Below, piece by piece: positions 1 to 64,000 of a stretch of 64,000 nucleotides of DNA. This DNA is from Methanobrevibacter sp. (GTDB lineage Archaea > Methanobacteriota > Methanobacteria > Methanobacteriales > Methanobacteriaceae): positions 62,001-126,000 of the forward strand of contig NZ_JAUNXR010000001.1 in assembly GCF_030539665.1 (NCBI RefSeq), read 5' to 3'. Position 1 is the stretch's first letter. Every line of letters starts with the position of its first letter. The position numbers and the translations under genes are program-made. The notes beneath the pieces were generated by a model. It ran no database searches, was not told the origin of the DNA, and worked only from the letters and a program-made list of their open reading frames with translations.

Positions 1-284
1 TTGTTCTTGGTCTAAATAAGGAATTCGCCGCTAAGTTCAGTTTCATATTGTCCATTCCAGCTATTGTTGGTGCTGTAATATTTCAGATAAAGGATATTGG
101 TGCTGCAATGGATGCTAATGTTGCAGCTATTTTATTAGGTTTCTTTGCAGCATTTATTGCAGGTTATATAGCTATTAAATGCGTTTTAGAATTAATCGAA
201 AAAAGAAGTTTGGATATATTCAGTTACTACTGTTGGGTAATTGGTATTATAATCTTCTTAGGTTCTGTAGCTCATATATTCTAA
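1..284 (+). CDS. uppP: Undecaprenyl-diphosphatase UppP/BacA, C-terminal part
   Basis: The gene enters from the left edge; the reading frame is open from base 3 and ends with TAA at 282-284. The visible ~93 residues contain the family's FSFILSIPAIVGA segment followed by two hydrophobic helices and a short polar link, as at the C-terminus of the UppP/BacA family. Family knowledge: an integral membrane phosphatase that dephosphorylates the C55 lipid pyrophosphate carrier so it can be reused in wall polymer and glycan assembly. In a pseudomurein-walled archaeon it would serve pseudomurein precursor export, which fits the two Mur-type ligases near 9-12 kb. The catalytic N-terminal motifs lie outside the window. 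A hairpin at 323-348 follows. Confidence 0.88.
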   Translation, partial: VLGLNKEFAAKFSFILSIPAIVGAVIFQIKDIGAAMDANVAAILLGFFAAFIAGYIAIKCVLELIEKRSLDIFSYYCWVIGIIIFLGSVAHIF

Positions 285-322
285 TTGAGCTATCTTTTTT
301 TTATTTCAAATTAAAAAATAGT

Positions 323-348
323 AAAATAAGTAATTAAATACTTATTTT
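323..348. terminator. Bidirectional hairpin terminator between uppP and the CobT-like gene
   Basis: A perfect 10-bp inverted repeat (AAAATAAGTA / TACTTATTTT, loop ATTAAA) lies between the two convergent genes and covers the stop codon of the minus-strand gene at 342-344. A T-run at 294-302 follows uppP before the hairpin. Read on the minus strand, the distal arm begins with T residues. The termination role is inferred from position and structure. Confidence 0.5.
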
Positions 349-1409
349 AATTGACAAACTTTTTCTATTTTGCTTCTTAAGCTTTTTACACTAGCTCCTC
401 TCATAAGGGCAGTAAACATTGCACCTCCAGCTCCGGCTCCTTCTTTTATGAAACCTTCTGTGTATAATCTTATTCCAGGATCTTCTGATTCTTCAAATTT
501 AGGGTCAACTACATGTAATGAAATTTCTGGATCGATTTGATTAAGTAAATCTAAAAGATTTGCAGTTTCATCTTCTGCTACGTATATGGTAGTAGCTATA
601 TTCACTCTTGAAAAGTCGAAGTCAGGTTTAATTGCTTTCACGACTGCGCAAACAGCTGCCATTTGGGTTCCTCCAGCTAATATGATGGGAGTATTTCCAC
701 TAGATAAAACCAGTGCTGCAATTCCTGCTAAGGTTGGATCTCCAACTGCACCTATTGCTTGAAATGCATCGCATTTTCCAGGTTCGATTCCTGAATTTTT
801 TATTCCTTCATCCACAACAGAGGTTTTCAAATCATGGGGATTTGTTGGCATACAACCGCTTACCTTTCCGTCCGCATCATAACCTAATGCTTTTAGAACG
901 CCTAATGCGGTGGTGGTTCCGGCAGCTATGCTTTCACCAATTATTAAACTGTCATGTAACATTCCAAGTTTTTCTCCAAGGTCTTTCCCGTTTTCATAGA
1001 TTTCAAGAGGGTTTAAAACACCTTTTCCAGTTCTAATGTCTCTTCCATAATCATTTCCAAGACGCATACATTCGATTTCAGGTTTTATTTTAGATCCAGC
1101 GTCTACAATTACAAATGGGATGTCAGCCAATTCCAGTGCTGCTTTTGTAAGAACTGCAGGTGTTGGCGCTGCAGCTTCACCAATAACTGTTTGTGCTATT
1201 TCTTCCATACATCTTACTTGCCCAAGAACCATCAATTCCACATCAGCTGCGGGAGTATATTCGGTTAATTCAGGGGTCGCTCCCGCACCAGAAATTCCTT
1301 CTATTCTGGATGTTTCAGTAGTTCCTATAGTACAAATAAAAACAGGTTCTGTATGTTGTATTTCCTCTATTAAATCAGTAGATCCGTATGTTGTTACTCC
1401 ATCGATCAC
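342..1409 (-). CDS. cobT: CobT-like nicotinate-nucleotide phosphoribosyltransferase (UPF0284)
   Basis: A 355-residue protein of the archaeal CobT-like family (TIGR00303/UPF0284), related to nicotinate mononucleotide:dimethylbenzimidazole phosphoribosyltransferase, which activates the lower-ligand base of cobamides. Supporting segments are GESIAAGTTTALG, a CMPTNPHDLK stretch and the Gly-rich ILAGGTQMAA, typical of the phosphoribosyltransferase core. The start is GTG at 1409 because AGGTGATTAA lies immediately upstream. It follows the 167-residue gene at 1414-1917 by only 4 bases, so the two are probably co-transcribed. Methanogens need corrinoids for the Mtr methyltransferase, so this job fits. 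The true base substrate in archaea is less certain than in bacterial CobT. Confidence 0.85.
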   Translation of the reverse strand: MIDGVTTYGSTDLIEEIQHTEPVFICTIGTTETSRIEGISGAGATPELTEYTPAADVELMVLGQVRCMEEIAQTVIGEAAAPTPAVLTKAALELADIPFVIVDAGSKIKPEIECMRLGNDYGRDIRTGKGVLNPLEIYENGKDLGEKLGMLHDSLIIGESIAAGTTTALGVLKALGYDADGKVSGCMPTNPHDLKTSVVDEGIKNSGIEPGKCDAFQAIGAVGDPTLAGIAALVLSSGNTPIILAGGTQMAAVCAVVKAIKPDFDFSRVNIATTIYVAEDETANLLDLLNQIDPEISLHVVDPKFEESEDPGIRLYTEGFIKEGAGAGGAMFTALMRGASVKSLRSKIEKVCQLK

Positions 1410-1413
1410 TTAA

Positions 1414-1917
1414 TCACCTATTACCTAATTTTCTTAATTCTTGAAGTATTAATTTATTTTGATTGATAATTTTTTCATTTTGTAGGGCAATTTTATTTAA
1501 TAGTTCTCTGTCGGTCATTTCATTTTGTTTGGCTAAATCGCGACCTTTTGGTGGAATAAATATTTCTTCTTTAGGTGGAAGTCCTGAAACAAATCCTTTT
1601 GGTTTTGTAACTTCTTTTGGCATTGGAGGAATTTTTGTAGCTCCTTCACATGTGCTACATTTATTAGCATAATCTGAGGTTATGTCATTTTTAGTATTTT
1701 CGTCTAAAAGTTCCATTATTCTTTTATCGACATCTTCTTTGGTTTTTAGCTTTTCTTCTTCTGCTTCAAAAAGAAGTCTTTTCTGTATACTGTATGCTTT
1801 GTATAAAGGAATTCCTCTAGCTTCAATTTCCTGTTTAAAATCTTCACAGAGATGAATGTCTCCGGTTAATTCATTTATTCTCCGATATGCTGGAGTACTA
1901 TTACTATAAAATCCCAT
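1414..1917 (-). CDS. Hypothetical protein, upstream partner of the CobT-like gene
   Basis: A 167-residue soluble protein I cannot assign. It has no signal peptide or membrane helix. A charged helical N-terminal half (residues ~1-85) is followed by a single CSTC pair near residue 87, a Pro/Lys-rich middle (PPMPKEVTKPKG and a second PPKEEIFIPPKG) and a C-terminal amphipathic helix rich in Leu, Gln and Asn that could form a coiled coil. Its stop lies 4 bases before the start of the CobT-like gene, so it is probably in the same transcript. No clear Shine-Dalgarno precedes the ATG. The linkage is observed; any role in cobamide metabolism is inference. Confidence 0.7.
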   Translation of the reverse strand: MGFYSNSTPAYRRINELTGDIHLCEDFKQEIEARGIPLYKAYSIQKRLLFEAEEEKLKTKEDVDKRIMELLDENTKNDITSDYANKCSTCEGATKIPPMPKEVTKPKGFVSGLPPKEEIFIPPKGRDLAKQNEMTDRELLNKIALQNEKIINQNKLILQELRKLGNR

Positions 1918-2038
1918 ATTTATAAATTGGTTTTTAAACTTAATATTACTTTTGAAAACAATATGTAATAAATTTCTAACAACAATTTAAACATATATTT
2001 ATATAAAATGAAACTTAATAGATTGATAGGTGATAATA

Positions 2039-2839
2039 ATGCGTAAATTAACAATTGGTTTAATATTTACAATATGTATTATAACTGCTGTATGTGCATC
2101 ATCTGCAATTGCCGGAAATTCAAATCCTGACCTGGTAGTTACATATGGTGAGACAACTTATGCAAATCAACAATATGTAAATTCTGTAAACAATTACTTC
2201 GCAAGCAAAGGATATACAAATCTTGGAAATGCAAATACTGAAGTAATTAGTGCTAGTCAGGTAAATGCAATCTCACAGGGCATAAGTGGAAAAACTTATA
2301 ATTCAAACCAGATATTTTCTTCTGCTTTAGTAGATTTGAATCAGGGAGATAATCTTAAAGTTACAGTGGACTCTTCAAAAATAACTTTAGTAACTGCTAA
2401 AATGTATGCTTCAGCATTAGAATCAGCTGGTATTCAAAAAGGTATAGTTTATGTAACAAGCCCTATTTCCGCTACTGGGGAATCTGCTCTTGCAGGTGTA
2501 ATGAGTTGTTATGAAAAAGCAACCAATGTGGAAATCCCTCAAGAGGTTAAACAAGCGGCTAATGAAGAAATCTATGTGCAGGCTGAAGTAGTGAATAATA
2601 CAAATGCCAATCCGGACCAAATATCTCAAATTGTAGATGATGTTAAAGGAGAGGTGGAAAAACAAAATATCACTGATATGCAGTCAATAGTTGATGTAGT
2701 AAATGAAACAGCACAAAAATATAATATTCAAATATCCAATGCAGATATTGAAAAAATAGCAGAAGCGATTTATAACACATTCAATGTTCAAGATCAAGCT
2801 AATGCTTATAAAGATAAATTAGAGGCTGTTTTAAGTTAA
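2039..2839 (+). CDS. Secreted DUF1002 family protein
   Basis: A 266-residue exported protein. Residues 1-~28 form a signal peptide (MRKLTIGLIF..., cleavage near SSAIAG). The body matches the DUF1002 pattern: an alternating beta/alpha N-terminal half containing VTYGET, YFASKGY and GIVYVTSPIS-x-TGESALAG, then a helical C-terminal half rich in VNETAQKYNI-type segments. I choose ATG 2039 over the in-frame GTG 2030 because AGGTGAT at 2028-2034 is placed correctly for 2039. The family is mostly known from Firmicutes secreted proteins of unknown function. It stands alone, with a TATA-like tttatata near 1997-2004. No enzymatic motif is visible. A cell-surface role is inference. Confidence 0.82.
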   Translation: MRKLTIGLIFTICIITAVCASSAIAGNSNPDLVVTYGETTYANQQYVNSVNNYFASKGYTNLGNANTEVISASQVNAISQGISGKTYNSNQIFSSALVDLNQGDNLKVTVDSSKITLVTAKMYASALESAGIQKGIVYVTSPISATGESALAGVMSCYEKATNVEIPQEVKQAANEEIYVQAEVVNNTNANPDQISQIVDDVKGEVEKQNITDMQSIVDVVNETAQKYNIQISNADIEKIAEAIYNTFNVQDQANAYKDKLEAVLS

Positions 2840-2950
2840 ATTTAAATATCCTTTCTTTTTTTTATTTTAATTTTTAGATTAACATTTTGTTAAAGTATAT
2901 TTAAATTAAATTACAATATTTATATTAAATATTTATTTTTAGTGATTATT

Positions 2951-4558
2951 TTGATTAGTTTAGGAATTGAAGGAACAGCTGAAAAAACCGGCGTTGGGAT
3001 TGTTGATAGTGATGGAAATATTTTAGGGATGGCTGGTCGTCAGCTATTTCCGGAAAAGGGAGGAATTCATCCAAGAATAGCTGCAGAACATCATGCTGAA
3101 TGGATTCCAAAATTAATTCCTGAGGCTATTGAACAGGCTGGGATAGAATATGATGACATTGATTTAATTTCATTTTCACAGGGGCCTGGATTGGGGCCTG
3201 CTTTAAGGATAGTTGCTACTTCTGCAAGAAGTTTGGCATTGTCTCTTAATAAGCCAATTATTGGTGTTAATCATTGTATTGGTCATGTTGAAATTGGAAA
3301 ACTTGATACTGGAGCAATTAATCCTGTTACTCTTTATGTTAGTGGTGGAAATAGTCAGGTTATAGCATTTGAAAGTGGAAGATATAGGATATTTGGCGAA
3401 ACATTGGATATTGCTATTGGGAATTGTCTTGATCATTTTGGTCGTGAAACCGGATTGGGTCATCCTGGAGGTCCTGTTATTGAAAAGCTAGCTAAAAAAG
3501 GGAGCTATGTTGATTTGCCTTATAGTGTAAAAGGAATGGATTTTTCATTTTCAGGACTTTTGTCTGCAGCTTTGAGAGAACATCAAAAAGGCACTCCTAT
3601 TGAAGATATTTGTTATTCTTTGCAGGAAACTGCTTTTGCAATGCTAGTTGAAGTTACAGAAAGGGCACTTTCCCATACTCAAAAAGATGAAGTAATGTTA
3701 TGCGGAGGTGTTTCTGCCAATAGCAGGCTTCGTGAAATGCTTAATACAATGGCGACAGAACAGGGAGCTAAGTTTTACATGCCTGAAATGAAGTTATGCG
3801 GTGACAATGGTGTTATGATAGCTTGGTTAGGCATTTTAATGAATAATCATTTTGGTCCAATGGATATGGACAAAACTGAAATAATTCAGAGATTTAGGAC
3901 CGATGAGGTTGATATTCCATGGGTTTTAAATGAAAAATCTTATTTAAAATTAGCCAATGGCCTAATTGCAAAAGGTGCGGAATCTAATATTTTGGAAGGC
4001 AAATATTTGGATGAAAATGTAGTTTCAAAGAATAGGGTTCCTAAAAATTACCGTATTCCTGAAATCGATAATAAGATAAGAAAATCAAGAACCAAGCTTG
4101 AAGCCAAATTATTATCTGATGTTAAAAGGGCTGGAGTCAAATCTCCTATTTTGTATGATGTTAATTTGGATGAAAAAGTTATATTGATGGAAAAAATTGA
4201 TGGAAAAATGGTTAAAGACATTATAAATATTGGTAGTGATGATTTGGCTTTTGAAATTGGTCAAAATATAGCCAAAATACACAATCAAAATATTATTCAT
4301 GGAGATATTACAACTTCAAACATTTTAGTTGATTCTGATGGCAAACTGGTATTTCTAGACTTTGGTCTTGGAAGATATTCTGATCTGTTTGAAGACAAGG
4401 CAGTTGATTTGCTGGTTTTGAAAAAGTCTCTTCAAAGCATTGATCAAAAAATAGCCAATCACATTTTTGATATTGTTTTGAAAGGTTATAGTGACGATAA
4501 TGATAATATTATTAAAAAAATTAAGGAAATCGAATCAAGAGGAAGATATACTCATTAG
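2951..4558 (+). CDS. Kae1-Bud32 fusion: tRNA N6-threonylcarbamoyladenosine transferase and KEOPS kinase
   Basis: A 535-residue two-domain protein. Residues 1-~325 are Kae1 (TsaD/Gcp family): the metal-binding His pair H108/H112 in NHCIGH, SGGNSQV, and a C-terminal CGDNG-V. Residues ~345-535 are Bud32/[14 protein letters not shown] catalytic loop and the FLDFG metal motif. Family knowledge: in the KEOPS complex Kae1 transfers threonylcarbamoyl to A37 of ANN-decoding tRNAs, and Bud32 is an ATPase/kinase regulator. Fusion of the two is common in Euryarchaeota. The start is TTG 2951 (M-I-S-L-G-I-E-G matches the family start), with AGTGAT just upstream; GTG 2942 is the in-frame alternative. The XTP pyrophosphatase gene follows after 8 bases. 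Confidence 0.96.
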
Positions 4559-4566
4559 GTGATTTA

Positions 4567-5115
4567 ATGATAACATTTATTACTGGGAATAAACATAAAG
4601 TAGAAGAAGCAGAGAATATTTTTAAAGATTACGACATTAAACTAGAGCATATTGATTTAGGTTACTGCGAACCTCAAGGAACTCTTGAAGAAGTGGCCAT
4701 ATCGGGTGCAAAATATGCTTGTCGTAAGCTAAATAAACCTGTGATTGTGGAAGATGCTGGTTTATTTATAAGAGCTCTTAAAGATTTCCCTGGAACTTAT
4801 TCCTCATATGTGCAAGATACATTGGGAAATGAGGGGATTTTGAAGCTTTTAGAAGATGCTGACGATAGATATGCCGAATTCAGGTCAGTTATTGGGTACT
4901 GCGCCCCCAATTCTGAGCCCAAGATCTTTTTAGGCAAAGTCAGTGGAGAAATAGCTCTTAGTGAAAAAGGCAATTTAGGATTCGCTTTTGATCCAATTTT
5001 TTATGTGCCAGAAGAAGGCAAAACTTTTGGAGAGCTCACTACAGAGGAAAAAAATCAGTTTTCACATAGAAAAAATTCTTTAGAGAAATTTATCAAATGG
5101 TATTCTAAAGAGTAA
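4567..5115 (+). CDS. rdgB: XTP/dITP diphosphatase (RdgB/HAM1 family)
   Basis: A 182-residue non-canonical purine NTP pyrophosphatase that hydrolyses XTP, dITP and ITP to monophosphates, keeping deaminated purines out of nucleic acids. The N-terminal [11 protein letters not shown] nucleotide loop, VEDAGLFI, the [12 protein letters not shown] segment and the terminal FSHR motif are all present, and length is normal for the family. GGTGATTTA precedes ATG 4567. It lies 8 bases downstream of kae1-bud32, suggesting co-transcription, and 49 bases upstream of the S15 gene. Confidence 0.95.
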
Positions 5116-5164
5116 TTAATTATTGGGCTTATTGTATAATTTATAAACTTAGAGAGGAATTATT

Positions 5165-5563
5165 ATGGCAAAACCAGATTGGGTAACTTACAGCAACGAA
5201 GAAATCGAAGAAATGATTTTAAAATTCACCAAAGAAGGTAAATCCACCAGTGAAATTGGTATCATCTTAAGAGATACTTATGGAATCCCTAGTGTTAAAG
5301 ATGTAACTGGTGAAAGAATCAACGAAATTTTAAAAAGAAATGGTCAAGCTCAAGAATATCCTGAAGACTTAATGAACTTAATCAGAAGAGCTGTAAACAT
5401 CAGAGACCACTTAAGTGAAAACCCTAAAGATTTACACTCCAAAAGAGGTTTAACAATTATTGAATCAAGAATCAGAAGATTAGGTTCATACTACGTAAAA
5501 GAAGGAGAATTACCAGAAGGTTGGAGATATAATCCACAACAAGCAGCACTCCTTGTTAAATAG
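5165..5563 (+). CDS. rps15: 30S ribosomal protein S15
   Basis: A 132-residue archaeal/eukaryotic-type S15 (eS13-like N-terminal extension plus S15 core). Visible hallmarks are KPDWVTY near the N-terminus, [10 protein letters not shown], and the core DLHSKRGL and [11 protein letters not shown] segments, which contact 16S rRNA helix 22. GAGAGGAATT precedes ATG 5165. Codon use is noticeably cleaner (AGA, GAA, TTA, AAC) than in its neighbours, as expected of a highly expressed gene. Its last 11 bases overlap the proposed start of the RecJ-like gene. Confidence 0.97.
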
Positions 5564-6887
5564 AGCTAAAGAAGCTAGTGATATGCTTCAAGAGCATATC
5601 GATAAAGATAATGTTATAAGATTAGTTTCTCATAACGATGCTGATGGAATTTCAGCAGCTGCGGTATTAGCCAACGCTTTAAAAGAAGAGAAGATGAGAT
5701 ATCACGTTACTATTATTCCTCGTCTTAAAGAAGATGAGATTAATAAGTTAAGAAGTGATAAATCTTCTTTATTTATTTTTACTGATATGGGAAGTGCTTA
5801 TGTTAAAGAACTTAACACTTTCAAAAGTGACGTAATAATTGCTGATCATCATCAGGTAAATGATGCAGAACCTGATAGTAATTTGGTTCATGTAAATCCT
5901 CATTTATTTGGAGTTGATGGTAGTAAAGAATTAAGTGGGGCAGGAGCTAGCTATTTGGTAGCTAGAGGCCTTAATAAAAAACATTTAGCTTATTTTGCTT
6001 TGATCGGTGCATTTGGAGATATGCAAGGTCAAGATGGTTTCATGGGCATGAATAAACTAATAGTTGAAGATGCTAAGGAAAGTGGAACTTTGGAGATTCA
6101 TGAGGGTCTTAAAATAGTTTCTAAGTCAAGCGAACCATTATATAAGTCATTAGCTTATACATTCTCACCACCATTGCCGGGAATAACAGGTGATTTAACT
6201 GGTGCTAGAGAATTTTTAGAAAAAATGAATTTGTCATATGGTATTAAATTCACTGATTTGGAAGGAGAAGAACAAGATCTACTTAAAGATGCTCTTATGA
6301 ATGTCAATGAAGATATTTTTGGTTTGTGTTATACAGTTCCAAAAGAAACTCCCTTACTAAGAGATTTGGAAGAGTATGCTTACATATTGGACGCTTGTGG
6401 AAAAAATAAAAAATTTGGAACCGCATTGGGCATCGCTCTTGGTGAACGTGAAAGAGTTTTAGATGTTGCTGTTGATTTACAGCGCAAATATCGTGAACAA
6501 ATTGTTAAAGGTTTGGAATGGGCTAAAAGAGAAGGCGCTCAACAACTTAATAAAATACAATATTTATATAGCGAAGACAAAGTATTGAAGGCAGTTATGG
6601 GAACAATTGCTAGTATTGGGTTATCTGCCGAAATATTTGATAATTCTAAACCTGTTTTAGGATTATCTAGATTATATAAGGATATTAAAATCTCTGGAAG
6701 GACTACTCGTGACATGGTTGAAAAAGGTGTGAATTTGGGTCAGGCTCTTCAAGATGCATCTAAAAACTTTGCAGGTCAAGGTGGCGGTCATGATATTGCT
6801 GCTGGAGCTATGATTCCTTATGAAGCAAAGGACAATTTCCTTCGTCTTGTAGATGAAATTGTTGATTATCAGTTAGAAAATAGTTAG
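5553..6887 (+). CDS. Archaeal RecJ-like DHH-family phosphoesterase
   Basis: A 444-residue DHH/DHHA1 protein. The DHH catalytic motifs are visible: [13 protein letters not shown] near residue 27-39, FTDMGS, IIADHHQ (the DHH signature) and GAFGDMQG. The C-terminal DHHA1 domain ends in [15 protein letters not shown]. Family knowledge: archaeal RecJ-like/GAN proteins are single-strand nucleases, some associated with the GINS-containing replication complex. The TTG start at 5553 overlaps the S15 gene by 11 bases; ATG 5583 is an alternative with a GTGAT just upstream. Coupling to S15 translation is likely. Whether it is nuclease, deaminating-repair or oligonucleotide phosphodiesterase cannot be decided here. 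Confidence 0.9.
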
Positions 6888-6896
6888 GGTGAGTTT

Positions 6897-8084
6897 ATGC
6901 ATTTGACTAAAAAGGAAGAGGAAATGTGTAATGGGGAGTATGGTGAAACTATCCGTAAAAGTATGGACATTTTAGTAGCTTTGGGCGATATTTATGGTGC
7001 ACCGGAACTTGTAGACATTACATCAGCACAAGTATCTGGGGTTTCATACAAAACAATCGGACAGGCGGGTTTGGAATATTTGGAAGACCTTGCAAAGGAT
7101 GATAGGGGTGTTGCTACCATAACTTCTACTTTAAATCCTCCAGGAACAGATTTGGATAATTGGGATAAATTCGGTTTTCCTGAAGAATTTTCAATTAAGC
7201 AAAATCAAATTGTTGATGCATATGGAAAACTTGGAATTACAAAAACATGCACTTGCACTCCATATCTTGTAGGTAATGTTCCAAGATTTGGAGATCATAT
7301 CTCATGGTCAGAATCTTCAGCAGTAGCTTTTGTCAATTCAGTTATCGGTGCTAGGACTAATCGTGAAGGGGGTCCAGGAGCATTGGCTGCGGCTATTGTA
7401 GGTAAAACTCCATTATATGGCTTTCATCTTAAGGAAAATAGGGTGGCTAATTGGATAATTGATGTTGAAACTGAATTATCCGGGGCTGATTTTGGAGCAT
7501 TGGGATATATTGTTGGCCAGAATGTTGGAGGAGACGTTCCATATTTCACGTTAAATAATATCCCTGATAACAATGATTTAAAGACTCTTGGTGCTGCTCT
7601 TGCTTCTTCAGGTTCAGTTGCACTATATCATATTGAGAATGTAACTCCTGAATATGCGCATGCTGATAAAGTTAATGCATCTCAAAGTTTGACAGTCACA
7701 AAAGAAGATATTCTACAGACTCGTGAAAGTCTAACAACAACTGATAAGGAACCGGATTTAATTTGTTTAGGATGTCCTCATGCTTCTTTAGAAGAAATAA
7801 AGCAAGTAGCTAATATAGTTAATGGAAAAACTATCAAAAACAAGCTATGGATCTGTACTTCTATTAGTGTGAAAGCATCTGCTGACAGGATGGGCTATAC
7901 TAAAACAATTGAAGATGCTGGGGGAAACATTGTTTGTGATACATGTATGGTTGTAGCTCCAATTGAAGACATGGGTTTTGAAGTAATTGGCGTAAACTCT
8001 GCAAAAGCTGCAAATTATGTCCCATCAATGTGTGGGCTTGATGTTGTTTATGGTGATGCTCAAGATTTAATTCAATTTGAATAG
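6897..8084 (+). CDS. Phosphomevalonate dehydratase large subunit (aconitase X type)
   Basis: A 395-residue aconitase X catalytic-domain protein (DUF521). Putative iron-sulfur/active-site Cys positions lie in [16 protein letters not shown] and CDTCMVVAP; the [16 protein letters not shown]-type loop is also present ([11 protein letters not shown]). Family knowledge: with the small DUF126 subunit it dehydrates (R)-5-phosphomevalonate to trans-anhydromevalonate 5-phosphate in the archaeal mevalonate pathway for isoprenoid lipids. The matching small subunit is in this window at 44162-44554, not adjacent. GGGTGAGTTT precedes ATG 6897, and the gene sits 9 bases behind the RecJ-like gene. Bacterial homologues act on hydroxyproline derivatives, but the archaeal context favours the lipid role. 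Confidence 0.92.
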
Positions 8085-8123
8085 GTGATTCCCACATTTT
8101 TCTTTTTTTCATGGTGAATGAAT

Positions 8124-8954
8124 ATGGAGAGTATGAAGTTATTAAACCCAAATTTTTTCTTTTTAAAGGACAATTACCTTCCTTTATATGAGGAATGTAA
8201 AAAAATGGATTTGGCTATTGTAAATGAAAAATATAACGATTCAGTTATCATATCAAATAACATTCTTGAAATTCTCTTAAGGACAATTGTAAAATCAGAT
8301 AATGATGACGATTTGGATAAGCTTATTGATAAAGTATGCAAATTAAATTCTACAGCTTCAGAAATTGGATTATACATTAGGGAAATAAGAATGAATAGTC
8401 AAAGAGCCATTAACAATTCTAGGAGATTTTCTAAAAGTAAGGCCATTAAAAATGCTGAAATGGTTTATGAAGTAACTTCTTATTTTTTATATGAGGGTGT
8501 CAATCCATTGAATCCATATGAACCTCCTCATTATTATGATGATTGGATCAAGAAAGAAATTGCTGAGATAAGGGCACTTGAAGAATACGAATCCAATTTG
8601 AATGAGGAAGAACAAGGGAAAGATGATGTTCAAAATCTTCAAAAGGTTCTAGATGATTTCACATCCAAAACCAAATCAAAATTACCTAAAGAATCTCAAG
8701 AACAACTCGATTTTATAAATTCTGCTTTATTGGAGTTAGAAAAACAAAACTCTGAAAATAAAGAATTGTCTGAAAAAATCATCAAAAAGAGAGATGAACA
8801 ATTTAGCAAACCTAAAAAGTCCAATGGCAAATCTTCCAAAAAAGTTGTTATTGAGGTTAAAACAGAAAAAACTCCAGTCATTCGTGTAATAATGCGTGAA
8901 GATATGATTGATGAGTTTAAACCAGTCATTGACATTGATTATGTTGATGATTAG
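8124..8954 (+). CDS. DUF4145-like protein with charged C-terminal tail
   Basis: A 276-residue soluble protein. Residues ~1-130 form a helical domain like DUF4145: SNNILEILLRTIV, DKLIDKVCKL, a short loop and EIGLYIREIR ... RRFSKSKAIKNAEMVY. This fold occurs alone or at the N-terminus of HsdR-type restriction subunits. The rest is a Glu/Lys-rich coiled-coil-like stretch and a basic linker (~225-242) ending in an acidic beta segment. I choose ATG 8124 because GGTGA at 8113-8117 suits it; ATG 8118 is too close. There are no restriction or toxin partner genes beside it, so a defence role is not supported. Function unknown. Confidence 0.72.
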   Translation: MESMKLLNPNFFFLKDNYLPLYEECKKMDLAIVNEKYNDSVIISNNILEILLRTIVKSDNDDDLDKLIDKVCKLNSTASEIGLYIREIRMNSQRAINNSRRFSKSKAIKNAEMVYEVTSYFLYEGVNPLNPYEPPHYYDDWIKKEIAEIRALEEYESNLNEEEQGKDDVQNLQKVLDDFTSKTKSKLPKESQEQLDFINSALLELEKQNSENKELSEKIIKKRDEQFSKPKKSNGKSSKKVVIEVKTEKTPVIRVIMREDMIDEFKPVIDIDYVDD

Positions 8955-9089
8955 TTTTTTATTTTTATTTTTCTATTATTTTTATTTCAATGATTTAATC
9001 TACTTATTTTTCAGTTATTAATTACTATATAACTTTAAATTAAATTAAAATAATATAATAAAATAGTTAATTAAGTGAAGGAGTTTATT

Positions 9090-10481
9090 ATGAATTGTTT
9101 AGTTGTTGGTGCAGGAAATGCTGGAAGGCCTGTTGCAAGATTACTTAATAATCAGGGAGAAAAGGTTATTATAACTGATCCTAAGTCAATCGATGAATTT
9201 AAAGAAGATGTTCAAAAGATTTTAAAACAAATAGAAAAAGAAGGCGTTATTCTTGATTTAGGAAATCCTGATCCAAGCATTGATGGAATTGATATGGTCT
9301 ATAAGGCGCCTAGTTTGCCAGATTCAGCACCTATAGCTGAGAAAATTAAAAATGCCAATTTAAAGGTCTTAACAAATGAAGAATTTTCTCGCATTGTTAA
9401 TGATTTAATTCCGGTAGACATCATCGGTATTACCGGAACTATGGGTAAAACTACGACCACTTATATTACAACAGCTATTTTTAAACAGGCAGGTTATAAT
9501 GTTTGGTCCTGTTCCTCTCTTGTCAATAATCTTGTTAGTGAGGCTATTATCGATGGTATTGTTAAAGGTAAGGCTGAAGATTGTGATATAGCTATTTTTG
9601 AGCTTCCTCATGGTACTATTGGGCTGTTAGATAATTTGGATATTAAAATGGGGCTGTTAACTAATATTGCTGAAGATCATTTGTCCGAATTTGGTGGTTC
9701 TCTTGAGAAATATCAAGAGCGTAAATTAATTTTAGAGAAAATGAGCAAAACATTCATTTCAAATAACTCCTGTCGTGATATAATCGAACCAATAAGGCCA
9801 GATACTCTTTTCTATGAACTTAATAATCCTGATAGTGTTGCTGATTTTATAGGTTTTGAAGGTGAAGATACATTAACAATTCAGTATGGCAATGAACAGT
9901 TCACAACTCCATTTCATATGATGAGTTATTTCTTTGAAAATTCCCTTGCAGCTTCTGCCGTAGCTTTAGAATATGGTGTTCTAAAAGGAGATATTATTGA
10001 TGCATTATCTGAATTTAGAGGTTTGCCTGCACATATGCAGGATTTAGGTGATTATAATGGCCGTCGCGTGATTCTTGATTCTGCTTTCTTATATGATGGT
10101 ATGAAAATTACATTGGAGTATTTTAAAGATGAAAATGTTGTTTTATTTTTGGATCATTTTGATACTCTCTCCAAAAGGGATAAGGCAGAAGTTGGTGAAC
10201 TTGTAGGTCAATACGTTGATACTGTTATTGCCAGTGGATTTAATGAGGTGACTCAGGAAGTTGAAATGAATGCTGCCTATGAGGTTTTGAATGCTATTGA
10301 AAATCCTAATGCCACTAAGGTTGCATGTGAAAACATTACTGATGCTGCAGAACTCACTTTTAAATATTCCAAACCTGGAGACATTATTTTGCATATGGGG
10401 CCTTTAATCGCTTATGATAGGCTAACAACTATGGATAAGATTATGGTTGGACTTGAAAGAGGTTGTAATAAATATGATTGA
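9090..10481 (+). CDS. Mur ligase family protein, probable pseudomurein peptide ligase (first of pair)
   Basis: A 463-residue Mur ligase-fold protein. Residues 1-~100 form a Rossmann-like domain (VVGAGNAGRPVARLL at the start). The central ATPase has the P-loop GITGTMGKTTTT at ~113-124, with Met where most Mur ligases have Asn, and TNIAEDHLSEFGG with the Mg/ATP-binding residues. The C-terminal domain begins near residue 310 (LPAHMQDLG). Start ATG 9090 is preceded by AAGGAG; GTG 9075 is rejected. Family knowledge: Methanobacteriales use dedicated Mur-type ligases to build the isopeptide-linked pseudomurein stem. The next ligase overlaps it by 8 bases, so the pair is one translational unit. Which amino acid it adds cannot be told. 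Confidence 0.87.
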   Translation: MNCLVVGAGNAGRPVARLLNNQGEKVIITDPKSIDEFKEDVQKILKQIEKEGVILDLGNPDPSIDGIDMVYKAPSLPDSAPIAEKIKNANLKVLTNEEFSRIVNDLIPVDIIGITGTMGKTTTTYITTAIFKQAGYNVWSCSSLVNNLVSEAIIDGIVKGKAEDCDIAIFELPHGTIGLLDNLDIKMGLLTNIAEDHLSEFGGSLEKYQERKLILEKMSKTFISNNSCRDIIEPIRPDTLFYELNNPDSVADFIGFEGEDTLTIQYGNEQFTTPFHMMSYFFENSLAASAVALEYGVLKGDIIDALSEFRGLPAHMQDLGDYNGRRVILDSAFLYDGMKITLEYFKDENVVLFLDHFDTLSKRDKAEVGELVGQYVDTVIASGFNEVTQEVEMNAAYEVLNAIENPNATKVACENITDAAELTFKYSKPGDIILHMGPLIAYDRLTTMDKIMVGLERGCNKYD

Positions 10482-11997
10482 TGAAAATTCTAAGTTTGGT
10501 GTTGTTGGAATTTGCGGTGCCAATGGAAATTTGGTGGCTAGAATCCTTTCACAGAGAGGTTTTGATGTTATTGGAACCGATGTTTCATCAAAAGAGGATT
10601 GTAGATTTATTAAATCTCTTGAAAATTATGATATTGAATTATTTTTTGGAGACATTCCTGATGATTTCTTTAGTAATATAGATTATTTGGTTCCTCCAAT
10701 TAGTTTATCCAAAGATAATGAAATTTTTAAAAAAGCAAATGAAAATAATGTTGAAATTTTCACAGTTGACGATGTTATTTCAAATTTTAATCCAGAAAAG
10801 CCTGTTTTTGGCATTACTGGTACCAATGGCAAAACCACATCTACAGAACTTCTTAAAAAAATAGCTTATGATAATGGTATTTCTCCATCAGAACATGATT
10901 TGGAAGGAATGCAAGGTAATGCTGAATTTATTCCAATTCTTCAATCTCGTTTAGATGGGGATGTTGCTATTTTAGAAATTGGAACTTTTGGAGTTCCCGG
11001 CACAATCAAGAGAATAACTGGTAATGTTGGTTTGAAATCTGGATTAATCACAAATATTACTGAAGATCACTTGAACGATCTTTCAGGTTTTATGGAATAT
11101 GCTAACGTTAAGGGAGAGTTTATTCAGTCCCTTAAGGATAATCAGATTATTGTAAATGCAAATGATCCTACAATTATGGGTCTTTTAAGAGAATTTGGTC
11201 TTGATGATGAGGTAATTACATTTAGGGTAGAGGGGCCAACTATAGGCATCTCTAAAAAAGAATGTGTTTGCGGTGAAATAATTAATCTTAGTGAAATTAT
11301 TTCAGGTTCGGGCTACTATTTTTGTAAATGCGGACTTACAACTCCTCAAACTGATTACATAGCTACAAATGTTGATTTGATAAATGGGAAATTTGATTTA
11401 TTTACTCCTTCTGGAAAAATAGAAGTCAAAATGCAGCTGGATGGAATACACAATGTATATAATGTTTCAGGAGTTATAATTGCTGCTCATGAATTCTTGA
11501 AATTGCCCTTTGATAAGATTGTTGAGTCAATAGCTTCTTTCACTGGGGTCAGTGGAAGGATGGAGAAAGTAGCAACTATTGATGGAAAAGATGTAATTGT
11601 TGATTTTGCTCATAATCCTGCAGGTGTAAAAACAGTATTGAATGCATTTAAAGAGTTATATGGGGATATAACAACAGTAATCACTATTTCTTCGGAGTCT
11701 GGTGATCAGGGAGATTCGGAAATTTTTGAAAATGTTTTAGAATTATCAAAATATGTTGTTCCTGCTTCATTTGCTTCTCAAAAGACTGCTAAAAAGTTTA
11801 TTGATGATGATGCTGATTTCAAGGATAAAATATTTTTAGAAAAAATCGATGAAGAGTTTGTTAAAGAAGGAACAATTGGAGCTACTCCTGAAGAGGTTAA
11901 AAAAGGTGTCATTGATGCATTAAAACTTGATTGTGATAAGATTATTGTCATTGGTGAGGCAGCAACCAAATTTAAAGAGAATATTCTAGAGATTTAA
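10474..11997 (+). CDS. MurT-like Mur ligase, probable pseudomurein peptide ligase (second of pair)
   Basis: A 507-residue Mur ligase. The N-terminal Rossmann-like domain (GVVGICGANGNLVARIL) resembles that of its neighbour. The ATPase domain has a canonical P-loop ITGTNGKTTS (~114-123) and LITNITEDHLND. An inserted Cys4 element, CVCG (~264) and CKCG (~287), looks like the zinc ribbon of MurT (lipid II amidating) ligases. The C-terminal domain has VDFAHNPAGVKTVL. Start ATG 10474 has GAGG upstream and overlaps the previous gene's stop by 8 bases; TTG 10447 would give a nonsensical extension. Together with the upstream gene and UppP this supports pseudomurein synthesis. The amino acid substrate is unknown. 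Confidence 0.87.
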   Translation: MIDENSKFGVVGICGANGNLVARILSQRGFDVIGTDVSSKEDCRFIKSLENYDIELFFGDIPDDFFSNIDYLVPPISLSKDNEIFKKANENNVEIFTVDDVISNFNPEKPVFGITGTNGKTTSTELLKKIAYDNGISPSEHDLEGMQGNAEFIPILQSRLDGDVAILEIGTFGVPGTIKRITGNVGLKSGLITNITEDHLNDLSGFMEYANVKGEFIQSLKDNQIIVNANDPTIMGLLREFGLDDEVITFRVEGPTIGISKKECVCGEIINLSEIISGSGYYFCKCGLTTPQTDYIATNVDLINGKFDLFTPSGKIEVKMQLDGIHNVYNVSGVIIAAHEFLKLPFDKIVESIASFTGVSGRMEKVATIDGKDVIVDFAHNPAGVKTVLNAFKELYGDITTVITISSESGDQGDSEIFENVLELSKYVVPASFASQKTAKKFIDDDADFKDKIFLEKIDEEFVKEGTIGATPEEVKKGVIDALKLDCDKIIVIGEAATKFKENILEI

Positions 11998-12022
11998 TAC
12001 TTTTCAAATGCTCCGTTATACT

Positions 12023-12034
12023 TTTATAAATATA
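12023..12034 (+). promoter_or_regulatory. TATA-like element for hef, 26 bases from the start codon
   Basis: TTTATAAATATA is centred about 26 bases before ATG 12054, and no Shine-Dalgarno lies between. In archaea transcription begins ~25 bases after the TATA centre, so the mRNA would start at or next to the ATG (leaderless). Inferred from spacing only. Confidence 0.5.
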
Positions 12035-12053
12035 AAAAAATAATATTTAAGAT

Positions 12054-14372
12054 ATGGCAAACTATATTGAACATCCATTGATTAAACCTGATTCTATTGA
12101 AGCTAGATTGTATCAGCAAATTTTAGCAGGGGATGTATTAAAAAATGGAAATACTATGGTCGTTGCACCTACAGCTTTAGGTAAGACAATCGTGGCAATC
12201 CTTGTTGCATCTGATAGATTAGAGAAGGTTAAACATTCTAAGGTATTAATTCTTTCTCCTAGTAAGCCATTAGCTATTCAGCATGAAAATAGTTTTAGGG
12301 AATTTTTAAATGTACCATGTACTTCTATTACAGGAGCTACAAAATCAGAAGATCGTGTTAGAAGATGGGAAGAGTCCCAGGTAATTTCTGCAACTCCACA
12401 AACCATTGAATCTGATTTATTGAATGGAAGATATACTTTGGACGATGTATCATTGATTGTTTTTGATGAATGCCATCATGGTGTTGGTTCTTATTCTTAT
12501 GTCTATCTGGCTTCAAGATATGTAAAAGAATCAAACTATAATCTTATTTTAGGCCTTACAGCTTCCCCAGGTTCAGATACGAATAAAATAAAGGAAGTTT
12601 GTGAGAACTTATACATTCAAAATATTGTTGTTAAAAGCGAACAGGACAAGGACGTTAAGCCTTATTTGAATCCGGTAAAAATTGACTGGATCAAAATTAA
12701 GATGTCCGATGAGCTTAATAAAATCAAAGAGCTTGTTAATAAATCTTTAAAAACAAGGCTTAAGGCTCTTAAAAACATGAAAGTGATTAACACTATTTCT
12801 GTAACAAAAAGAGATATATTGAAGGCAAGGGCCAGAGTTCAAAATACCATTGCTCGATCCGCAAGTCCGAAAAAGGAATGTTATAGGGCAATATCTCTTT
12901 TAACTGCAGTCATTAATCTTCAACACTCTCTAGAACTTATTGAAACACAGGGAGTTTCTACTTTTAATAAGTATGTAGGACGTTTAAGAAAAAAGAAAAC
13001 AAAGGCAGCTAAATCTTTATTGATGGACGATAATTTTGGAAAGGCAGTTGTGCTTTCAAGACAGGCGGAAAAGGATGGTCTTGAACATCCAAAATTAAAT
13101 AGATTAGTTAAAATCCTTAAAAATGAATTGTCTATTGATGGGCAAACAACTCTTCAATCAGAAAGATTTACGGACAATCAGAATAATAAAAATTCTAAAA
13201 TCATTGTTTTCACCCAATATAGGGATACTTTAGAAATAATTCACGAAAGGCTTGAAAAAGAAGGAATCAAATCAGCTAAATTCTTTGGCCAGTCAACAAA
13301 AGAAGGTCAAAAAGGATTAACTCAAAAAAAACAAAAAGAAGTTATTAAATCTTTTAGAAAAGGGGAATTTGACGTTCTTATATCCACAAGTGTGGCTGAG
13401 GAGGGTATTGATATTCCTGCTGTTGATCTTGTTATTTTATATGAGCCAGTTCCTTCTGAAGTTCGTATGATTCAAAGAAGAGGTAGAACCGGTCGTAAAC
13501 GGACAGGAAAGGTCAAGGTTCTTGTTACAGAACAGACTAGGGATGAAGGATATTATTGGGCTTCCATTAATAAAGAAAAAAGAATGAAAAGTCAATTAAT
13601 TGATCCTGATGTTTTAAAAGAACTTAATGAAACTGCTATTCAGAGAATGGATTCAGAGAAGAATGTTAAAATTCTTGAAAGAGAAATAAATAAAACTCAA
13701 AAGCCAGTAATATATGCCGATACTAGGGAAGGAAACTCTAAGGTTATTCGTCATTTACATGAGATGGGTATGGACGTTCAAGTTAAAACCATGAGCGTTG
13801 GTGATTATCAGGTTAGTGATGAGGTAGCTATCGAAAGAAAAACAGCAAAGGATTTTGTCGATTCTATTCTTGATAAACGACTTTTTAAGCAGGCTAATGA
13901 TTTAAGGGAAGAATTTAAGAAACCTATTATAATTCTTGAAGGTGATAATTTTTATTCAGGTTTTATCAATCCCAATGCTATTAGGGGTACGATGGCTTCA
14001 ATAGCGCTAGATTTTGGAATAAGCATAATTCCAACTAGGAATTCTCAGGATACTGCAGCCATGCTTAAAAGGATTGCTATTCGCGAACAAAAGGGTGAAA
14101 AATCTCAAATTAGTATCAGAACCGAGAAAAAACCAGTTAATATGTGGGAACAGCAATTATTTATTATTGAATCTCTTCCGAATGTGGGTCCTGTTAATGC
14201 AAAAAGACTTTTGGAACACTTCGGTTCGGTGTCTAATGTAATCAATGCATCTGAAGAGGAGTTGCAAAAAGTAGAGGGCATTGGTAAAAAAATAGCTAAA
14301 AACATCAGAAAAGTTGTTGATTCTAAATATTTGCATTTCAAAGAAGAAATAAAAGATAAAAAATTAGTTTGA
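12054..14372 (+). CDS. hef: Hef-type helicase/nuclease (FANCM/XPF-like)
   Basis: A 772-residue fusion. Residues ~1-530 are an SF2 helicase: VAPTALGKT (37-45), DECHH near 140, LTASPGS near 172, and the C-terminal motif QRRGRTGRK. Residues ~550-690 are an XPF/ERCC4 nuclease: YADTREG, and the catalytic ERKTAKDFVDS. Tandem helix-hairpin-helix motifs follow (SLPNVGPVNAKRLL and VEGIGKKIAKNI). Family knowledge: Hef processes stalled replication forks and branched DNA, with PCNA. All catalytic residues are present, so it looks intact. It ends at 14372, directly abutting the stop of the convergent TIM-barrel gene at 14373. Promoter spacing suggests a leaderless mRNA. Confidence 0.96.
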   Translation: MANYIEHPLIKPDSIEARLYQQILAGDVLKNGNTMVVAPTALGKTIVAILVASDRLEKVKHSKVLILSPSKPLAIQHENSFREFLNVPCTSITGATKSEDRVRRWEESQVISATPQTIESDLLNGRYTLDDVSLIVFDECHHGVGSYSYVYLASRYVKESNYNLILGLTASPGSDTNKIKEVCENLYIQNIVVKSEQDKDVKPYLNPVKIDWIKIKMSDELNKIKELVNKSLKTRLKALKNMKVINTISVTKRDILKARARVQNTIARSASPKKECYRAISLLTAVINLQHSLELIETQGVSTFNKYVGRLRKKKTKAAKSLLMDDNFGKAVVLSRQAEKDGLEHPKLNRLVKILKNELSIDGQTTLQSERFTDNQNNKNSKIIVFTQYRDTLEIIHERLEKEGIKSAKFFGQSTKEGQKGLTQKKQKEVIKSFRKGEFDVLISTSVAEEGIDIPAVDLVILYEPVPSEVRMIQRRGRTGRKRTGKVKVLVTEQTRDEGYYWASINKEKRMKSQLIDPDVLKELNETAIQRMDSEKNVKILEREINKTQKPVIYADTREGNSKVIRHLHEMGMDVQVKTMSVGDYQVSDEVAIERKTAKDFVDSILDKRLFKQANDLREEFKKPIIILEGDNFYSGFINPNAIRGTMASIALDFGISIIPTRNSQDTAAMLKRIAIREQKGEKSQISIRTEKKPVNMWEQQLFIIESLPNVGPVNAKRLLEHFGSVSNVINASEEELQKVEGIGKKIAKNIRKVVDSKYLHFKEEIKDKKLV

Positions 14373-15119
14373 TTACACTAATTTTTTTAGATATTCTAAA
14401 CTATTTTTGACAGAATCACTATCATTTACTTCAATAGTATATATGCCATTATAATTTTTATCTTCAAATTTTCTTATGATGCGTTTTAAATCAATAGAGC
14501 CTTCACCTAATGCATAATGGGCATCATCATCACCATTATTATCGTGTATATGTATGTGTTTAACTCTATCAAAATACATTTCATCTGGGGCATGACCACT
14601 GTGGTAGGCATGACCAATATCTAAAGTCATGAACATATCAAAATCTTCAAGTGTCTGATTTAATTTCTCCATATTCTGATACATATGGCCTTCAAATGCA
14701 GGCATATTCTCAATGGTCGCCTTTACTCCTAAATCATCCCCATATGCTCCAAGCTCTTTTATTGCTTCATCTGCAAGGTCATAAATGTGGTCTTCAAAAT
14801 CCCTTCCAAGAAATGGAATGGATCCAGGATGGACTACAACAATATCTGAATCTAATTTATTTGCAAGGTCAATGGATTTTTTTATTTCATCAATTGAAGC
14901 TTGCCTAATCGCTTTATTGAGTGAAGCTATATTAATATTCACAATTGGAGAATGAATACTATATTTTAAATTATATGATTCTAATGAATCGACATCAATT
15001 TCATCATTAGGGTACTGATGTAATATTTCTGCATAATCAAGACCTAATTCTTCAAAATAATCTAAATTATTTACTAATTTATCTTTAAATCCAGATAATG
15101 TTGATGCTCCAATCTTCAT
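14373..15119 (-). CDS. Xylose isomerase-like TIM-barrel protein
   Basis: A 248-residue sugar phosphate isomerase/epimerase or AP endonuclease family 2 fold. Candidate metal ligands along the barrel are visible: a His in YSIHSP, VVVHPGS, ENMP, TLDIGHAYHSG, HIHDNNG and the terminal IEVND. The start ATG 15119 has GAGGTT upstream; the earlier in-frame ATG 15134 abuts the stop of the preceding gene and lacks a binding site. It probably shares a transcript with the PIN-KH ATPase gene upstream. It lacks the length and extra helices of endonuclease IV, so the substrate is undetermined. It converges with hef without a spacer base. Confidence 0.87.
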   Translation of the reverse strand: MKIGASTLSGFKDKLVNNLDYFEELGLDYAEILHQYPNDEIDVDSLESYNLKYSIHSPIVNINIASLNKAIRQASIDEIKKSIDLANKLDSDIVVVHPGSIPFLGRDFEDHIYDLADEAIKELGAYGDDLGVKATIENMPAFEGHMYQNMEKLNQTLEDFDMFMTLDIGHAYHSGHAPDEMYFDRVKHIHIHDNNGDDDAHYALGEGSIDLKRIIRKFEDKNYNGIYTIEVNDSDSVKNSLEYLKKLV

Positions 15120-15134
15120 TTTCAATAACCTCAT

Positions 15135-17006
15135 TTATTTTCTAATAGCAGTAACAATTTCACCAGCATCTATAGAATCAACTATTAAATCTGAAAGTTC
15201 AATTCCTTTTTTGATTTTGATTTCTCCTTTTTTACTGGTTGTTGCAGTTAAAAGATATTCTTCACCTATATAAACATCGAAGTTTTCTCCATCATTGGAT
15301 TTACCCATATTTAAAATAATCTGTTTTGAAGTTTCAATAACTTCAACTTCCACCCTCTTATTGAGTGGGATGTGGGCTTTGCTGTCCTCTAAAACTTCAA
15401 CACCTAAACTAATTCCAATTTCATTTTCAATTTCGGCTATTCTAGCTCCGTTTTTTCCAATGATTTTAGGAACATATTTTTCATTTATATAGATATTCGC
15501 CCTATTTGGTGAGACAATTTCAACGTCTACTTTGGATTTTGGAATTATCTTTTTGATTTTCCTTAGAATTTCTTTTTCAGCTATTAAATCTACAGAAGAT
15601 TTTATATTTTCTTCATTTTTATTTTCATTTACTAATCCTACATCCATTACGATGGTTTGTTCTCCGTAGGTGTAAATTTCATGTTTGAGTTCTCCAGTTT
15701 CAAAATCACGGATTTCAATTACTGGACGAGCTAAATCCGCTTCCTGCATACCTGAAGGAACTTTAACGGTCATTTTTGTTTCATAAACAGCTTTGATTTC
15801 ACCATCTTCTATGTAAATGCTTGTATCTACTACAGATGGAATAACACCAAGCTCTACTCTTGATGAGATCCTTTGGATAGCATCAATTGGACGGGTTGCA
15901 TGAACAACACCAATCATTCCGACTCCAGCCATTCTCATATCTGCAAATATTGTGAAATCTTTTGTTTTTCTAAGTTCGTCATATACGGTATAATCTGGCC
16001 TTACAAGAAGAAGAACATCTGCTGTATTTTCCATATCTCCCTCTAGTGGAGCATATTGTGATACAGAATCAGGTAATTGCAAATCTCTTGGTGATTCCAT
16101 TGTTTTAACAACTTTGGATTGGTCATTATAATAATTAGCTAATGCCTGTACGAAAGTACTTTTACCTGCTCCTGGAGAACCAGATACAAGAATACCTTCA
16201 GCACTTTCTCTTATTCTTTTCATTAACTTATCAGAAATATCATAATCATCTAATGTTCTTGTTGTAACAGGTCTAACAACAGTAATCTCCATGCTGTCTG
16301 CAAATGGTGGTTTTGCAAGAGCTATTCTATATTGTCCAGCTTGTATAACTGCAGAACCATTTCTTCTTGATTCTAAAAATACTTTTGAATTATTTCTAGC
16401 AGCTCTCAATATTTCCTCGTTATAATCATTAATTTGTTTTAAAGTTGATGGTTTATTGTCAACTTCTACTAACTTAATTTCTCCAGGCTTTCCTTTTTTA
16501 GCCAATGGAATTACACCCTCTTTTAGGTGTATGGACATTGTATCTTCATCAAAATACTTTTCAAAACTAAATTCGAGAATTTCATCTTCATGGCTTTGTT
16601 CTACATAGTATACAGGAATTCCTTGAGCCTTTGCAGTTTCTGCTTGGACTTTATCGTTTGTTATTAAAGTTCCAAACTCACTGCGCGCTACATCACGAAT
16701 GATAGCATCAATTTCGCCTGCTTTTGCATTTGCAATGTCATAATTGGTTGGGCGTTTTCCCTTAAATGATATTATAAGCTCATTTTCATCGTTTGCTTCT
16801 TGAAGTTTTTGAAGTTCTTTTAATCCATCAAAACCTTGTGTCATGTTTGAATTTGCTTGATGTTCTAATTCACAAACAACCGCTTCTGGAACAATGATTT
16901 CAGGATAATCAATGTCTTCTTCTTCAATAAGTTTTGTAATTGCACCGTCTACAACAGCACTTGTATCTGGAACTATAGTTTTTAGTTCATATGTCTCCAA
17001 TTTCAT
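15135..17006 (-). CDS. PIN domain-KH domain ATPase (COG1855 family)
   Basis: A 623-residue three-module protein. Residues ~8-130 form a PIN (PilT N-terminus) domain with acidic residues in VPDTSAVVDG and TNDKVQ. Residues ~200-450 are a secretion/PilT-type ATPase with Walker A SGSPGAGKS and an acidic-box DYTVYDELR. Residues ~500-545 carry a KH RNA-binding motif (KIIGKNGARI). Family knowledge: conserved across archaea; a nucleolytic or RNA-linked role is assumed but unproved. ATG 17006 lies right after GGGGGAG with no spacing, so TTG 17000 may be the real start. It is 6 bases downstream of hisI in a minus-strand run. Confidence 0.9.
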   Translation of the reverse strand: MKLETYELKTIVPDTSAVVDGAITKLIEEEDIDYPEIIVPEAVVCELEHQANSNMTQGFDGLKELQKLQEANDENELIISFKGKRPTNYDIANAKAGEIDAIIRDVARSEFGTLITNDKVQAETAKAQGIPVYYVEQSHEDEILEFSFEKYFDEDTMSIHLKEGVIPLAKKGKPGEIKLVEVDNKPSTLKQINDYNEEILRAARNNSKVFLESRRNGSAVIQAGQYRIALAKPPFADSMEITVVRPVTTRTLDDYDISDKLMKRIRESAEGILVSGSPGAGKSTFVQALANYYNDQSKVVKTMESPRDLQLPDSVSQYAPLEGDMENTADVLLLVRPDYTVYDELRKTKDFTIFADMRMAGVGMIGVVHATRPIDAIQRISSRVELGVIPSVVDTSIYIEDGEIKAVYETKMTVKVPSGMQEADLARPVIEIRDFETGELKHEIYTYGEQTIVMDVGLVNENKNEENIKSSVDLIAEKEILRKIKKIIPKSKVDVEIVSPNRANIYINEKYVPKIIGKNGARIAEIENEIGISLGVEVLEDSKAHIPLNKRVEVEVIETSKQIILNMGKSNDGENFDVYIGEEYLLTATTSKKGEIKIKKGIELSDLIVDSIDAGEIVTAIRK

Positions 17007-17012
17007 CTCCCC

Positions 17013-17420
17013 CTAATATATCTCATCTGGATTAAATAATCTTTCAGATATTACATCTATATCTTCATTATTAAGTCCAAGTATATTAGGTTTATTATTT
17101 ATATTTATTTTTCTAAAGAAACAGGAATAATATCCTTCATGACATGCTGCTCCGGTTTGTTTGATTTTTAAGATTACTGCATCCATATCGCAATCCACAA
17201 GAATTTCTTTAACTTCCTGTACATGTCCTGAACTTTCTCCTTTTAACCATTGTTTGTTTCTAGAAGTACTCCAATAATGAGCTTTTCCAGTTTCAATAGT
17301 TTTTCTAAGAGCTTCTTCATTCATATTAGCTACCATTAAGATTTCATTTGTTTCGTAATCTTGTGCTATGGCAGTAATAAGTTTTTCTCCGTTTATTTCA
17401 TGTCTAAAATTAATTTTCAT
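17013..17420 (-). CDS. hisI: Phosphoribosyl-AMP cyclohydrolase HisI
   Basis: A 135-residue enzyme opening the adenine ring of PR-AMP, the third step of histidine synthesis. Zinc/magnesium-binding elements are present: DCDMDA and [10 protein letters not shown], with [11 protein letters not shown] just before. Length is right for the monofunctional archaeal form (no HisE fusion). ATG 17420 is chosen because GGAGATGA lies 5-12 bases upstream; the earlier ATG 17429 sits directly against that element. It follows the hisS stop after a single base, so translation is likely coupled to histidyl-tRNA synthetase. Confidence 0.95.
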
Positions 17421-17421
17421 T

Positions 17422-18720
17422 TTATTCATCTCCTTTTATTGCAGTTGTTAGATTATCTATATCTATTAAATCTTGATCTCCGGTCTTCATATCCTTTAAT
17501 GTGACTTTATTTTCTTCAAGATCATTTGGTCCGATAATAGCGACCTTTTCTACTTTTAAGTTATTAGCATAATTCATGAGTTTTTTGAACTTTTTACGAT
17601 TTAAATCAACATCACATGAAATTCCACTTCTTCTAAGTGTTTGGGCAATTTCAAAGGCTTTGGAACGTACGCTGTCATTAATTGGAGCTACATATACATC
17701 GATATGGGATTTTAATTCTTTTTCGTCTTGAAGTTCTTCAATAGCATTCATTAATCTGTCAAATCCAAATGCAAATCCTGTGGATTCAATTTCCTGACCT
17801 CCAAACACTTTAATTAAACTGTATGTTCCACCACCACAAACCTGTTTTTGAGCTCCAAGTTCAGGGATATACACTTCAAATACAATTCCAGTGTAATAGT
17901 CAAGCCCACGAGCCACTCCAAGATTAATTGTATAGTTGTCAACACCAAAAGCATTTAAATTTTCTACAAGTTCTTTAAGTTCATTAAATGCAGCTTTTGG
18001 CTCTTCATATGGTTCAATCAATTCTTCAATATCTTTTAAAATGGATTTGTCTCCAACAAGATCAATTAGTTTAATTAAGACTTGATTCAATTCATCATTT
18101 TCAATTAAAGGATTTTCACCAACTAATGATTCTTTTAGAAGTTCTTTATCTCCTTTATCAATAACGACCATTACTTCCCTTTGTGTTGAGGTATCAATAT
18201 CGAAATGTTCAAACAATCCTCTAATAATTCCCAAATGATTTACATTAATGTCTGCTGTTGTAATTCCAAGTTCATTTAATGAATCATTACACATTGCAAT
18301 TACTTCAGCCTCACCTTCTGGAGATTTGGCACCTATCAATTCACATCCGAACTGCCAGAATTGTCTAAAACGACCTTTTTGAGGTCTTTCATATCTAAAA
18401 CAACTTCCATAATAATAAAGTTTAATAGGCTTGGAGGAAGTTTTTTGAAGTTCGTTAAGATATAATCTAGCTACAGGTGCTGTTATCTCTGGCCTCAATG
18501 CCAATTCTCGATCAGATTTATCTTTGAAGTTGTATAGTTGATCTACTATTTCTTCTCCAGACTTAGTTGTAAAAAGTTTTAATTCTTCGAAAAGGGGAGT
18601 TTTAATCTCCTGATAACCATAATTTTCAAAAACGTTTCTTAAGGAACTTTCAGCTTCTTTTCTAAGCCTCATTTCATCAAAAAGAAAATCTCTTGTTCCT
18701 CTAGGTTTGTTAAATTCCAT
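17422..18720 (-). CDS. hisS: Histidyl-tRNA synthetase
   Basis: A 432-residue class II aminoacyl-tRNA synthetase. Motif 1 region ([11 protein letters not shown]), motif 2 ([19 protein letters not shown]), the histidine-binding ARGLDYYTG and the motif 3 region [10 protein letters not shown] are all clear, followed by the HGTP anticodon-binding domain from ~330. It is the first gene of a minus-strand run with hisI and the PIN-KH ATPase, with a TATA-like element and GGAG upstream. Pairing hisS with hisI links histidine supply and its charging. Confidence 0.97.
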
Positions 18721-18812
18721 TCTTTAGCTCCAATTTTTATAATATTTATAATATGTTTATCTTTATTAATAAAATTAATATCTAAAACCACAACATATTG
18801 TTAATCCTAAAC

Positions 18813-18823
18813 TATTTTATGTA
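18813..18823 (+). promoter_or_regulatory. TATA-like element for aroE, spacing suggests leaderless mRNA
   Basis: The AT-rich TATTTTATGTA is centred ~25 bases before ATG 18844, and the bases between (AATTAATATTTTTTATC) contain no Shine-Dalgarno. This positions the predicted transcription start at the start codon. Inference from spacing. Confidence 0.4.
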
Positions 18824-18843
18824 TTAAATTAATATTTTTTATC

Positions 18844-19698
18844 ATGACAATTAAAGGAAGTACAAGTGTTGTTGGTTTGATAGGAAATCCTGTTGAACAT
18901 AGTTTTTCCCCTCCTATGCATAATGCGGCTTTTAAAGCGCTTGGAATGGATTATGTTTATGTTGCATTTGATGTATTGCCTGAAAATGTAGGAAATGCAA
19001 TAAAGGGAGCAGAATCACTTAATATTAAGGGTTTCAATGTTACAATTCCTCATAAAATCGAAGTAATGAAACATTTAAATGAAATTGATGATGTTGCTAG
19101 GTTGATTGGTGCTGTTAACACCATTGATTTTAAAAATCTTAAAGGATACAATACTGATGGAATTGGGGCCATAAAAGCCATAAATGAAGCAACTGACATT
19201 AAGGATAAAAAAGTTGTTTTGGCAGGTGCAGGAGGTGCTGCAAGGGCAATTGCATTTTACCTTGCAAAGGAAAATCCTGAGGAAATAGTCATTTTAAATA
19301 GAAACACTGAAAAGTCAGACAATTTGGCTCATGATGTGGCAAAATCAAAATTAACCGACAATGTCACAAGCGACTCAATTAACGCCATCGAAAAATATCT
19401 GCGTGATGCTGACATTCTTGTAGACAGTACTCCTTTAGGGATGTATCCTCATGTGGATGATGCTCCAATAGCCACCGCTGATATGATGCATGAGGATTTG
19501 GTTGTTAATGACATAGTCTACAACCCAAATGAAACAGTTCTTCTAAAGGAAGCTATAAAGGCAGGAGCCACTCCAGTTTATGGCATTAAAATGTTGCTTT
19601 ACCAAGGGGCTGAAAGTTTTAAAATTTGGACAGGTCAAGAGCCACCAATCGATGTGATGGAAAAGGCTTTAAAAGAAACACTTAATATTGCTGATTAA
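18844..19698 (+). CDS. aroE: Shikimate dehydrogenase
   Basis: A 284-residue NADP-dependent enzyme reducing 3-dehydroshikimate to shikimate in aromatic amino acid synthesis. Substrate-binding segments GNPVEHSFSPPMHN and FNVTIPHK (catalytic Lys), then NTDGIGA, the nucleotide-binding GAGGAARAI, and the C-terminal YQGAESFKIWTG are all present. Length is typical. The next gene starts after one base, suggesting co-transcription. No Shine-Dalgarno is visible. Confidence 0.97.
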   Translation: MTIKGSTSVVGLIGNPVEHSFSPPMHNAAFKALGMDYVYVAFDVLPENVGNAIKGAESLNIKGFNVTIPHKIEVMKHLNEIDDVARLIGAVNTIDFKNLKGYNTDGIGAIKAINEATDIKDKKVVLAGAGGAARAIAFYLAKENPEEIVILNRNTEKSDNLAHDVAKSKLTDNVTSDSINAIEKYLRDADILVDSTPLGMYPHVDDAPIATADMMHEDLVVNDIVYNPNETVLLKEAIKAGATPVYGIKMLLYQGAESFKIWTGQEPPIDVMEKALKETLNIAD

Positions 19699-19699
19699 A

Positions 19700-20395
19700 A
19701 TGGATTTAATATTTGATTTCGTAAACATGGAAGAAGAAGAAAAATTTGGCGATTCCAAGGAAGATGTTCTAAAATTTCTAAAAATAATTGGTGTAGACAC
19801 TCGTTTTGTTAGTTACACTCAAAATAAGATTTATATTAATAACTTAAGATTTTCAAAGTTTTCTAGGAAACGGGAGAACACTTTTTACAACCAGTATGAT
19901 GATATTGAGATTGTCAGATCAAGCCTATTTCAAAAGATATGCTCAAAATCATCTAAGGTATTGGCCAACATGGAACCAAAGGACAGGATATTGGTTTCAA
20001 AAGATGGTTCTCCATTAAACGAATTAATGTATATAATTCTAGAACCTTACACTAGAAAATATGGTGTTGAACTGGTTTCTGAAGGGGAATATGACTTAAT
20101 GGCCGAAGCAGTAACATTGGATGATGAAGTCGGAAGAATATTTTCAGATATCTTTGATGGAATTGGAATTGATTTTGCAAGAAAAAAGGAAAATGCCATT
20201 TATCCTCTAATTAACGTTCCATTGGAATGGATAAACGATTTTCTTGAAAACGACAATAAAGAAAAAGTTGTTGAAACTCCAATCAGTTTAAGTGGCGAGT
20301 TCATGGAGTTTCTAGAGGATGTGGCTCCTCAATATAAGGATAATGTTTTAAAAGCAGCGAGTTTCATAGAAGAAAAATTAGAAGCTGAAAAGTGA
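19700..20395 (+). CDS. Conserved hypothetical protein downstream of aroE
   Basis: A 231-residue soluble protein starting at ATG 19700, one base after the aroE stop; TTG 19688 overlapping aroE is less likely. It begins [12 protein letters not shown] and contains [15 protein letters not shown] and [16 protein letters not shown], which suggest an alpha/beta nucleotide-handling fold, but I see no decisive catalytic motif. There are no signal or membrane segments. Its last 18 bases overlap the end of rfcL on the opposite strand. The aroE-unknown-rfcL-rfcS layout is compact. I do not assign a function. Confidence 0.75.
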
Positions 20396-21874
20396 TGTTT
20401 GAACATCCTTTTTCTTTTTAGGCTTTTCTTCAACTTTCTCTTCTTCAACTTCATCTATCTCCTCTTCTTCTGGAATTTCTTCAACGAATTCCTCATCGAA
20501 GAGTTCATCAGCAGTTTCTTCAACACTTTCGCTAATTTCCACTTCTTTTTCAGCTATTTCGCCGGCTTCTTCAATTATCTTGTTGGCCAATTCTTCATTT
20601 CTTCTTTTTCTTTCTTCGTCATGCAATTGACCTTTTAGTTTTTCCATTTTTGTAATTACTTTTTTAGGGATTTTCTTTTTCCTGAATCTTTTTATTTCAT
20701 CTTCATCAAGACCTAAAAAGTCAGATATCTCCCATGCGAGCTCATCATTTGAAAACATTATTTCTAAATAAGGAAACATTGAAATTGCAACGGCATTTGA
20801 AATGTGCATTTTTTTACTCATTTTATCAGCTATTACATCTCTTAAATTTCTTTTTCCACGAGCACGGCCCATTTTAGTGAATATGGTAGGTGTCATTATT
20901 TTAGAGAATCCACCATATTTTTTCTCTTTAGAATTGGATACTCCCACTCCCATAAAATCAGATGCATATTTCCAGTATCCGTAATTTCTGCTTCTCTGCG
21001 CTCTTCCAAAGTATAGATCTGCTTTAGCTAAGTTTTCATAAGCTCTTTTCAAATCCTCTTTTTTCTTATATCTTCTTGGAACATTCTCAGCAATATATTC
21101 CATTACAAGTGTTGGATCCTCTTCCACTCTTAATGCGTTTTTGACTTTTGATGGTGTTTGGCTATTTAATGTAATTCCAACTGCATCAAAAATAGTGGAG
21201 CGTTCATCCTTTTTGCTCATTTTTTCAACATCTTCCAGCTCTAAAACTTCTTCCTCATTAGCCAATGCTTGGAATGTGTTTAATGCAGAACGCATATCTC
21301 CTTGGGATCTTTTTGCTATTTCATTTAAAGCTGCAGGATTGGCTTTAATGCCTTCTTTTGCAGCTATCTCTTTTAGAAGTTTGTTAATGGAAGGACTTCT
21401 TATTTTTTTCATTTTAATAACTTGGCATTTTGTTTTAATGTTTGTTAGACGTTTGCTGTAAAAATCATTAGCTATTAAAATCAAAGGGTGCTTTGAGTTT
21501 TTGATAATCTTTCCAATAGCTGCAACTCCTCCTCGGTCATTAGTTCCATGAATGCCGTCCACTTCATCAAGAATGATGACCTTATGATCATTTGAAAAGA
21601 ATGATCTTGTTGCGGAGGATTCTCCTACTGTACTTAATATTATGTCTTGGGAACGTTTGTCTGATGCATTAAGTTCTACGCATTCTCCAAATTGGTCCCC
21701 TATCAAATGAGCTAAGGTTGTTTTCCCAATACCTGCCGGACCAACAAGCAATAATGGTTTTTGAGGTTTGCCTTCTTTCCATAGATTAATCCAGTTTTGT
21801 ATTGTTTCTTTTTCTTTGTTGTGACCAACAACATCTTCTATGGTTTTTGGGCTGTATTTCTTTGTCCATAACAT
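20378..21874 (-). CDS. rfcL: Replication factor C large subunit
   Basis: A ~498-residue AAA+ clamp loader subunit that, with RfcS, opens PCNA and places it on primed [19 protein letters not shown] opens the protein; Walker A is GPAGIGKT, Walker B IILDEVDG, and an SRSQGD-like sensor region follows. The C-terminal ~80 residues are extremely Glu/Lys-rich and end in QTSLFSF, a PCNA-interacting (PIP-box) motif. Start ATG 21874 matches the family start (M-x-W); ATG 21880 lies only 4 bases past the rfcS stop. The gene is 10 bases downstream of rfcS, and its terminal codons overlap the convergent gene. Confidence 0.96.
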
Positions 21875-21884
21875 AGGCATACAC

Positions 21885-22832
21885 TTATAGGAATTGGGTT
21901 AATAAAGCTTCAAGTTGTATTCTAGGATTTGCTCCTTCACGTATTCTGAAATCACAGTTCGCGATGGCTTCAATTAAATCAATATAGATATCTGCACTCA
22001 TTCTGCCTTCGTAAACTCTTTTTGATACATCAGAATATATTTGAGTTACCATATCTTCACCACTGACACCTTCTAGAACCATTGTGTCTCTTAGAATGTC
22101 TCTTGCCTTCAAAAAGTCTCCAGACAGTGCTGATGTTATCATTTCACTAATATTTTGAGGTTTTGCTTTTGACACAACTGCATATACGGCGTCTTCAGTT
22201 ACTCCCTCTCCTTCAGACGCACTGGCTTGCAAAATATTGATGGATTTACGCATGTCTCCTTCTGAGAAGTATACGATAGATTCAAGACCTTCGGGAGTAT
22301 ACTTTACATTTTCCTGACCGCATATATATTCAAGCCTTTTTACAACATCTCTTTCATTTATTGGTCCAAATCTAAAAATAGCACATCTTGATTGGATGGG
22401 GTCAATGATTTTAGATGAATAGTTACATGAAAGGATAAATGAGGCTGTTTTTGTATACATTTCCATTTCACGACGAAGAGCATGTTGAGCGTCTTTTGTC
22501 ATGTTATCCACTTCATCTAAAAATATTATTCTAAAAGGAGCACCTACAGGTTTCAATCTACAGAAATTTTTTATATTGTTTCTTACAGTTTCAATTCCTC
22601 TTGCATCGGATGCATTCAATTCTAAGAAGTTTTGTTTCCAATATTCTCCTAAAATGGATTTTACAAGAGCAATGGCTGTTGTGGTTTTTCCAACACCTGC
22701 CGGACCTGTAAACATGAGGTTTGGCATACTGGTGTCTCCAACATATTTTTCAAGTCTACTTATAATTGCTTCTTGACCTACGATATCATCTAAAGTTTGA
22801 GGCCTATATTTTTCTACCCAAGGACCGCTCAT
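21885..22832 (-). CDS. rfcS: Replication factor C small subunit
   Basis: A 315-residue AAA+ ATPase forming the small subunits of the archaeal clamp loader. [16 protein letters not shown], Walker [10 protein letters not shown], Walker [10 protein letters not shown], the arginine-finger SRC motif QSRCAIFRF and sensor GDMRKSIN are present. It has no intein and length is normal. GGTGATTTT precedes ATG 22832. It is the first gene of the rfcS-rfcL unit. Confidence 0.97.
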
Positions 22833-22980
22833 AAAATCACCATTAAATTCAAAATAATTTATGTTTTTTTATAGTAATAATTATTTTGATATGTTGGTTT
22901 TTTAATTGAATAAATCGAATTTTTTATATTATCCGAGTTTCATAATTATATATAATATCGAATATTAAGGTGTATTTAAA

Positions 22981-23955
22981 ATGAATGGTACATGGAAACT
23001 TAGATTGAGGCTTTGGATAGTCTCTCTTTTAATGTTCGCAATTGTTTTTGCAATTATTGTGCTTGCTTGCACTCTTACAGGTTATAGATTTGGATTTGGA
23101 GGATACTTTTTAATCAGTATTGGAATTATTTTCTTGCAATACTGGTTTGGACCTTCACTTGTAAAACGCACTATGAGAGTAAGGCCTCTTTCTAAAGCAG
23201 AATCACCTAAGATTTATGCTATGGTTGAAGAGATGTCTTCAAAAGCAGGCATTCCAACACCGGAAATAGGGGTGTCCGAAATAGGAATTCCTAATGCATT
23301 TGCATATGGAAGATCAAAAGGTAGTGGACATATTGCTGTAACAGCACCAATTATAAATCTTCTTGATGATGATGAACTAAAGGCGGTTATAGGTCATGAA
23401 ATAGGCCATATTAAACATAATGACATGATTGTCACTACTGTTATTAGTGTATTGCCTATGATTTGTTATTATCTTGCGTTGTCTTTCTTATTTTCAAGAG
23501 ACAATAATGAAAACGCAGGTATCATGATAATTATTGGAATCGTTGGTTATGGTGCCTACCTATTGGGTCAGCTATTGGTATTGTTTGTTTCAAGAATAAG
23601 GGAATACTATGCTGATCAGGCTAGTGTGGAACTTGGAAACAAACCGTCAGCATTGGTGTCTGGACTTTATAAATTGTCCTATGGTGCGGCAAGAGCTAGT
23701 GATAAAACTATTAAGGATGTAAGTACTAACAGGGCTTTCTTTGCAAATGATATTAATCATGGTGATAGGGATGTTGCATGCTTCCAACAAATAGATTTTG
23801 ATCATGATGGTAGGATATCTGATGAGGATTTAGCTAAATTCTACAGGGCGGAAGTTGTTAACTCATTTTCCGACAATTTCACAGAATTATTCTCAACACA
23901 TCCTGATAGTTTAAAAAGAGCACGTAGATTGGCGGAACTTGAATTTGAAAAATAG
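22981..23955 (+). CDS. htpX: HtpX-like M48 zinc metalloprotease with EF-hand-like insertion
   Basis: A 324-residue membrane protease. Two N-terminal membrane helices (~12-60), the HEIGHIKHND zinc site near 140, two further hydrophobic segments (~155-210) and SRIREYYADQAS with the third zinc ligand. The C-terminal LFSTHPDSLKRARRL is typical of HtpX. Between these lies D272-F-D-H-D-G-R-I-S-D-E-D283, which matches an EF-hand calcium loop (acidic at 1, 3, 5, Gly at 6, Ile at 8, Asp at 12); most HtpX proteins lack it. AAGGTGTATTT precedes ATG 22981. Family role: quality control of membrane proteins. Calcium binding is inference. Confidence 0.93.
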   Translation: MNGTWKLRLRLWIVSLLMFAIVFAIIVLACTLTGYRFGFGGYFLISIGIIFLQYWFGPSLVKRTMRVRPLSKAESPKIYAMVEEMSSKAGIPTPEIGVSEIGIPNAFAYGRSKGSGHIAVTAPIINLLDDDELKAVIGHEIGHIKHNDMIVTTVISVLPMICYYLALSFLFSRDNNENAGIMIIIGIVGYGAYLLGQLLVLFVSRIREYYADQASVELGNKPSALVSGLYKLSYGAARASDKTIKDVSTNRAFFANDINHGDRDVACFQQIDFDHDGRISDEDLAKFYRAEVVNSFSDNFTELFSTHPDSLKRARRLAELEFEK

Positions 23956-23967
23956 GTGGACGATAGC

Positions 23968-24699
23968 TTGAAAATGATATTGGATGAACGTGGAAAAAAA
24001 TACGTCCTTAAAGAAGGAAAGGAATTCCAAAGCGATTTGGGTATAGTCTCTGCCGAACAGATATCTTGTGCTGAAGTGGGTGATGAACTCAAAAGTCATT
24101 TGGACCATACTTTTAAAATCATAAAACCTACTGTAAATGATTTCATTGAAATAATGGATAGACGTTGTTCTATTTTAATTCAGAAAGATATTGGGACTGT
24201 TTTAGCTAGAACAGGTCTTGGTGCTGGGGACAGAGTTGTAGATTCTGGAACTGGTGCTGCTGCTATTGCATTGAACTTTGGAAATGTGGTAGGTGAAACA
24301 GGGCAGGTTTATACCTATGAAATTAGGGAAGACTTTGCAGAAGTTGCACGAAAAAATATAGAAAATTTCGGTATCAATAACATTGAAGTTAAAAATAAAG
24401 ATATTAAAGAAGGAATTGATGAAACAGATATTGATTTAGTATTTTTAGACCTTCCGAAACCATTTGAAATATTTGAGGACGTTTATGACACTTTGAAGCT
24501 TGGAGGATGGTTGGCGGTTTATGCACCTTATATTGATCAAGCCGAAGTGGCTTATAGAGTGGCCAAAAAATTGGGATTCTTTGATATTGAAATCATTGAA
24601 ACACTTGAAAGAGGTCTTGAGGTTAGACCTCAGGGAGTAAGGCCTAAAACTCGAATGGTAGGACATAGTGGATATCTTCTTTTTGCAAGAAAGCTTTAG
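23968..24699 (+). CDS. trmI: tRNA (adenine-N1)-methyltransferase TrmI
   Basis: A ~243-residue SAM-dependent methyltransferase modifying A57/A58 of the tRNA T-loop. An N-terminal beta domain (LDERGKKYVLKEG) is followed by a class I fold with SAM-binding VVDSGTGAAAIAL, an acidic YEIRED and the catalytic-loop FLDLPKPFE, where the archaeal TrmI family has D-x-P. TTG 23968 is chosen since TAGGTGG lies just upstream; GTG 23956 abutting the htpX stop is the alternative. It follows htpX directly, so it may be co-transcribed. Confidence 0.92.
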   Translation: MKMILDERGKKYVLKEGKEFQSDLGIVSAEQISCAEVGDELKSHLDHTFKIIKPTVNDFIEIMDRRCSILIQKDIGTVLARTGLGAGDRVVDSGTGAAAIALNFGNVVGETGQVYTYEIREDFAEVARKNIENFGINNIEVKNKDIKEGIDETDIDLVFLDLPKPFEIFEDVYDTLKLGGWLAVYAPYIDQAEVAYRVAKKLGFFDIEIIETLERGLEVRPQGVRPKTRMVGHSGYLLFARKL

Positions 24700-24732
24700 A
24701 TTTTCTGTTTTTTATTTTTTGGGGGTAATTCA

Positions 24733-25092
24733 ATGGATGAAAAAATGGCTCTGGCGTCATGTACTGGCATGTCTGCTTTAGGATTGATTTCAAGAGCGGC
24801 TGTAAGTGATTTGGTTGGAGAAAATGAGGACCTAATTTCTATTTGCATCACATCAACGGCTTGTGATAAAAAAGCTGCTTTAAGTTTAATAAAGCGTTTT
24901 CCCATAATTGCGGTTAATGGTTGTAATAACAATTGTGTCAATAAAATTCTTGAATCTAAAGGAGTTTCTGTTAAGGAAACTGTTGATGTGAGTCAACATA
25001 TTGACGATTATAATGCAAAAAATATTTCTCGATTGGGAGAAAATGAAAAACATGTTGATAGAATTAAAAATGAAATTAATAATCTAATATAA
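24733..25092 (+). CDS. DGC-domain putative zinc-binding protein
   Basis: A 119-residue protein resembling the DGC (Asp/Asn-Gly-Cys) domain family: LASCTGMSALG at the start, a middle CITSTACDKKAA, and AVNGCNNNCVNKILES carrying the signature G-C-x3-C. The conserved Cys set suggests metal binding or a redox role. GGGGGTAATTC precedes ATG 24733. It lies 33 bases after TrmI and may be the last gene of that group. Function in the family is unknown. Confidence 0.82.
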   Translation: MDEKMALASCTGMSALGLISRAAVSDLVGENEDLISICITSTACDKKAALSLIKRFPIIAVNGCNNNCVNKILESKGVSVKETVDVSQHIDDYNAKNISRLGENEKHVDRIKNEINNLI

Positions 25093-25170
25093 TGAGTTAG
25101 ATTTATTAATCTTCAATACACATATAATAACTATTTATACATAAAATCTTTTTTTAGGAGTTTTTAAATA

Positions 25171-26196
25171 ATGGATAAGAAAATTTTAATTATTTCTATG
25201 GTGGCAATAGCAATAGTTTCTGCAGGGGCAGTGGCAGCTATTTCTATGAATTATGATCCAGAAATGAAAACTGCTAGTTTTGATGGTATTAAAATGAAAG
25301 TGCCTGTAAATGCTAAGTTTACAAAAACAGTTTCTGGATTTGAAGATACTAAATATGGAATTTCTGTGCAAACTTTCAAAAGCACTGATTCAATGTCTAA
25401 TTATTTAAAATCGTTACATGGAGCAAAAATGGTTAGTTTAGCTAACTTGCCTACAAATGCAGTTGCTTTTGAACAGGGGGATTCAACATATATTTTAGTA
25501 ACTAATGGAAAAGAAGGAATTTGTGTTGGTGCTTTGGATGAAGATTTGGATGTTCAAATGGCAAATAGTGTTGTATTTAATGATGGACAATCTAATAAGG
25601 TTAGTAAAGGGCCATTAGGAATTGGTTCAAAACATCAACCGAAAATCGATGTTGATTTCATTTTTATAGGCAAAATCATCAAACAGGTTAACAATGATCA
25701 ATTCAACATGAATAATTTATCAATCGCTGTCAATCGTTCTAATGAATTATCTAATTTAACAGATGATGCTAACAATGATAATAATCCAAACAATGACTTG
25801 GCTGTTGATGGCAATCCAATAGAAAATGACAATTACAATACTGTAAATAATAATGCAACTGATGGTATTGGTTTTTTCAACTCTCCAGGTATGGAATTGA
25901 TAGGTGATCTTGGAGGAAATTCTAATTCCTACGATTCTGGTGATATGGGAAACGACATTGTAAATCCAAATAGCGCCATATCTGACGATTCATCTAATCC
26001 TGATTTAAAAAATGATGAATTGACCGAATCAGAATGTAGGGAACTTGTCGAAAATGAACTTCCTATTGATTACTCAATATCTGATGTTAATCATGAAGGG
26101 GAATGTTATATTTTCGATATTGAAGATGAAGAAGGAAATTTTGTTGGAACAGTAACTGTTGATGCAATCACCGGCGAGATTACCGACAATATTTAA
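25171..26196 (+). CDS. Secreted or membrane-anchored protein with PepSY-like C-terminus
   Basis: A 341-residue protein. Residues 5-27 form a signal peptide or anchor (LIISMVAIAIVSAGAVAAI). Residues ~30-130 are a compact domain with alternating beta strands (FDGIKMKVPVNAKF), seen in other archaeal surface proteins of unknown role. A low-complexity Asn/Asp-rich linker (~195-285) follows. The last ~55 residues, from ESECRELVENELP through EGECYIFDI to VTVDAITGEI, look like a PepSY-type domain. AGGAGTTTTT precedes ATG 25171. It is monocistronic with its own promoter (CTATTTATACAT near 25131-25142). Regulation of a surface protease is possible from PepSY analogies but not shown. Confidence 0.78.
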   Translation: MDKKILIISMVAIAIVSAGAVAAISMNYDPEMKTASFDGIKMKVPVNAKFTKTVSGFEDTKYGISVQTFKSTDSMSNYLKSLHGAKMVSLANLPTNAVAFEQGDSTYILVTNGKEGICVGALDEDLDVQMANSVVFNDGQSNKVSKGPLGIGSKHQPKIDVDFIFIGKIIKQVNNDQFNMNNLSIAVNRSNELSNLTDDANNDNNPNNDLAVDGNPIENDNYNTVNNNATDGIGFFNSPGMELIGDLGGNSNSYDSGDMGNDIVNPNSAISDDSSNPDLKNDELTESECRELVENELPIDYSISDVNHEGECYIFDIEDEEGNFVGTVTVDAITGEITDNI

Positions 26197-26245
26197 TAAA
26201 AACATCCATTTCTTTTTTTTTTTATTTTAAATGTTAAAAAATAAG

Positions 26246-26267
26246 AAATAATGCATAAGCATTATTT
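26246..26267. terminator. Hairpin between the PepSY-like gene and the convergent C_GCAxxG_C_C gene
   Basis: A perfect 9-bp inverted repeat (AAATAATGC / GCATTATTT, loop ATAA) overlaps the stop codon of the minus-strand gene (26262-26264). T-runs precede it on the plus strand (26209-26223). The termination role is inferred. Confidence 0.45.
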
Positions 26268-26651
26268 TAATAAATCTGCAACTATTTCTCCTGCGTATAC
26301 GCAACATTCAACACAAGGAGATTTGTCTTCACCATTTTTTGAAATTACTCCGCAGGTAACAGAAGTATACTCTTTTTCAAATTTTTCAAAAAGCTCTTTA
26401 GCATGGCTACTTATGGTAGGTCCATCTTTTTCAAGTAAACCCAAAGCCATTACTGCACCGGTAAGTGCACCGCAAGTTCCTTCAGAGAAGGTTCCTCCGA
26501 TTCCACCACCAAAACCACTTGCCAAAATAGCCAATTCTTCTTCACTAATGTCGCATTCTCCATTTCTACAGAGTCCAATCAAAGTTGATTGTGCACAGTT
26601 TTTGTTTTCTCTTAAAGTTTCAATATCTTTTTTTACTAATTCTTTATCCAT
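26262..26651 (-). CDS. C_GCAxxG_C_C family protein
   Basis: A 129-residue Cys-rich protein of the C_GCAxxG_C_C family: KNCAQSTLIGLC, the GFGGGIGGTFSEGTCGALTGA core (the GCAxxG site) and CVECCVYAGE near the C-terminus. Family members are thought to bind a metal or undergo redox chemistry; no reaction is established. GGTGAAAAA precedes ATG 26651. It lies 8 bases after the YchF gene on the same strand, so the two are probably co-transcribed. Confidence 0.88.
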   Translation of the reverse strand: MDKELVKKDIETLRENKNCAQSTLIGLCRNGECDISEEELAILASGFGGGIGGTFSEGTCGALTGAVMALGLLEKDGPTISSHAKELFEKFEKEYTSVTCGVISKNGEDKSPCVECCVYAGEIVADLLK

Positions 26652-26659
26652 TTTTTCAC

Positions 26660-27847
26660 CTATCTAGTTATTATACTGATTATATCATTATTTTCCAATT
26701 CATATTCACTTGATATTCTCATATTTTTACGTGCATCTACTGCATGCATAAAATTATCACCGATGTCTGTATGGACCATATAAGCTAATTCTCTTGGAAC
26801 TGAACCTTTGCGGATAAGGATAGCATCTGGTAAAACATTCCCTTTTTGGTCAGTATATTTATGCTCATCTTCCACAGGATATACTACAATTCTTTCAAGT
26901 AAATCGAAAATGGCATAATTTAAAGCTTCCTGAACTCCTGTACTTCCATATTTTTCAAGAATATTTTCTTTTATATATGCTAATGCATTTTTTTGAGCTG
27001 TATTTAATTCATCTTCTTTAAGAATTTCAAAATCAGAATCTCCAGAGGTATATTTGATAAGTCCTGATTCTGCTGCTTTTACAAGTGCCATTTCAGATTG
27101 TGCTGAAGTTGGAATTACATTTGGGAATCTTTCACGTATTCTTTCAATATTTTCAGCAGCTGTTGGTAAATCTGCTTTATTTGCAACGATTAACATTGGT
27201 TTTGCAATATGCAATATGTTTTTTGTTAATTGGATGAAATCTTCTTCTTCCCATTTGGTATAGTCAGGTTCTATTGAACGCTTTGCTTCTATAATGTCTT
27301 CAATAGTTATTCCTGTTCCTGATAATTGGTCGTAAATGACTTTTGCAATGTCTAGTTTTTCAGCTTCAATCTTACGAACAAGCCTAGACCAGTTTCTATT
27401 TAAAATTCCATACATCCACATTACAATTTCATGTTCCATGAATTCCAAATCCTGAAGTGGATCGTAGCTTCCAGCTTCAACAGGCTGGCCTTCTGCATTT
27501 GTTGATCCTGATGCATCAATAACATGAATTAATACTTTTGCTTGCATTAAGTCATCTAAAAATTTATTTCCTAATCCTTTTCCTTCATGTGCTCCAGGTA
27601 CAAGTCCTGCCACATCGATAAGTTCTATTGGAATTAATCTTTTTCCATCTACACAAATAGAATTTCTTGGATTACATGTAACATCCAGTTCTTTACATGG
27701 ACATTCGCTAATAACATGTGCTACTGCTTTATTCGCATCAATAGTTGTAAATGGATAATTAGCCATTTCTACTGATGAAGAAGTAGCTGAATTAAAAAAA
27801 GATGATTTTCCAACATTTGGTTTTCCAGTTACTGCAATTTGTAGCAT
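26660..27847 (-). CDS. ychF: YchF-type Obg-family P-loop NTPase with TGS domain
   Basis: A 395-residue translation-factor-class NTPase. G1 is [10 protein letters not shown]3 [16 protein letters not shown] and the base-recognition NKAD is present; a helical insertion occupies ~130-260, and a C-terminal TGS domain (~320-395) contains [11 protein letters not shown] and HTDIGDNF. Family knowledge: ribosome-associated, often preferring ATP. The archaeal form is longer than bacterial YchF's core but this length is normal for archaea. ATG 27847 is chosen, with TGTGATT upstream; GTG 27856 is inside that element. Confidence 0.92.
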
Positions 27848-28077
27848 AATAATCACAAAATAATAATTAACTTATTTAATATTGGTTTTTAACATTTATA
27901 TTTATATCCTATGATTTTTCGTATTGTTTTTTGCTTTATGGGATAATAGGATTGGGTATCACAATTTTAATCGGTCGTCTATTTAAATCAATATAGGTTA
28001 AAGGAATTCTTTATTTTAAAAAACACACAAAAAATTATTTATTTACAGTTCCAATATCATATAAAAGGAGAGATATC

Positions 28078-28716
28078 ATGGCAGGTAAAATTTTCATAGT
28101 GGGCATAGGTCCAGGTTCAAGTGACTATTTGACTAAAAGGGCTTTGGATGTAGTTAAGAATGCAGACGTGACTGTAGGAAGCATCAGGGCAGTAGACCTG
28201 TTTGAGGACATACGGGAAAAAATTCCATTCAATGTGAAAAATTTGGTTGAAAAGTTAGAGGAAGCTGTGGAATTGGCCATTGGAGGCAAGACTGTAGCTA
28301 TATTGTCAACGGGGGATCCTGGATTTTCAGGAGTTTTAAATACAGTTTTAAGAATAGCTGATGAAAAGGGTTTCGATGAAGGAAACATTGAAGTTATCCC
28401 TGGAATAAGCTCTCTGCAATTGGCCGCTGCAAAGACCCATATTCAATGGGACAATGCAAATGTAATGACGTTCCATGGCAGGGAAAACGTTGAGGACATT
28501 TTGGAAGTTATAAACAATGGAAAAGCAACAATTGCGCTTCCATCAAGAAAGGTAAGGGATATGGCCCAATTCCTGCTTGACAATGGAGTCAGTGAAAGTA
28601 GGGAAGTTACTGTTTGCGAAAGGCTAAGCTATGATGATGAGAGAATTGTCAATGCAACATTAAAAGAAATAGCTGACAGTGAATTTACCTATATGTGCAT
28701 AATGGTTATTCACTAG
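28078..28716 (+). CDS. cbiE: Cobalt-precorrin-7 (C5)-methyltransferase CbiE
   Basis: A 212-residue tetrapyrrole methylase. The N-terminal VGIGPGSSDYLT glycine loop, LSTGDPGFSG and IPGISSLQLAAA are the SAM and tetrapyrrole-binding motifs. Family knowledge: methylates C5 of the corrin precursor in anaerobic cobalamin synthesis; in many archaea CbiT (C15 methylation/decarboxylation) is separate, consistent with this short form. AAAGGAGAGATATC precedes ATG 28078. It is monocistronic; the 230-base upstream gap shows an ATTTAAAT near 27979-27987 but no cobalamin riboswitch that I can recognise. Confidence 0.93.
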   Translation: MAGKIFIVGIGPGSSDYLTKRALDVVKNADVTVGSIRAVDLFEDIREKIPFNVKNLVEKLEEAVELAIGGKTVAILSTGDPGFSGVLNTVLRIADEKGFDEGNIEVIPGISSLQLAAAKTHIQWDNANVMTFHGRENVEDILEVINNGKATIALPSRKVRDMAQFLLDNGVSESREVTVCERLSYDDERIVNATLKEIADSEFTYMCIMVIH

Positions 28717-28817
28717 AATTATTTAGTCTAAAAAGAAAATTTTATTTGTTATCTTCTAATTTACTCTTTTTATTTATTATTTTTAAAGATTTGCAAACTG
28801 CACAATTGTTTTAATAC

Positions 28818-28825
28818 TATATAAG
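28818..28825 (+). promoter_or_regulatory. TATA box of the 1144-residue adhesin gene
   Basis: TATATAAG is a good archaeal TATA box. The predicted transcription start ~25 bases on falls near 28846-28850, right at the left arm of a long inverted repeat. Assignment by consensus and spacing. Confidence 0.5.
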
Positions 28826-28845
28826 TCATTATCTAACAGTTATTT

Positions 28846-28871
28846 GTTGATTTTTTTTGAAAAAAATCAAC
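28846..28871. promoter_or_regulatory. 26-bp inverted repeat with T8/A7 tracts at the adhesin transcript start
   Basis: GTTGA, eight T, G, seven A and TCAAC form a nearly gapless palindrome ending 17 bases before ATG 28888 and 6 bases before the GGTGG binding site. As RNA it would fold into a hairpin at the 5' end of the message; as DNA it could be an operator. The homopolymer tracts are also prone to slippage. Role is inferred. Confidence 0.45.
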
Positions 28872-28887
28872 TGGTTTGGTGGATAAT

Positions 28888-31800
28888 ATGATTAGAAAAA
28901 TACATATTTTTTGTTTGCTTTTTCTATTAATCCTATTAATAGGAAACGTGTCTGCAAATGATGATACAAATCTTACGGATGCCATTTCAGACAATGAAGT
29001 TCATTTGGAAACAAATGACATTGAAATGTATTTCAAGGATGGAACATCATTTGATGTGAAACTTATGAACGGTGAAATGGGGTGTGTAGGTGAAGTGGTC
29101 AATATAACAATCAAGAGCAAAACCTACACACTCATTACTGACGATGCTGGAGAGGTTAAATTACCGATTAATCTTAATCCTGGCACATATAGCTTTAAGA
29201 CAGAGAGTATTTTAAATAATCAGAGTTTATCTGTAATTAACATTGTGAAAATTAAACAAATGAACACTTCCTTAATTGGCGAAAAAACTTTGAAGTTACC
29301 ATATAAGGAAGGAAAATATTCAGTATCATTAATTGGAGGCGATAATCATAAATTGGCTGGAAAAACAGTAATATTTTCAGTTTTGGGAAAGGAATATAAA
29401 AAAACAACAGACAGCAATGGTGTAGCCAGCTTGCCGATAGGCCTAAACAAGGGAACATATAAGGTTTCCGCAAGATTTGAAGAGGCAAATTACATCAAAT
29501 CTTCCATATCATCTACGATAAATGTTGATGTATTGAAAACCAGGCTTGTAGCAACATCATGGGTGGTTCAGCCGGGAAGTTACTTTTCAGTTAGATTGAT
29601 AGATGAATATAATCGTCCAGTTGAAAGTCATGTCGTGGTATTTTCAGCTTCAGGTGAATCAAATGTTTCAGTAACTGATAGCGAAGGTTTAGCAACTTTT
29701 AAATTATCAATAAATCCCGGAATTCATAGTATTAACGCATATACTTATGATAGTACTGGCTTTTTAAAAGCTTACCTTTCAGGTAAGATGACAATAGATT
29801 ATTCCAATCTTAACATTTCTTCCGACGATTTTGAAACATTTGTCGATAGCAACAATCCGTTAAACGTTTACGTTACAGGAGAAAATGATACATGCCTGGT
29901 TAATGTAAATTTAAAGACAAATATTTATAAAAATGGAACACCTGTCAAAACAATCGAATCAAAGGTTTATGAAAATGGAATTGCATATGTTAATCTTGAT
30001 TTGGAACCTGGTGAATATGTGGCAAGGAATTTCTTATTATTGGAATCTCAGGGTAGCGAAAACAAGATAATTGTTAATCCTGCCAATGCCATTGCATCAT
30101 CATCTGATTTGAAATTAAACAGAAAAGGAGAATCCTACACAGTCACTTTAAAAAACAATTACACTGGGTTGGGTATTGAAAATAAAGCTGTCGTATTTAC
30201 AATCGAAGGTCCAAACTTCAAGCAGCCCCTTAGCTACAAGAAACTCACAGATAAAAATGGTGTAGCTAGTTTGCCTATTAATTTGAATGATGGAAATTAT
30301 AAGATTTCATATTATTTCGATGGTGATGGTGGATATGGAGAAGTTAAAGGATGCAATACAATATCCAGAGGAAATTTCAAATTAAATACTCATTTGGATA
30401 TTTTAACTTCAAATATTTACATTAAAAATAACTGCTATGAAGTCAAGTTGCTTGATTCAAACAACATCTCATTGAAGAATCAATTGGTTTACATCACTAT
30501 CAGTGGTTTCAACTCTAAAAAGACTGTCACATATAAAGTTTCCACAGATGACGATGGTATAGCTAGACTTAAAATTGGTTTAAGTGATGGTACATACTCC
30601 ATGAAAGTAGAATTCAAAGCAAATTCACTTTTTACAGGATCATCCAATTCCAGTAGCCTAGTAGTGGATAAAACTCCTAACTTCAATTATACGTTGGACA
30701 TTTCAAAGTTCATTGAGCATAAGGGATTTAAATGCACTTATGTTAGGGAATTCACTGTAAATTACAATAACTTAGTTTATAAATTCTGTTTTGGGGAAAA
30801 TGAAAATGGATTCTACCAGATTACTGATAAAAATTCATATTTTGTGGGGTATGATGGTTTGGAGTCAAAAATACCATTCAAGCAAGGTATTGGATTTAAA
30901 ACTTCAGGCAATAATCTTCAATTGATTTTCCATGGAAGAACATGTGATGTTGGTCAATTCAGCGTAATATATTCTTCAGAAACAAATTATGAAAACATAG
31001 CTTTTGTTATTGATAACCAGGTTGTAGCTAAAGTTACCGTAAAGTTATTGTTCTATGAAGATGAATTTAGAAAACTGTTTGATTTGGGATATTATTATTT
31101 GGGTCATGAATTTATAAATTCATCATTTAAAGCTGAAAATATGGAGTTTAACAGGGAAGTCCAATGGACATTTGAGGAAAAGCAAATGACCATAAAGGGA
31201 ATGCCTGTTTTTGATAATTTCAATACAATCCAAAGCTATTTGATTGATTATAAAAAGATTTCCAACGAAATTTTGCAAAATGAGATAGAAAAGGCCGTAA
31301 ATTTCAATGGTGGATATGATAAATATGCTTATAATATGTATTTGTCTGCGCTTTTGACATTGTGGTCTGCGGATTGCATGGCTGATGAATATGCAAACCA
31401 GCTAAATGTCACTTGGGATAAGAAGCCTTGTCACATTGTATTGGTTAATCTTGATTGGTTAGGTCTCACTTTAGATTCTAAAGTTCCTTTGACTGTTAAT
31501 GGGGATAAAAATAATACAATCCAATTCAGAATGGTTCACGGATTATTATTCTCATTATGCGAACAATTTGGATTATCTTCAACTGGAAATCAAGCTGTAG
31601 ATTCAGTAACCAACATAATGACTGCAATAGCAAATGGGGAGAATTTCGTAATTACTCAGAAAAATAATGTTTTCACTTTGAGATTAGTGAATTCTACTAA
31701 TAGTATAGTTATTAATCTCACTTCTGGTGTAACTTCCACTTACACAAGCTTGAACATGGAGAATTTATTATCTAATATTATTTTAAAAGGTTCTTCATGT

Positions 31801-32322
31801 ATTCGTCCAGGTTCTCAGAATTTTAGAACAGGATATAATGCAAATTATATATTGAATGTTCATAAAATGACATTAGAAGGCTATTTTAATATGATTGCAA
31901 ATATAAATTATAAAAAACTTGGAGGCCTCTTTTTAAAACATATGGGCATTAATACTCCGATACTTGTATTTTCATTGATTGGTAAAAATTTTCCAGTGGC
32001 AGGACTGGTACAAATATCCTGCGCTGCTAATGGGGCGGTTTTAGAATATAGGAATAAATATGCTCCGGCTAATACTTGGCAATATTATAGTCCTCTTCAG
32101 TATTCATGGGATGTAAAAATTCTTTCAGTTTATAATGAAAAAACAATGGTTTATGATAAAGTTGAAATACCTTATAATAATGCTATTGGCGATTATGATG
32201 TTGAAAAAGCAGTTTATATAGACTTTATGGAAGGGAAGCGTGATCTAACAAAAGGAGAAAAAATATTTTATTCAAATTATGATGTTGAGCCGCTAACTGT
32301 TTATAATCTTTTTGAACGTTAA
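28888..32322 (+). CDS. Large adhesin-like surface protein with Ig-like repeats
   Basis: A 1144-residue exported protein. Residues 1-~24 form a signal peptide. Residues ~30-600 hold several Ig-like beta-sandwich repeats marked by GVASLPIGLNKGTYKV, GVASLPINLNDGNYKI and GIARLKIGLSDGTYSM. Similar repeats occur in the other adhesin at 53600-58579. From ~610 to the end is a large, apparently single-copy region without recognisable catalytic motif, containing a helical stretch (NMYLSALLTLWSADCMADEY) and hydrophobic segments near 1055-1075. No LPxTG-type or terminal anchor is evident. GGTGG precedes ATG 28888; TTG 28876 is rejected. Family knowledge: Methanobrevibacter encode many such adhesins used in surface contact. 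Binding target unknown. Confidence 0.85.
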   Translation: MIRKIHIFCLLFLLILLIGNVSANDDTNLTDAISDNEVHLETNDIEMYFKDGTSFDVKLMNGEMGCVGEVVNITIKSKTYTLITDDAGEVKLPINLNPGTYSFKTESILNNQSLSVINIVKIKQMNTSLIGEKTLKLPYKEGKYSVSLIGGDNHKLAGKTVIFSVLGKEYKKTTDSNGVASLPIGLNKGTYKVSARFEEANYIKSSISSTINVDVLKTRLVATSWVVQPGSYFSVRLIDEYNRPVESHVVVFSASGESNVSVTDSEGLATFKLSINPGIHSINAYTYDSTGFLKAYLSGKMTIDYSNLNISSDDFETFVDSNNPLNVYVTGENDTCLVNVNLKTNIYKNGTPVKTIESKVYENGIAYVNLDLEPGEYVARNFLLLESQGSENKIIVNPANAIASSSDLKLNRKGESYTVTLKNNYTGLGIENKAVVFTIEGPNFKQPLSYKKLTDKNGVASLPINLNDGNYKISYYFDGDGGYGEVKGCNTISRGNFKLNTHLDILTSNIYIKNNCYEVKLLDSNNISLKNQLVYITISGFNSKKTVTYKVSTDDDGIARLKIGLSDGTYSMKVEFKANSLFTGSSNSSSLVVDKTPNFNYTLDISKFIEHKGFKCTYVREFTVNYNNLVYKFCFGENENGFYQITDKNSYFVGYDGLESKIPFKQGIGFKTSGNNLQLIFHGRTCDVGQFSVIYSSETNYENIAFVIDNQVVAKVTVKLLFYEDEFRKLFDLGYYYLGHEFINSSFKAENMEFNREVQWTFEEKQMTIKGMPVFDNFNTIQSYLIDYKKISNEILQNEIEKAVNFNGGYDKYAYNMYLSALLTLWSADCMADEYANQLNVTWDKKPCHIVLVNLDWLGLTLDSKVPLTVNGDKNNTIQFRMVHGLLFSLCEQFGLSSTGNQAVDSVTNIMTAIANGENFVITQKNNVFTLRLVNSTNSIVINLTSGVTSTYTSLNMENLLSNIILKGSSCIRPGSQNFRTGYNANYILNVHKMTLEGYFNMIANINYKKLGGLFLKHMGINTPILVFSLIGKNFPVAGLVQISCAANGAVLEYRNKYAPANTWQYYSPLQYSWDVKILSVYNEKTMVYDKVEIPYNNAIGDYDVEKAVYIDFMEGKRDLTKGEKIFYSNYDVEPLTVYNLFER

Positions 32323-32349
32323 TAAATAAGTTCGTAAAACTTATTTATT
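32321..32349 (+). terminator. Terminator hairpin after the adhesin gene
   Basis: An 11-bp perfect stem (AATAAATAAGT / ACTTATTTATT, 7-base loop) begins within the TAA stop codon and is followed by T-rich sequence to 32362. Position and structure suggest transcription termination. Confidence 0.55.
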
Positions 32350-32694
32350 TTTTATTTTTTTATAGTTTGATTCTTATTAGTGTAATTATCAGTATTTTAT
32401 CTTCAAAAAGTGTTTCTTAAGTTTAAGCCGGTCTTTTATTTATCTTAAATTAGAAATTTGAAGATGTCTTTGTTGGAATTCTTAATAATTGAATATTAAA
32501 CTTAAAATAAATTAAAAGCATGTTTTTAGCTATTAATTTTAAATGTAGTTTGTTTAGGAAGTATATTGGATGTATAAATTGAATAGGAATAAAAATTTTC
32601 TACTTATGTAGATGATTGGTAAAGTGTTAATAAAAGTTTTTAAAAATAGAATAAATAAGGTTTAATAATTTATTCTTTTTTAAAAGGTGATCAT
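32350..32694. other. AT-rich intergenic region between the adhesin and the tandem membrane genes
   Basis: I see no gene here. The segment is AT-rich with stop codons in all frames. Near its end GAATAAAT / ATTTATTC (32649-32675) forms an imperfect hairpin followed by six T, just before AAGGTGAT, the binding site of the next gene. That hairpin could be an attenuator in the 5' leader, but the evidence is only structural. Confidence 0.5.
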
Positions 32695-33156
32695 ATGGAA
32701 AAATGGAAGAATTTGAATAAAGTATTAAATATAATACTTCTAATTTGGGGAGTATTGACTGTTTATTTCTTTGTTTCTCATAATATGGGGCTGTTTAGGG
32801 AATCTGGTTTTTTCTTTTTAATAGTTTTAGGTACAGTAATATTGCTTTTTGATTGGAGTTTTAAAGATGAAAAGAATCCACAGTCTTTGACTTGTTTACT
32901 TCATAATGATGTGGGTCAATATGTGATAAGGTGGGGAGTATACATATGTGGATTAGTTTGCATTGGATTTTTTGGTGGAAGTCTGGGAGCATTAATTTAT
33001 TGGGCGCTTATATGGGTAGATTATGGATTAATTTCTCCTTCTGAAAGGGCAGTTTTTGAATTGGAAGGGAAAAGGAGGAAAGATTCATTAATTGTGGTAA
33101 TCATGTATTTGCTTTATTTATATAGTATAGTTTATGAAATGCTCATGGCATTGTAA
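32695..33156 (+). CDS. Small membrane protein, first of a tandem paralogous pair
   Basis: A 153-residue protein with about four hydrophobic helices (roughly 9-28, 34-52, 80-105, 125-148). Between helices 2 and 3 lies FDWSFKDEKNPQSLTCLLHND, shared in pattern with the next gene (FNWTIMDKSNPQSL). AAGGTGATC precedes ATG 32695. I recognise no named family. The two paralogues and their 52-base spacing indicate a local duplication, and both probably share one transcript. Confidence 0.72.
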   Translation: MEKWKNLNKVLNIILLIWGVLTVYFFVSHNMGLFRESGFFFLIVLGTVILLFDWSFKDEKNPQSLTCLLHNDVGQYVIRWGVYICGLVCIGFFGGSLGALIYWALIWVDYGLISPSERAVFELEGKRRKDSLIVVIMYLLYLYSIVYEMLMAL

Positions 33157-33208
33157 TAAAAAAGAATTTTTACCCTTTATTATGATGGATTGATTATTGG
33201 GTGATTAA

Positions 33209-33661
33209 ATGGTTAAATGGGAAAAAGTGAGCGATATATTGAATATAATACTATTGGTTTGGGCAGTTTTAAATATTTATTGTTTTATTGCTCATACTGG
33301 ATTATCAATATTGAGGGGCTCTTTCATTCTCTTTTCGATAGTTATTTGTTATATTATGTTTCTTTTTAATTGGACCATAATGGATAAGAGTAATCCTCAG
33401 TCTTTGATTCATTTTGCAGCAAATGATGAGAATATTAGATTGACTTTAAGAATCCTACTCTTTTTTGTGGCGGTGGTCTCTATTGGTATTTCTGGATATG
33501 GTGCGGTTTTAATATACATAATATTATTGCTTATTAATGGGGCAACTTATCCAACAAAGTATTCAGTTTTCAAATTATCTAAAGAAAGGGATACAAAGTC
33601 ATTAATAATTGCTATAATAATGTTATGGTTCATATGTACTGTAATTTTATGGTATTGGTAG
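33209..33661 (+). CDS. Small membrane protein, second of a tandem paralogous pair
   Basis: A 150-residue protein with about four hydrophobic helices, paralogous to the preceding gene: both start M-x-KW, have LNIILL near residue 11, N-P-Q-S-L near 60 and a charged SVFKLSKERDTKSLI segment matching AVFELEGKRRKDSLI. GGGTGATTAA precedes ATG 33209. It is followed by a strong bidirectional hairpin and the convergent Get3 gene. Function unknown. Confidence 0.72.
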   Translation: MVKWEKVSDILNIILLVWAVLNIYCFIAHTGLSILRGSFILFSIVICYIMFLFNWTIMDKSNPQSLIHFAANDENIRLTLRILLFFVAVVSIGISGYGAVLIYIILLLINGATYPTKYSVFKLSKERDTKSLIIAIIMLWFICTVILWYW

Positions 33662-33677
33662 GAAAAAAAGAATTTTA

Positions 33678-33704
33678 AATAAGTTATTATCATAATAACT
33701 TATT
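33678..33704. terminator. Bidirectional terminator hairpin between convergent genes
   Basis: A perfect 12-bp stem (AATAAGTTATTA / TAATAACTTATT) with loop TCA is flanked by A7 on the left and T7 on the right, so it looks the same from both strands. It ends 3 bases before the stop codon of the Get3/ArsA gene at 33708. A strong candidate for a shared terminator. Confidence 0.65.
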
Positions 33705-33707
33705 TTT

Positions 33708-34727
<1,020 letters not shown>

Positions 34728-34914
34728 CTAAATACTTTTAGTAACTTAATGTTATTTTTATATTGATTAACTATATAAAGTTAGCTAATAGTTGTCATAT
34801 TTCATCAAGAAATTTTAAAAACCAAAATATGCGTATTAAAAACTTTATTTTTATAAATAAAAAAAATCATAAATAATAATATTATTTAAAATTAAAATTA
34901 AAGTCGTGATTGAG

Positions 34915-35703
34915 ATGACTCAGATTCCAGATTTAAATGTTAAAACAACAAAAGAGGAGTTAATGAACTTCATTAAAGAAAAGGTAGCTGAAGCTAATGC
35001 AGAAGGAATCGTAGTTGGATTAAGTGGAGGAATAGATTCAACAGTTACAGCATTTCTCGCTACAGAAGCTCTAGGAAAAGAAAATGTGTTTGGTCTTGTA
35101 ATGCCATCAACAACAACACCAACTGAAGATAAGATTCATGGTACTGATATTGCAAAAAGGCTTGGAATTGAATATAAAGAGATGGCAATCGATAAAGTCT
35201 TGAACGAATTTTTACTCGTGTCAAATACTCCTGAAGAAGAAAACGAATTGGCAATTGGTAATCTTAAAGCAAGGATTAGAATGGCTCTGGTTTATTATTT
35301 CGCTAATATTAAGAATTATATTGTGGGAGGAACAGGTAACAAAAGTGAAATTTTAATTGGTTACTTTACAAAATACGGTGATGGAGCATCCGATATGGAG
35401 CCGATTGGTGAGCTTTATAAGACTGAAGTAAGGCAATTAGCTAAATATATTGGTATTCCTGAGGAAATTATAGAAAAACCTCCTCGTGCAGGATTATGGA
35501 ATAATCAAACCGACGAAGAAGAAATTGGAATGCCTTATGAGATTTTAGACAGGATATTGTATGGTTACATTGACTTACATATGGATGCAAAAGAAATAGC
35601 TGACGATATTGGTATTCCTTTAGAAGAAGTTGAAAGGATTATTCTCAAAGTTAAAAACAATACTCATAAATCAAAAATTCCAGCAACTCCTAACAATAGA
35701 TAG
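34915..35703 (+). CDS. nadE: NAD+ synthase
   Basis: A 262-residue ammonia-dependent NAD synthetase converting deamido-NAD to NAD. The PP-loop [32 protein letters not shown] and EKPPRAGLW are clear. There is no glutaminase domain, so it depends on free ammonia or a separate amidase. ATG 34915 is chosen over GTG 34906, since GTGAT at 34906-34910 acts as the binding site. leuS starts 13 bases after its stop. Confidence 0.95.
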
Positions 35704-35716
35704 TTTTGGTGATTTG

Positions 35717-38563
35717 GTGACAGAAAACATAGAAAAAAAATGGCAAAAGAAATGGGATGATGAAAAGTTATTTGAATCAAATCCCAACGAAAAAGAAAAG
35801 TTATTCCTGACTGTTGCGTTTCCGTATCCTAGTGGTGCAATGCATATTGGACATGGTCGTACATATACAGTTCCTGATGTTTATGCAAGATTCAAAAGAA
35901 TGGAAGGGTATAATGTATTATTCCCAATGGCATGGCATGTAACAGGTGCACCAGTTATTGGAATTGCAAGTAGAATTCAAAGAAAAGTTCCATGGACTTT
36001 AGATTTATATGAAAAGGTTCACAAGGTTCCTAAAGAAACTTTACCGAAAATGGAGGATCCGGAATTTATTGTAAAATACTTCAGTAATGAATATCATGAC
36101 GTGATGCATGACATGGGATATTCAATTGATTGGAGAAGAGAATTCAGAACTATTGATCCTACATATAAAAAATTCATCGAATGGCAAATCAGAAAGCTTA
36201 AAGATGCCGATTTAATTAAAAAAGGAGAACATCCGGTAAAATACTGTCCAAGATGTGAAAATCCTGTTGGTGATCATGATTTGCTTGAAGGGGAAGGAGT
36301 AGGAGTTAACGAACTTACATTGCTTAAATTTAAAGGTGATGACAAGTTCTTTGTAACTGCTACCTTAAGGCCAGAAACTATTGTTGGAGCTACAAATCTT
36401 TGGTTAAATCCCGACATTAAGTATGTTGAAGTAAGAAATGGTGACGAAAATTGGATTATAAGTGAAGAAGCGCATCACAACCTGCAGCACCAATTTAAAG
36501 ATATGGAAATAATTGGTGAAATCAATCCTAAAGAGTACATCGGTACTTTTGTGGAAAATCCGGTTACAGGTGAAAAACTTCCAATTCTTCCGGCTAGTTT
36601 TGTAAGTGGGGAATATGGTAGTGGAGTGGTTTTCTCAGAACCTGCTGATGCACCAGCTGATTTCATTGCTTTAAGGGACTTAAAGGAGAATTCTGATTTA
36701 TTGAAAGAATATGATTTGGAAGACATAATCGTTGATGTTAATCCAATTCCAGTTGTTGAAGTTAAAGGCTATGGCGAGATTCCTGCAAAAGATATTATTG
36801 AAGGAATGGGAATTACAAGTCAGGAAGATGAAAAGCTTCATGATGCAACAAATGAACTATATAAGGTAGAGTTCAGTAAAGGAAGAATGCTCGAAAAATA
36901 TGGAGGGGCTAAGGTTCGCGCAGCTCGTGAAGACTTCAAAAACGATATGATAGCAGACAACACCGCCACTATCATGTATGACTTTGCAGAAAGGCCTATT
37001 ATCTGCAGATGTGGTGAACGTTGTGTTGTTAAAATTATGGACAATCAATGGTTCATGAAATATTCTGACCCTGAATGGACTGAAAAAACCTGTAAGGTTC
37101 TTGAAGGGGAAGAAATTATTCCTCCAGAAATTAGAAACAATTTCGAATATTATCTTGACTGGTTGGATGATTGGGCTTGTTCCAGAAATATCGGTCTTGG
37201 AACCAAGCTCCCTTGGGATGATAAATGGTTAATCGAGCCTTTAACCGATTCTACAATTTACATGTCCTATTACACTATTGCCAAATATTTAAGGGATATG
37301 GATCCTGAACTTTTAAATGATGCATTCTTTGATAAAGTGTTCTTAGATATTGATAGCGATGATATTAAGGTGGATTCTGAAACTGTTGAAAAGATTCAAA
37401 AAGAGTTTAATTATTGGTATCCTCTTGATTGGAGATTATCAGCAAAAGACTTGGTTGGAAACCACTTGAGCTTTTTAATGTTCCACCACAGTGCAATCTT
37501 CCCTGAAGACAAATGGCCTAAAGGTACTGTTGTTTTTGGTATGGGCTTACTTGAAGGAAATAAAATGTCCTCATCAAAAGGAAATGTCATTCTTTTAAAA
37601 GATGCTATTGAAGATTACAGTGCGGATGTTGTAAGGCTTTTCTTAATGGCTTCAGCTGAACCATGGCAAGACTTTGATTGGAGAGAAAAAGAAGTTCTTG
37701 GAACTAAAAGAAGATTGGAATGGTTTAGTGAATTTGCAGCCAAAGTTGAAGAAATCAAGGGAAGCCCTCTTGATTTAAGTAATATTGAAGAAGTGGAACT
37801 TTCAAGAACAATAGATCTTTGGATGTTAAGTCAGCTTAATAGTCATATAAAAGAAGCAACTGAAGCTTTAGAGGTTTTCCAAACCAGAAAAGCTCTTCAG
37901 GAAGCTTTATTCTTGCTTAAGAAGGATATAGATCATTACATGTATAGGGTTAAACATTTACTTGATAAACAAGATCCTGCGGTTATTTATGTTCTTTCAA
38001 CTGTTCTTGAAAATTGGATTAGACTTTTAGCACCATTTACTCCACATACTTCTGAGGAACTTTGGGCTAATTATGGTGGTAAAGGTTTTGTGTCTGAAGC
38101 AGAATGGCCTGAATATGATGAAGAATTGATAAGTGATAAAATAGAACGTTCTGAACAATTAGTTCAAAATACTATTAAAGACATAAATCAAATCAAAAAG
38201 ATGGTAGGTGGCGATGTATCAAAAGTGCATATATATCTTGCCCCTGAATGGAAATGGGAACTTTATAAAATAGCTGATGAGGTAGGAAAACCTGATATTG
38301 GCCAAATTATGGGTAGGGCAATCGGAGCTAATGTTTACGATGACAAAAAAGAAATAGCTAATGTTGCTAAAAAAATCTCTCGTGAAATGACCAAAACCCG
38401 TTTCATCGGTAAAATCGACGAAGAGCAAATATTGAACGATGCTATTGATTACATTACTGAAGAAATTGGTAAGGACATAATTGTTCATAGTGATGACAGT
38501 TATGATCCTGAAAACAAGGCTAGAAATGCAATGCCTTACAAACCGGCTATTTTCATGGAATAA
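35717..38563 (+). CDS. leuS: Leucyl-tRNA synthetase
   Basis: A 948-residue class Ia synthetase of archaeal type. The HIGH motif is in [12 protein letters not shown], the KMSKS loop reads [11 protein letters not shown], and the CP1 editing domain spans ~160-400 ([14 protein letters not shown]). A zinc site [12 protein letters not shown] is visible near 190. The start is GTG 35717, directly after GGTGATTTG; the open frame extends further upstream into nadE but that overlaps coding sequence and lacks family similarity. The length is normal. It is probably co-transcribed with nadE. Confidence 0.96.
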
Positions 38564-38603
38564 ATTAATTTTTATTCCTTTTTAATTTTTATAAGGTGAT
38601 AAC

Positions 38604-39674
38604 GTGCATCCAAGACCAAGTCCGATAGCAGCATCTCTTTATACATTAAGGGATATGAATGCTGATGTAATTATCATGCATGGTCCTCATGGCTGTTGTT
38701 TTAGAACAGGAAGACTTCTTGAAAGTGATGGTGTTAGGGTTTTAACAACTGCTATGGCTGAAAATGATTTTATTTTAGGTGCTGGTGAAAAGCTTGAAGA
38801 AACTTTAAGAAATGCTTATGAAATGTTCAATCCTTCTTTAATAGGTGTTGTCGGAACATGTGCCAGTATGATTATTGGTGAAGACTTAAAAGAAGCAATT
38901 GCTAATGCTGATTTAGACTGTACTGTAATTCCTGCCGAATCCCATGGTGGTTTTGGTGAAGGGGATAACACAGAAGGGGCCATTATTGTTCTTGATTCTG
39001 CAGTTGATTGTGGGGTTATCCCTCGTGAGGAAGCAGATAGGCAAATTGAAATGCTCAAAAAGGCTACAGAAATAGAAAAAACTCGAGGTATGGCTCAAGG
39101 AAAATATATTAGGCCTAATTTTGGAGACAATAAGGAAGAAGTAGCGAGAATGATTGTAAAGGCAATCAAGGAAGGTAAAAAGGTTGCTTTTGTGTTAAAT
39201 GCTAAAAAAGAAACTACTTACTTGTTTGCAGATATCTTAAACTTTAAATATGAAGATATAAATCCTGATAATAAGCCTATTGTTGTAGCAAATTTGGATG
39301 AGAATATTGGCCTTCCAAGAATAAGAAATCATGCTACTAATATAAAGGGTCAATTGGATATTCCTATTGATTATATTACTGGTGGTCTTGATGAATATCC
39401 TGTAACTGGTAACGTTGCGGGAGAATATTTAAAAGATTTAAATCCTGACATGTTGGTTGTATTTGGAGTTCCTCATGCATTTCCTGTTGAAGATTTTGAG
39501 GGTCATACAATTGCTATTACAGATGGGCCTCGTCTTGTAGAACCTTTAAAAGATTTGGGTTATGATAATGTAGTTGCAGAGTTAGATGCACATTCTAAGA
39601 CATTAGGAACAGATGAAATTGTCTATTCTGATTTTGGTTCAATGATTAGATCCGCTATTGAATGGGAAAAATAA
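38604..39674 (+). CDS. cfbD: Ni-sirohydrochlorin a,c-diamide reductive cyclase, catalytic subunit CfbD
   Basis: A 356-residue NifD-like protein. Conserved cluster-ligating Cys are visible in [11 protein letters not shown] and [14 protein letters not shown]. It lacks the cofactor-ligand region of nitrogenase, as CfbD does. Family knowledge: with the NifH-like CfbC it drives the six-electron reduction and lactam cyclisation on the route to coenzyme F430, the cofactor of methyl-coenzyme M reductase. CfbC is not in this window. GTG 38604 is preceded by AAGGTGATAAC. hisH follows 9 bases later, so it heads a short run. Confidence 0.94.
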
Positions 39675-39683
39675 GTTGATTTT

Positions 39684-40280
39684 ATGATAACTATTATTGA
39701 TTATAAAAGTGGAAATCTTAGAAGTATTTCTAATGGTTTTAGAAAATTAAATTGTGATGTTGAAGTGACAAATGATGTTGAAAAAATTGCCAATGCAGAA
39801 CATCTTGTTTTGCCAGGTGTTGGTGCATTCGGTGAAGCTATGAAAAATATACAGCCATTTAAAGAGGTTATTTATGAACATGTGGAGGATGATAAACCAT
39901 TTCTGGGAATTTGTCTTGGTCAACAGCTTTTCATGAGCGATAGCGAAGAATCATTGGGTGTTGATGGTTTAAACTTTTTTAAAGGCTCTGTTAAATATTT
40001 GCCAGTGGATTTGAAAATACCTCATATGGGATGGAACAAAATTAAAATTGTAAATGACAGCCCTATTTTTGAGGGCGTTGATGGCAAATACTTTTATTTT
40101 GTTCATTCTTATCATGCTGTTCCTGAGGATGAAAATGTTATTGCAGCCACTACCGATTATGGTATGGATGTAGTTGCAGCATTATCTGAGAATAATTTAT
40201 TTTCTACTCAATTTCACCCAGAAAAAAGTGGGCGTGACGGATTAAAGATTTTGAAGAATTTTATTAATTTAAGAAGATGA
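39684..40280 (+). CDS. hisH: Imidazole glycerol phosphate synthase, glutaminase subunit HisH
   Basis: A 198-residue class I glutamine amidotransferase supplying ammonia to HisF in histidine synthesis. Catalytic nucleophile in GICLGQQLF, preceded by VLPGVGAFGE; the His-Glu dyad in FSTQFHPEKSG. Length is normal. It lies 9 bases after cfbD and 4 bases before the PurM-like gene; its partner hisF is not in the window, and hisI is 22 kb away, so the histidine genes are scattered. Confidence 0.96.
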   Translation: MITIIDYKSGNLRSISNGFRKLNCDVEVTNDVEKIANAEHLVLPGVGAFGEAMKNIQPFKEVIYEHVEDDKPFLGICLGQQLFMSDSEESLGVDGLNFFKGSVKYLPVDLKIPHMGWNKIKIVNDSPIFEGVDGKYFYFVHSYHAVPEDENVIAATTDYGMDVVAALSENNLFSTQFHPEKSGRDGLKILKNFINLRR

Positions 40281-40284
40281 AAAC

Positions 40285-41649
40285 ATGGATATGGAAGGTT
40301 TTGTTAGAGATAGGATTGAAGATGTGGAAGAGGACGATTTAAAAACTATCTTAGCATCTAGAATTCGTGAATATAAGGATGTTGATGAGGATAATGCTCT
40401 TTTAATTGCAGACAGTGTAATTGATGAAGTTAAAACAACTCTTAAGCTTGAAGAATGTGGTGATGAGTTTTTAAAAGATATTGTCGCAATTCCTAAAGCG
40501 GGAGTAGCTATGGGAAAAATGGGAGTTGGTTCTCGTGGAGCAGGTGACTTTTTTGTTCACAGAAAAATAGCGGAAATTGTTGCAAGTACAAATACTGCCT
40601 CTCTGGTAAATCCATCAGAACAGGATGATGGGGGAGTAGTTCGTGCTCAAGCAGACAACGACGAATTGTATGTCACTACTGCAGTTGACGGAATTCATTC
40701 ACGTTTAAGTGAATATCCGTTTTTAGGTGGATTTCATGTAACTAGGGCAACATTGCGTGATGTTTGTGTAATGGGTGCAGATCCGGTAGCTATCTTAAGT
40801 GACATTCATTTGGCTGATGATGGTGATGTTGGAAAATTATTTGACTTTACAGCAGGTGTAGCTGCGGTGTCCGAACTTGTGGATGTTCCAATTGTGGCTG
40901 GAAGTACCTTACGTGTTGGTGGAGATATGGTTTTAGGTGATAGGCTGGTTTCCGCTGTTGGAAGTGTTGGTGTTTCAAATTATCCTCCAACTGCAAGAAA
41001 AGGAGCTACTGCTGGGGATGTTATTCTTTTGACTGAAGGTTCTGGTGGTGGAACTATCACAACCACAGCTATCTATAATGGTTATTTTGATGTGGTTTGG
41101 GATACTATGAATGTAAATTTTGTTCAAGCATCTCATGCTCTTTTTGAAGCGGATCTAGTTAAGGATATTCATGCAATGACTGATGTAACCAATGGTGGAC
41201 TTCGTGGAGATGCTCATGAAATTTCAAACACCACTGGTGTTGGTTTGGAGTTTTATGAAGATGAAATCAACAAAACAATTGCTCCAAATGTATTAAACAT
41301 GCTTCAAGAATTAGATATTGATCCTTTGGGTGTTTCTACAGATTCATTGATGCTTATAGTGCCTCCTGAATATGTTAGTGATGTTAAGAAAGCTGTTTCT
41401 GATGCAGGGGTTCTAATTTCTGAAATTGGACTTGTGGATGATACAGGCTCTCCAAATTTAATTCGTGAAGACGGTAGCGTTGAAAAGCTTGTTCCACAAT
41501 TTAGGGAAGCTGCCTATACAAAAATCAAGAAGCTTGTTGGGGATACCACTCCTGAAGACTTTGAAATCATGAAGGCACAGGTTCAGGAAGCTGCTGATAG
41601 GGCAATTTCTAAAAAGGAACGTGTGATAAAACACATCCGTGAAAATTAA
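40285..41649 (+). CDS. AIR synthase-related (PurM/HypE-like) protein
   Basis: A 454-residue protein with the PurM fold. After an ~80-residue helical N-terminal extension come GVGSRGAGDFF, the substrate/ATP-contacting DDGGVVRA and TAVDGIHSRL, then LRDVCVMGADPVAILSDIHLADDGD and, in the C-terminal half, MTDVTNGGLRGDAHEI. This arrangement resembles selenophosphate synthetase and HypE more than true PurM (AIR synthetase), but the catalytic Cys of HypE or the Sec/Cys loop of SelD is not evident. It starts 4 bases after hisH. Substrate unknown. Confidence 0.83.
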   Translation: MDMEGFVRDRIEDVEEDDLKTILASRIREYKDVDEDNALLIADSVIDEVKTTLKLEECGDEFLKDIVAIPKAGVAMGKMGVGSRGAGDFFVHRKIAEIVASTNTASLVNPSEQDDGGVVRAQADNDELYVTTAVDGIHSRLSEYPFLGGFHVTRATLRDVCVMGADPVAILSDIHLADDGDVGKLFDFTAGVAAVSELVDVPIVAGSTLRVGGDMVLGDRLVSAVGSVGVSNYPPTARKGATAGDVILLTEGSGGGTITTTAIYNGYFDVVWDTMNVNFVQASHALFEADLVKDIHAMTDVTNGGLRGDAHEISNTTGVGLEFYEDEINKTIAPNVLNMLQELDIDPLGVSTDSLMLIVPPEYVSDVKKAVSDAGVLISEIGLVDDTGSPNLIREDGSVEKLVPQFREAAYTKIKKLVGDTTPEDFEIMKAQVQEAADRAISKKERVIKHIREN

Positions 41650-41700
41650 TTTTTTCACACTTCTTTTAATTTTTTAAATTTTTTTGTTTAAAATATCTTT

Positions 41701-42138
41701 ATGAATGATAAAGGTTATTTTGAAATTATTGATGGCATTTTGGCCATTATACTTATTTTTACAGTATTTTCAATATTTAATTTGGTTTTGTCCGTTCCAA
41801 ATGAGTCTGTCTCTTCTTCTGTTTATGAATTCAAGTCTTCTCAGGATATTATGGAGCAGTTGTCTAGTAAGGTGGATGTTGCTGATGTAAGTTTTCTTGA
41901 GGAAATCACCAATATCTTAAAGGAGAATAAGAATTCCAAAAGAAGTGTCAAAATTGTATCGTCGCTATGCGATGAAAAGTTTAAAATCCTTGGTCTAAAA
42001 AAGAACTATTATTTTACAGAAACGAATCATTTAAACAAAGATAAAATCAGTTCTAATGGAAATATCAATGCAGCAAATAATTTAAATGTTGCATCAAGAT
42101 TTTGTGACGATTATTATTATGTGTTATATACATGGTAA
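41701..42138 (+). CDS. Pilin-like membrane-anchored protein
   Basis: A 145-residue protein whose N-terminus, NDKGYFEIIDGILAIILIF, has the shape of an archaeal prepilin: a short charged leader with Lys-Gly, then a long hydrophobic helix (to residue ~32). The remainder is an exposed domain with C88 and C135 (CDEKFK and RFCDDYYY), possibly disulfide-bonded. Similar short pilin-like proteins are scattered through Methanobacteriales. No Shine-Dalgarno is visible; TTTTTAAATT is centred ~25 bases upstream. No pilus assembly genes are nearby, so filament formation is only inference. Confidence 0.65.
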   Translation: MNDKGYFEIIDGILAIILIFTVFSIFNLVLSVPNESVSSSVYEFKSSQDIMEQLSSKVDVADVSFLEEITNILKENKNSKRSVKIVSSLCDEKFKILGLKKNYYFTETNHLNKDKISSNGNINAANNLNVASRFCDDYYYVLYTW

Positions 42139-42158
42139 TTTAAAAAAAAGTAAAGTTG

Positions 42159-42173
42159 TGCCCAAAAAGGGCA
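42159..42173. terminator. Small hairpin between convergent genes
   Basis: TGCCC AAAAA GGGCA forms a short GC-rich stem in otherwise AT-rich sequence, with an A8 run on its left (42143-42149) and T-runs on its right, between the stop of the pilin-like gene and that of ferritin. A likely shared terminator. Confidence 0.5.
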
Positions 42174-42180
42174 TTCATTT

Positions 42181-42684
42181 TTATATTTCTGAAGTGTAGA
42201 TACGGTTAGCGAATTCTGCATCAAGCATAAATAAGATATCTGCAGAGTTTTTACCTCTTTTAATTTTACCGAGGTTTTCCATTGCATTCTCTTCTTCTTC
42301 AACTTGTTCTGCAACGTACCATTGTAAGAATTGGTTAGTGGCATGATCGCTTTCTTCAATTGCTAAGTCTACAAGATTGTTAATTAATGAAGTTACTAAT
42401 TGTTCATGTTCTAATACGTGTGCAAAGATTGCTTCGATATCATCCCATTCGGTTTGAGGTGCTTCAATTGCTTCTAATGTAACTTTAGCTCCTCTAGCAA
42501 TGATGTAATTGTAAATTTTCATTCCATGATCTTGTTCTTCTTTAGCTTGTACTTTCATCCAGTTAGCAAATCCTGGGTAATCTAATTCTTCAAGATATGC
42601 TGCCATTGATAAATACAAGTATCCGGAGTGAAATTCTGCAGTCATTTGATCATTTAAAGCTTTTTCCATTTTTTCAGATAACAT
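42181..42684 (-). CDS. Ferritin
   Basis: A 167-residue four-helix iron-storage protein of bacterial/archaeal FtnA type. Diiron ligands: E17 in TAEFHSGY, Glu and His of AKEEQDHG near 49-54, and E94 region (HEQL). The [13 protein letters not shown] helix near 125 is characteristic. No heme-binding Met is evident at the bacterioferritin position, so ferritin rather than bacterioferritin is favoured. AAGGTGATTAT precedes ATG 42684. It would store iron and detoxify oxygen in a strict anaerobe. Confidence 0.94.
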
Positions 42685-42802
42685 ATATAATCACCTTTTT
42701 TTATTGTATACTCTTTTTAATATTTATACTTTATTCAATCTCATTACTTAATTTTAAATACTAAAAAAACAATATATTAAACTGTACTATTTTTTTAAAT
42801 TA

Positions 42803-42876
42803 GCCCCGATGGTGTAGTTTGGATAACACGTAGGACTGCGGATCCTATTCCCCGGGTTCAAATCCCGGTCGGGGCA
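42803..42876 (+). tRNA. tRNA-Arg (anticodon GCG)
   Basis: A complete cloverleaf: acceptor GCCCCGA pairs with TCGGGGC, D stem GTGT/ACAC, anticodon stem TAGGA/TCCTA with loop CTGCGGA (anticodon GCG, reading CGC and CGU), four-base variable loop, and T arm CCGGG-TTCAAAT-CCCGG. The discriminator is A and the 3' CCA is not encoded. AATATATTAAAC at 42771-42782 is a good TATA element ~25 bases upstream. No intron. truD begins 29 bases later. Confidence 0.96.
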
Positions 42877-42904
42877 TTTATTTTATTATATTTCACGTGA
42901 TATA

Positions 42905-44161
42905 ATGTTAAACGCTAATAGTTATGTAACCAAAGAGGAAGGAATTGGAGGAACTATTAGGAATCAATATGAGGACTTTTATGTTGAAGAAATTCCAGAT
43001 TTAGTTCCAACAGGTGAAGGTCCAAATATTTGGATTTGGATTGAAAAAATAGGCAGAACCACATTGGATGTTGTTTTAGATATTTCTCGCGACTTGCATA
43101 TTTCTCGTAAGAGAATGGGTTTTGCTGGAATGAAGGATAAAAAAGCTAGAACCAAACAATGGATTTGTATAGCTAATATGGATTCTGAAGCTCAAATGGA
43201 AGAAGTTAAGGCTTTGGATATATATAAAACTGATTTTTTAAAAGTTACTCGTGGTCGTAAAAAGCTTAGAATGGGTCAGCTCCAGGGCAACAAATTTAAA
43301 ATTCTTATAAGGGATTTGGATGATATTGAAAAAAGTGCTGAGATAGCTAGGGACGTATTGGCCCAATTGGAAGTTACCGGGGTTCCTAATTATTTCGGTT
43401 GGCAACGTTTTGGAAAACCAAGGACCAATACTCACTTGGTTGGAGAGGCCCTAGTTCAAAATGACTTGCAGGAGGCCGTTAGAAGATACATTGGAAATCC
43501 CACCGATGAGGAACATCCTCAAAATCAAGAAGCGCGTCAGGCTTATGATGAGGGTAGGCTACAGGAATCTTTAGATTTAATGGGCAAAGGAATGCGTTAT
43601 GAAAAAATGATGCTTAGGGAATTGATTAAAGATTCCAGAAAAGGGGAACTCAATGATAAGGCTTATAAAAATGCGTTATATGCTCTTCCAAAACCTCTTC
43701 AAAGAATGTTTGTACATGCTTACCAATCTTTCTTATTTAATGATGCCGTTAGCAGAAGGGTGGAAATGGGAATTAATAATTATATTGAAGGAGATATAGT
43801 AATAGATAATGAGGAACATATTGTTCGTGATAAAACTCCTGAGGAATTTGAAGAAATGATTTTAAACTTCGAAGCGAATCCTACTTCTCCATTATATGGT
43901 ACTAAAGTTCCATTTGCTGAGGGTGAGGTTGGAGAAATGGAAAAAGATGTTCTTAATAGTTATAATTTAAAAAAATCAGATTTTGAGGTTCCTAAAATGC
44001 CTCGTCTTGGAAGCCATGGTCTTAGGCGTGCAATGAGGTTTAAAGTTTGGGACACATCAGCCACAGCGACTGATGATGGAGTTTTGGCAGAATTTTCAAT
44101 TAATAAAGGTTCTTATGCAACAGCTGTTTTAAGGGAAATCATGAAAAAAGATGTGGTCTAG
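42905..44161 (+). CDS. truD: tRNA pseudouridine(13) synthase TruD
   Basis: A 418-residue pseudouridine synthase for tRNA position 13. The catalytic Asp lies in [14 protein letters not shown]; a [11 protein letters not shown] segment and [10 protein letters not shown] follow, with an insertion domain (~200-330) and the terminal [12 protein letters not shown]. Length fits archaeal TruD. GTGATATA precedes ATG 42905. Its TAG is followed immediately by the start of the phosphomevalonate dehydratase small subunit. Confidence 0.95.
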
Positions 44162-44554
44162 ATGGTAATTAAAGCAAGAAATATTGGAAAAGGAATTGGA
44201 AAGGGAGAATTGATTGTTAGTAGCGAACCTATTAGCTTTTTGGGAGGTGTAGATCCTGAAACTGGAATTATAATTGACCCTAATCATGAACTTAAAGGGG
44301 AAAACATCAAAGGCAAGGTTTTATTTATTCCTGGTGGGAAAGGTTCAACTGTTGGTTCTTATGTAATTTTCCAAATGAAAAAGAATGGTACTGCTCCCAA
44401 TGCAATTATATGTATTGAAGCAGAACCTATTATAGCAACCGGAGCAATAATGTCTGACATTCCAATGGTTGATTCTCCAGAGAATATTGATGGGTTAATT
44501 AACGGAACATCTGTAGAAGTTGATGGAAATGAAGGCACAATAACAATCTTGTAG
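44162..44554 (+). CDS. Phosphomevalonate dehydratase small subunit (DUF126)
   Basis: A 130-residue DUF126/aconitase X swivel-domain protein. [20 protein letters not shown] and the loop [14 protein letters not shown] (the conserved Ser region) identify it. Family knowledge: it pairs with the aconitase X large subunit to make trans-anhydromevalonate 5-phosphate. The large subunit lies at 6897-8084. It starts on the base after the truD stop, so its translation is probably coupled to truD rather than to its partner. Confidence 0.93.
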
Positions 44555-44563
44555 GAGTTTTCT

Positions 44564-45772
44564 ATGCAAATCGTAATTAATAATGTTAATATTTTAAATC
44601 CTGGAAATGATATTCTTCATGGAAATATTTTAATAGAAGACAATATTATTAAAGAGATATCTCCCTTTAACATAAAATCCGATGGGATTTTAATCGATGG
44701 GGAGGATGATTTTCTTTTACCTGGATTTATAGATCTTCATACTCATATTCTTGCAAAAGGATTCCATAAAGAAGAAAACATGGCTAATCCTTTAGGTATT
44801 CATTTTTATAATGGTGTTCCACATTGTCTGCAAACATTAAATGCAGGTGTTACAACAATAAGGGATTGCGGGTCAGCTGATTTAAGTGTTAAGCTGGCTC
44901 AACAAAGGGGATTGTTTCCAGGTCCTAAAATGGAGCTTTCAATAACTCCTTTGGTGTCTACTGGAGGACATTTTGATTTGATGCTGCCTTCAGGTTTTGA
45001 TATGGAAATAATGTATCCTGGTTTTCCAAAGGGAAGATGTGATGGTCCTGATGAGGTTCTTAAAAAAACCCGTGAAGTTAAAAGGGCGGGTGCTGATTTT
45101 ATTAAGGTAATGTGCAGTGGTGGTGTTTTAACCACTAACACTTCTCCTGATGATCCGCAGTTCAATACTCAGGAATTGGAAACGATCGTAGCAGAGGCTA
45201 AAACGAACAATCTTAAAGTATCAGCACATTGTCACAGTCTTAAAGGAATAGAAAATGCGATTCTTGCAGGCTTCGATTCAATAGAGCACGGTACATTTAT
45301 AGATACAAAAATAGCTAGGGAAATGAGAGATTTTAATGTTTCTTTAATTCCTACATTGCTTGTACATCATTTTTTATATGAAAATGGTTTTCCGGCATGG
45401 GATAATTATGGGGCTGAAAAGAAAGCCAAATTAAAGGAAATTATCAAAGTGCAAAAGGAAAATGTATCAATGGCTTATGAAAAAGGAGTAAACATATTGA
45501 TGGGAACAGATAGTGGGGTTATTCCTCATGGTCATAATTTGGAGGAACTGGGGCACTTGGTTGATATTGGTATGAGTCCTGCAGAAGCAATAGCTAGCGG
45601 TACAGTCAAGGCTGCCGAATTCTTAGGAAAAGATAATTTGGGTGCAATTGAACGTGGAAACATTGCTGATTTAATCATGGTTAATGGAAATCCTTTAGCT
45701 AATATTGATCTTTTAGCAAATAATGACAATATCTTATGTGTTATTCAGGATGGAAAAATAGTAAAAAGTTAA
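44564..45772 (+). CDS. Amidohydrolase family protein (prolidase/imidazolonepropionase-like)
   Basis: A 402-residue metal-dependent amidohydrolase. Metal ligands: DLHTHI near 62, the probable carboxylated Lys of DFIKVMCSGG, SAHCHS, DSIEHGTF and MGTDSGV. The flanking beta-sandwich (VNILNPGND... and GNIADLIMVNGNP) is typical of the imidazolonepropionase and Xaa-Pro dipeptidase subgroup. AGGAGTTTTCT precedes ATG 44564. It lies 9 bases after the dehydratase small subunit. Substrate cannot be assigned. Its final codons are partly repeated just downstream (45804-45826). Confidence 0.85.
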   Translation: MQIVINNVNILNPGNDILHGNILIEDNIIKEISPFNIKSDGILIDGEDDFLLPGFIDLHTHILAKGFHKEENMANPLGIHFYNGVPHCLQTLNAGVTTIRDCGSADLSVKLAQQRGLFPGPKMELSITPLVSTGGHFDLMLPSGFDMEIMYPGFPKGRCDGPDEVLKKTREVKRAGADFIKVMCSGGVLTTNTSPDDPQFNTQELETIVAEAKTNNLKVSAHCHSLKGIENAILAGFDSIEHGTFIDTKIAREMRDFNVSLIPTLLVHHFLYENGFPAWDNYGAEKKAKLKEIIKVQKENVSMAYEKGVNILMGTDSGVIPHGHNLEELGHLVDIGMSPAEAIASGTVKAAEFLGKDNLGAIERGNIADLIMVNGNPLANIDLLANNDNILCVIQDGKIVKS

Positions 45773-45843
45773 AATATTGTTTTAAATTTCTTATATGAAT
45801 TTATGGGAAAAATGGTAAAAAGTTAAAAAAGGTTTTAAATTCC
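45751..45843 (+). repeat. Imperfect direct repeat of the amidohydrolase 3' end
   Basis: The last codons (GKIVKS and stop, 45751-45772) and the following AATATTGTTTTAAATT recur ~53 bases later at 45804-45842 with one inserted base and a few substitutions. The second copy is out of the gene. It suggests a small tandem duplication, after which the duplicate has no coding role. Confidence 0.55.
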
Positions 45844-48273
45844 TCTTTTAACTGGTGGCACATAACGTTTAAGTGCCAATGAAAGAGATATTACAGTCAC
45901 AGAACTCAATGCCATTGCAAGACCTGCCCATTCAGGCATAAACATAAGTTCAAAGCTGGCATATAAGGCTCCTGCAGCTAATGGAATTAAAATCATATTG
46001 TAAGCAAATGCCCAGAATATATTTTCTTTAATTCTTCTCATTACTTTTTTAGAGAATTGTACTGCTGCAACAACGTTTTCTAAATCTCCTTCCATTATTA
46101 CGACATCACCGCTTTCCATAGCTATGTCTGTCCCATTTCCCATAGCTACTCCAATGTCTGCTTGTGTAAGTGCTGGAGCATCGTTAATACCATCCCCTAC
46201 AAATAATACTTTTCCATCTTTATTATTGCTTTGAATATCTTTAATGATGTCTAGCTTATTTTCAGGAAGTACATTTGCTTCTACATTATCGATTCCAACT
46301 TTTTCTGCTACATTGAGGGCTGTTTTTTCATTATCTCCTGTAAGCATATAAGTTGTAATTCCCATTTTGTGCAATTCTTCAATGGTTCTTTTGGAGTTTT
46401 CTTTAATTTTGTCTGAAAGACTTATAATTCCTTTTATTTCTCCATTTATACCTATCAAAATTGTTGTTTTGCTTTCATTTTCAAGATTTCTGTATTGGAT
46501 CAATACCTCTTCAGGAATCAGGAAATCATTCATTAAACTTATATTTCCTGCAAGAACTGTTTCACCATTAACTTCTGCTTTAAGACCTTTTCCAGTAATA
46601 TTTTCAAAGTTTTCGATTTTCAATGGTTCAACATCCATTTCTTTGGCTTTTTTCACTATTGCTTTAGCTATTGGATGATTTGAATTTTTCTCAATAGTTG
46701 AAGCAATTTGCAGAAGTTCTTCTTCTGAGATTCCATAGGTTATAATGTCGTCTACTTGTGGTTTACCTTCTGTTATTGTTCCTGTTTTATCAAATGCAGC
46801 CACATTAATTTTGCCCGCATTTTCTAATGTGTCTCCATTTTTAATAAGGATTCCAAACTCTGCAGCTCTTCCAATTCCTACGGTTACTGCTGTTGGTGTA
46901 GCTAAACCTAATGCACATGGACACGCAACAACTAAAATTGAAATTAATGTGGTAAGTGCAAATAGAAGTGTGGATCCAACTAGGAAGTACCATATTATAA
47001 ATACAACTATTGCTATTGTAAGGATTGTTGGAATAAAGTAGCTTACAGCTGTGTTTGCAATTTTTTGAACTGGAGGTCTAGAACTTTGTGCTTTTTCCAC
47101 AAGTCTTATAATGTTTGATAAGACTGTTTCTTTTCCTATTTTTAAGGCTTCGATTTGTAGAACTCCATCTTGGTTCAAAGTACCTGCAAAAACTTCAGAG
47201 TCTACTGTTTTTGTTTTTGGTATGGGTTCTCCATTAATCATTGATTCATCAACATATGATTCTCCACCAATTACAATTCCATCAACGGGTATTTTATCTC
47301 CAGGTCTCACAAGAACTATGTCTCCAATTTGAATTTGGGCAATTGGGATTTCTTCTTCTTTTACAATTTCCCCATTTTCTAAAGTAATTTTGGTTGCATT
47401 TGTTGGTTGGAGTCCAATTAGTTCTCTAATGGAATCGGAAGTACTTTTTTTAGCTCTGGCTTCTAAATATCTTCCAATTAATAAGAATGAAGGAAGCATA
47501 ATAGCTGTTTCATAAAACATGAAAGAATGATCAAGAACTATGTTGAATGTACCGAGAATACTTGAAACATAAGCAACTACAATACCCATTGAATACATTA
47601 CATCCATATTTAAATTTTTATGGGTAAGGCCGTTCCAGCCCGCTTTAAGAATTGGAAGTGAAACATAAAGAAATGGAGCGATACTAATGATAAGGGATAC
47701 CATGCCCATTGATAACCCAAACGGATGCCAGTGAACATACATTAGAACCATCAGTACGGTTGAGAAGAAAAACCCGACTATTATTCTATATAATTTGTCT
47801 CTAAGGTCTTTTTGATAAATTTCGTCTTCATTCACATCTAATTGTCCGTCAATTCCAATGACTTCGAATCCGAGAGATTCAATTACAACTTTCATTTCAT
47901 CTAAGGATACTTTATTTTTGTCATAATAAATTTTAGCACTGTTAGATGACAAATCCGCTTTCACATCAAATATTCCATCCAATCTCATTAGAAAATTTTC
48001 AACATTCATAACGCATGATGCGCAGTGCATTCCATGTATTTTTAATTTGATTTCATCGGTATGAATTTTAAATCCTAAATTTTTCACTAATGTCTGTATT
48101 TTTTCAAATGAGATTTTCTTAGGGTTTACTACTAATTTCAATTTATTTGTTGCAAGGTCTGCCTCTACAGATTCAACACCTTCCTCTCGCCCAAATGTTT
48201 TATCCAAACTTAAAACACATGATGCGCAGTGCATACCTTCTATTGGCAAATCCATTTCTTTAAGACGGGCCAT
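45835..48273 (-). CDS. copA: Copper-transporting P1B-type ATPase CopA
   Basis: An 812-residue Cu(I) exporter. Two N-terminal HMA domains, each with GMHCASC, are followed by eight membrane helices including the ion-binding VACPCALGLATP. The phosphorylation site is AFDKTGTITEGKP and the hinge GDGINDAP. The actuator loop reads INGEP where many ATPases have TGE(S/P). ATG 48273 is chosen, with AAGGTGGTAAC upstream; GTG 48282 lies inside that element. A small HMA-like protein is encoded 10 bases upstream, in the same transcript. Confidence 0.96.
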   Translation of the reverse strand: MARLKEMDLPIEGMHCASCVLSLDKTFGREEGVESVEADLATNKLKLVVNPKKISFEKIQTLVKNLGFKIHTDEIKLKIHGMHCASCVMNVENFLMRLDGIFDVKADLSSNSAKIYYDKNKVSLDEMKVVIESLGFEVIGIDGQLDVNEDEIYQKDLRDKLYRIIVGFFFSTVLMVLMYVHWHPFGLSMGMVSLIISIAPFLYVSLPILKAGWNGLTHKNLNMDVMYSMGIVVAYVSSILGTFNIVLDHSFMFYETAIMLPSFLLIGRYLEARAKKSTSDSIRELIGLQPTNATKITLENGEIVKEEEIPIAQIQIGDIVLVRPGDKIPVDGIVIGGESYVDESMINGEPIPKTKTVDSEVFAGTLNQDGVLQIEALKIGKETVLSNIIRLVEKAQSSRPPVQKIANTAVSYFIPTILTIAIVVFIIWYFLVGSTLLFALTTLISILVVACPCALGLATPTAVTVGIGRAAEFGILIKNGDTLENAGKINVAAFDKTGTITEGKPQVDDIITYGISEEELLQIASTIEKNSNHPIAKAIVKKAKEMDVEPLKIENFENITGKGLKAEVNGETVLAGNISLMNDFLIPEEVLIQYRNLENESKTTILIGINGEIKGIISLSDKIKENSKRTIEELHKMGITTYMLTGDNEKTALNVAEKVGIDNVEANVLPENKLDIIKDIQSNNKDGKVLFVGDGINDAPALTQADIGVAMGNGTDIAMESGDVVIMEGDLENVVAAVQFSKKVMRRIKENIFWAFAYNMILIPLAAGALYASFELMFMPEWAGLAMALSSVTVISLSLALKRYVPPVKRGI

Positions 48274-48283
48274 TGTTACCACC

Positions 48284-48502
48284 TTATTGGAATGTTACAC
48301 TATATCCTTCTTCTTTTGCAGCTAGTTCAATGTCTTCTTTTGATACTTTTTCAGGGTCTATTGTGATTTTCGCTAGTTCTATTCCAGCATCATATTCAGC
48401 ATCTTCAACACCATCCAGGGTCATAATTTTGCTGATTATGTCATAAACTATAAAGTCATCATGTTCTCCATTGATATTTAATGTTAGTTTTTCCATTACC
48501 AT
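48284..48502 (-). CDS. HMA-fold small protein lacking the CxxC metal site
   Basis: A 72-residue protein. Strand-helix-strand-strand-helix-strand order (LTLNINGEHDDF, DIISKIMTLDGVEDAEYD, LAKITIDPEKVS, IELAAKEEGYSVTF) matches the HMA/CopZ fold, and GVEDAEYD...ITIDPE is typical of it. The copper-binding M-x-C-x-x-C position is replaced by NGEHDDF, so it cannot bind Cu(I) in the classical way. AGGTGAGAAA precedes ATG 48502. It is upstream of copA in one unit, hence a regulator, adaptor or different-metal carrier is plausible. Confidence 0.75.
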   Translation of the reverse strand: MVMEKLTLNINGEHDDFIVYDIISKIMTLDGVEDAEYDAGIELAKITIDPEKVSKEDIELAAKEEGYSVTFQ

Positions 48503-48635
48503 TTTTCTCACCTACTTATAATGGTATTTTTTCATTTATAAATATATTAATTTTTAGGTTAATCTAAATTTATAAATGTTTTAAATAAAATGGTTGAAAT
48601 GTTTAATAAATAAAAAAAAGTTTAATCGAGAGAGT

Positions 48636-49475
48636 TTACTCGTCGATCAATTCGAATTTAATTTTGCCTACATTTGGTCCAAGTTTATTATAAAGCAATC
48701 CGATAATTGTGGCAATTATAAAGCCTAAAATAAATTCAACAATAACTGAAATAATTATGCTAAGGATATTTCCACCAGATGCTAGGGATAATAGTCCACT
48801 TATCAATCCTAAAACTGCAGATATTATAGCTATTGCAGTTGCAAAGCTTTTGATATCAATACTTTCAAGTGTGTTGTTATCTTTTATTCTAACTTCTATT
48901 GGATAACCCTTTCCAGCAATATAATTGTAGACATATGTTCCAATCAATATGTAGATGAATGTTCCTATAAATGCCCCTACAATGATTCCAATACTGAATG
49001 TAGGATTTGAAATCATCATAATCATTTGATATAAGGTAAATGCCATTTGGCTTTGTCCACTTAACATTAGTGTTTGAACTGCAGAACTCAAAAGCAATGG
49101 AATTAAAACTATTCCAACCAAATATTCGATGATTAGCAACACTGTTACAATAATAGCACAAATGATTGCTGTTGAAGTAGTGCTAATTTTTGATATGCTT
49201 CCATCTTCTTCAAAAGCAAACACGATAGCAGTTTTTTTAGCTATTAGGTTGTATAGGAAGCTTTCAATAAACGTATGATAAATACTTACTATAATTGTTC
49301 CGCAGATTACTGTTGGAACTATGACTGCCATTATTCCAACGTAGGCTGAAGATATGATTCCAAATGCAATTAAAAGGATTATTGAAAATATTATTGCAAA
49401 AACAATAGATATTGCTGTTACCATTATAGTAACAGAACTTATATCTAATGATTTTAATGTTTTTATTGAAGCCAT
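48636..49475 (-). CDS. Multi-pass membrane protein, Yip1-like
   Basis: A 279-residue protein with five or six hydrophobic helices and a soluble loop near 95-110 (EEDGSISKIS). The helix pattern and the amphipathic N-terminus resemble Yip1/YIF1-type domain proteins, but the match is weak. AAGTGAAAACT precedes ATG 49475; GTG 49484 is inside that element. It follows purB by 13 bases on the same strand. The C-terminal half repeats charge-poor Ile-rich helices. Function unknown. Confidence 0.7.
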   Translation of the reverse strand: MASIKTLKSLDISSVTIMVTAISIVFAIIFSIILLIAFGIISSAYVGIMAVIVPTVICGTIIVSIYHTFIESFLYNLIAKKTAIVFAFEEDGSISKISTTSTAIICAIIVTVLLIIEYLVGIVLIPLLLSSAVQTLMLSGQSQMAFTLYQMIMMISNPTFSIGIIVGAFIGTFIYILIGTYVYNYIAGKGYPIEVRIKDNNTLESIDIKSFATAIAIISAVLGLISGLLSLASGGNILSIIISVIVEFILGFIIATIIGLLYNKLGPNVGKIKFELIDE

Positions 49476-49488
49476 AGTTTTCACTTAT

Positions 49489-50838
49489 CTAAAACCAATC
49501 TTTTGATTTTTCAATTAATTCTTCTACAATAATTTTTGATGAGCCTATGTATGTATGAGGATTCATAATTGCTTCAACGTCTTCTTCAGTTAAGTATTTT
49601 TGTACTTCTTCATCTTCTAATATTAAATCGCCAAGTAATTTGTCTTCTTTCTTAGCTTTGATTGCATTTTTCCTTACGATTCCATATGCAGTTTGTTTAC
49701 CCATCCCGCTTCTGGTAAGTTCTGCCATCAATCTTTCAGCCATAATTAATCCATTTGTTAAGTTAAGGTTTCTTTCAATATTTTCATCATAGAATACTAA
49801 ATTACTCATTAATTTGATTGTAAGGTTTAATATGTAATCAGTTAATATGCAGCTTTCAGGGAACATTATTCTTTCACAAGAGGAGTTTGTAAGGTCTCTT
49901 TCGTGCCAGAGAGGATTATTGTCGAGAGCTGCATTTACAAATGATTTAACAATTCTTGCAACACCACATATACGTTCTGCTGTAATTGGATTCATTTTAT
50001 GCGGCATTGTACTACTTCCCATTTGTTTTTCTGGGTCGAAGTATTCTCCAACTTCCATAAGCTCTGTTCTTTGGAGATTTCTAATTTCTAATGCAATTTT
50101 ATCTAATGTTGATGCAAGATTAGCTAATGCCATAATAAATTCAACATGATTGTCCCTTTGAACAACTTGGTTTGTAATTGATGCTGCAGGTAATTCTAAG
50201 ATTTCTGCAACGGTTTTATGAATTTCCCAACCTTGTTCTCCAAGTGCAGCTGTAGTTCCAACTGCTCCATCTACCATTGCAACACAAACATTTTGCTCTG
50301 CATGGTTTACTCTTTCATATTGCCTGTGTAATTCGTCAGCCCAAAGACCGAATTTCATTCCGTAGGTAATTGGAAGTGCGTGTTGTCCGTGGGTTCTTCC
50401 AACAGCTACTTTGTCAATATTTTCTTCAGCTAACTTAAGCATTATTTCTGTTAAAGTTTTGATTTTGTCTTTAATTATTTCTGCTGAATCTTTGATTAAT
50501 AATGAGTTTGAGGTATCAACAACATCATTTGAGGTTGCTCCGAAGTGGACATATTCTCCCGCATCATTGTCACATACTTCTCCAAGACCTTTGATTAGAG
50601 CTCCGATATCATGTTTTGTTGCTTTTTCGATTTCGTTTACTCTTTCTTCTTTTACATAATCTGTATTTGCTTTTTTTGCAATTTCATCTGCTACTTCTTG
50701 TGGGATTATTCCTAATTTCCCTTCTGCTTGTGCAAGTGCGGATTCTACGTCTAACATTCTTTGTAACTTATTTTTAGTTTCCCAGACAGCTTTCATTTCC
50801 GGGGTACCATATCTGAATTCGATTGGATGTATAGCCAT
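49489..50838 (-). CDS. purB: Adenylosuccinate lyase
   Basis: A 449-residue fumarase-superfamily enzyme acting twice in purine synthesis (SAICAR to AICAR; adenylosuccinate to AMP). GRTHGQHALPITYG with the catalytic His, and the signature GSSTMPHKMNP are clear. Start ATG 50838 has GAGATGATAAA upstream; ATG 50847 is within it. It diverges from the XRE regulator gene across a 192-base region that holds a 64-bp tandem repeat, so purB could share that control. Confidence 0.97.
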   Translation of the reverse strand: MAIHPIEFRYGTPEMKAVWETKNKLQRMLDVESALAQAEGKLGIIPQEVADEIAKKANTDYVKEERVNEIEKATKHDIGALIKGLGEVCDNDAGEYVHFGATSNDVVDTSNSLLIKDSAEIIKDKIKTLTEIMLKLAEENIDKVAVGRTHGQHALPITYGMKFGLWADELHRQYERVNHAEQNVCVAMVDGAVGTTAALGEQGWEIHKTVAEILELPAASITNQVVQRDNHVEFIMALANLASTLDKIALEIRNLQRTELMEVGEYFDPEKQMGSSTMPHKMNPITAERICGVARIVKSFVNAALDNNPLWHERDLTNSSCERIMFPESCILTDYILNLTIKLMSNLVFYDENIERNLNLTNGLIMAERLMAELTRSGMGKQTAYGIVRKNAIKAKKEDKLLGDLILEDEEVQKYLTEEDVEAIMNPHTYIGSSKIIVEELIEKSKDWF

Positions 50839-50890
50839 TTTTATCATCTCAATTTTTATTAGGTTTATATTTATTTTTTGTAATATTTAT

Positions 50891-51018
50891 TAGTAAAGTT
50901 TATATGTAATATATATTATACATATTTATGTTAAATATTTATTACATATGTTGATAGCAAAGTATATATGTAACATATATTATACATATCAATGTCAAAT
51001 ATTTATTACATTTGAAAA
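50891..51018. promoter_or_regulatory. 64-bp tandem repeat with palindromes: probable double operator upstream of the XRE regulator
   Basis: Two copies (50891-50954 and 50955-51018) match at about 54 of 64 positions. Each contains ATATGTA and TACATAT arms around ten AT bases (an operator-like dyad) and a second dyad around AAATATTTA. Copies repeat at 64 bp, about six helical turns, so both would face the same side of the DNA. The block sits between divergent purB and the XRE gene, ending 12 bases before TTG 51031. Autoregulation is inferred. Confidence 0.6.
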
Positions 51019-51030
51019 TTAGGTGATCGT

Positions 51031-51234
51031 TTGAAAACCAATATTAAAGAACTAAGAAAAGAGGTTGGATTAAGCCAACAAAAATTAGGGGATTTGGTTG
51101 GTGTTACAAGACAGACCATAAATGCTCTTGAAAATGCCAGATATAATCCTTCTTTATTATTGGCTTATAAAATTACAAAAATATTGGAAAAAGATCTTAT
51201 AGAAGAAGTTTTTATCTTAGATGATGATGAGTAA
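51031..51234 (+). CDS. XRE-family helix-turn-helix regulator
   Basis: A 67-residue Cro/C1-type HTH protein with almost nothing beyond the DNA-binding domain: IKELRKEVGLSQQKLGDL, then the recognition helix VTRQTINALENARYNPS. The acidic tail ends in DDDE. Start TTG 51031 has AGGTGATCGT upstream. Such compact regulators commonly bind as dimers and repress themselves and an adjoining membrane-protein gene. Here the next gene, DUF4013, starts 9 bases later, and a two-copy palindromic repeat lies upstream. Confidence 0.93.
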   Translation: MKTNIKELRKEVGLSQQKLGDLVGVTRQTINALENARYNPSLLLAYKITKILEKDLIEEVFILDDDE

Positions 51235-51243
51235 GGTGATAAA

Positions 51244-51969
51244 ATGATTTTGGATATTTATAAAGATTCATTTGAATATGCGGGACAAAATATTAAGGTC
51301 CTTCTTAAATTAGGATTATTGTCCATTTTTAGCTTTCTCATAATCCCAATTTTCTTAATTGCGGGTTATCAATACAGAGTTATTGAAAGTGGAACCAAAG
51401 GAATGGTGGGTGGTGAAGACAAACTTCCTGAATTCGATAATTTTACAGGCATGTTTGTTGACGGACTTAAAATGATTATTGTTCAATTTATATATTTATT
51501 CATTCCAATTGTGGTATTTATTATTATAGGTACTATAGGTCAAACAATCAATAATGATGCTATTTCAAGTCTCGGAGCAATTATTGGAATAATTTTATTC
51601 ATTATTTCTGTATTCTATTCATTCTTAGCAGTACCAAACATGATTGCTAATGAAGGATCATTAAAAGCAGCATTTGACTTTAAAAGGATAAATGAAATTA
51701 TAAAAATGATAGGTGTTGGAAGGTTTATTATTACATTCATAGGTTTAATGTTATTATGTGTTGTAATATCAGCAGTTGTTGCTGCAATTCTTATTGGAAT
51801 ATTTGGAGTATTTGGTATTGCAATTGGAAGTTTCAACCCTGCTGCTTTTGGAGGAGTAATGATTGGAGGATTAATTATCTATGAGGCAATATTCTCTTTT
51901 ATTGTAACTCCATACTTAGGAATCTTTTCATCACGTGTAACTGGACTTATATATGGGCTTGGTGAATAA
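51244..51969 (+). CDS. DUF4013 membrane protein, first copy
   Basis: A 241-residue integral membrane protein of DUF4013: hydrophobic helices at about 22-42, 75-100, 105-130 and 158-190, with FLIAGYQYRVIE, EDKLPEFDNFTGMFVDGLK after the first and a conserved ANEGSLKAAFDF loop. GGTGATAAA precedes ATG 51244. It abuts the second DUF4013 gene and is downstream of the XRE regulator, so it is probably in its operon. Function of the family is unknown; I infer a membrane-envelope role. Confidence 0.85.
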   Translation: MILDIYKDSFEYAGQNIKVLLKLGLLSIFSFLIIPIFLIAGYQYRVIESGTKGMVGGEDKLPEFDNFTGMFVDGLKMIIVQFIYLFIPIVVFIIIGTIGQTINNDAISSLGAIIGIILFIISVFYSFLAVPNMIANEGSLKAAFDFKRINEIIKMIGVGRFIITFIGLMLLCVVISAVVAAILIGIFGVFGIAIGSFNPAAFGGVMIGGLIIYEAIFSFIVTPYLGIFSSRVTGLIYGLGE

Positions 51970-52779
51970 ATGGCTTTAACTGATATACTTAAAAAAGGTT
52001 TAAAATATCCACAGCATGATTTTAAAAATGCTGTGTTATTTTCCCTTCTTTTGCTTTTAGGAACAATTTTATCAAATATTGGAAATCACTTCTCACTTTC
52101 AAAAGCAAATATTAATTCAATTGCAGGAGCACAAAATTTAAATGAAGTGATTAATGGATTATCAACTGTTCTTACTCCAACACAAGTAGCCATTCTAATA
52201 ATATTTTCCATTGCATCGTTTATAGTCTCATTATTTGCAAGTGGTTACATTTATAGGGTTTATGAAGGTGAGGATGAATTGCCTCACTTTGAGGACTATA
52301 AATTAATGCTCATTCAGGGAATTAAAGTATTCATAGTAAACTTGGCATACTGTATTATTCCAATTATCCTATTGGTTTTAGGACTTTATATTGCAGCTTT
52401 TAATTCAGATATTGCAAATTTATTAATTGCTGTAAGTGTAATTCTCGGAGCAATATTAATATTCTTCATATCTCCATTCGCAATAGCAAATATGGTTAAG
52501 GAAAATAGTTTTAAACAAGCTTTTAATTTTAATGCAATTGGAAGCAGAATATATAGGATAGGTATTATCCCATATTTGGTTACTGTAATATTGATGGGGG
52601 TTATTGAAATGATTATAGTGATTGCTTTCGGAGTAGTGATGTTAATATTGTCCCTGTTTGTAGTGATGAATCCAATAATTGGAATAATTGTGTTATTCAT
52701 AATGTTATTTGTTGGTTCTATTGTTTGTGGGTACGTAAACCTATTTACTAATAAGGTATATCAATTATTATACAGCTAA
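51970..52779 (+). CDS. DUF4013 membrane protein, second copy
   Basis: A 269-residue paralogue of the preceding gene: similar GYIYRVYEGEDELPHFEDYKLMLIQGIK and VKENSFKQAFNF landmarks with five or six hydrophobic helices. It begins on the base after the first copy's stop (TAAATG), with GGTGAATAA as the binding site, so the two are translated together. The pair may form a heteromer. A hairpin follows the gene. Confidence 0.85.
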   Translation: MALTDILKKGLKYPQHDFKNAVLFSLLLLLGTILSNIGNHFSLSKANINSIAGAQNLNEVINGLSTVLTPTQVAILIIFSIASFIVSLFASGYIYRVYEGEDELPHFEDYKLMLIQGIKVFIVNLAYCIIPIILLVLGLYIAAFNSDIANLLIAVSVILGAILIFFISPFAIANMVKENSFKQAFNFNAIGSRIYRIGIIPYLVTVILMGVIEMIIVIAFGVVMLILSLFVVMNPIIGIIVLFIMLFVGSIVCGYVNLFTNKVYQLLYS

Positions 52780-52781
52780 AG

Positions 52782-52804
52782 GAAAGTTATTTAAACTTTC
52801 TTTT
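52782..52804 (+). terminator. Terminator hairpin after the DUF4013 pair, overlapping the next promoter
   Basis: GAAAGTT / AACTTTC (loop ATTTA) followed by TTTTC lies 2 bases after the DUF4013 stop. The loop and right arm contain TATTTAAA, a likely TATA element for the CPBP gene ~28 bases ahead. Two roles in one segment are inferred. Confidence 0.45.
52789..52796 (+). promoter_or_regulatory. TATA-like element for the CPBP protease gene
   Basis: TATTTAAA is centred ~28 bases before ATG 52821, and no Shine-Dalgarno lies between them, suggesting a leaderless transcript. Spacing-based inference. Confidence 0.35.
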
Positions 52805-52820
52805 CTATATTATTTTTTTA

Positions 52821-53585
52821 ATGACAACAATTAATGAAGAATTAAATCAAATTTCAATTATACGTCTATTGATAGTTGGAATTGTAACTATTTTTGCAAT
52901 GGTTATTATTGAAGATCTATTTTTAATTGAAGTTCCATATGACTTGCTATGGATTGTTTTGACTGTTTACATTGCTTATAAACTGAAGGGATGTTCTTTA
53001 GATTTTCATAATAAACTATCTGACGCATTCAAAACTTCAAATATAAAGTTAATCACATGGATTGTTATATTAAATTTAATCTTTTCATATGGTATGATTT
53101 ATTTATCTATTTTATTCATTGGAACAAGTTTTGACTTATCCAATAGCATTGCCCATGCATCTGGTTTATTTGCAGTAGGTACAGCTATCAGTACAATCAT
53201 AATAGCTCCAGTTTCCGAAGAACTAGTATTTAGGGGAGTTATTTTTAATAGATTAAATAAACGTATTAATGTTATTTTAGCAATATTGATTTCTTCAATC
53301 CTTTTTGGATTATGTCATGATTATGGCGGGATGTTTTCAGCATTCATATTTGGAATATGTATGTGTATCCTATACATAAAAACAGATAATATTTTTGTTC
53401 CAATGGGGGCTCACTTTTTAAACAATTTAATCTCAGAAATTCTTGATTTCATTGACCCTGCTGGAGATTTCTTTTATGATCCAACAATAATATGCATAAT
53501 TTTAGTTTTGGCTTTTATAGTGTTTATTGTATTGATGTATTATATTGTAAAAGAATTGAAAGCCATTAATAAAAATAATAATTAG
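52821..53585 (+). CDS. CPBP family intramembrane glutamic protease
   Basis: A 254-residue membrane protein with about seven helices and the complete CPBP/Abi (Rce1-like) signature: the first motif SEELVFRGV (EExxxR), the second HDYGGMFSAFIFG with its His, and the third HFLNNLIS. These form the intramembrane active site. Family roles include CAAX processing and bacteriocin self-immunity. No peptide toxin gene is visible nearby, but two DUF4013 genes and an XRE regulator precede it. It ends in a hairpin shared with the convergent adhesin. Confidence 0.92.
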   Translation: MTTINEELNQISIIRLLIVGIVTIFAMVIIEDLFLIEVPYDLLWIVLTVYIAYKLKGCSLDFHNKLSDAFKTSNIKLITWIVILNLIFSYGMIYLSILFIGTSFDLSNSIAHASGLFAVGTAISTIIIAPVSEELVFRGVIFNRLNKRINVILAILISSILFGLCHDYGGMFSAFIFGICMCILYIKTDNIFVPMGAHFLNNLISEILDFIDPAGDFFYDPTIICIILVLAFIVFIVLMYYIVKELKAINKNNN

Positions 53586-53605
53586 AGAAATGATTTTCTC
53601 TAATT
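53580..53605. terminator. Bidirectional hairpin covering two stop codons
   Basis: An 11-bp perfect stem (AATTAGAGAAA / TTTCTCTAATT, loop TGAT) contains the TAG of the CPBP gene and the stop of the convergent adhesin gene at 53600. A shared terminator is likely. Confidence 0.6.
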
Positions 53606-56600
53606 TACAGCTAATACTGTGATTTTGGTTGTTATTGTTTGTGTTTGGTATGTTGCTGTTATTGTGTATTGTCCTGGTGCTAGTTCTATTGGTAGGTTTG
53701 CTATTCCGTTGGTGTCGGTTGTTCTGTCGTATTTTAGGTTTTTGAAGTTTGCTCCGTTGAGATAGAGTGTTATTGTTTTTCCTGTTTGTGGGTTTCCTTT
53801 TTCGTCTGTTAGTTTTATGGTGTATTTTGTTCCGTCTTTTTGTTTCATTGTGATGTCTTTGTATTCTGTTAGTTTGTAGGTTGTTGGGGTTTGTGCGTTT
53901 TGGTTCAATACTGTGATTTTGGTTGTTATGGATTGTGTTTCATAAATTGCTGTTATTGTATACTCTCCCACATTAAGGCCTATTGGTAAATTAGCTATAC
54001 CATTTGCATCGGTTGTTCTGTCGTATTTTAGGTTTTTGAAGTTTGCTCCGTTAAGATAGAGTGTTATTGTTTTTCCTGTTTGTGGGTTTCCTTTTTCGTC
54101 TGTTAGTTTTATGGTGTATTTTGTTCCGTCTTTTTGTTTCATTGTGATGTCTTTGTATTCTGTTAGTTTGTAAGTTGTTGCCGTAGGTTTCAATACCTTG
54201 ATTTTTGTTGTTGCTGTTTGTGTTTCATATTTTGCTGTTATTGTGTATTCTCCTATATTAAGGCCGATTGGCAAGCTAGCTATTCCGTTGGTGTCGGTTG
54301 TTCTGTCGTATTTTAGGTTTTTGAAGTTTGCTCCGTTGAGATAGAGTGTTATTGTTTTTCCTGTTTGTGGGTTTCCTTTTTCGTCTGTTAGTTTTATGGT
54401 GTATTTTGTTCCGTCTTTTTGTTTCATTGTGATGTCTTTGTACTCACTTAATTTGTAAGATGGGGTATTTACACTAATCTTATTGGTAATTGATTCAGTA
54501 CCATAGCTTGCAGCAATAGTATATTCTCCCACATTAAGGCCTATTGGTAAATTAGCTATTCCGTTGGTGTCGGTTGTTCTGTCGTATTTTAGGTTTTTGA
54601 AGTTTGTTCCGTTTAGTGTTAAGGTAACTGCCTTATTAGCTATTGGATTTCCATATGCATCTAGTAGAGTAACTTCATATTTGGTTCCATCTTTATGGTA
54701 CATGTAAATGTCTTCTGATTCTAATTTTATCGGTGGCAAAATTGTTATCTGTCCATTTACATCGTTTACCTCATAAATATTTCCTTCATATTGGATTGAA
54801 ATAGAATGGTTTCCTTTATTGAGTTTATTTAAATCTATAATTCCTATTCCATTATTCAATTGGATGTTTTGGTTTTGGCCATTTACTGAAATTTTCACAT
54901 TATTGTTGTCTTCAATTGGAGTTGTAACTTTAAGTTTGGCATCTCCAGCAACATTATTTAACAATTCATATTGGATTGATCCTTTGAGTTTTTCAACTTC
55001 GAAGACAAATGGGGCATTATTTTTCAAATGGTTGCCATCTCCGGTATAAACAACAAGTCCATTATATCTTCCTATTGGGAGTGGATTGATGGTGAAAACA
55101 GAGATTCCGTTGTTTATGTTGCTTTCTCCATAATATTTGTCATTTATATAAAGTGTTATTGTTCCTGTTGCTGTTGGCAAAACAGATATTGTAAATTGGC
55201 CATTTTCACCATATTTCATGTTATTTGAAATAATGTTCATTGCTGTTTCTTTTTTAGCAACGTTAAATTGCATATTCTGACTTTCTATTGAATTATAATT
55301 CCCATCTCCATCATAAACAGCTTTTATTAAGTAATTTCCTGCATTAAGATTATTTAAATTGTATTTTGAATCACCATTCACAATTCTGGAACTTCCAATA
55401 TAATTTCCATTTAAGTAGAATTTAACAACTCCTGTGGTTGCTGAATCCAATTTGGCAGTTGCTGTGGTTGCATCTCCATAAACAATGTTATTTGCAGTTA
55501 ATTGTATATTTGATGATTTTTTATTAACAACAAATGTTTTCTCTTTCGCAGCTGAAAGATAATTGTTGTTTCCTGCAAAATTTACAGTTACTGCATATGT
55601 TTTAGCAGGCAATATTTCTGAAATTGTTAATGTAGCTTTTCCATTTGCTAAAGTTATTGCCTGTGTTTTTCCATTAACGGTTACAGTAACAGATTCATTT
55701 AATGGTGATTGGCCCATATCTGTTAATGATATTTCGATTTGAGTCTTTTCTCCATAGGTTATGTCATTTACAGTAAATTCTAATATTGGTGTTGCTTTTA
55801 AAACATTAACATTTGTTGTATTGAAGTATTTTGCATTGTCAACACTTTCAATTTTTATAATGTGATTTCCAACGTTCAAGTTTGCAATATTGATATTTGT
55901 TTCTGTAGTGCTTACTGTAAATGTGGTGATCTTGTTATTGTCTATGTAAATATTATATTTTCCTAACTTATTGTCAGGCAAATAAAGTGTTACAAACGGT
56001 TTGGTTCCATAAACGAAATCTCCACCTGTTATTATGATGTCATCAGTAAGTCTGACAGTTAAAACGCCTTTTTTAACGTTTAATTTTGTTAATCTTGCAT
56101 TTGTACTAGTTAATGAATATTGACCAACGGTTCTTGGAGTGTAATCTAAATAATATCCGTTGTCCAAATAGGACATCTGGCCAATGTTGTCAATGTTCAA
56201 GTTATCGGTTTCAATTGCATTTCCACTATCATCAGTTAAACTAGCAATTATTCTTACAGGCTTGTTCAATGAAGTATCTGCATTATTTATTACTAAATTG
56301 GTTTCACTTGTAATTGTTCCGTTGTTGTAAATATTGGCTGTTTTTGAGTTGATTTTATTGTTTTCAAATTCAACAGTTCCATTTACATATATTTCACTTA
56401 TTCCAGCATTTTTGTTATTGAAAATACAGTTTTTAATTATCCCTTCCCCATTTATAAGAATAGAATTTCCGTATTCTCCTTTATTGTTGCTGAAATTTGA
56501 ATTCAATATTGTTGCACTTGATCCTTTATTTACAATTATTGCAGATCCATTTGAATTAATCAAATAAAGATTTTTAAGGGTAACGCTACATCCTTTTGCT

Positions 56601-58579
56601 ATTTCAAAAATTGAAATCAAATTATTGGCATCTAGTATTGAAAATCCAGCGCCATTGTTTTTTGCACCATTGATTGTTATATTTTTATTTATTACAATTG
56701 TTTTTTCATCAGTTGAAGCGATATATGTCTTGTTGCTTAAGAAAATCTCAGAATTGTCTTTTGCATAATCTATTTTATTTTGTACAGATTCAAAGAGATA
56801 TTGGGAAGTAAACGCTTTAATAGGTGCGGTTCTTTGACCGTATGCTAAGTAAACTCTAATGTTTTCATCGTTTAAGCTGGAATAGGTTAATTGTATTGTG
56901 AATTTGTCTCCGGTTTTTATTGGTATGTATTTGTCCAGTTCTATTGTGTAGTATCCGATTTGATTTTTTGTTCCGGTTTGATTTAAAACTGATATGTCAT
57001 TTACATAAATTTGAGCTTTATAATCACATAAGTTATCGAAATATGTTCCGAATGCTACAAGGTAATCGTCTGCTATGGCTTTAAATGTATTGTCAACTGT
57101 AATCTGTTTGTTGGTGTAGTAGGCATATCCTTTTCCATATAATTCGTTTTGATAATTTTTATTGTATCTTAATGTATCATTGAAAATAAATGTCCATGCA
57201 TCATTTCCTCTGTAGAATGTTTTATCATAGTATGATACATAGAAATAACCACCACGACCCCAAACGGATCCCCAACTGTTTTGAACTATGAATGCTCCGT
57301 TTCCTTCAGGATACTCTCCTCCAACAGCTTTGAAATTGTGTCTGTCGTAGTTATCATCCCATCCGACAATACAGACTGCATGATTTGGAGCTTCGGAGTA
57401 TGGGTTGTAATAGTCTCCTTTTGTGGTACGGAATAATGTATAGTCAGTGTATGAAGTATAAACTGCACCATAGTCTAAAATAGCTTTTTTTAGATTGTCA
57501 AGATCAGTATCATTATTACGTTTTTCAATATTGTATGCATTTTGAACGTGAATTAAACTGTTTAATATTGGAGAATCTATATAATATCCTAACCAAGGGT
57601 CGTCCACCTCTTTAACAGGACCCATCCATGAGGTTAAATATGGCAATGCAAATTCAAAAATACCTCCGCTGCTGTATGTTGCTTGGCCATTTGTGTATTT
57701 GATAATCAAATTAAGTAAATTTTCAACAGATAATTTTTCTTCATGGGTTAATACTCTTTCTCCATTAGTTGCTTTTAAAATACATGATTCCAATGTGGCT
57801 ATTGTAGCTTGTGCCCAACAGGTTCCAGTTTCTCCCTGGTTTAAAACTGGGGATGTAAGATTATAGTCTCTTAAATCATATCTTGATGGCAAACTCCCAT
57901 TATAGGATGAGTTGTACATTAAAAGTTGGTAATTTTCATTTCCAATAAATTTTAAAAAAATGTCGCTTCCAACTTGGAATTGTGCTTTTAGATTTGTTGA
58001 ATTTACGCTGTCAATATATACCTCTGAAGAAAATTCTAAATTGCTATTTAAATAGCTATTGGATAATAAAATGTACTCATTTTCACAATAGATTGTTTCT
58101 CCAGTGTTTTTACATGTATTGTTTGAAAAATATCCGTCATAAATGTTCAAATTCCCTGCAGAATATATTGCACCACCGTTCAAAGCAGTATTGTTGTTAA
58201 ATTCACAATCGCAGATAACTAATGTTCCGTTGTTAAGTGAAATTGCTCCTCCGTTAAATTTGCTATTTCCATTTATGAAGTTAATATTTTTTAAAACAAC
58301 ACTGTAATTGTTAGTTATGGTTATTATATTTGAAAGACCATTTCCATTTAGTGTTGATTTCCCTGTCCCGTTTTCATAGGCTCCATCAAGGATTATGTCC
58401 TTGTTAATGACTATTCCATGTCCTTCACTGATGTAGCTTGTATTATTCAAATATATTATTTGACAATCGCTGTCTATTGCATTTTGCACATCAGCAAATG
58501 TTGTCGTGTTATTTTCTGCACTAACTGCAGATATTCCAATTAATAAAACAATTATTATTAAAAACAGTTTACTTTTCAT
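53600..58579 (-). CDS. Adhesin-like surface protein with papain-type (C1) protease domain and Ig-like repeats
   Basis: A 1659-residue exported protein. Signal peptide 1-21. Residues ~25-190 look like a right-handed beta-helix of POMP-type repeats (FNGGAISLNNGT, LNGGAIYSAGN). Residues ~228-460 are a C1 peptidase: SLPSRYDLRD, then nucleophile Cys254 in TGTCWAQA, His400 in NHAVCIVGWDD and Asn434 in VQNSWGS; the oxyanion Gln precedes Cys254 (NQGETGTC). A second beta-helix region (~595-740) follows, then about eight Ig-like domains. The last ~385 residues hold near-identical repeats. ATG 58579 has GGGAG upstream; the earlier ATG lacks one. The intact catalytic triad suggests an active protease on the cell surface; target unknown. 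Confidence 0.92.
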   Translation of the reverse strand: MKSKLFLIIIVLLIGISAVSAENNTTTFADVQNAIDSDCQIIYLNNTSYISEGHGIVINKDIILDGAYENGTGKSTLNGNGLSNIITITNNYSVVLKNINFINGNSKFNGGAISLNNGTLVICDCEFNNNTALNGGAIYSAGNLNIYDGYFSNNTCKNTGETIYCENEYILLSNSYLNSNLEFSSEVYIDSVNSTNLKAQFQVGSDIFLKFIGNENYQLLMYNSSYNGSLPSRYDLRDYNLTSPVLNQGETGTCWAQATIATLESCILKATNGERVLTHEEKLSVENLLNLIIKYTNGQATYSSGGIFEFALPYLTSWMGPVKEVDDPWLGYYIDSPILNSLIHVQNAYNIEKRNNDTDLDNLKKAILDYGAVYTSYTDYTLFRTTKGDYYNPYSEAPNHAVCIVGWDDNYDRHNFKAVGGEYPEGNGAFIVQNSWGSVWGRGGYFYVSYYDKTFYRGNDAWTFIFNDTLRYNKNYQNELYGKGYAYYTNKQITVDNTFKAIADDYLVAFGTYFDNLCDYKAQIYVNDISVLNQTGTKNQIGYYTIELDKYIPIKTGDKFTIQLTYSSLNDENIRVYLAYGQRTAPIKAFTSQYLFESVQNKIDYAKDNSEIFLSNKTYIASTDEKTIVINKNITINGAKNNGAGFSILDANNLISIFEIAKGCSVTLKNLYLINSNGSAIIVNKGSSATILNSNFSNNKGEYGNSILINGEGIIKNCIFNNKNAGISEIYVNGTVEFENNKINSKTANIYNNGTITSETNLVINNADTSLNKPVRIIASLTDDSGNAIETDNLNIDNIGQMSYLDNGYYLDYTPRTVGQYSLTSTNARLTKLNVKKGVLTVRLTDDIIITGGDFVYGTKPFVTLYLPDNKLGKYNIYIDNNKITTFTVSTTETNINIANLNVGNHIIKIESVDNAKYFNTTNVNVLKATPILEFTVNDITYGEKTQIEISLTDMGQSPLNESVTVTVNGKTQAITLANGKATLTISEILPAKTYAVTVNFAGNNNYLSAAKEKTFVVNKKSSNIQLTANNIVYGDATTATAKLDSATTGVVKFYLNGNYIGSSRIVNGDSKYNLNNLNAGNYLIKAVYDGDGNYNSIESQNMQFNVAKKETAMNIISNNMKYGENGQFTISVLPTATGTITLYINDKYYGESNINNGISVFTINPLPIGRYNGLVVYTGDGNHLKNNAPFVFEVEKLKGSIQYELLNNVAGDAKLKVTTPIEDNNNVKISVNGQNQNIQLNNGIGIIDLNKLNKGNHSISIQYEGNIYEVNDVNGQITILPPIKLESEDIYMYHKDGTKYEVTLLDAYGNPIANKAVTLTLNGTNFKNLKYDRTTDTNGIANLPIGLNVGEYTIAASYGTESITNKISVNTPSYKLSEYKDITMKQKDGTKYTIKLTDEKGNPQTGKTITLYLNGANFKNLKYDRTTDTNGIASLPIGLNIGEYTITAKYETQTATTKIKVLKPTATTYKLTEYKDITMKQKDGTKYTIKLTDEKGNPQTGKTITLYLNGANFKNLKYDRTTDANGIANLPIGLNVGEYTITAIYETQSITTKITVLNQNAQTPTTYKLTEYKDITMKQKDGTKYTIKLTDEKGNPQTGKTITLYLNGANFKNLKYDRTTDTNGIANLPIELAPGQYTITATYQTQTITTKITVLAVN
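53605..54720 (-). repeat. Four near-identical Ig-like repeat units at the adhesin C-terminus
   Basis: The unit anchor CGGTTGTTCTG (complement of the TDRTTD codons) occurs at 53716, 54010, 54295 and 54571, spacing 294, 285 and 276 bases. For the first three, about 165-170 bases differ at only a handful of positions, unlike the surrounding linkers; the fourth keeps only ~50 bases of identity. Units encode EYKDITMKQKDGTKY, the ITLYLNGANFKNLKYD strand and GIANLPIGLN. Recent duplication or gene conversion is likely. Confidence 0.9.
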
Positions 58580-58743
58580 AAAAAATTCTCCCACTCTATA
58601 TAAAACCAAAATCAAATTATTTAATTATAATAATATAATTTTAATATATTATATAACTATTGTTTTGTCAAGATTATGCCCATCTAAAAATACATTAAGC
58701 TAAAAATTATAATAATATCTAATAAACTATTAGTTGGTGTTTT

Positions 58744-60522
58744 ATGAATCGAAAATTAGTTTCAATTATTCTAATTTCTATTTTTCTAATATCCGTATTG
58801 CCAACAGCATTTGCCAATGATGATGACAATAGGAGTTATACGATTGATTTAGCAGATATTATTCTTAATATTCAGGATAATGGTCTTTTAAAAGTGGATG
58901 AATCTTATACTTATACATTTCATGGAAAATATAATGGGGTTTATAGGGAAATTCCATTAAAGAAAGGACAATCTATTGATAATCTAAAGGTTAGTGCTGA
59001 TGGTGCTTATACAAAAGCAGAACCACATAATGAAGATGGTTATTATAAAATAAAAGTTTATTTGTATTCTGATAAGGATTTAACCAAACCTATAAAGGAC
59101 ACATCTGTGGTAATTCATTATAGCTATGATTTTAAGGATGTTATTAATATTTACAATGATGTTGGAGAGATCCAGTATAAATTATGGGGTGATGGATGGG
59201 AAAACGGTGTTCAAAAGTTAGTTGCTCACATTAACTTCCCAAATGACCAAAAAATTGAATATTGGATTAATCCGTACGATGCAGATGCTGAAAGTTCATG
59301 GAGTGGTAATACTCTAACAGTTCAATCAGGTCCTCGTCATTATGACGAATATCTTGAAGTGAGAGCATTGATTCCTTTATCTGAGTTCAAAGATCCGGTT
59401 TATGCAAATAAAATCAGTCAGGACGGACATGATAAGCTAGTTAAGATAGAAGAGGATTATGTGAATGGTGCTGTTTTTAAAGATGCATTAGTTTCATATT
59501 TGCCGCTAATTTTAGCTATTACTTTAATAGTTCCTGTTGGTATCTATTTGAGGTATGGTAGGGAACCTAAAGTGATATATGATGCTCCTTATGAGCATGA
59601 GATTCCAACCGATGATTCTCCGATATTTGTTGATGCGATGTTTGGAAAAAGATCCAATGTGGGGGAAGTTAGTCAGAATGGTATTCAGGCAACCATAATG
59701 GAAATGATTGGGGATGGAATTATCAAAATAGCTAATAAGGATGATGGAAATAATGATCTTAAACTTATTTTGCCTGAAAATTATGATGATTTGCCTCAAT
59801 ACAAATATGATATAATAAGATTACTTTTAAGTCCATATGCTAGGAATGGTATTTTGGATTTCAATCAAATGAAATCAGATTTAAAATCAGAATATTCGGC
59901 AAAGGCTTTCAATGAAAACCTGAAGAAAATTAGAAGGGACTATGCAAACATGGAAGTCAGGCCTCTTTTAAGACAATACTTCGATTCTAAAGGTTCTAAT
60001 TTGTTTAAAGTTTATGGCATTATTTTAGCTATAGTATCAATTATTGTCATGGTTTATGCGATTATCAGCAATCCTGCAATTTTAACTTTATTTATTGAAG
60101 GACTTGTTTTCCTTATTTTAGGTATTTTCATATTTCTATTGCCAAACCGTTATGCGGGGCATTGGACAGAGGCAGGTTTTACCCAATATAAAAAATGGGA
60201 AGCCTTTAGAAAATTCCTTAAGGACTTTTCATTAATAAAACAACATCCTCCAGAGTCTATTGCAATTTGGGATAAATATTTGATTTATGCAACTGCCTTA
60301 GGCGATGCAAAAGCAGTCAACAAAGCTATGAAAACCATAAAACCAGCATTTGAAAATGATGACTATTACCGCAGCGATGTCTATTATTACAGCAATGTTG
60401 GAGGTCCTCTTTTATTCGCAAGTGTTATTTCCACAAGTAATGCTTCTGCCAATAGTAACGATAATGGAGGATTTGGTGGAGCTGGAGGAGGTTCCGGTGG
60501 TGGAGGTGGAGGTGCTTTCTAA
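58744..60522 (+). CDS. DUF2207 membrane protein with Gly-rich C-terminus
   Basis: A 592-residue protein. Signal peptide 1-~25 (LISVLPTAFAND). Residues ~30-235 form an extracellular beta-rich DUF2207 domain (YTYTFHGKYNGVYREIPLKK, then VVIHYSYDFKDVINIYND). A membrane helix lies near 250-270, followed by a cytoplasmic winged-helix-like region (~300-400) and two further helices (~425-465). The extreme C-terminus is a Gly/Ser tail. A role in membrane or surface assembly is suggested by the family's location but undetermined. Shares a 164-base divergent region with the adhesin. Start ATG 58744. Confidence 0.9.
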   Translation: MNRKLVSIILISIFLISVLPTAFANDDDNRSYTIDLADIILNIQDNGLLKVDESYTYTFHGKYNGVYREIPLKKGQSIDNLKVSADGAYTKAEPHNEDGYYKIKVYLYSDKDLTKPIKDTSVVIHYSYDFKDVINIYNDVGEIQYKLWGDGWENGVQKLVAHINFPNDQKIEYWINPYDADAESSWSGNTLTVQSGPRHYDEYLEVRALIPLSEFKDPVYANKISQDGHDKLVKIEEDYVNGAVFKDALVSYLPLILAITLIVPVGIYLRYGREPKVIYDAPYEHEIPTDDSPIFVDAMFGKRSNVGEVSQNGIQATIMEMIGDGIIKIANKDDGNNDLKLILPENYDDLPQYKYDIIRLLLSPYARNGILDFNQMKSDLKSEYSAKAFNENLKKIRRDYANMEVRPLLRQYFDSKGSNLFKVYGIILAIVSIIVMVYAIISNPAILTLFIEGLVFLILGIFIFLLPNRYAGHWTEAGFTQYKKWEAFRKFLKDFSLIKQHPPESIAIWDKYLIYATALGDAKAVNKAMKTIKPAFENDDYYRSDVYYYSNVGGPLLFASVISTSNASANSNDNGGFGGAGGGSGGGGGGAF

Positions 60523-60630
60523 TCACCTTCCTTTACCAAAAACAAACTTTCAAATAATATTCTATTTTTTTCACGAAATATTTTTATAATAGAAAAGCTT
60601 AATTATCTTTACTTAATTGGAGGAGATATT

Positions 60631-62679
60631 ATGCTTGAAGATTTCATAAATAACCTTAAAGACAAGGCAAATGATGCTATGTCACAGCAATTAATTGACC
60701 AGGTTCTTAAAGAAGCTAAAGAAGTTGCTAAAAAGGATAATAATGGTCAATTAACTGAAGATATTGTAAATAAAGTTGCAGACAGAATGATTAATACTGG
60801 AGATTACTTAAAAAAATTGACTGATGATAGTAATCCTGAATGGTTATTAAATAAGATAGTCGATGAAAAATTCTGTGCGGCTTGTGGTGCATGTGAAATA
60901 GTTTGTCCAAACAATTTTGTTGATTTTGATGAAGGTCCTTCATTAGGCGAATACTGCAGACGTCTTGGTCATGGAATGTGTCACGAAGTCTGTCCTCGTG
61001 TATTTTCAGGAAGATATCAAATAAGTATTCGTGAAGACTTTTTTGAAGAATATTACTATGCTAAAGGTTCTGATGACGGTCAGGATGGAGGAGTAATAAC
61101 TACTTTCTTAAAAGATTTGATTAATAAAGGAAAAATTGATGGAGCTATTGTGGTCGGCGATGTAAAATGGAAACCAATTTCTCTTATTATTAAGGATGCC
61201 GACGCATTGGATCATAGCGCAAAATCAAAATATGCAATTTCTCCATTGTCAGCTCTTAAAAAAGCAGGAGAAATGGGTCTTGAGAAAGTAGCTGTTGTTG
61301 GACTTCCTTGTCAAGTTGAAGGTCTTAGAAAATACCAATATTATCCATATCTTGCAAAACACAGCTCTGAGATTGGTGATGAGGGATATCCAGTCAAGCT
61401 TCCAAAAATTGAATATTTGATTGGTTTGTTCTGTACTGAAAAATTCACTTTGGATGCAATTAAAAAGGTATGTGCTGATAATGAAGTGGATATTGGTGAT
61501 GTTAAAAAGTTCGATGTTACTAATGGTAAATTTATCATTGAAACTGAAGATAAGACAATTGACATTCCTGTAAAAGACATTGAAACATTCTCTGGTTGTG
61601 AAGTTTGTCGTGATTTCGCATCTGATTTGGCTGATGTTTCCATTGGTAATGTAGGTTCTCCAGATGGATATTCTACAGTTATTGTAAGAACTGAAAAAGG
61701 AAAAGATATTGCTGATGCAGTTGATTTACAGGATGGCGCAGATAAGGATGCTATTGATAAACTAGCTGAATTCAAATTAAATAGGTTCCGTAAAAACATC
61801 AACGAACGTATTGAAAATAAGGAATTCGTATCATATTACTGGAACGATTATAAAGGAGGTTCTGGTATAAGGTCTGATGGAAATTACTTTATTCGTGTAA
61901 GAGCTAAACCTAGTGGTTTCTATCAACTTGATGAAACAGAATACATTAACAAAATAGCAAAAGAGTATGATGCAAGAATCAAGCTTACAAATCGTGGAAC
62001 TTATGAGCTTCATGATATTAAACCAATTGATGTAGAGGCAGTTACAGATAAACTTGATGAACATGACTTGCTTACAGGTTCTGAAGGGCCTCTTGTAAGA
62101 GCAACTTTGGCATGTCCTGGACAATTTAACTGTCATTTGGGATTGATACCTACTACTGCACTATGTTATGAACTTGAAGAGAAATTCTCTGAAATGCCTG
62201 CTAACTACAAATTTAAAATAGCTATTAATGGCTGTCCAAACAAATGTTCAAGGCCTCAAGTGCATGATTTCGGAATTGCAGGTATTACTTATCCTAAAGT
62301 CGATGCTGAAAAATGTAATGGTTGTGGAAGATGTGAGGATGTCTGTAAAGTAAATGCACCTTCCATCAGGGGAGAGATGTCCTATACTAACTATACAATC
62401 TGTTATGGTTGTGGAAAATGTATCAAAGCATGTCCTCATGACGCTAGGGAAACAAAATTCCACGGATATGAGATTTATGTGGGTGGAAAAACTGGTAGGG
62501 AAGTTGTTGAAGGAGTAAGGCTTGAACTTGAAACAACTGACGAAATTGTTGATCTAATATCTAAAGTTATCAAAACATATAATAGATTAGCTATTAAACC
62601 ACAAAAAGAAAGATTGGCCGCAACTATGAAAAGGATAGGTCAAGCACAATTCATGGAAGAAGTTAAAAAGTTAGATTAA
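60631..62679 (+). CDS. fsr: Fsr-type coenzyme F420-dependent sulfite reductase
   Basis: A 682-residue two-part enzyme. Residues ~80-400 are FrhB/FqoF-like (F420H2 oxidase): a ferredoxin site C82-x2-C85-x2-C88-x3-C92, then CHEVCP and GLPCQVEGLRK. Residues ~410-682 are a sulfite reductase: siroheme-[4Fe-4S] motifs C495-x5-C501 and C535-x3-C539, with an inserted di-cluster ferredoxin (CNGCGRCEDVC; CYGCGKCIKAC) near 565-610. Family knowledge: reduces sulfite to sulfide with F420H2, detoxifying sulfite. An N-terminal helical extension of ~70 residues is unusual. GGAGGAGATATT precedes ATG 60631; a TATA-like TTTTTATAATA lies at 60581-60591. Confidence 0.9.
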   Translation: MLEDFINNLKDKANDAMSQQLIDQVLKEAKEVAKKDNNGQLTEDIVNKVADRMINTGDYLKKLTDDSNPEWLLNKIVDEKFCAACGACEIVCPNNFVDFDEGPSLGEYCRRLGHGMCHEVCPRVFSGRYQISIREDFFEEYYYAKGSDDGQDGGVITTFLKDLINKGKIDGAIVVGDVKWKPISLIIKDADALDHSAKSKYAISPLSALKKAGEMGLEKVAVVGLPCQVEGLRKYQYYPYLAKHSSEIGDEGYPVKLPKIEYLIGLFCTEKFTLDAIKKVCADNEVDIGDVKKFDVTNGKFIIETEDKTIDIPVKDIETFSGCEVCRDFASDLADVSIGNVGSPDGYSTVIVRTEKGKDIADAVDLQDGADKDAIDKLAEFKLNRFRKNINERIENKEFVSYYWNDYKGGSGIRSDGNYFIRVRAKPSGFYQLDETEYINKIAKEYDARIKLTNRGTYELHDIKPIDVEAVTDKLDEHDLLTGSEGPLVRATLACPGQFNCHLGLIPTTALCYELEEKFSEMPANYKFKIAINGCPNKCSRPQVHDFGIAGITYPKVDAEKCNGCGRCEDVCKVNAPSIRGEMSYTNYTICYGCGKCIKACPHDARETKFHGYEIYVGGKTGREVVEGVRLELETTDEIVDLISKVIKTYNRLAIKPQKERLAATMKRIGQAQFMEEVKKLD

Positions 62680-62712
62680 CTTCTTTTATTTTTTTTATTT
62701 TTAATCAAAATT

Positions 62713-62723
62713 TTTTTATAAAA
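62713..62723 (+). promoter_or_regulatory. TATA-like element for the small membrane protein gene, leaderless spacing
   Basis: TTTTTATAAAA is centred ~24 bases before ATG 62743 and no Shine-Dalgarno intervenes. Spacing-based inference. Confidence 0.4.
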
Positions 62724-62742
62724 TGTAGTACAATTATTTTTT

Positions 62743-63141
62743 ATGAACTTAAAAACAATCGGTGCAATAATTGCAATTTTAGGACTTATTTTTACAGTTT
62801 ATTTTATGGATAATTGGGATTATATTGTTTTAGGTTTAACTTTTGTAATGTTTGGTTTCCTCATTGCTTTGTTTGGTCTTTTAAGCGGTGTCAAGAAACA
62901 AAAAATTATTAATGATAGATTAGATAAGGATATTGAAACTTTTATCCAACCAGTTATCACAAAATATTCTAATTTAAATAAAGAATACATGAAATCATGT
63001 TCTCAAGATGAATATGTTCAAAAGAGAATGCAAATGAATAAGGATTTGGAAATGGAACTTGCTGAAGGTTTACCTTATTTGTCTAAAAATGAAATTAAAA
63101 AGATTGTTATTGAATTCAATCGTAATCAAGACAGTCTTTAA
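62743..63141 (+). CDS. Small membrane protein with two helices and a coiled-coil-like tail
   Basis: A 132-residue protein. Two hydrophobic helices (residues ~5-22 and 28-50) form a hairpin, followed by a charged, helical C-terminal region (~55-132) with no metal or catalytic motif. It has its own TATA-like element and no Shine-Dalgarno, and precedes trpE. Function unknown. Confidence 0.65.
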   Translation: MNLKTIGAIIAILGLIFTVYFMDNWDYIVLGLTFVMFGFLIALFGLLSGVKKQKIINDRLDKDIETFIQPVITKYSNLNKEYMKSCSQDEYVQKRMQMNKDLEMELAEGLPYLSKNEIKKIVIEFNRNQDSL

Positions 63142-63166
63142 TTATTTTTTTTAAAATCAATTTCAA

Positions 63167-63203
63167 TGTACATTTTATGACAACAAGGCTTTAAATAGTA
63201 CAT
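63167..63203 (+). promoter_or_regulatory. Candidate TRP-box repeats at the trpE promoter
   Basis: TGTACATT (63167) and AGTACATT (63197) are spaced 30 bases apart (about three helical turns), flanking the TATA-like TTTAAATA at 63190-63197. TGTACA is the core recognised by the tryptophan repressor TrpY in Methanothermobacter, where it blocks the trp promoter. The match is seen in sequence; TrpY control here is inference from the related organism. Confidence 0.5.
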
Positions 63204-63230
63204 TATATTATATTAATAGTAGTGATAAAA

Positions 63231-64000
63231 ATGTTTTCCCCAACTTTAGAAGAAGTAAAAGAATTAGCAAAAAATGAAGAATATAAAAGAATACCAATAA
63301 GTTGTGAACTTCTGTCAGATATTGCAACTCCTATTGAAGTAATGAAAATTCTTAAAAATATAAGCAAACATTGTTACATGCTTGAAAGTGTAGAAGATAG
63401 TGAACAGTGGGGAAGATACAGCTTTCTTGGATATGATCCTCTTTTGGAATTTACATGTCAAAATAATGTTGTAAATATTAAAGAGTTATGCAATGACGAA
63501 GTAACCACGATTGAGACAGACGACCCTCGTGAGATAATTAAGCAATTGATAAAAGAGAATAAATCTCCAAAAATTAAGGACCTGCCTACATTCACTGGAG
63601 GTTTTGTCGGATATTTTGCTTATGATTATATTAAATATGCCGAACCATCCCTTAAACTAGATGCAGAAAACCAAGATCAATTTAAAGACATTGATTTAAT
63701 GTTATTTGATAAGGTAATTGTATTCGATAACTTCAAGCAAAAGATAATATTGATAGCAAACATGAAAACCGACAATTTGGAAGAAAATTATCAAAAAGCC
63801 ATTGATGATTTGGAAGAATTGGAAGATTTGATTAAAAATGGTAAAAAGTTAGATGTACCTACATTAGAACTCAAATCAGATTTTAAACCGGTATTTTCAA
63901 GGGAAGAATATTGTGGCATGGTTGAAAAAGCCAAGAACTACATTAGGGAAGGAGATATTTTCCAAGTTGTGCTTTCAAACAGAATTGAAGCAGACATCTC
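63231..64000 (+). CDS. trpE: Anthranilate synthase component I, N-terminal part
   Basis: The gene runs off the right edge after ~256 residues. The feedback-binding LESVEDSEQWGRYSFLGYDP near residue 50-70 and the start of the chorismate-binding domain, REEYCGMVEKAKNYIREGDIFQVVLSNR, are diagnostic; the rest of the catalytic domain is outside. The family converts chorismate plus glutamine-derived ammonia to anthranilate, first step of tryptophan synthesis. ATG 63231 follows AGTGATAAAA. Its promoter holds two TGTACA-like elements, suggesting tryptophan-dependent repression. Confidence 0.94.
   Translation, partial: MFSPTLEEVKELAKNEEYKRIPISCELLSDIATPIEVMKILKNISKHCYMLESVEDSEQWGRYSFLGYDPLLEFTCQNNVVNIKELCNDEVTTIETDDPREIIKQLIKENKSPKIKDLPTFTGGFVGYFAYDYIKYAEPSLKLDAENQDQFKDIDLMLFDKVIVFDNFKQKIILIANMKTDNLEENYQKAIDDLEELEDLIKNGKKLDVPTLELKSDFKPVFSREEYCGMVEKAKNYIREGDIFQVVLSNRIEADI

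Follow-up and report, generated by a model that had tools for sequence, protein, structure and literature searches.

In a 64,000-nucleotide stretch of Methanobrevibacter sp. DNA (the window), a 64-bp tandem repeat lies between purB and a short XRE regulator gene, xre. With a probability of roughly three in four, it represents the tandemly doubled promoter-operator cassette of an xre operon under autoregulation, whose XRE protein would repress both this operon and an ABC exporter operon by covering each promoter between the TATA edge and the start site. Comparative support comes from the anatomy of the sites, a shared motif placed relative to the TATA box, the linkage of the tandem motif to a gene module and the presence of a single cassette in relatives; from such comparisons of sequence we infer binding by XRE, repression, the start sites and the role of the DUF4013 proteins. 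The source genome (G000) comprises 1.62 Mb in 13 contigs and is ~95% complete.

The two 64-bp copies upstream of xre that the earlier note had described were confirmed. TRF reported a repeat at 50891-51011 in the window (period 64, 1.9 copies, 89% matches), and copies 50891-50954 and 50955-51018 are identical at 54/64 positions. Comparing the 183-bp purB-xre interval with itself, without gaps, gives at best 55/64 matches over 64 bp, at offset 64; 300 dinucleotide shuffles of the interval averaged 35.7 and never exceeded 44/64, ruling out a chance repeat. An assembly artefact is unlikely, as the ten positions at which the copies differ argue against it. The palindrome ATATGTA...TACATAT occurs in each copy, and the neighbouring genes are as the note had named them (a 67-residue XRE, or HTH_3, protein, purB and two DUF4013 genes). 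Beyond that description, each copy holds a second inverted repeat (TGTTAAATATTTATTACA at 50929-50946 and TGTCAAATATTTATTACA at 50993-51010) and one TATA box.

Table 1 Features of the purB-xre locus and its candidate operators (window positions).
Feature	Position	Strand	Basis or remark
Copy 1, 64-bp promoter-operator cassette (putative)	50891..50954	+	TRF, copy alignment, shuffles
Copy 2 of the cassette	50955..51018	+	where the two closest relatives carry their one cassette
TATA box of copy 1, TTTATATG	50899..50906	+	relatives also have TATA boxes before xre
O1, candidate operator TGTAATATATATTATACA	50905..50922	.	rank 4/63983 with full matrix; rank 9 with XRE2-only matrix
O2, candidate operator TGTTAAATATTTATTACA	50929..50946	.	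start at TATA+30; rank 1/63983 with all three training sets
TATA box of copy 2, TATATATG	50963..50970	+	
O3, candidate operator TGTAACATATATTATACA, weak match	50969..50986	.	rank 7 with full matrix; rank 30 with XRE2-only matrix
O4, candidate operator TGTCAAATATTTATTACA	50993..51010	.	start at TATA+30; rank 2/63983 with all three training sets
xre ribosome binding site, AGGTGAT	51021..51027	+	read from sequence
xre, 67-aa CylR2-like HTH_3 regulator, TTG start	51031..51234	+	
DUF4013 protein a, predicted membrane protein	51244..51969	+	confident, mostly helical model
DUF4013 protein b	51970..52779	+	
Rce1-like (CPBP) protease	52821..53585	+	conserved neighbour
purB TATA-like element, AT-rich, outside the repeat	50862..50880	-	by eye, purB-anchored upstream regions
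purB, adenylosuccinate lyase	49489..50838	-	ATG at 50838, as in relatives

Each cassette thus combines a TATA box with two inverted repeats of 18 bp, TGTNAN-N6-NTNACA, one abutting the TATA box (O1 and O3, at TATA+6) and one beginning at TATA+30 (O2 and O4), with successive start-to-start spacings of 24, 40 and 24 bp. Because archaeal transcription usually starts at a set distance from the TATA box, which here falls within O2 and O4, these two sites probably lie over the start. The earlier note had pictured two dimers on one face of the helix; the two copies are indeed in phase (64 bp, ~6.1 turns), but the sites within a copy are not (24 bp, ~2.3 turns), and the two dimers give way to four candidate sites, of which O1 and O3 are the weaker matches. 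Against shuffles, the best single palindrome within the 70 bases preceding xre does not reach significance (p 0.13). As the DNA is AT-rich, such a shuffle score is uninformative, and the case for an operator therefore rests on comparison between loci.

For that comparison we symmetrised a weight matrix built on 17 distinct 18-mers, all from ABC or XRE2 promoters (XRE2 being a paralogue of XRE); none was taken from a purB-xre locus, and two came from the ABC promoter of this same genome. Ranked over 63,983 window positions, O2 (18.7) came first, O4 (16.9) second, O1 (14.1) fourth and O3 (9.4) seventh. Four window matches reach at least the score of O1, against none in the reversed window (top score 13.8); at 9.4, the score of O3, there are seven in each. 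Training on the 10 XRE2 sites alone left O2 and O4 first and second, with 0 and 1 reversed matches, respectively, and placed O1 (rank 9) and O3 (rank 30) no higher than the reversed window. The test is not blind, since the motif was first noticed in the window and shaped the pattern by which training sites were chosen. The third-best full-matrix match, TGTAATAAATTTCTAACA at 1964-1981 (16.3), stands upstream of a TATA-like stretch of a DUF1002 gene (2030-2839) and may be due to chance.

Elsewhere in the genome, the motif recurs before an operon encoding an ABC ATPase and an ABC-2 permease (ABC2_membrane_4). A scan with TGTNANNTATNTNTNACA returned four matches, namely O2, O4, one before the ABC operon and one inside a gene, whereas its backward control returned one. 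Two tandem inverted repeats, 20 bp apart, precede the operon, and a pattern for such a tandem pair matches this genome in two places only, both before the ABC operon. There too the cassette is doubled: two 80-bp stretches of one orientation, 184 bp apart, are identical at 68/80 positions (L180:3440-3710; G000:C1:245439-245709). With a like signal before xre and before a membrane pump operon, the repressor probably controls both. The best NCBIfam match of the ATPase is TIGR03740, the lantibiotic-protection ABC exporters, at 247.9 bits, below the 309.75 cut-off. Between the two ABC cassettes lies a long inverted repeat (~-23 kcal/mol as RNA) followed by TTTTTT, possibly a small RNA or an attenuator. 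A third DUF4013 gene of the genome (L228, 3420 bases) has no matrix site scoring 8 or more. A second DNA match of the repeat, at G000:C1:169527, lies between two convergent gene ends and is therefore not a promoter; a 17-bp sequence, TGTTAATATATTTGACA, occurs near it. A looser single-site pattern allowing 2 mismatches gave 18 matches against 36 in its control, so single sites are not callable genome-wide.

How the cassette came to be doubled at xre is evenly poised. The operators could be real and the second copy a neutral product of slippage, copy 2 sufficing and copy 1 being a dispensable extra promoter; this alternative concerns the duplication only and is compatible with autoregulation. 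The two closest genomes, G063 (xre 94% identical) and G033 (76%), each carry one cassette, which aligns with both window copies and sits at copy 2's distance from xre, and the window copies have themselves drifted to 54/64 identity, both of which favour neutral duplication. Against it, the copy 1 sites O1 and O2 score 14.1 and 18.7 and the copy 2 sites 9.4 and 16.9, so copy 1 shows no decay, and the same genome has a doubled ABC promoter as well. The doubling may thus have been selected, and a neutral origin is equally likely. A conserved duplication is rejected by the single copies of G063 and G033, which make the event recent; most simply it would have arisen in the lineage of the window, and it may be incidental. 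The earlier note had held that absence of the duplication from close relatives keeping the operon would tell against its proposal; it is absent from the two closest, both of which retain that operon, so the duplication is not essential.

Across the genus the tandem pair is linked to the XRE2 gene module. Allowing at most 1 mismatch, the tandem-pair pattern matched 52 of 67 genus genomes (backward control, 2), and a tandem pair precedes 43 of the 46 paralogous XRE2 loci tested, arranged as XRE-DUF4013(-ABC); these loci were picked by hand, leaving aside G027, G087, G089, G090 and more distant paralogues. The loci lacking the pair are G074 (at a contig edge), G036 and the copy in G086:C103. Among the tandem-pair matches listed, 68 of 77 places lie beside xre2, and the other nine comprise the ABC promoters of G000 (two pairs), G011, G034 and G062, promoters of orphan DUF4013 genes (read in G011; G034 has the same sequence), G070:C34 and G083. 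The order XRE2-DUF4013-DUF4013-ABC ATPase-permease was found in five stretches (L181, L182, L183, L188 and L190; both DUF4013 domains of L181 were checked by Pfam), L184 has one DUF4013 gene, L189 has XRE2 and two DUF4013-like genes with no ABC genes behind them, and L191 ends too early. Eight XRE2 promoters that we read share a common layout, although in X2_G035 only one of the two sites fits the strict training pattern. Where present in xre1 (purB-adjoining xre), ABC and XRE2 promoters, the second-position site starts at TATA+28 to +32; the first site counts against the operator reading, standing at TATA+6 in the window and at TATA+11 in ABC and XRE2 promoters. Through this linkage of the tandem motif to XRE2 and ABC loci, together with the matrix ranks, comparative genomics supports the earlier proposal that the repeat is a putative operator of the adjacent XRE protein.

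The purB-xre locus itself is widespread, and its promoter is variable. The divergent pair is present in 64 of 67 genus genomes; we counted as xre1 loci those adjoining purB, one per genome, which left none in G002, G030 and G083 and set aside second XRE1-like matches in G007 (C40) and G062 (C47). A DUF4013 match was found at 18/64 of these loci and an Rce1-like protease match at 58/64, some loci being too short to show one; in G021, with a longer stretch, the protease match is absent. Seven of the 64 promoters carry a matrix site scoring at least 14 (G000, G063, G033, G021, G034, G011 and G020), and in the other 57 no site exceeds 11.7 within the stretch scanned, at most 200 bases ahead of the gene. 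The first six of these genomes have no close XRE2, an absence to be read against completeness of 66% for G063 and 77% for G033; a more distant relative occurs in G021 (52%) and G063 (48%). Among the xre1 proteins aligned, the recognition helix hardly varies, yet 57/64 promoters are without the site, so the helix does not predict promoter sequence. Many of the motif-less promoters instead show a CTATTAT...ATAATAG inverted repeat of variable spacing directly before the GTGAT of the ribosome site (for example, L014, L036, L026 and L053); few single cases beat shuffles, and the repeat may form a hairpin in RNA or serve as another kind of operator.

These counts also bear on whether XRE is the protein that binds. 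That the sites serve a different regulator, another HTH_3 protein or another factor, with XRE a mere neighbour, seems improbable to us: the genome does encode five further HTH_3 proteins and most xre1 promoters are without the motif, but the tandem motif accompanies the XRE/DUF4013/ABC module at nearly all XRE2 loci tested and also occurs in genomes that have just one XRE of the family. Among these are G034 and G011 (99% complete, one contig each, a single XRE match), where a tandem pair precedes the ABC operon. In the source genome nothing else matches the close family of xre, although at ~95% completeness an XRE2 could sit in a gap.

The earlier note had also allowed for control in both directions, the repeat lying between the two divergent genes. 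Control of purB, with or instead of xre, is very unlikely, because the pair is kept where the site is missing and a TATA-like element of purB, identified by eye, falls outside the repeat. Least likely of all is a structured RNA leader: the 50891-51060 fold is somewhat stable (z -2.2; 4/200 shuffles at least as stable), but such stability is expected from the pairing of two palindromic copies, most of the repeat lies upstream of copy 2's inferred start, TATA spacing is conserved as for DNA sites, and no Rfam match falls in the repeat, the sole match at E <=1 within 50400-51400 lying at 51238-51323 (E 0.24, below gathering).

The xre product is a CylR2-like short XRE protein. Its 67 residues match HTH_3 (E 2.3e-15), PDB entry 9k3w (E 7.6e-11) and residues 4-61 of the 66 of CylR2 (1utx; E 2.6e-9), the regulator of the Enterococcus faecalis cytolysin. 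It is a stand-alone HTH_3 protein similar to CylR2 over its length and of the 65-70 aa typical of the CylR2-like short XRE class, and, like members of that class, is encoded beside membrane-protein genes, two DUF4013 genes following it. A model of the DUF4013 protein (pLDDT 92.1) had no PDB match at E <=0.001. CylR2, which reportedly binds an inverted repeat as a dimer, is a short XRE protein whose gene likewise adjoins a membrane-protein gene, the regulator genes being divergent from their target. The systems differ in that the promoter here is an archaeal TATA promoter, the DUF4013 proteins have ~240-270 aa where CylR1 has three predicted helices, and the further target is an ABC exporter rather than toxin genes. 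By analogy with CylR1/CylR2, and from the pairing of the genes, the DUF4013 membrane proteins are probably the signal input.

In the mechanism that we propose, a dimer of the 67-aa XRE would bind the 18-bp inverted repeats TGTNAN-N6-NTNACA, in each cassette one site abutting the TATA box and a better one from TATA+30, over the presumed start. By denying access to TBP/TFB or RNA polymerase, the bound dimer would repress xre-DUF4013-DUF4013, and the same protein would act in trans on the ABC-2 exporter operon, with its two cassettes of like design. DUF4013 proteins, sensing the membrane or an exporter substrate, might then release the repressor. All that the second copy would probably contribute is further sites and one more regulated start.

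XRE repressors that regulate themselves through palindromic operators are a known kind of system. The target of BcrR, the regulator of the enterococcal bacitracin system, is an ABC transporter. BcrR also couples DNA binding to membrane sensing, and differs in carrying its own four-helix membrane domain where the membrane part here would be a separate protein (PMC13384398). A precedent from another family is YtrA-Sa of Sulfolobus acidocaldarius, which represses its own membrane-protein operon and one further membrane-protein locus through a palindromic motif covering the transcription start (PMC6746942). It shares with the present case an archaeal repressor, a very small regulon and a palindrome over the start, and differs in belonging to the GntR family and having a 14-bp core motif (PMC6746942). 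In the literature searched, no account of such a regulon came up and DUF4013 was named only in one paper, on cotton, so both the present regulon and its link to DUF4013 seem to be undescribed there. Our analysis gives a short XRE regulator of Methanobrevibacter a proposed operator defined by sequence and a small regulon open to testing; XRE binding and its TATA-based promoter can be tested in vitro, without genetics of the organism.

At 25 of the 46 xre2 loci there is a second tandem operator pair, divergent from the xre2 operon. Together with an opposite-strand TATA box, such a pair stands before a candidate RNA of ~90 nt, which a 12-bp stem, AGUUCCAAGCAG/CUGCUUGGGACU, closes (L205:1780-1904, and L190, L204, L206, L208, L211, L212, L214, L217, L220, L222, L223 and L225). 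Over these 13 sequences 90.4% of stem cells pair, with 3 two-sided changes, values that shuffles reach in 19 and 46 of 500, respectively; sliding the partners by 1-3 columns lowers pairing to 20.5-53.2%. L222 and L223 fit poorly, and six loci, five of them holding the candidate, gave no Rfam match at gathering. As a tentative extension, Methanobrevibacter might possess a membrane-stress module combining a CylR2-like repressor, DUF4013 antagonists, an ABC-2 exporter, a conserved small hairpin RNA and tandem operators at fixed TATA distance, the RNA acting on messages during exporter induction. It is just as speculative that in the lineage of the window this module was split over two loci, with each promoter cassette doubled. 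A similar layout with a different half-site is seen in G063:C76 (L092), where another short XRE gene adjoins a membrane-protein gene with a weak DUF2157/DUF2178 match and the tandem palindromes GTAAAGTAAGCTTTAC and GTAAAGTTAACTTTAC stand behind a TATA box.
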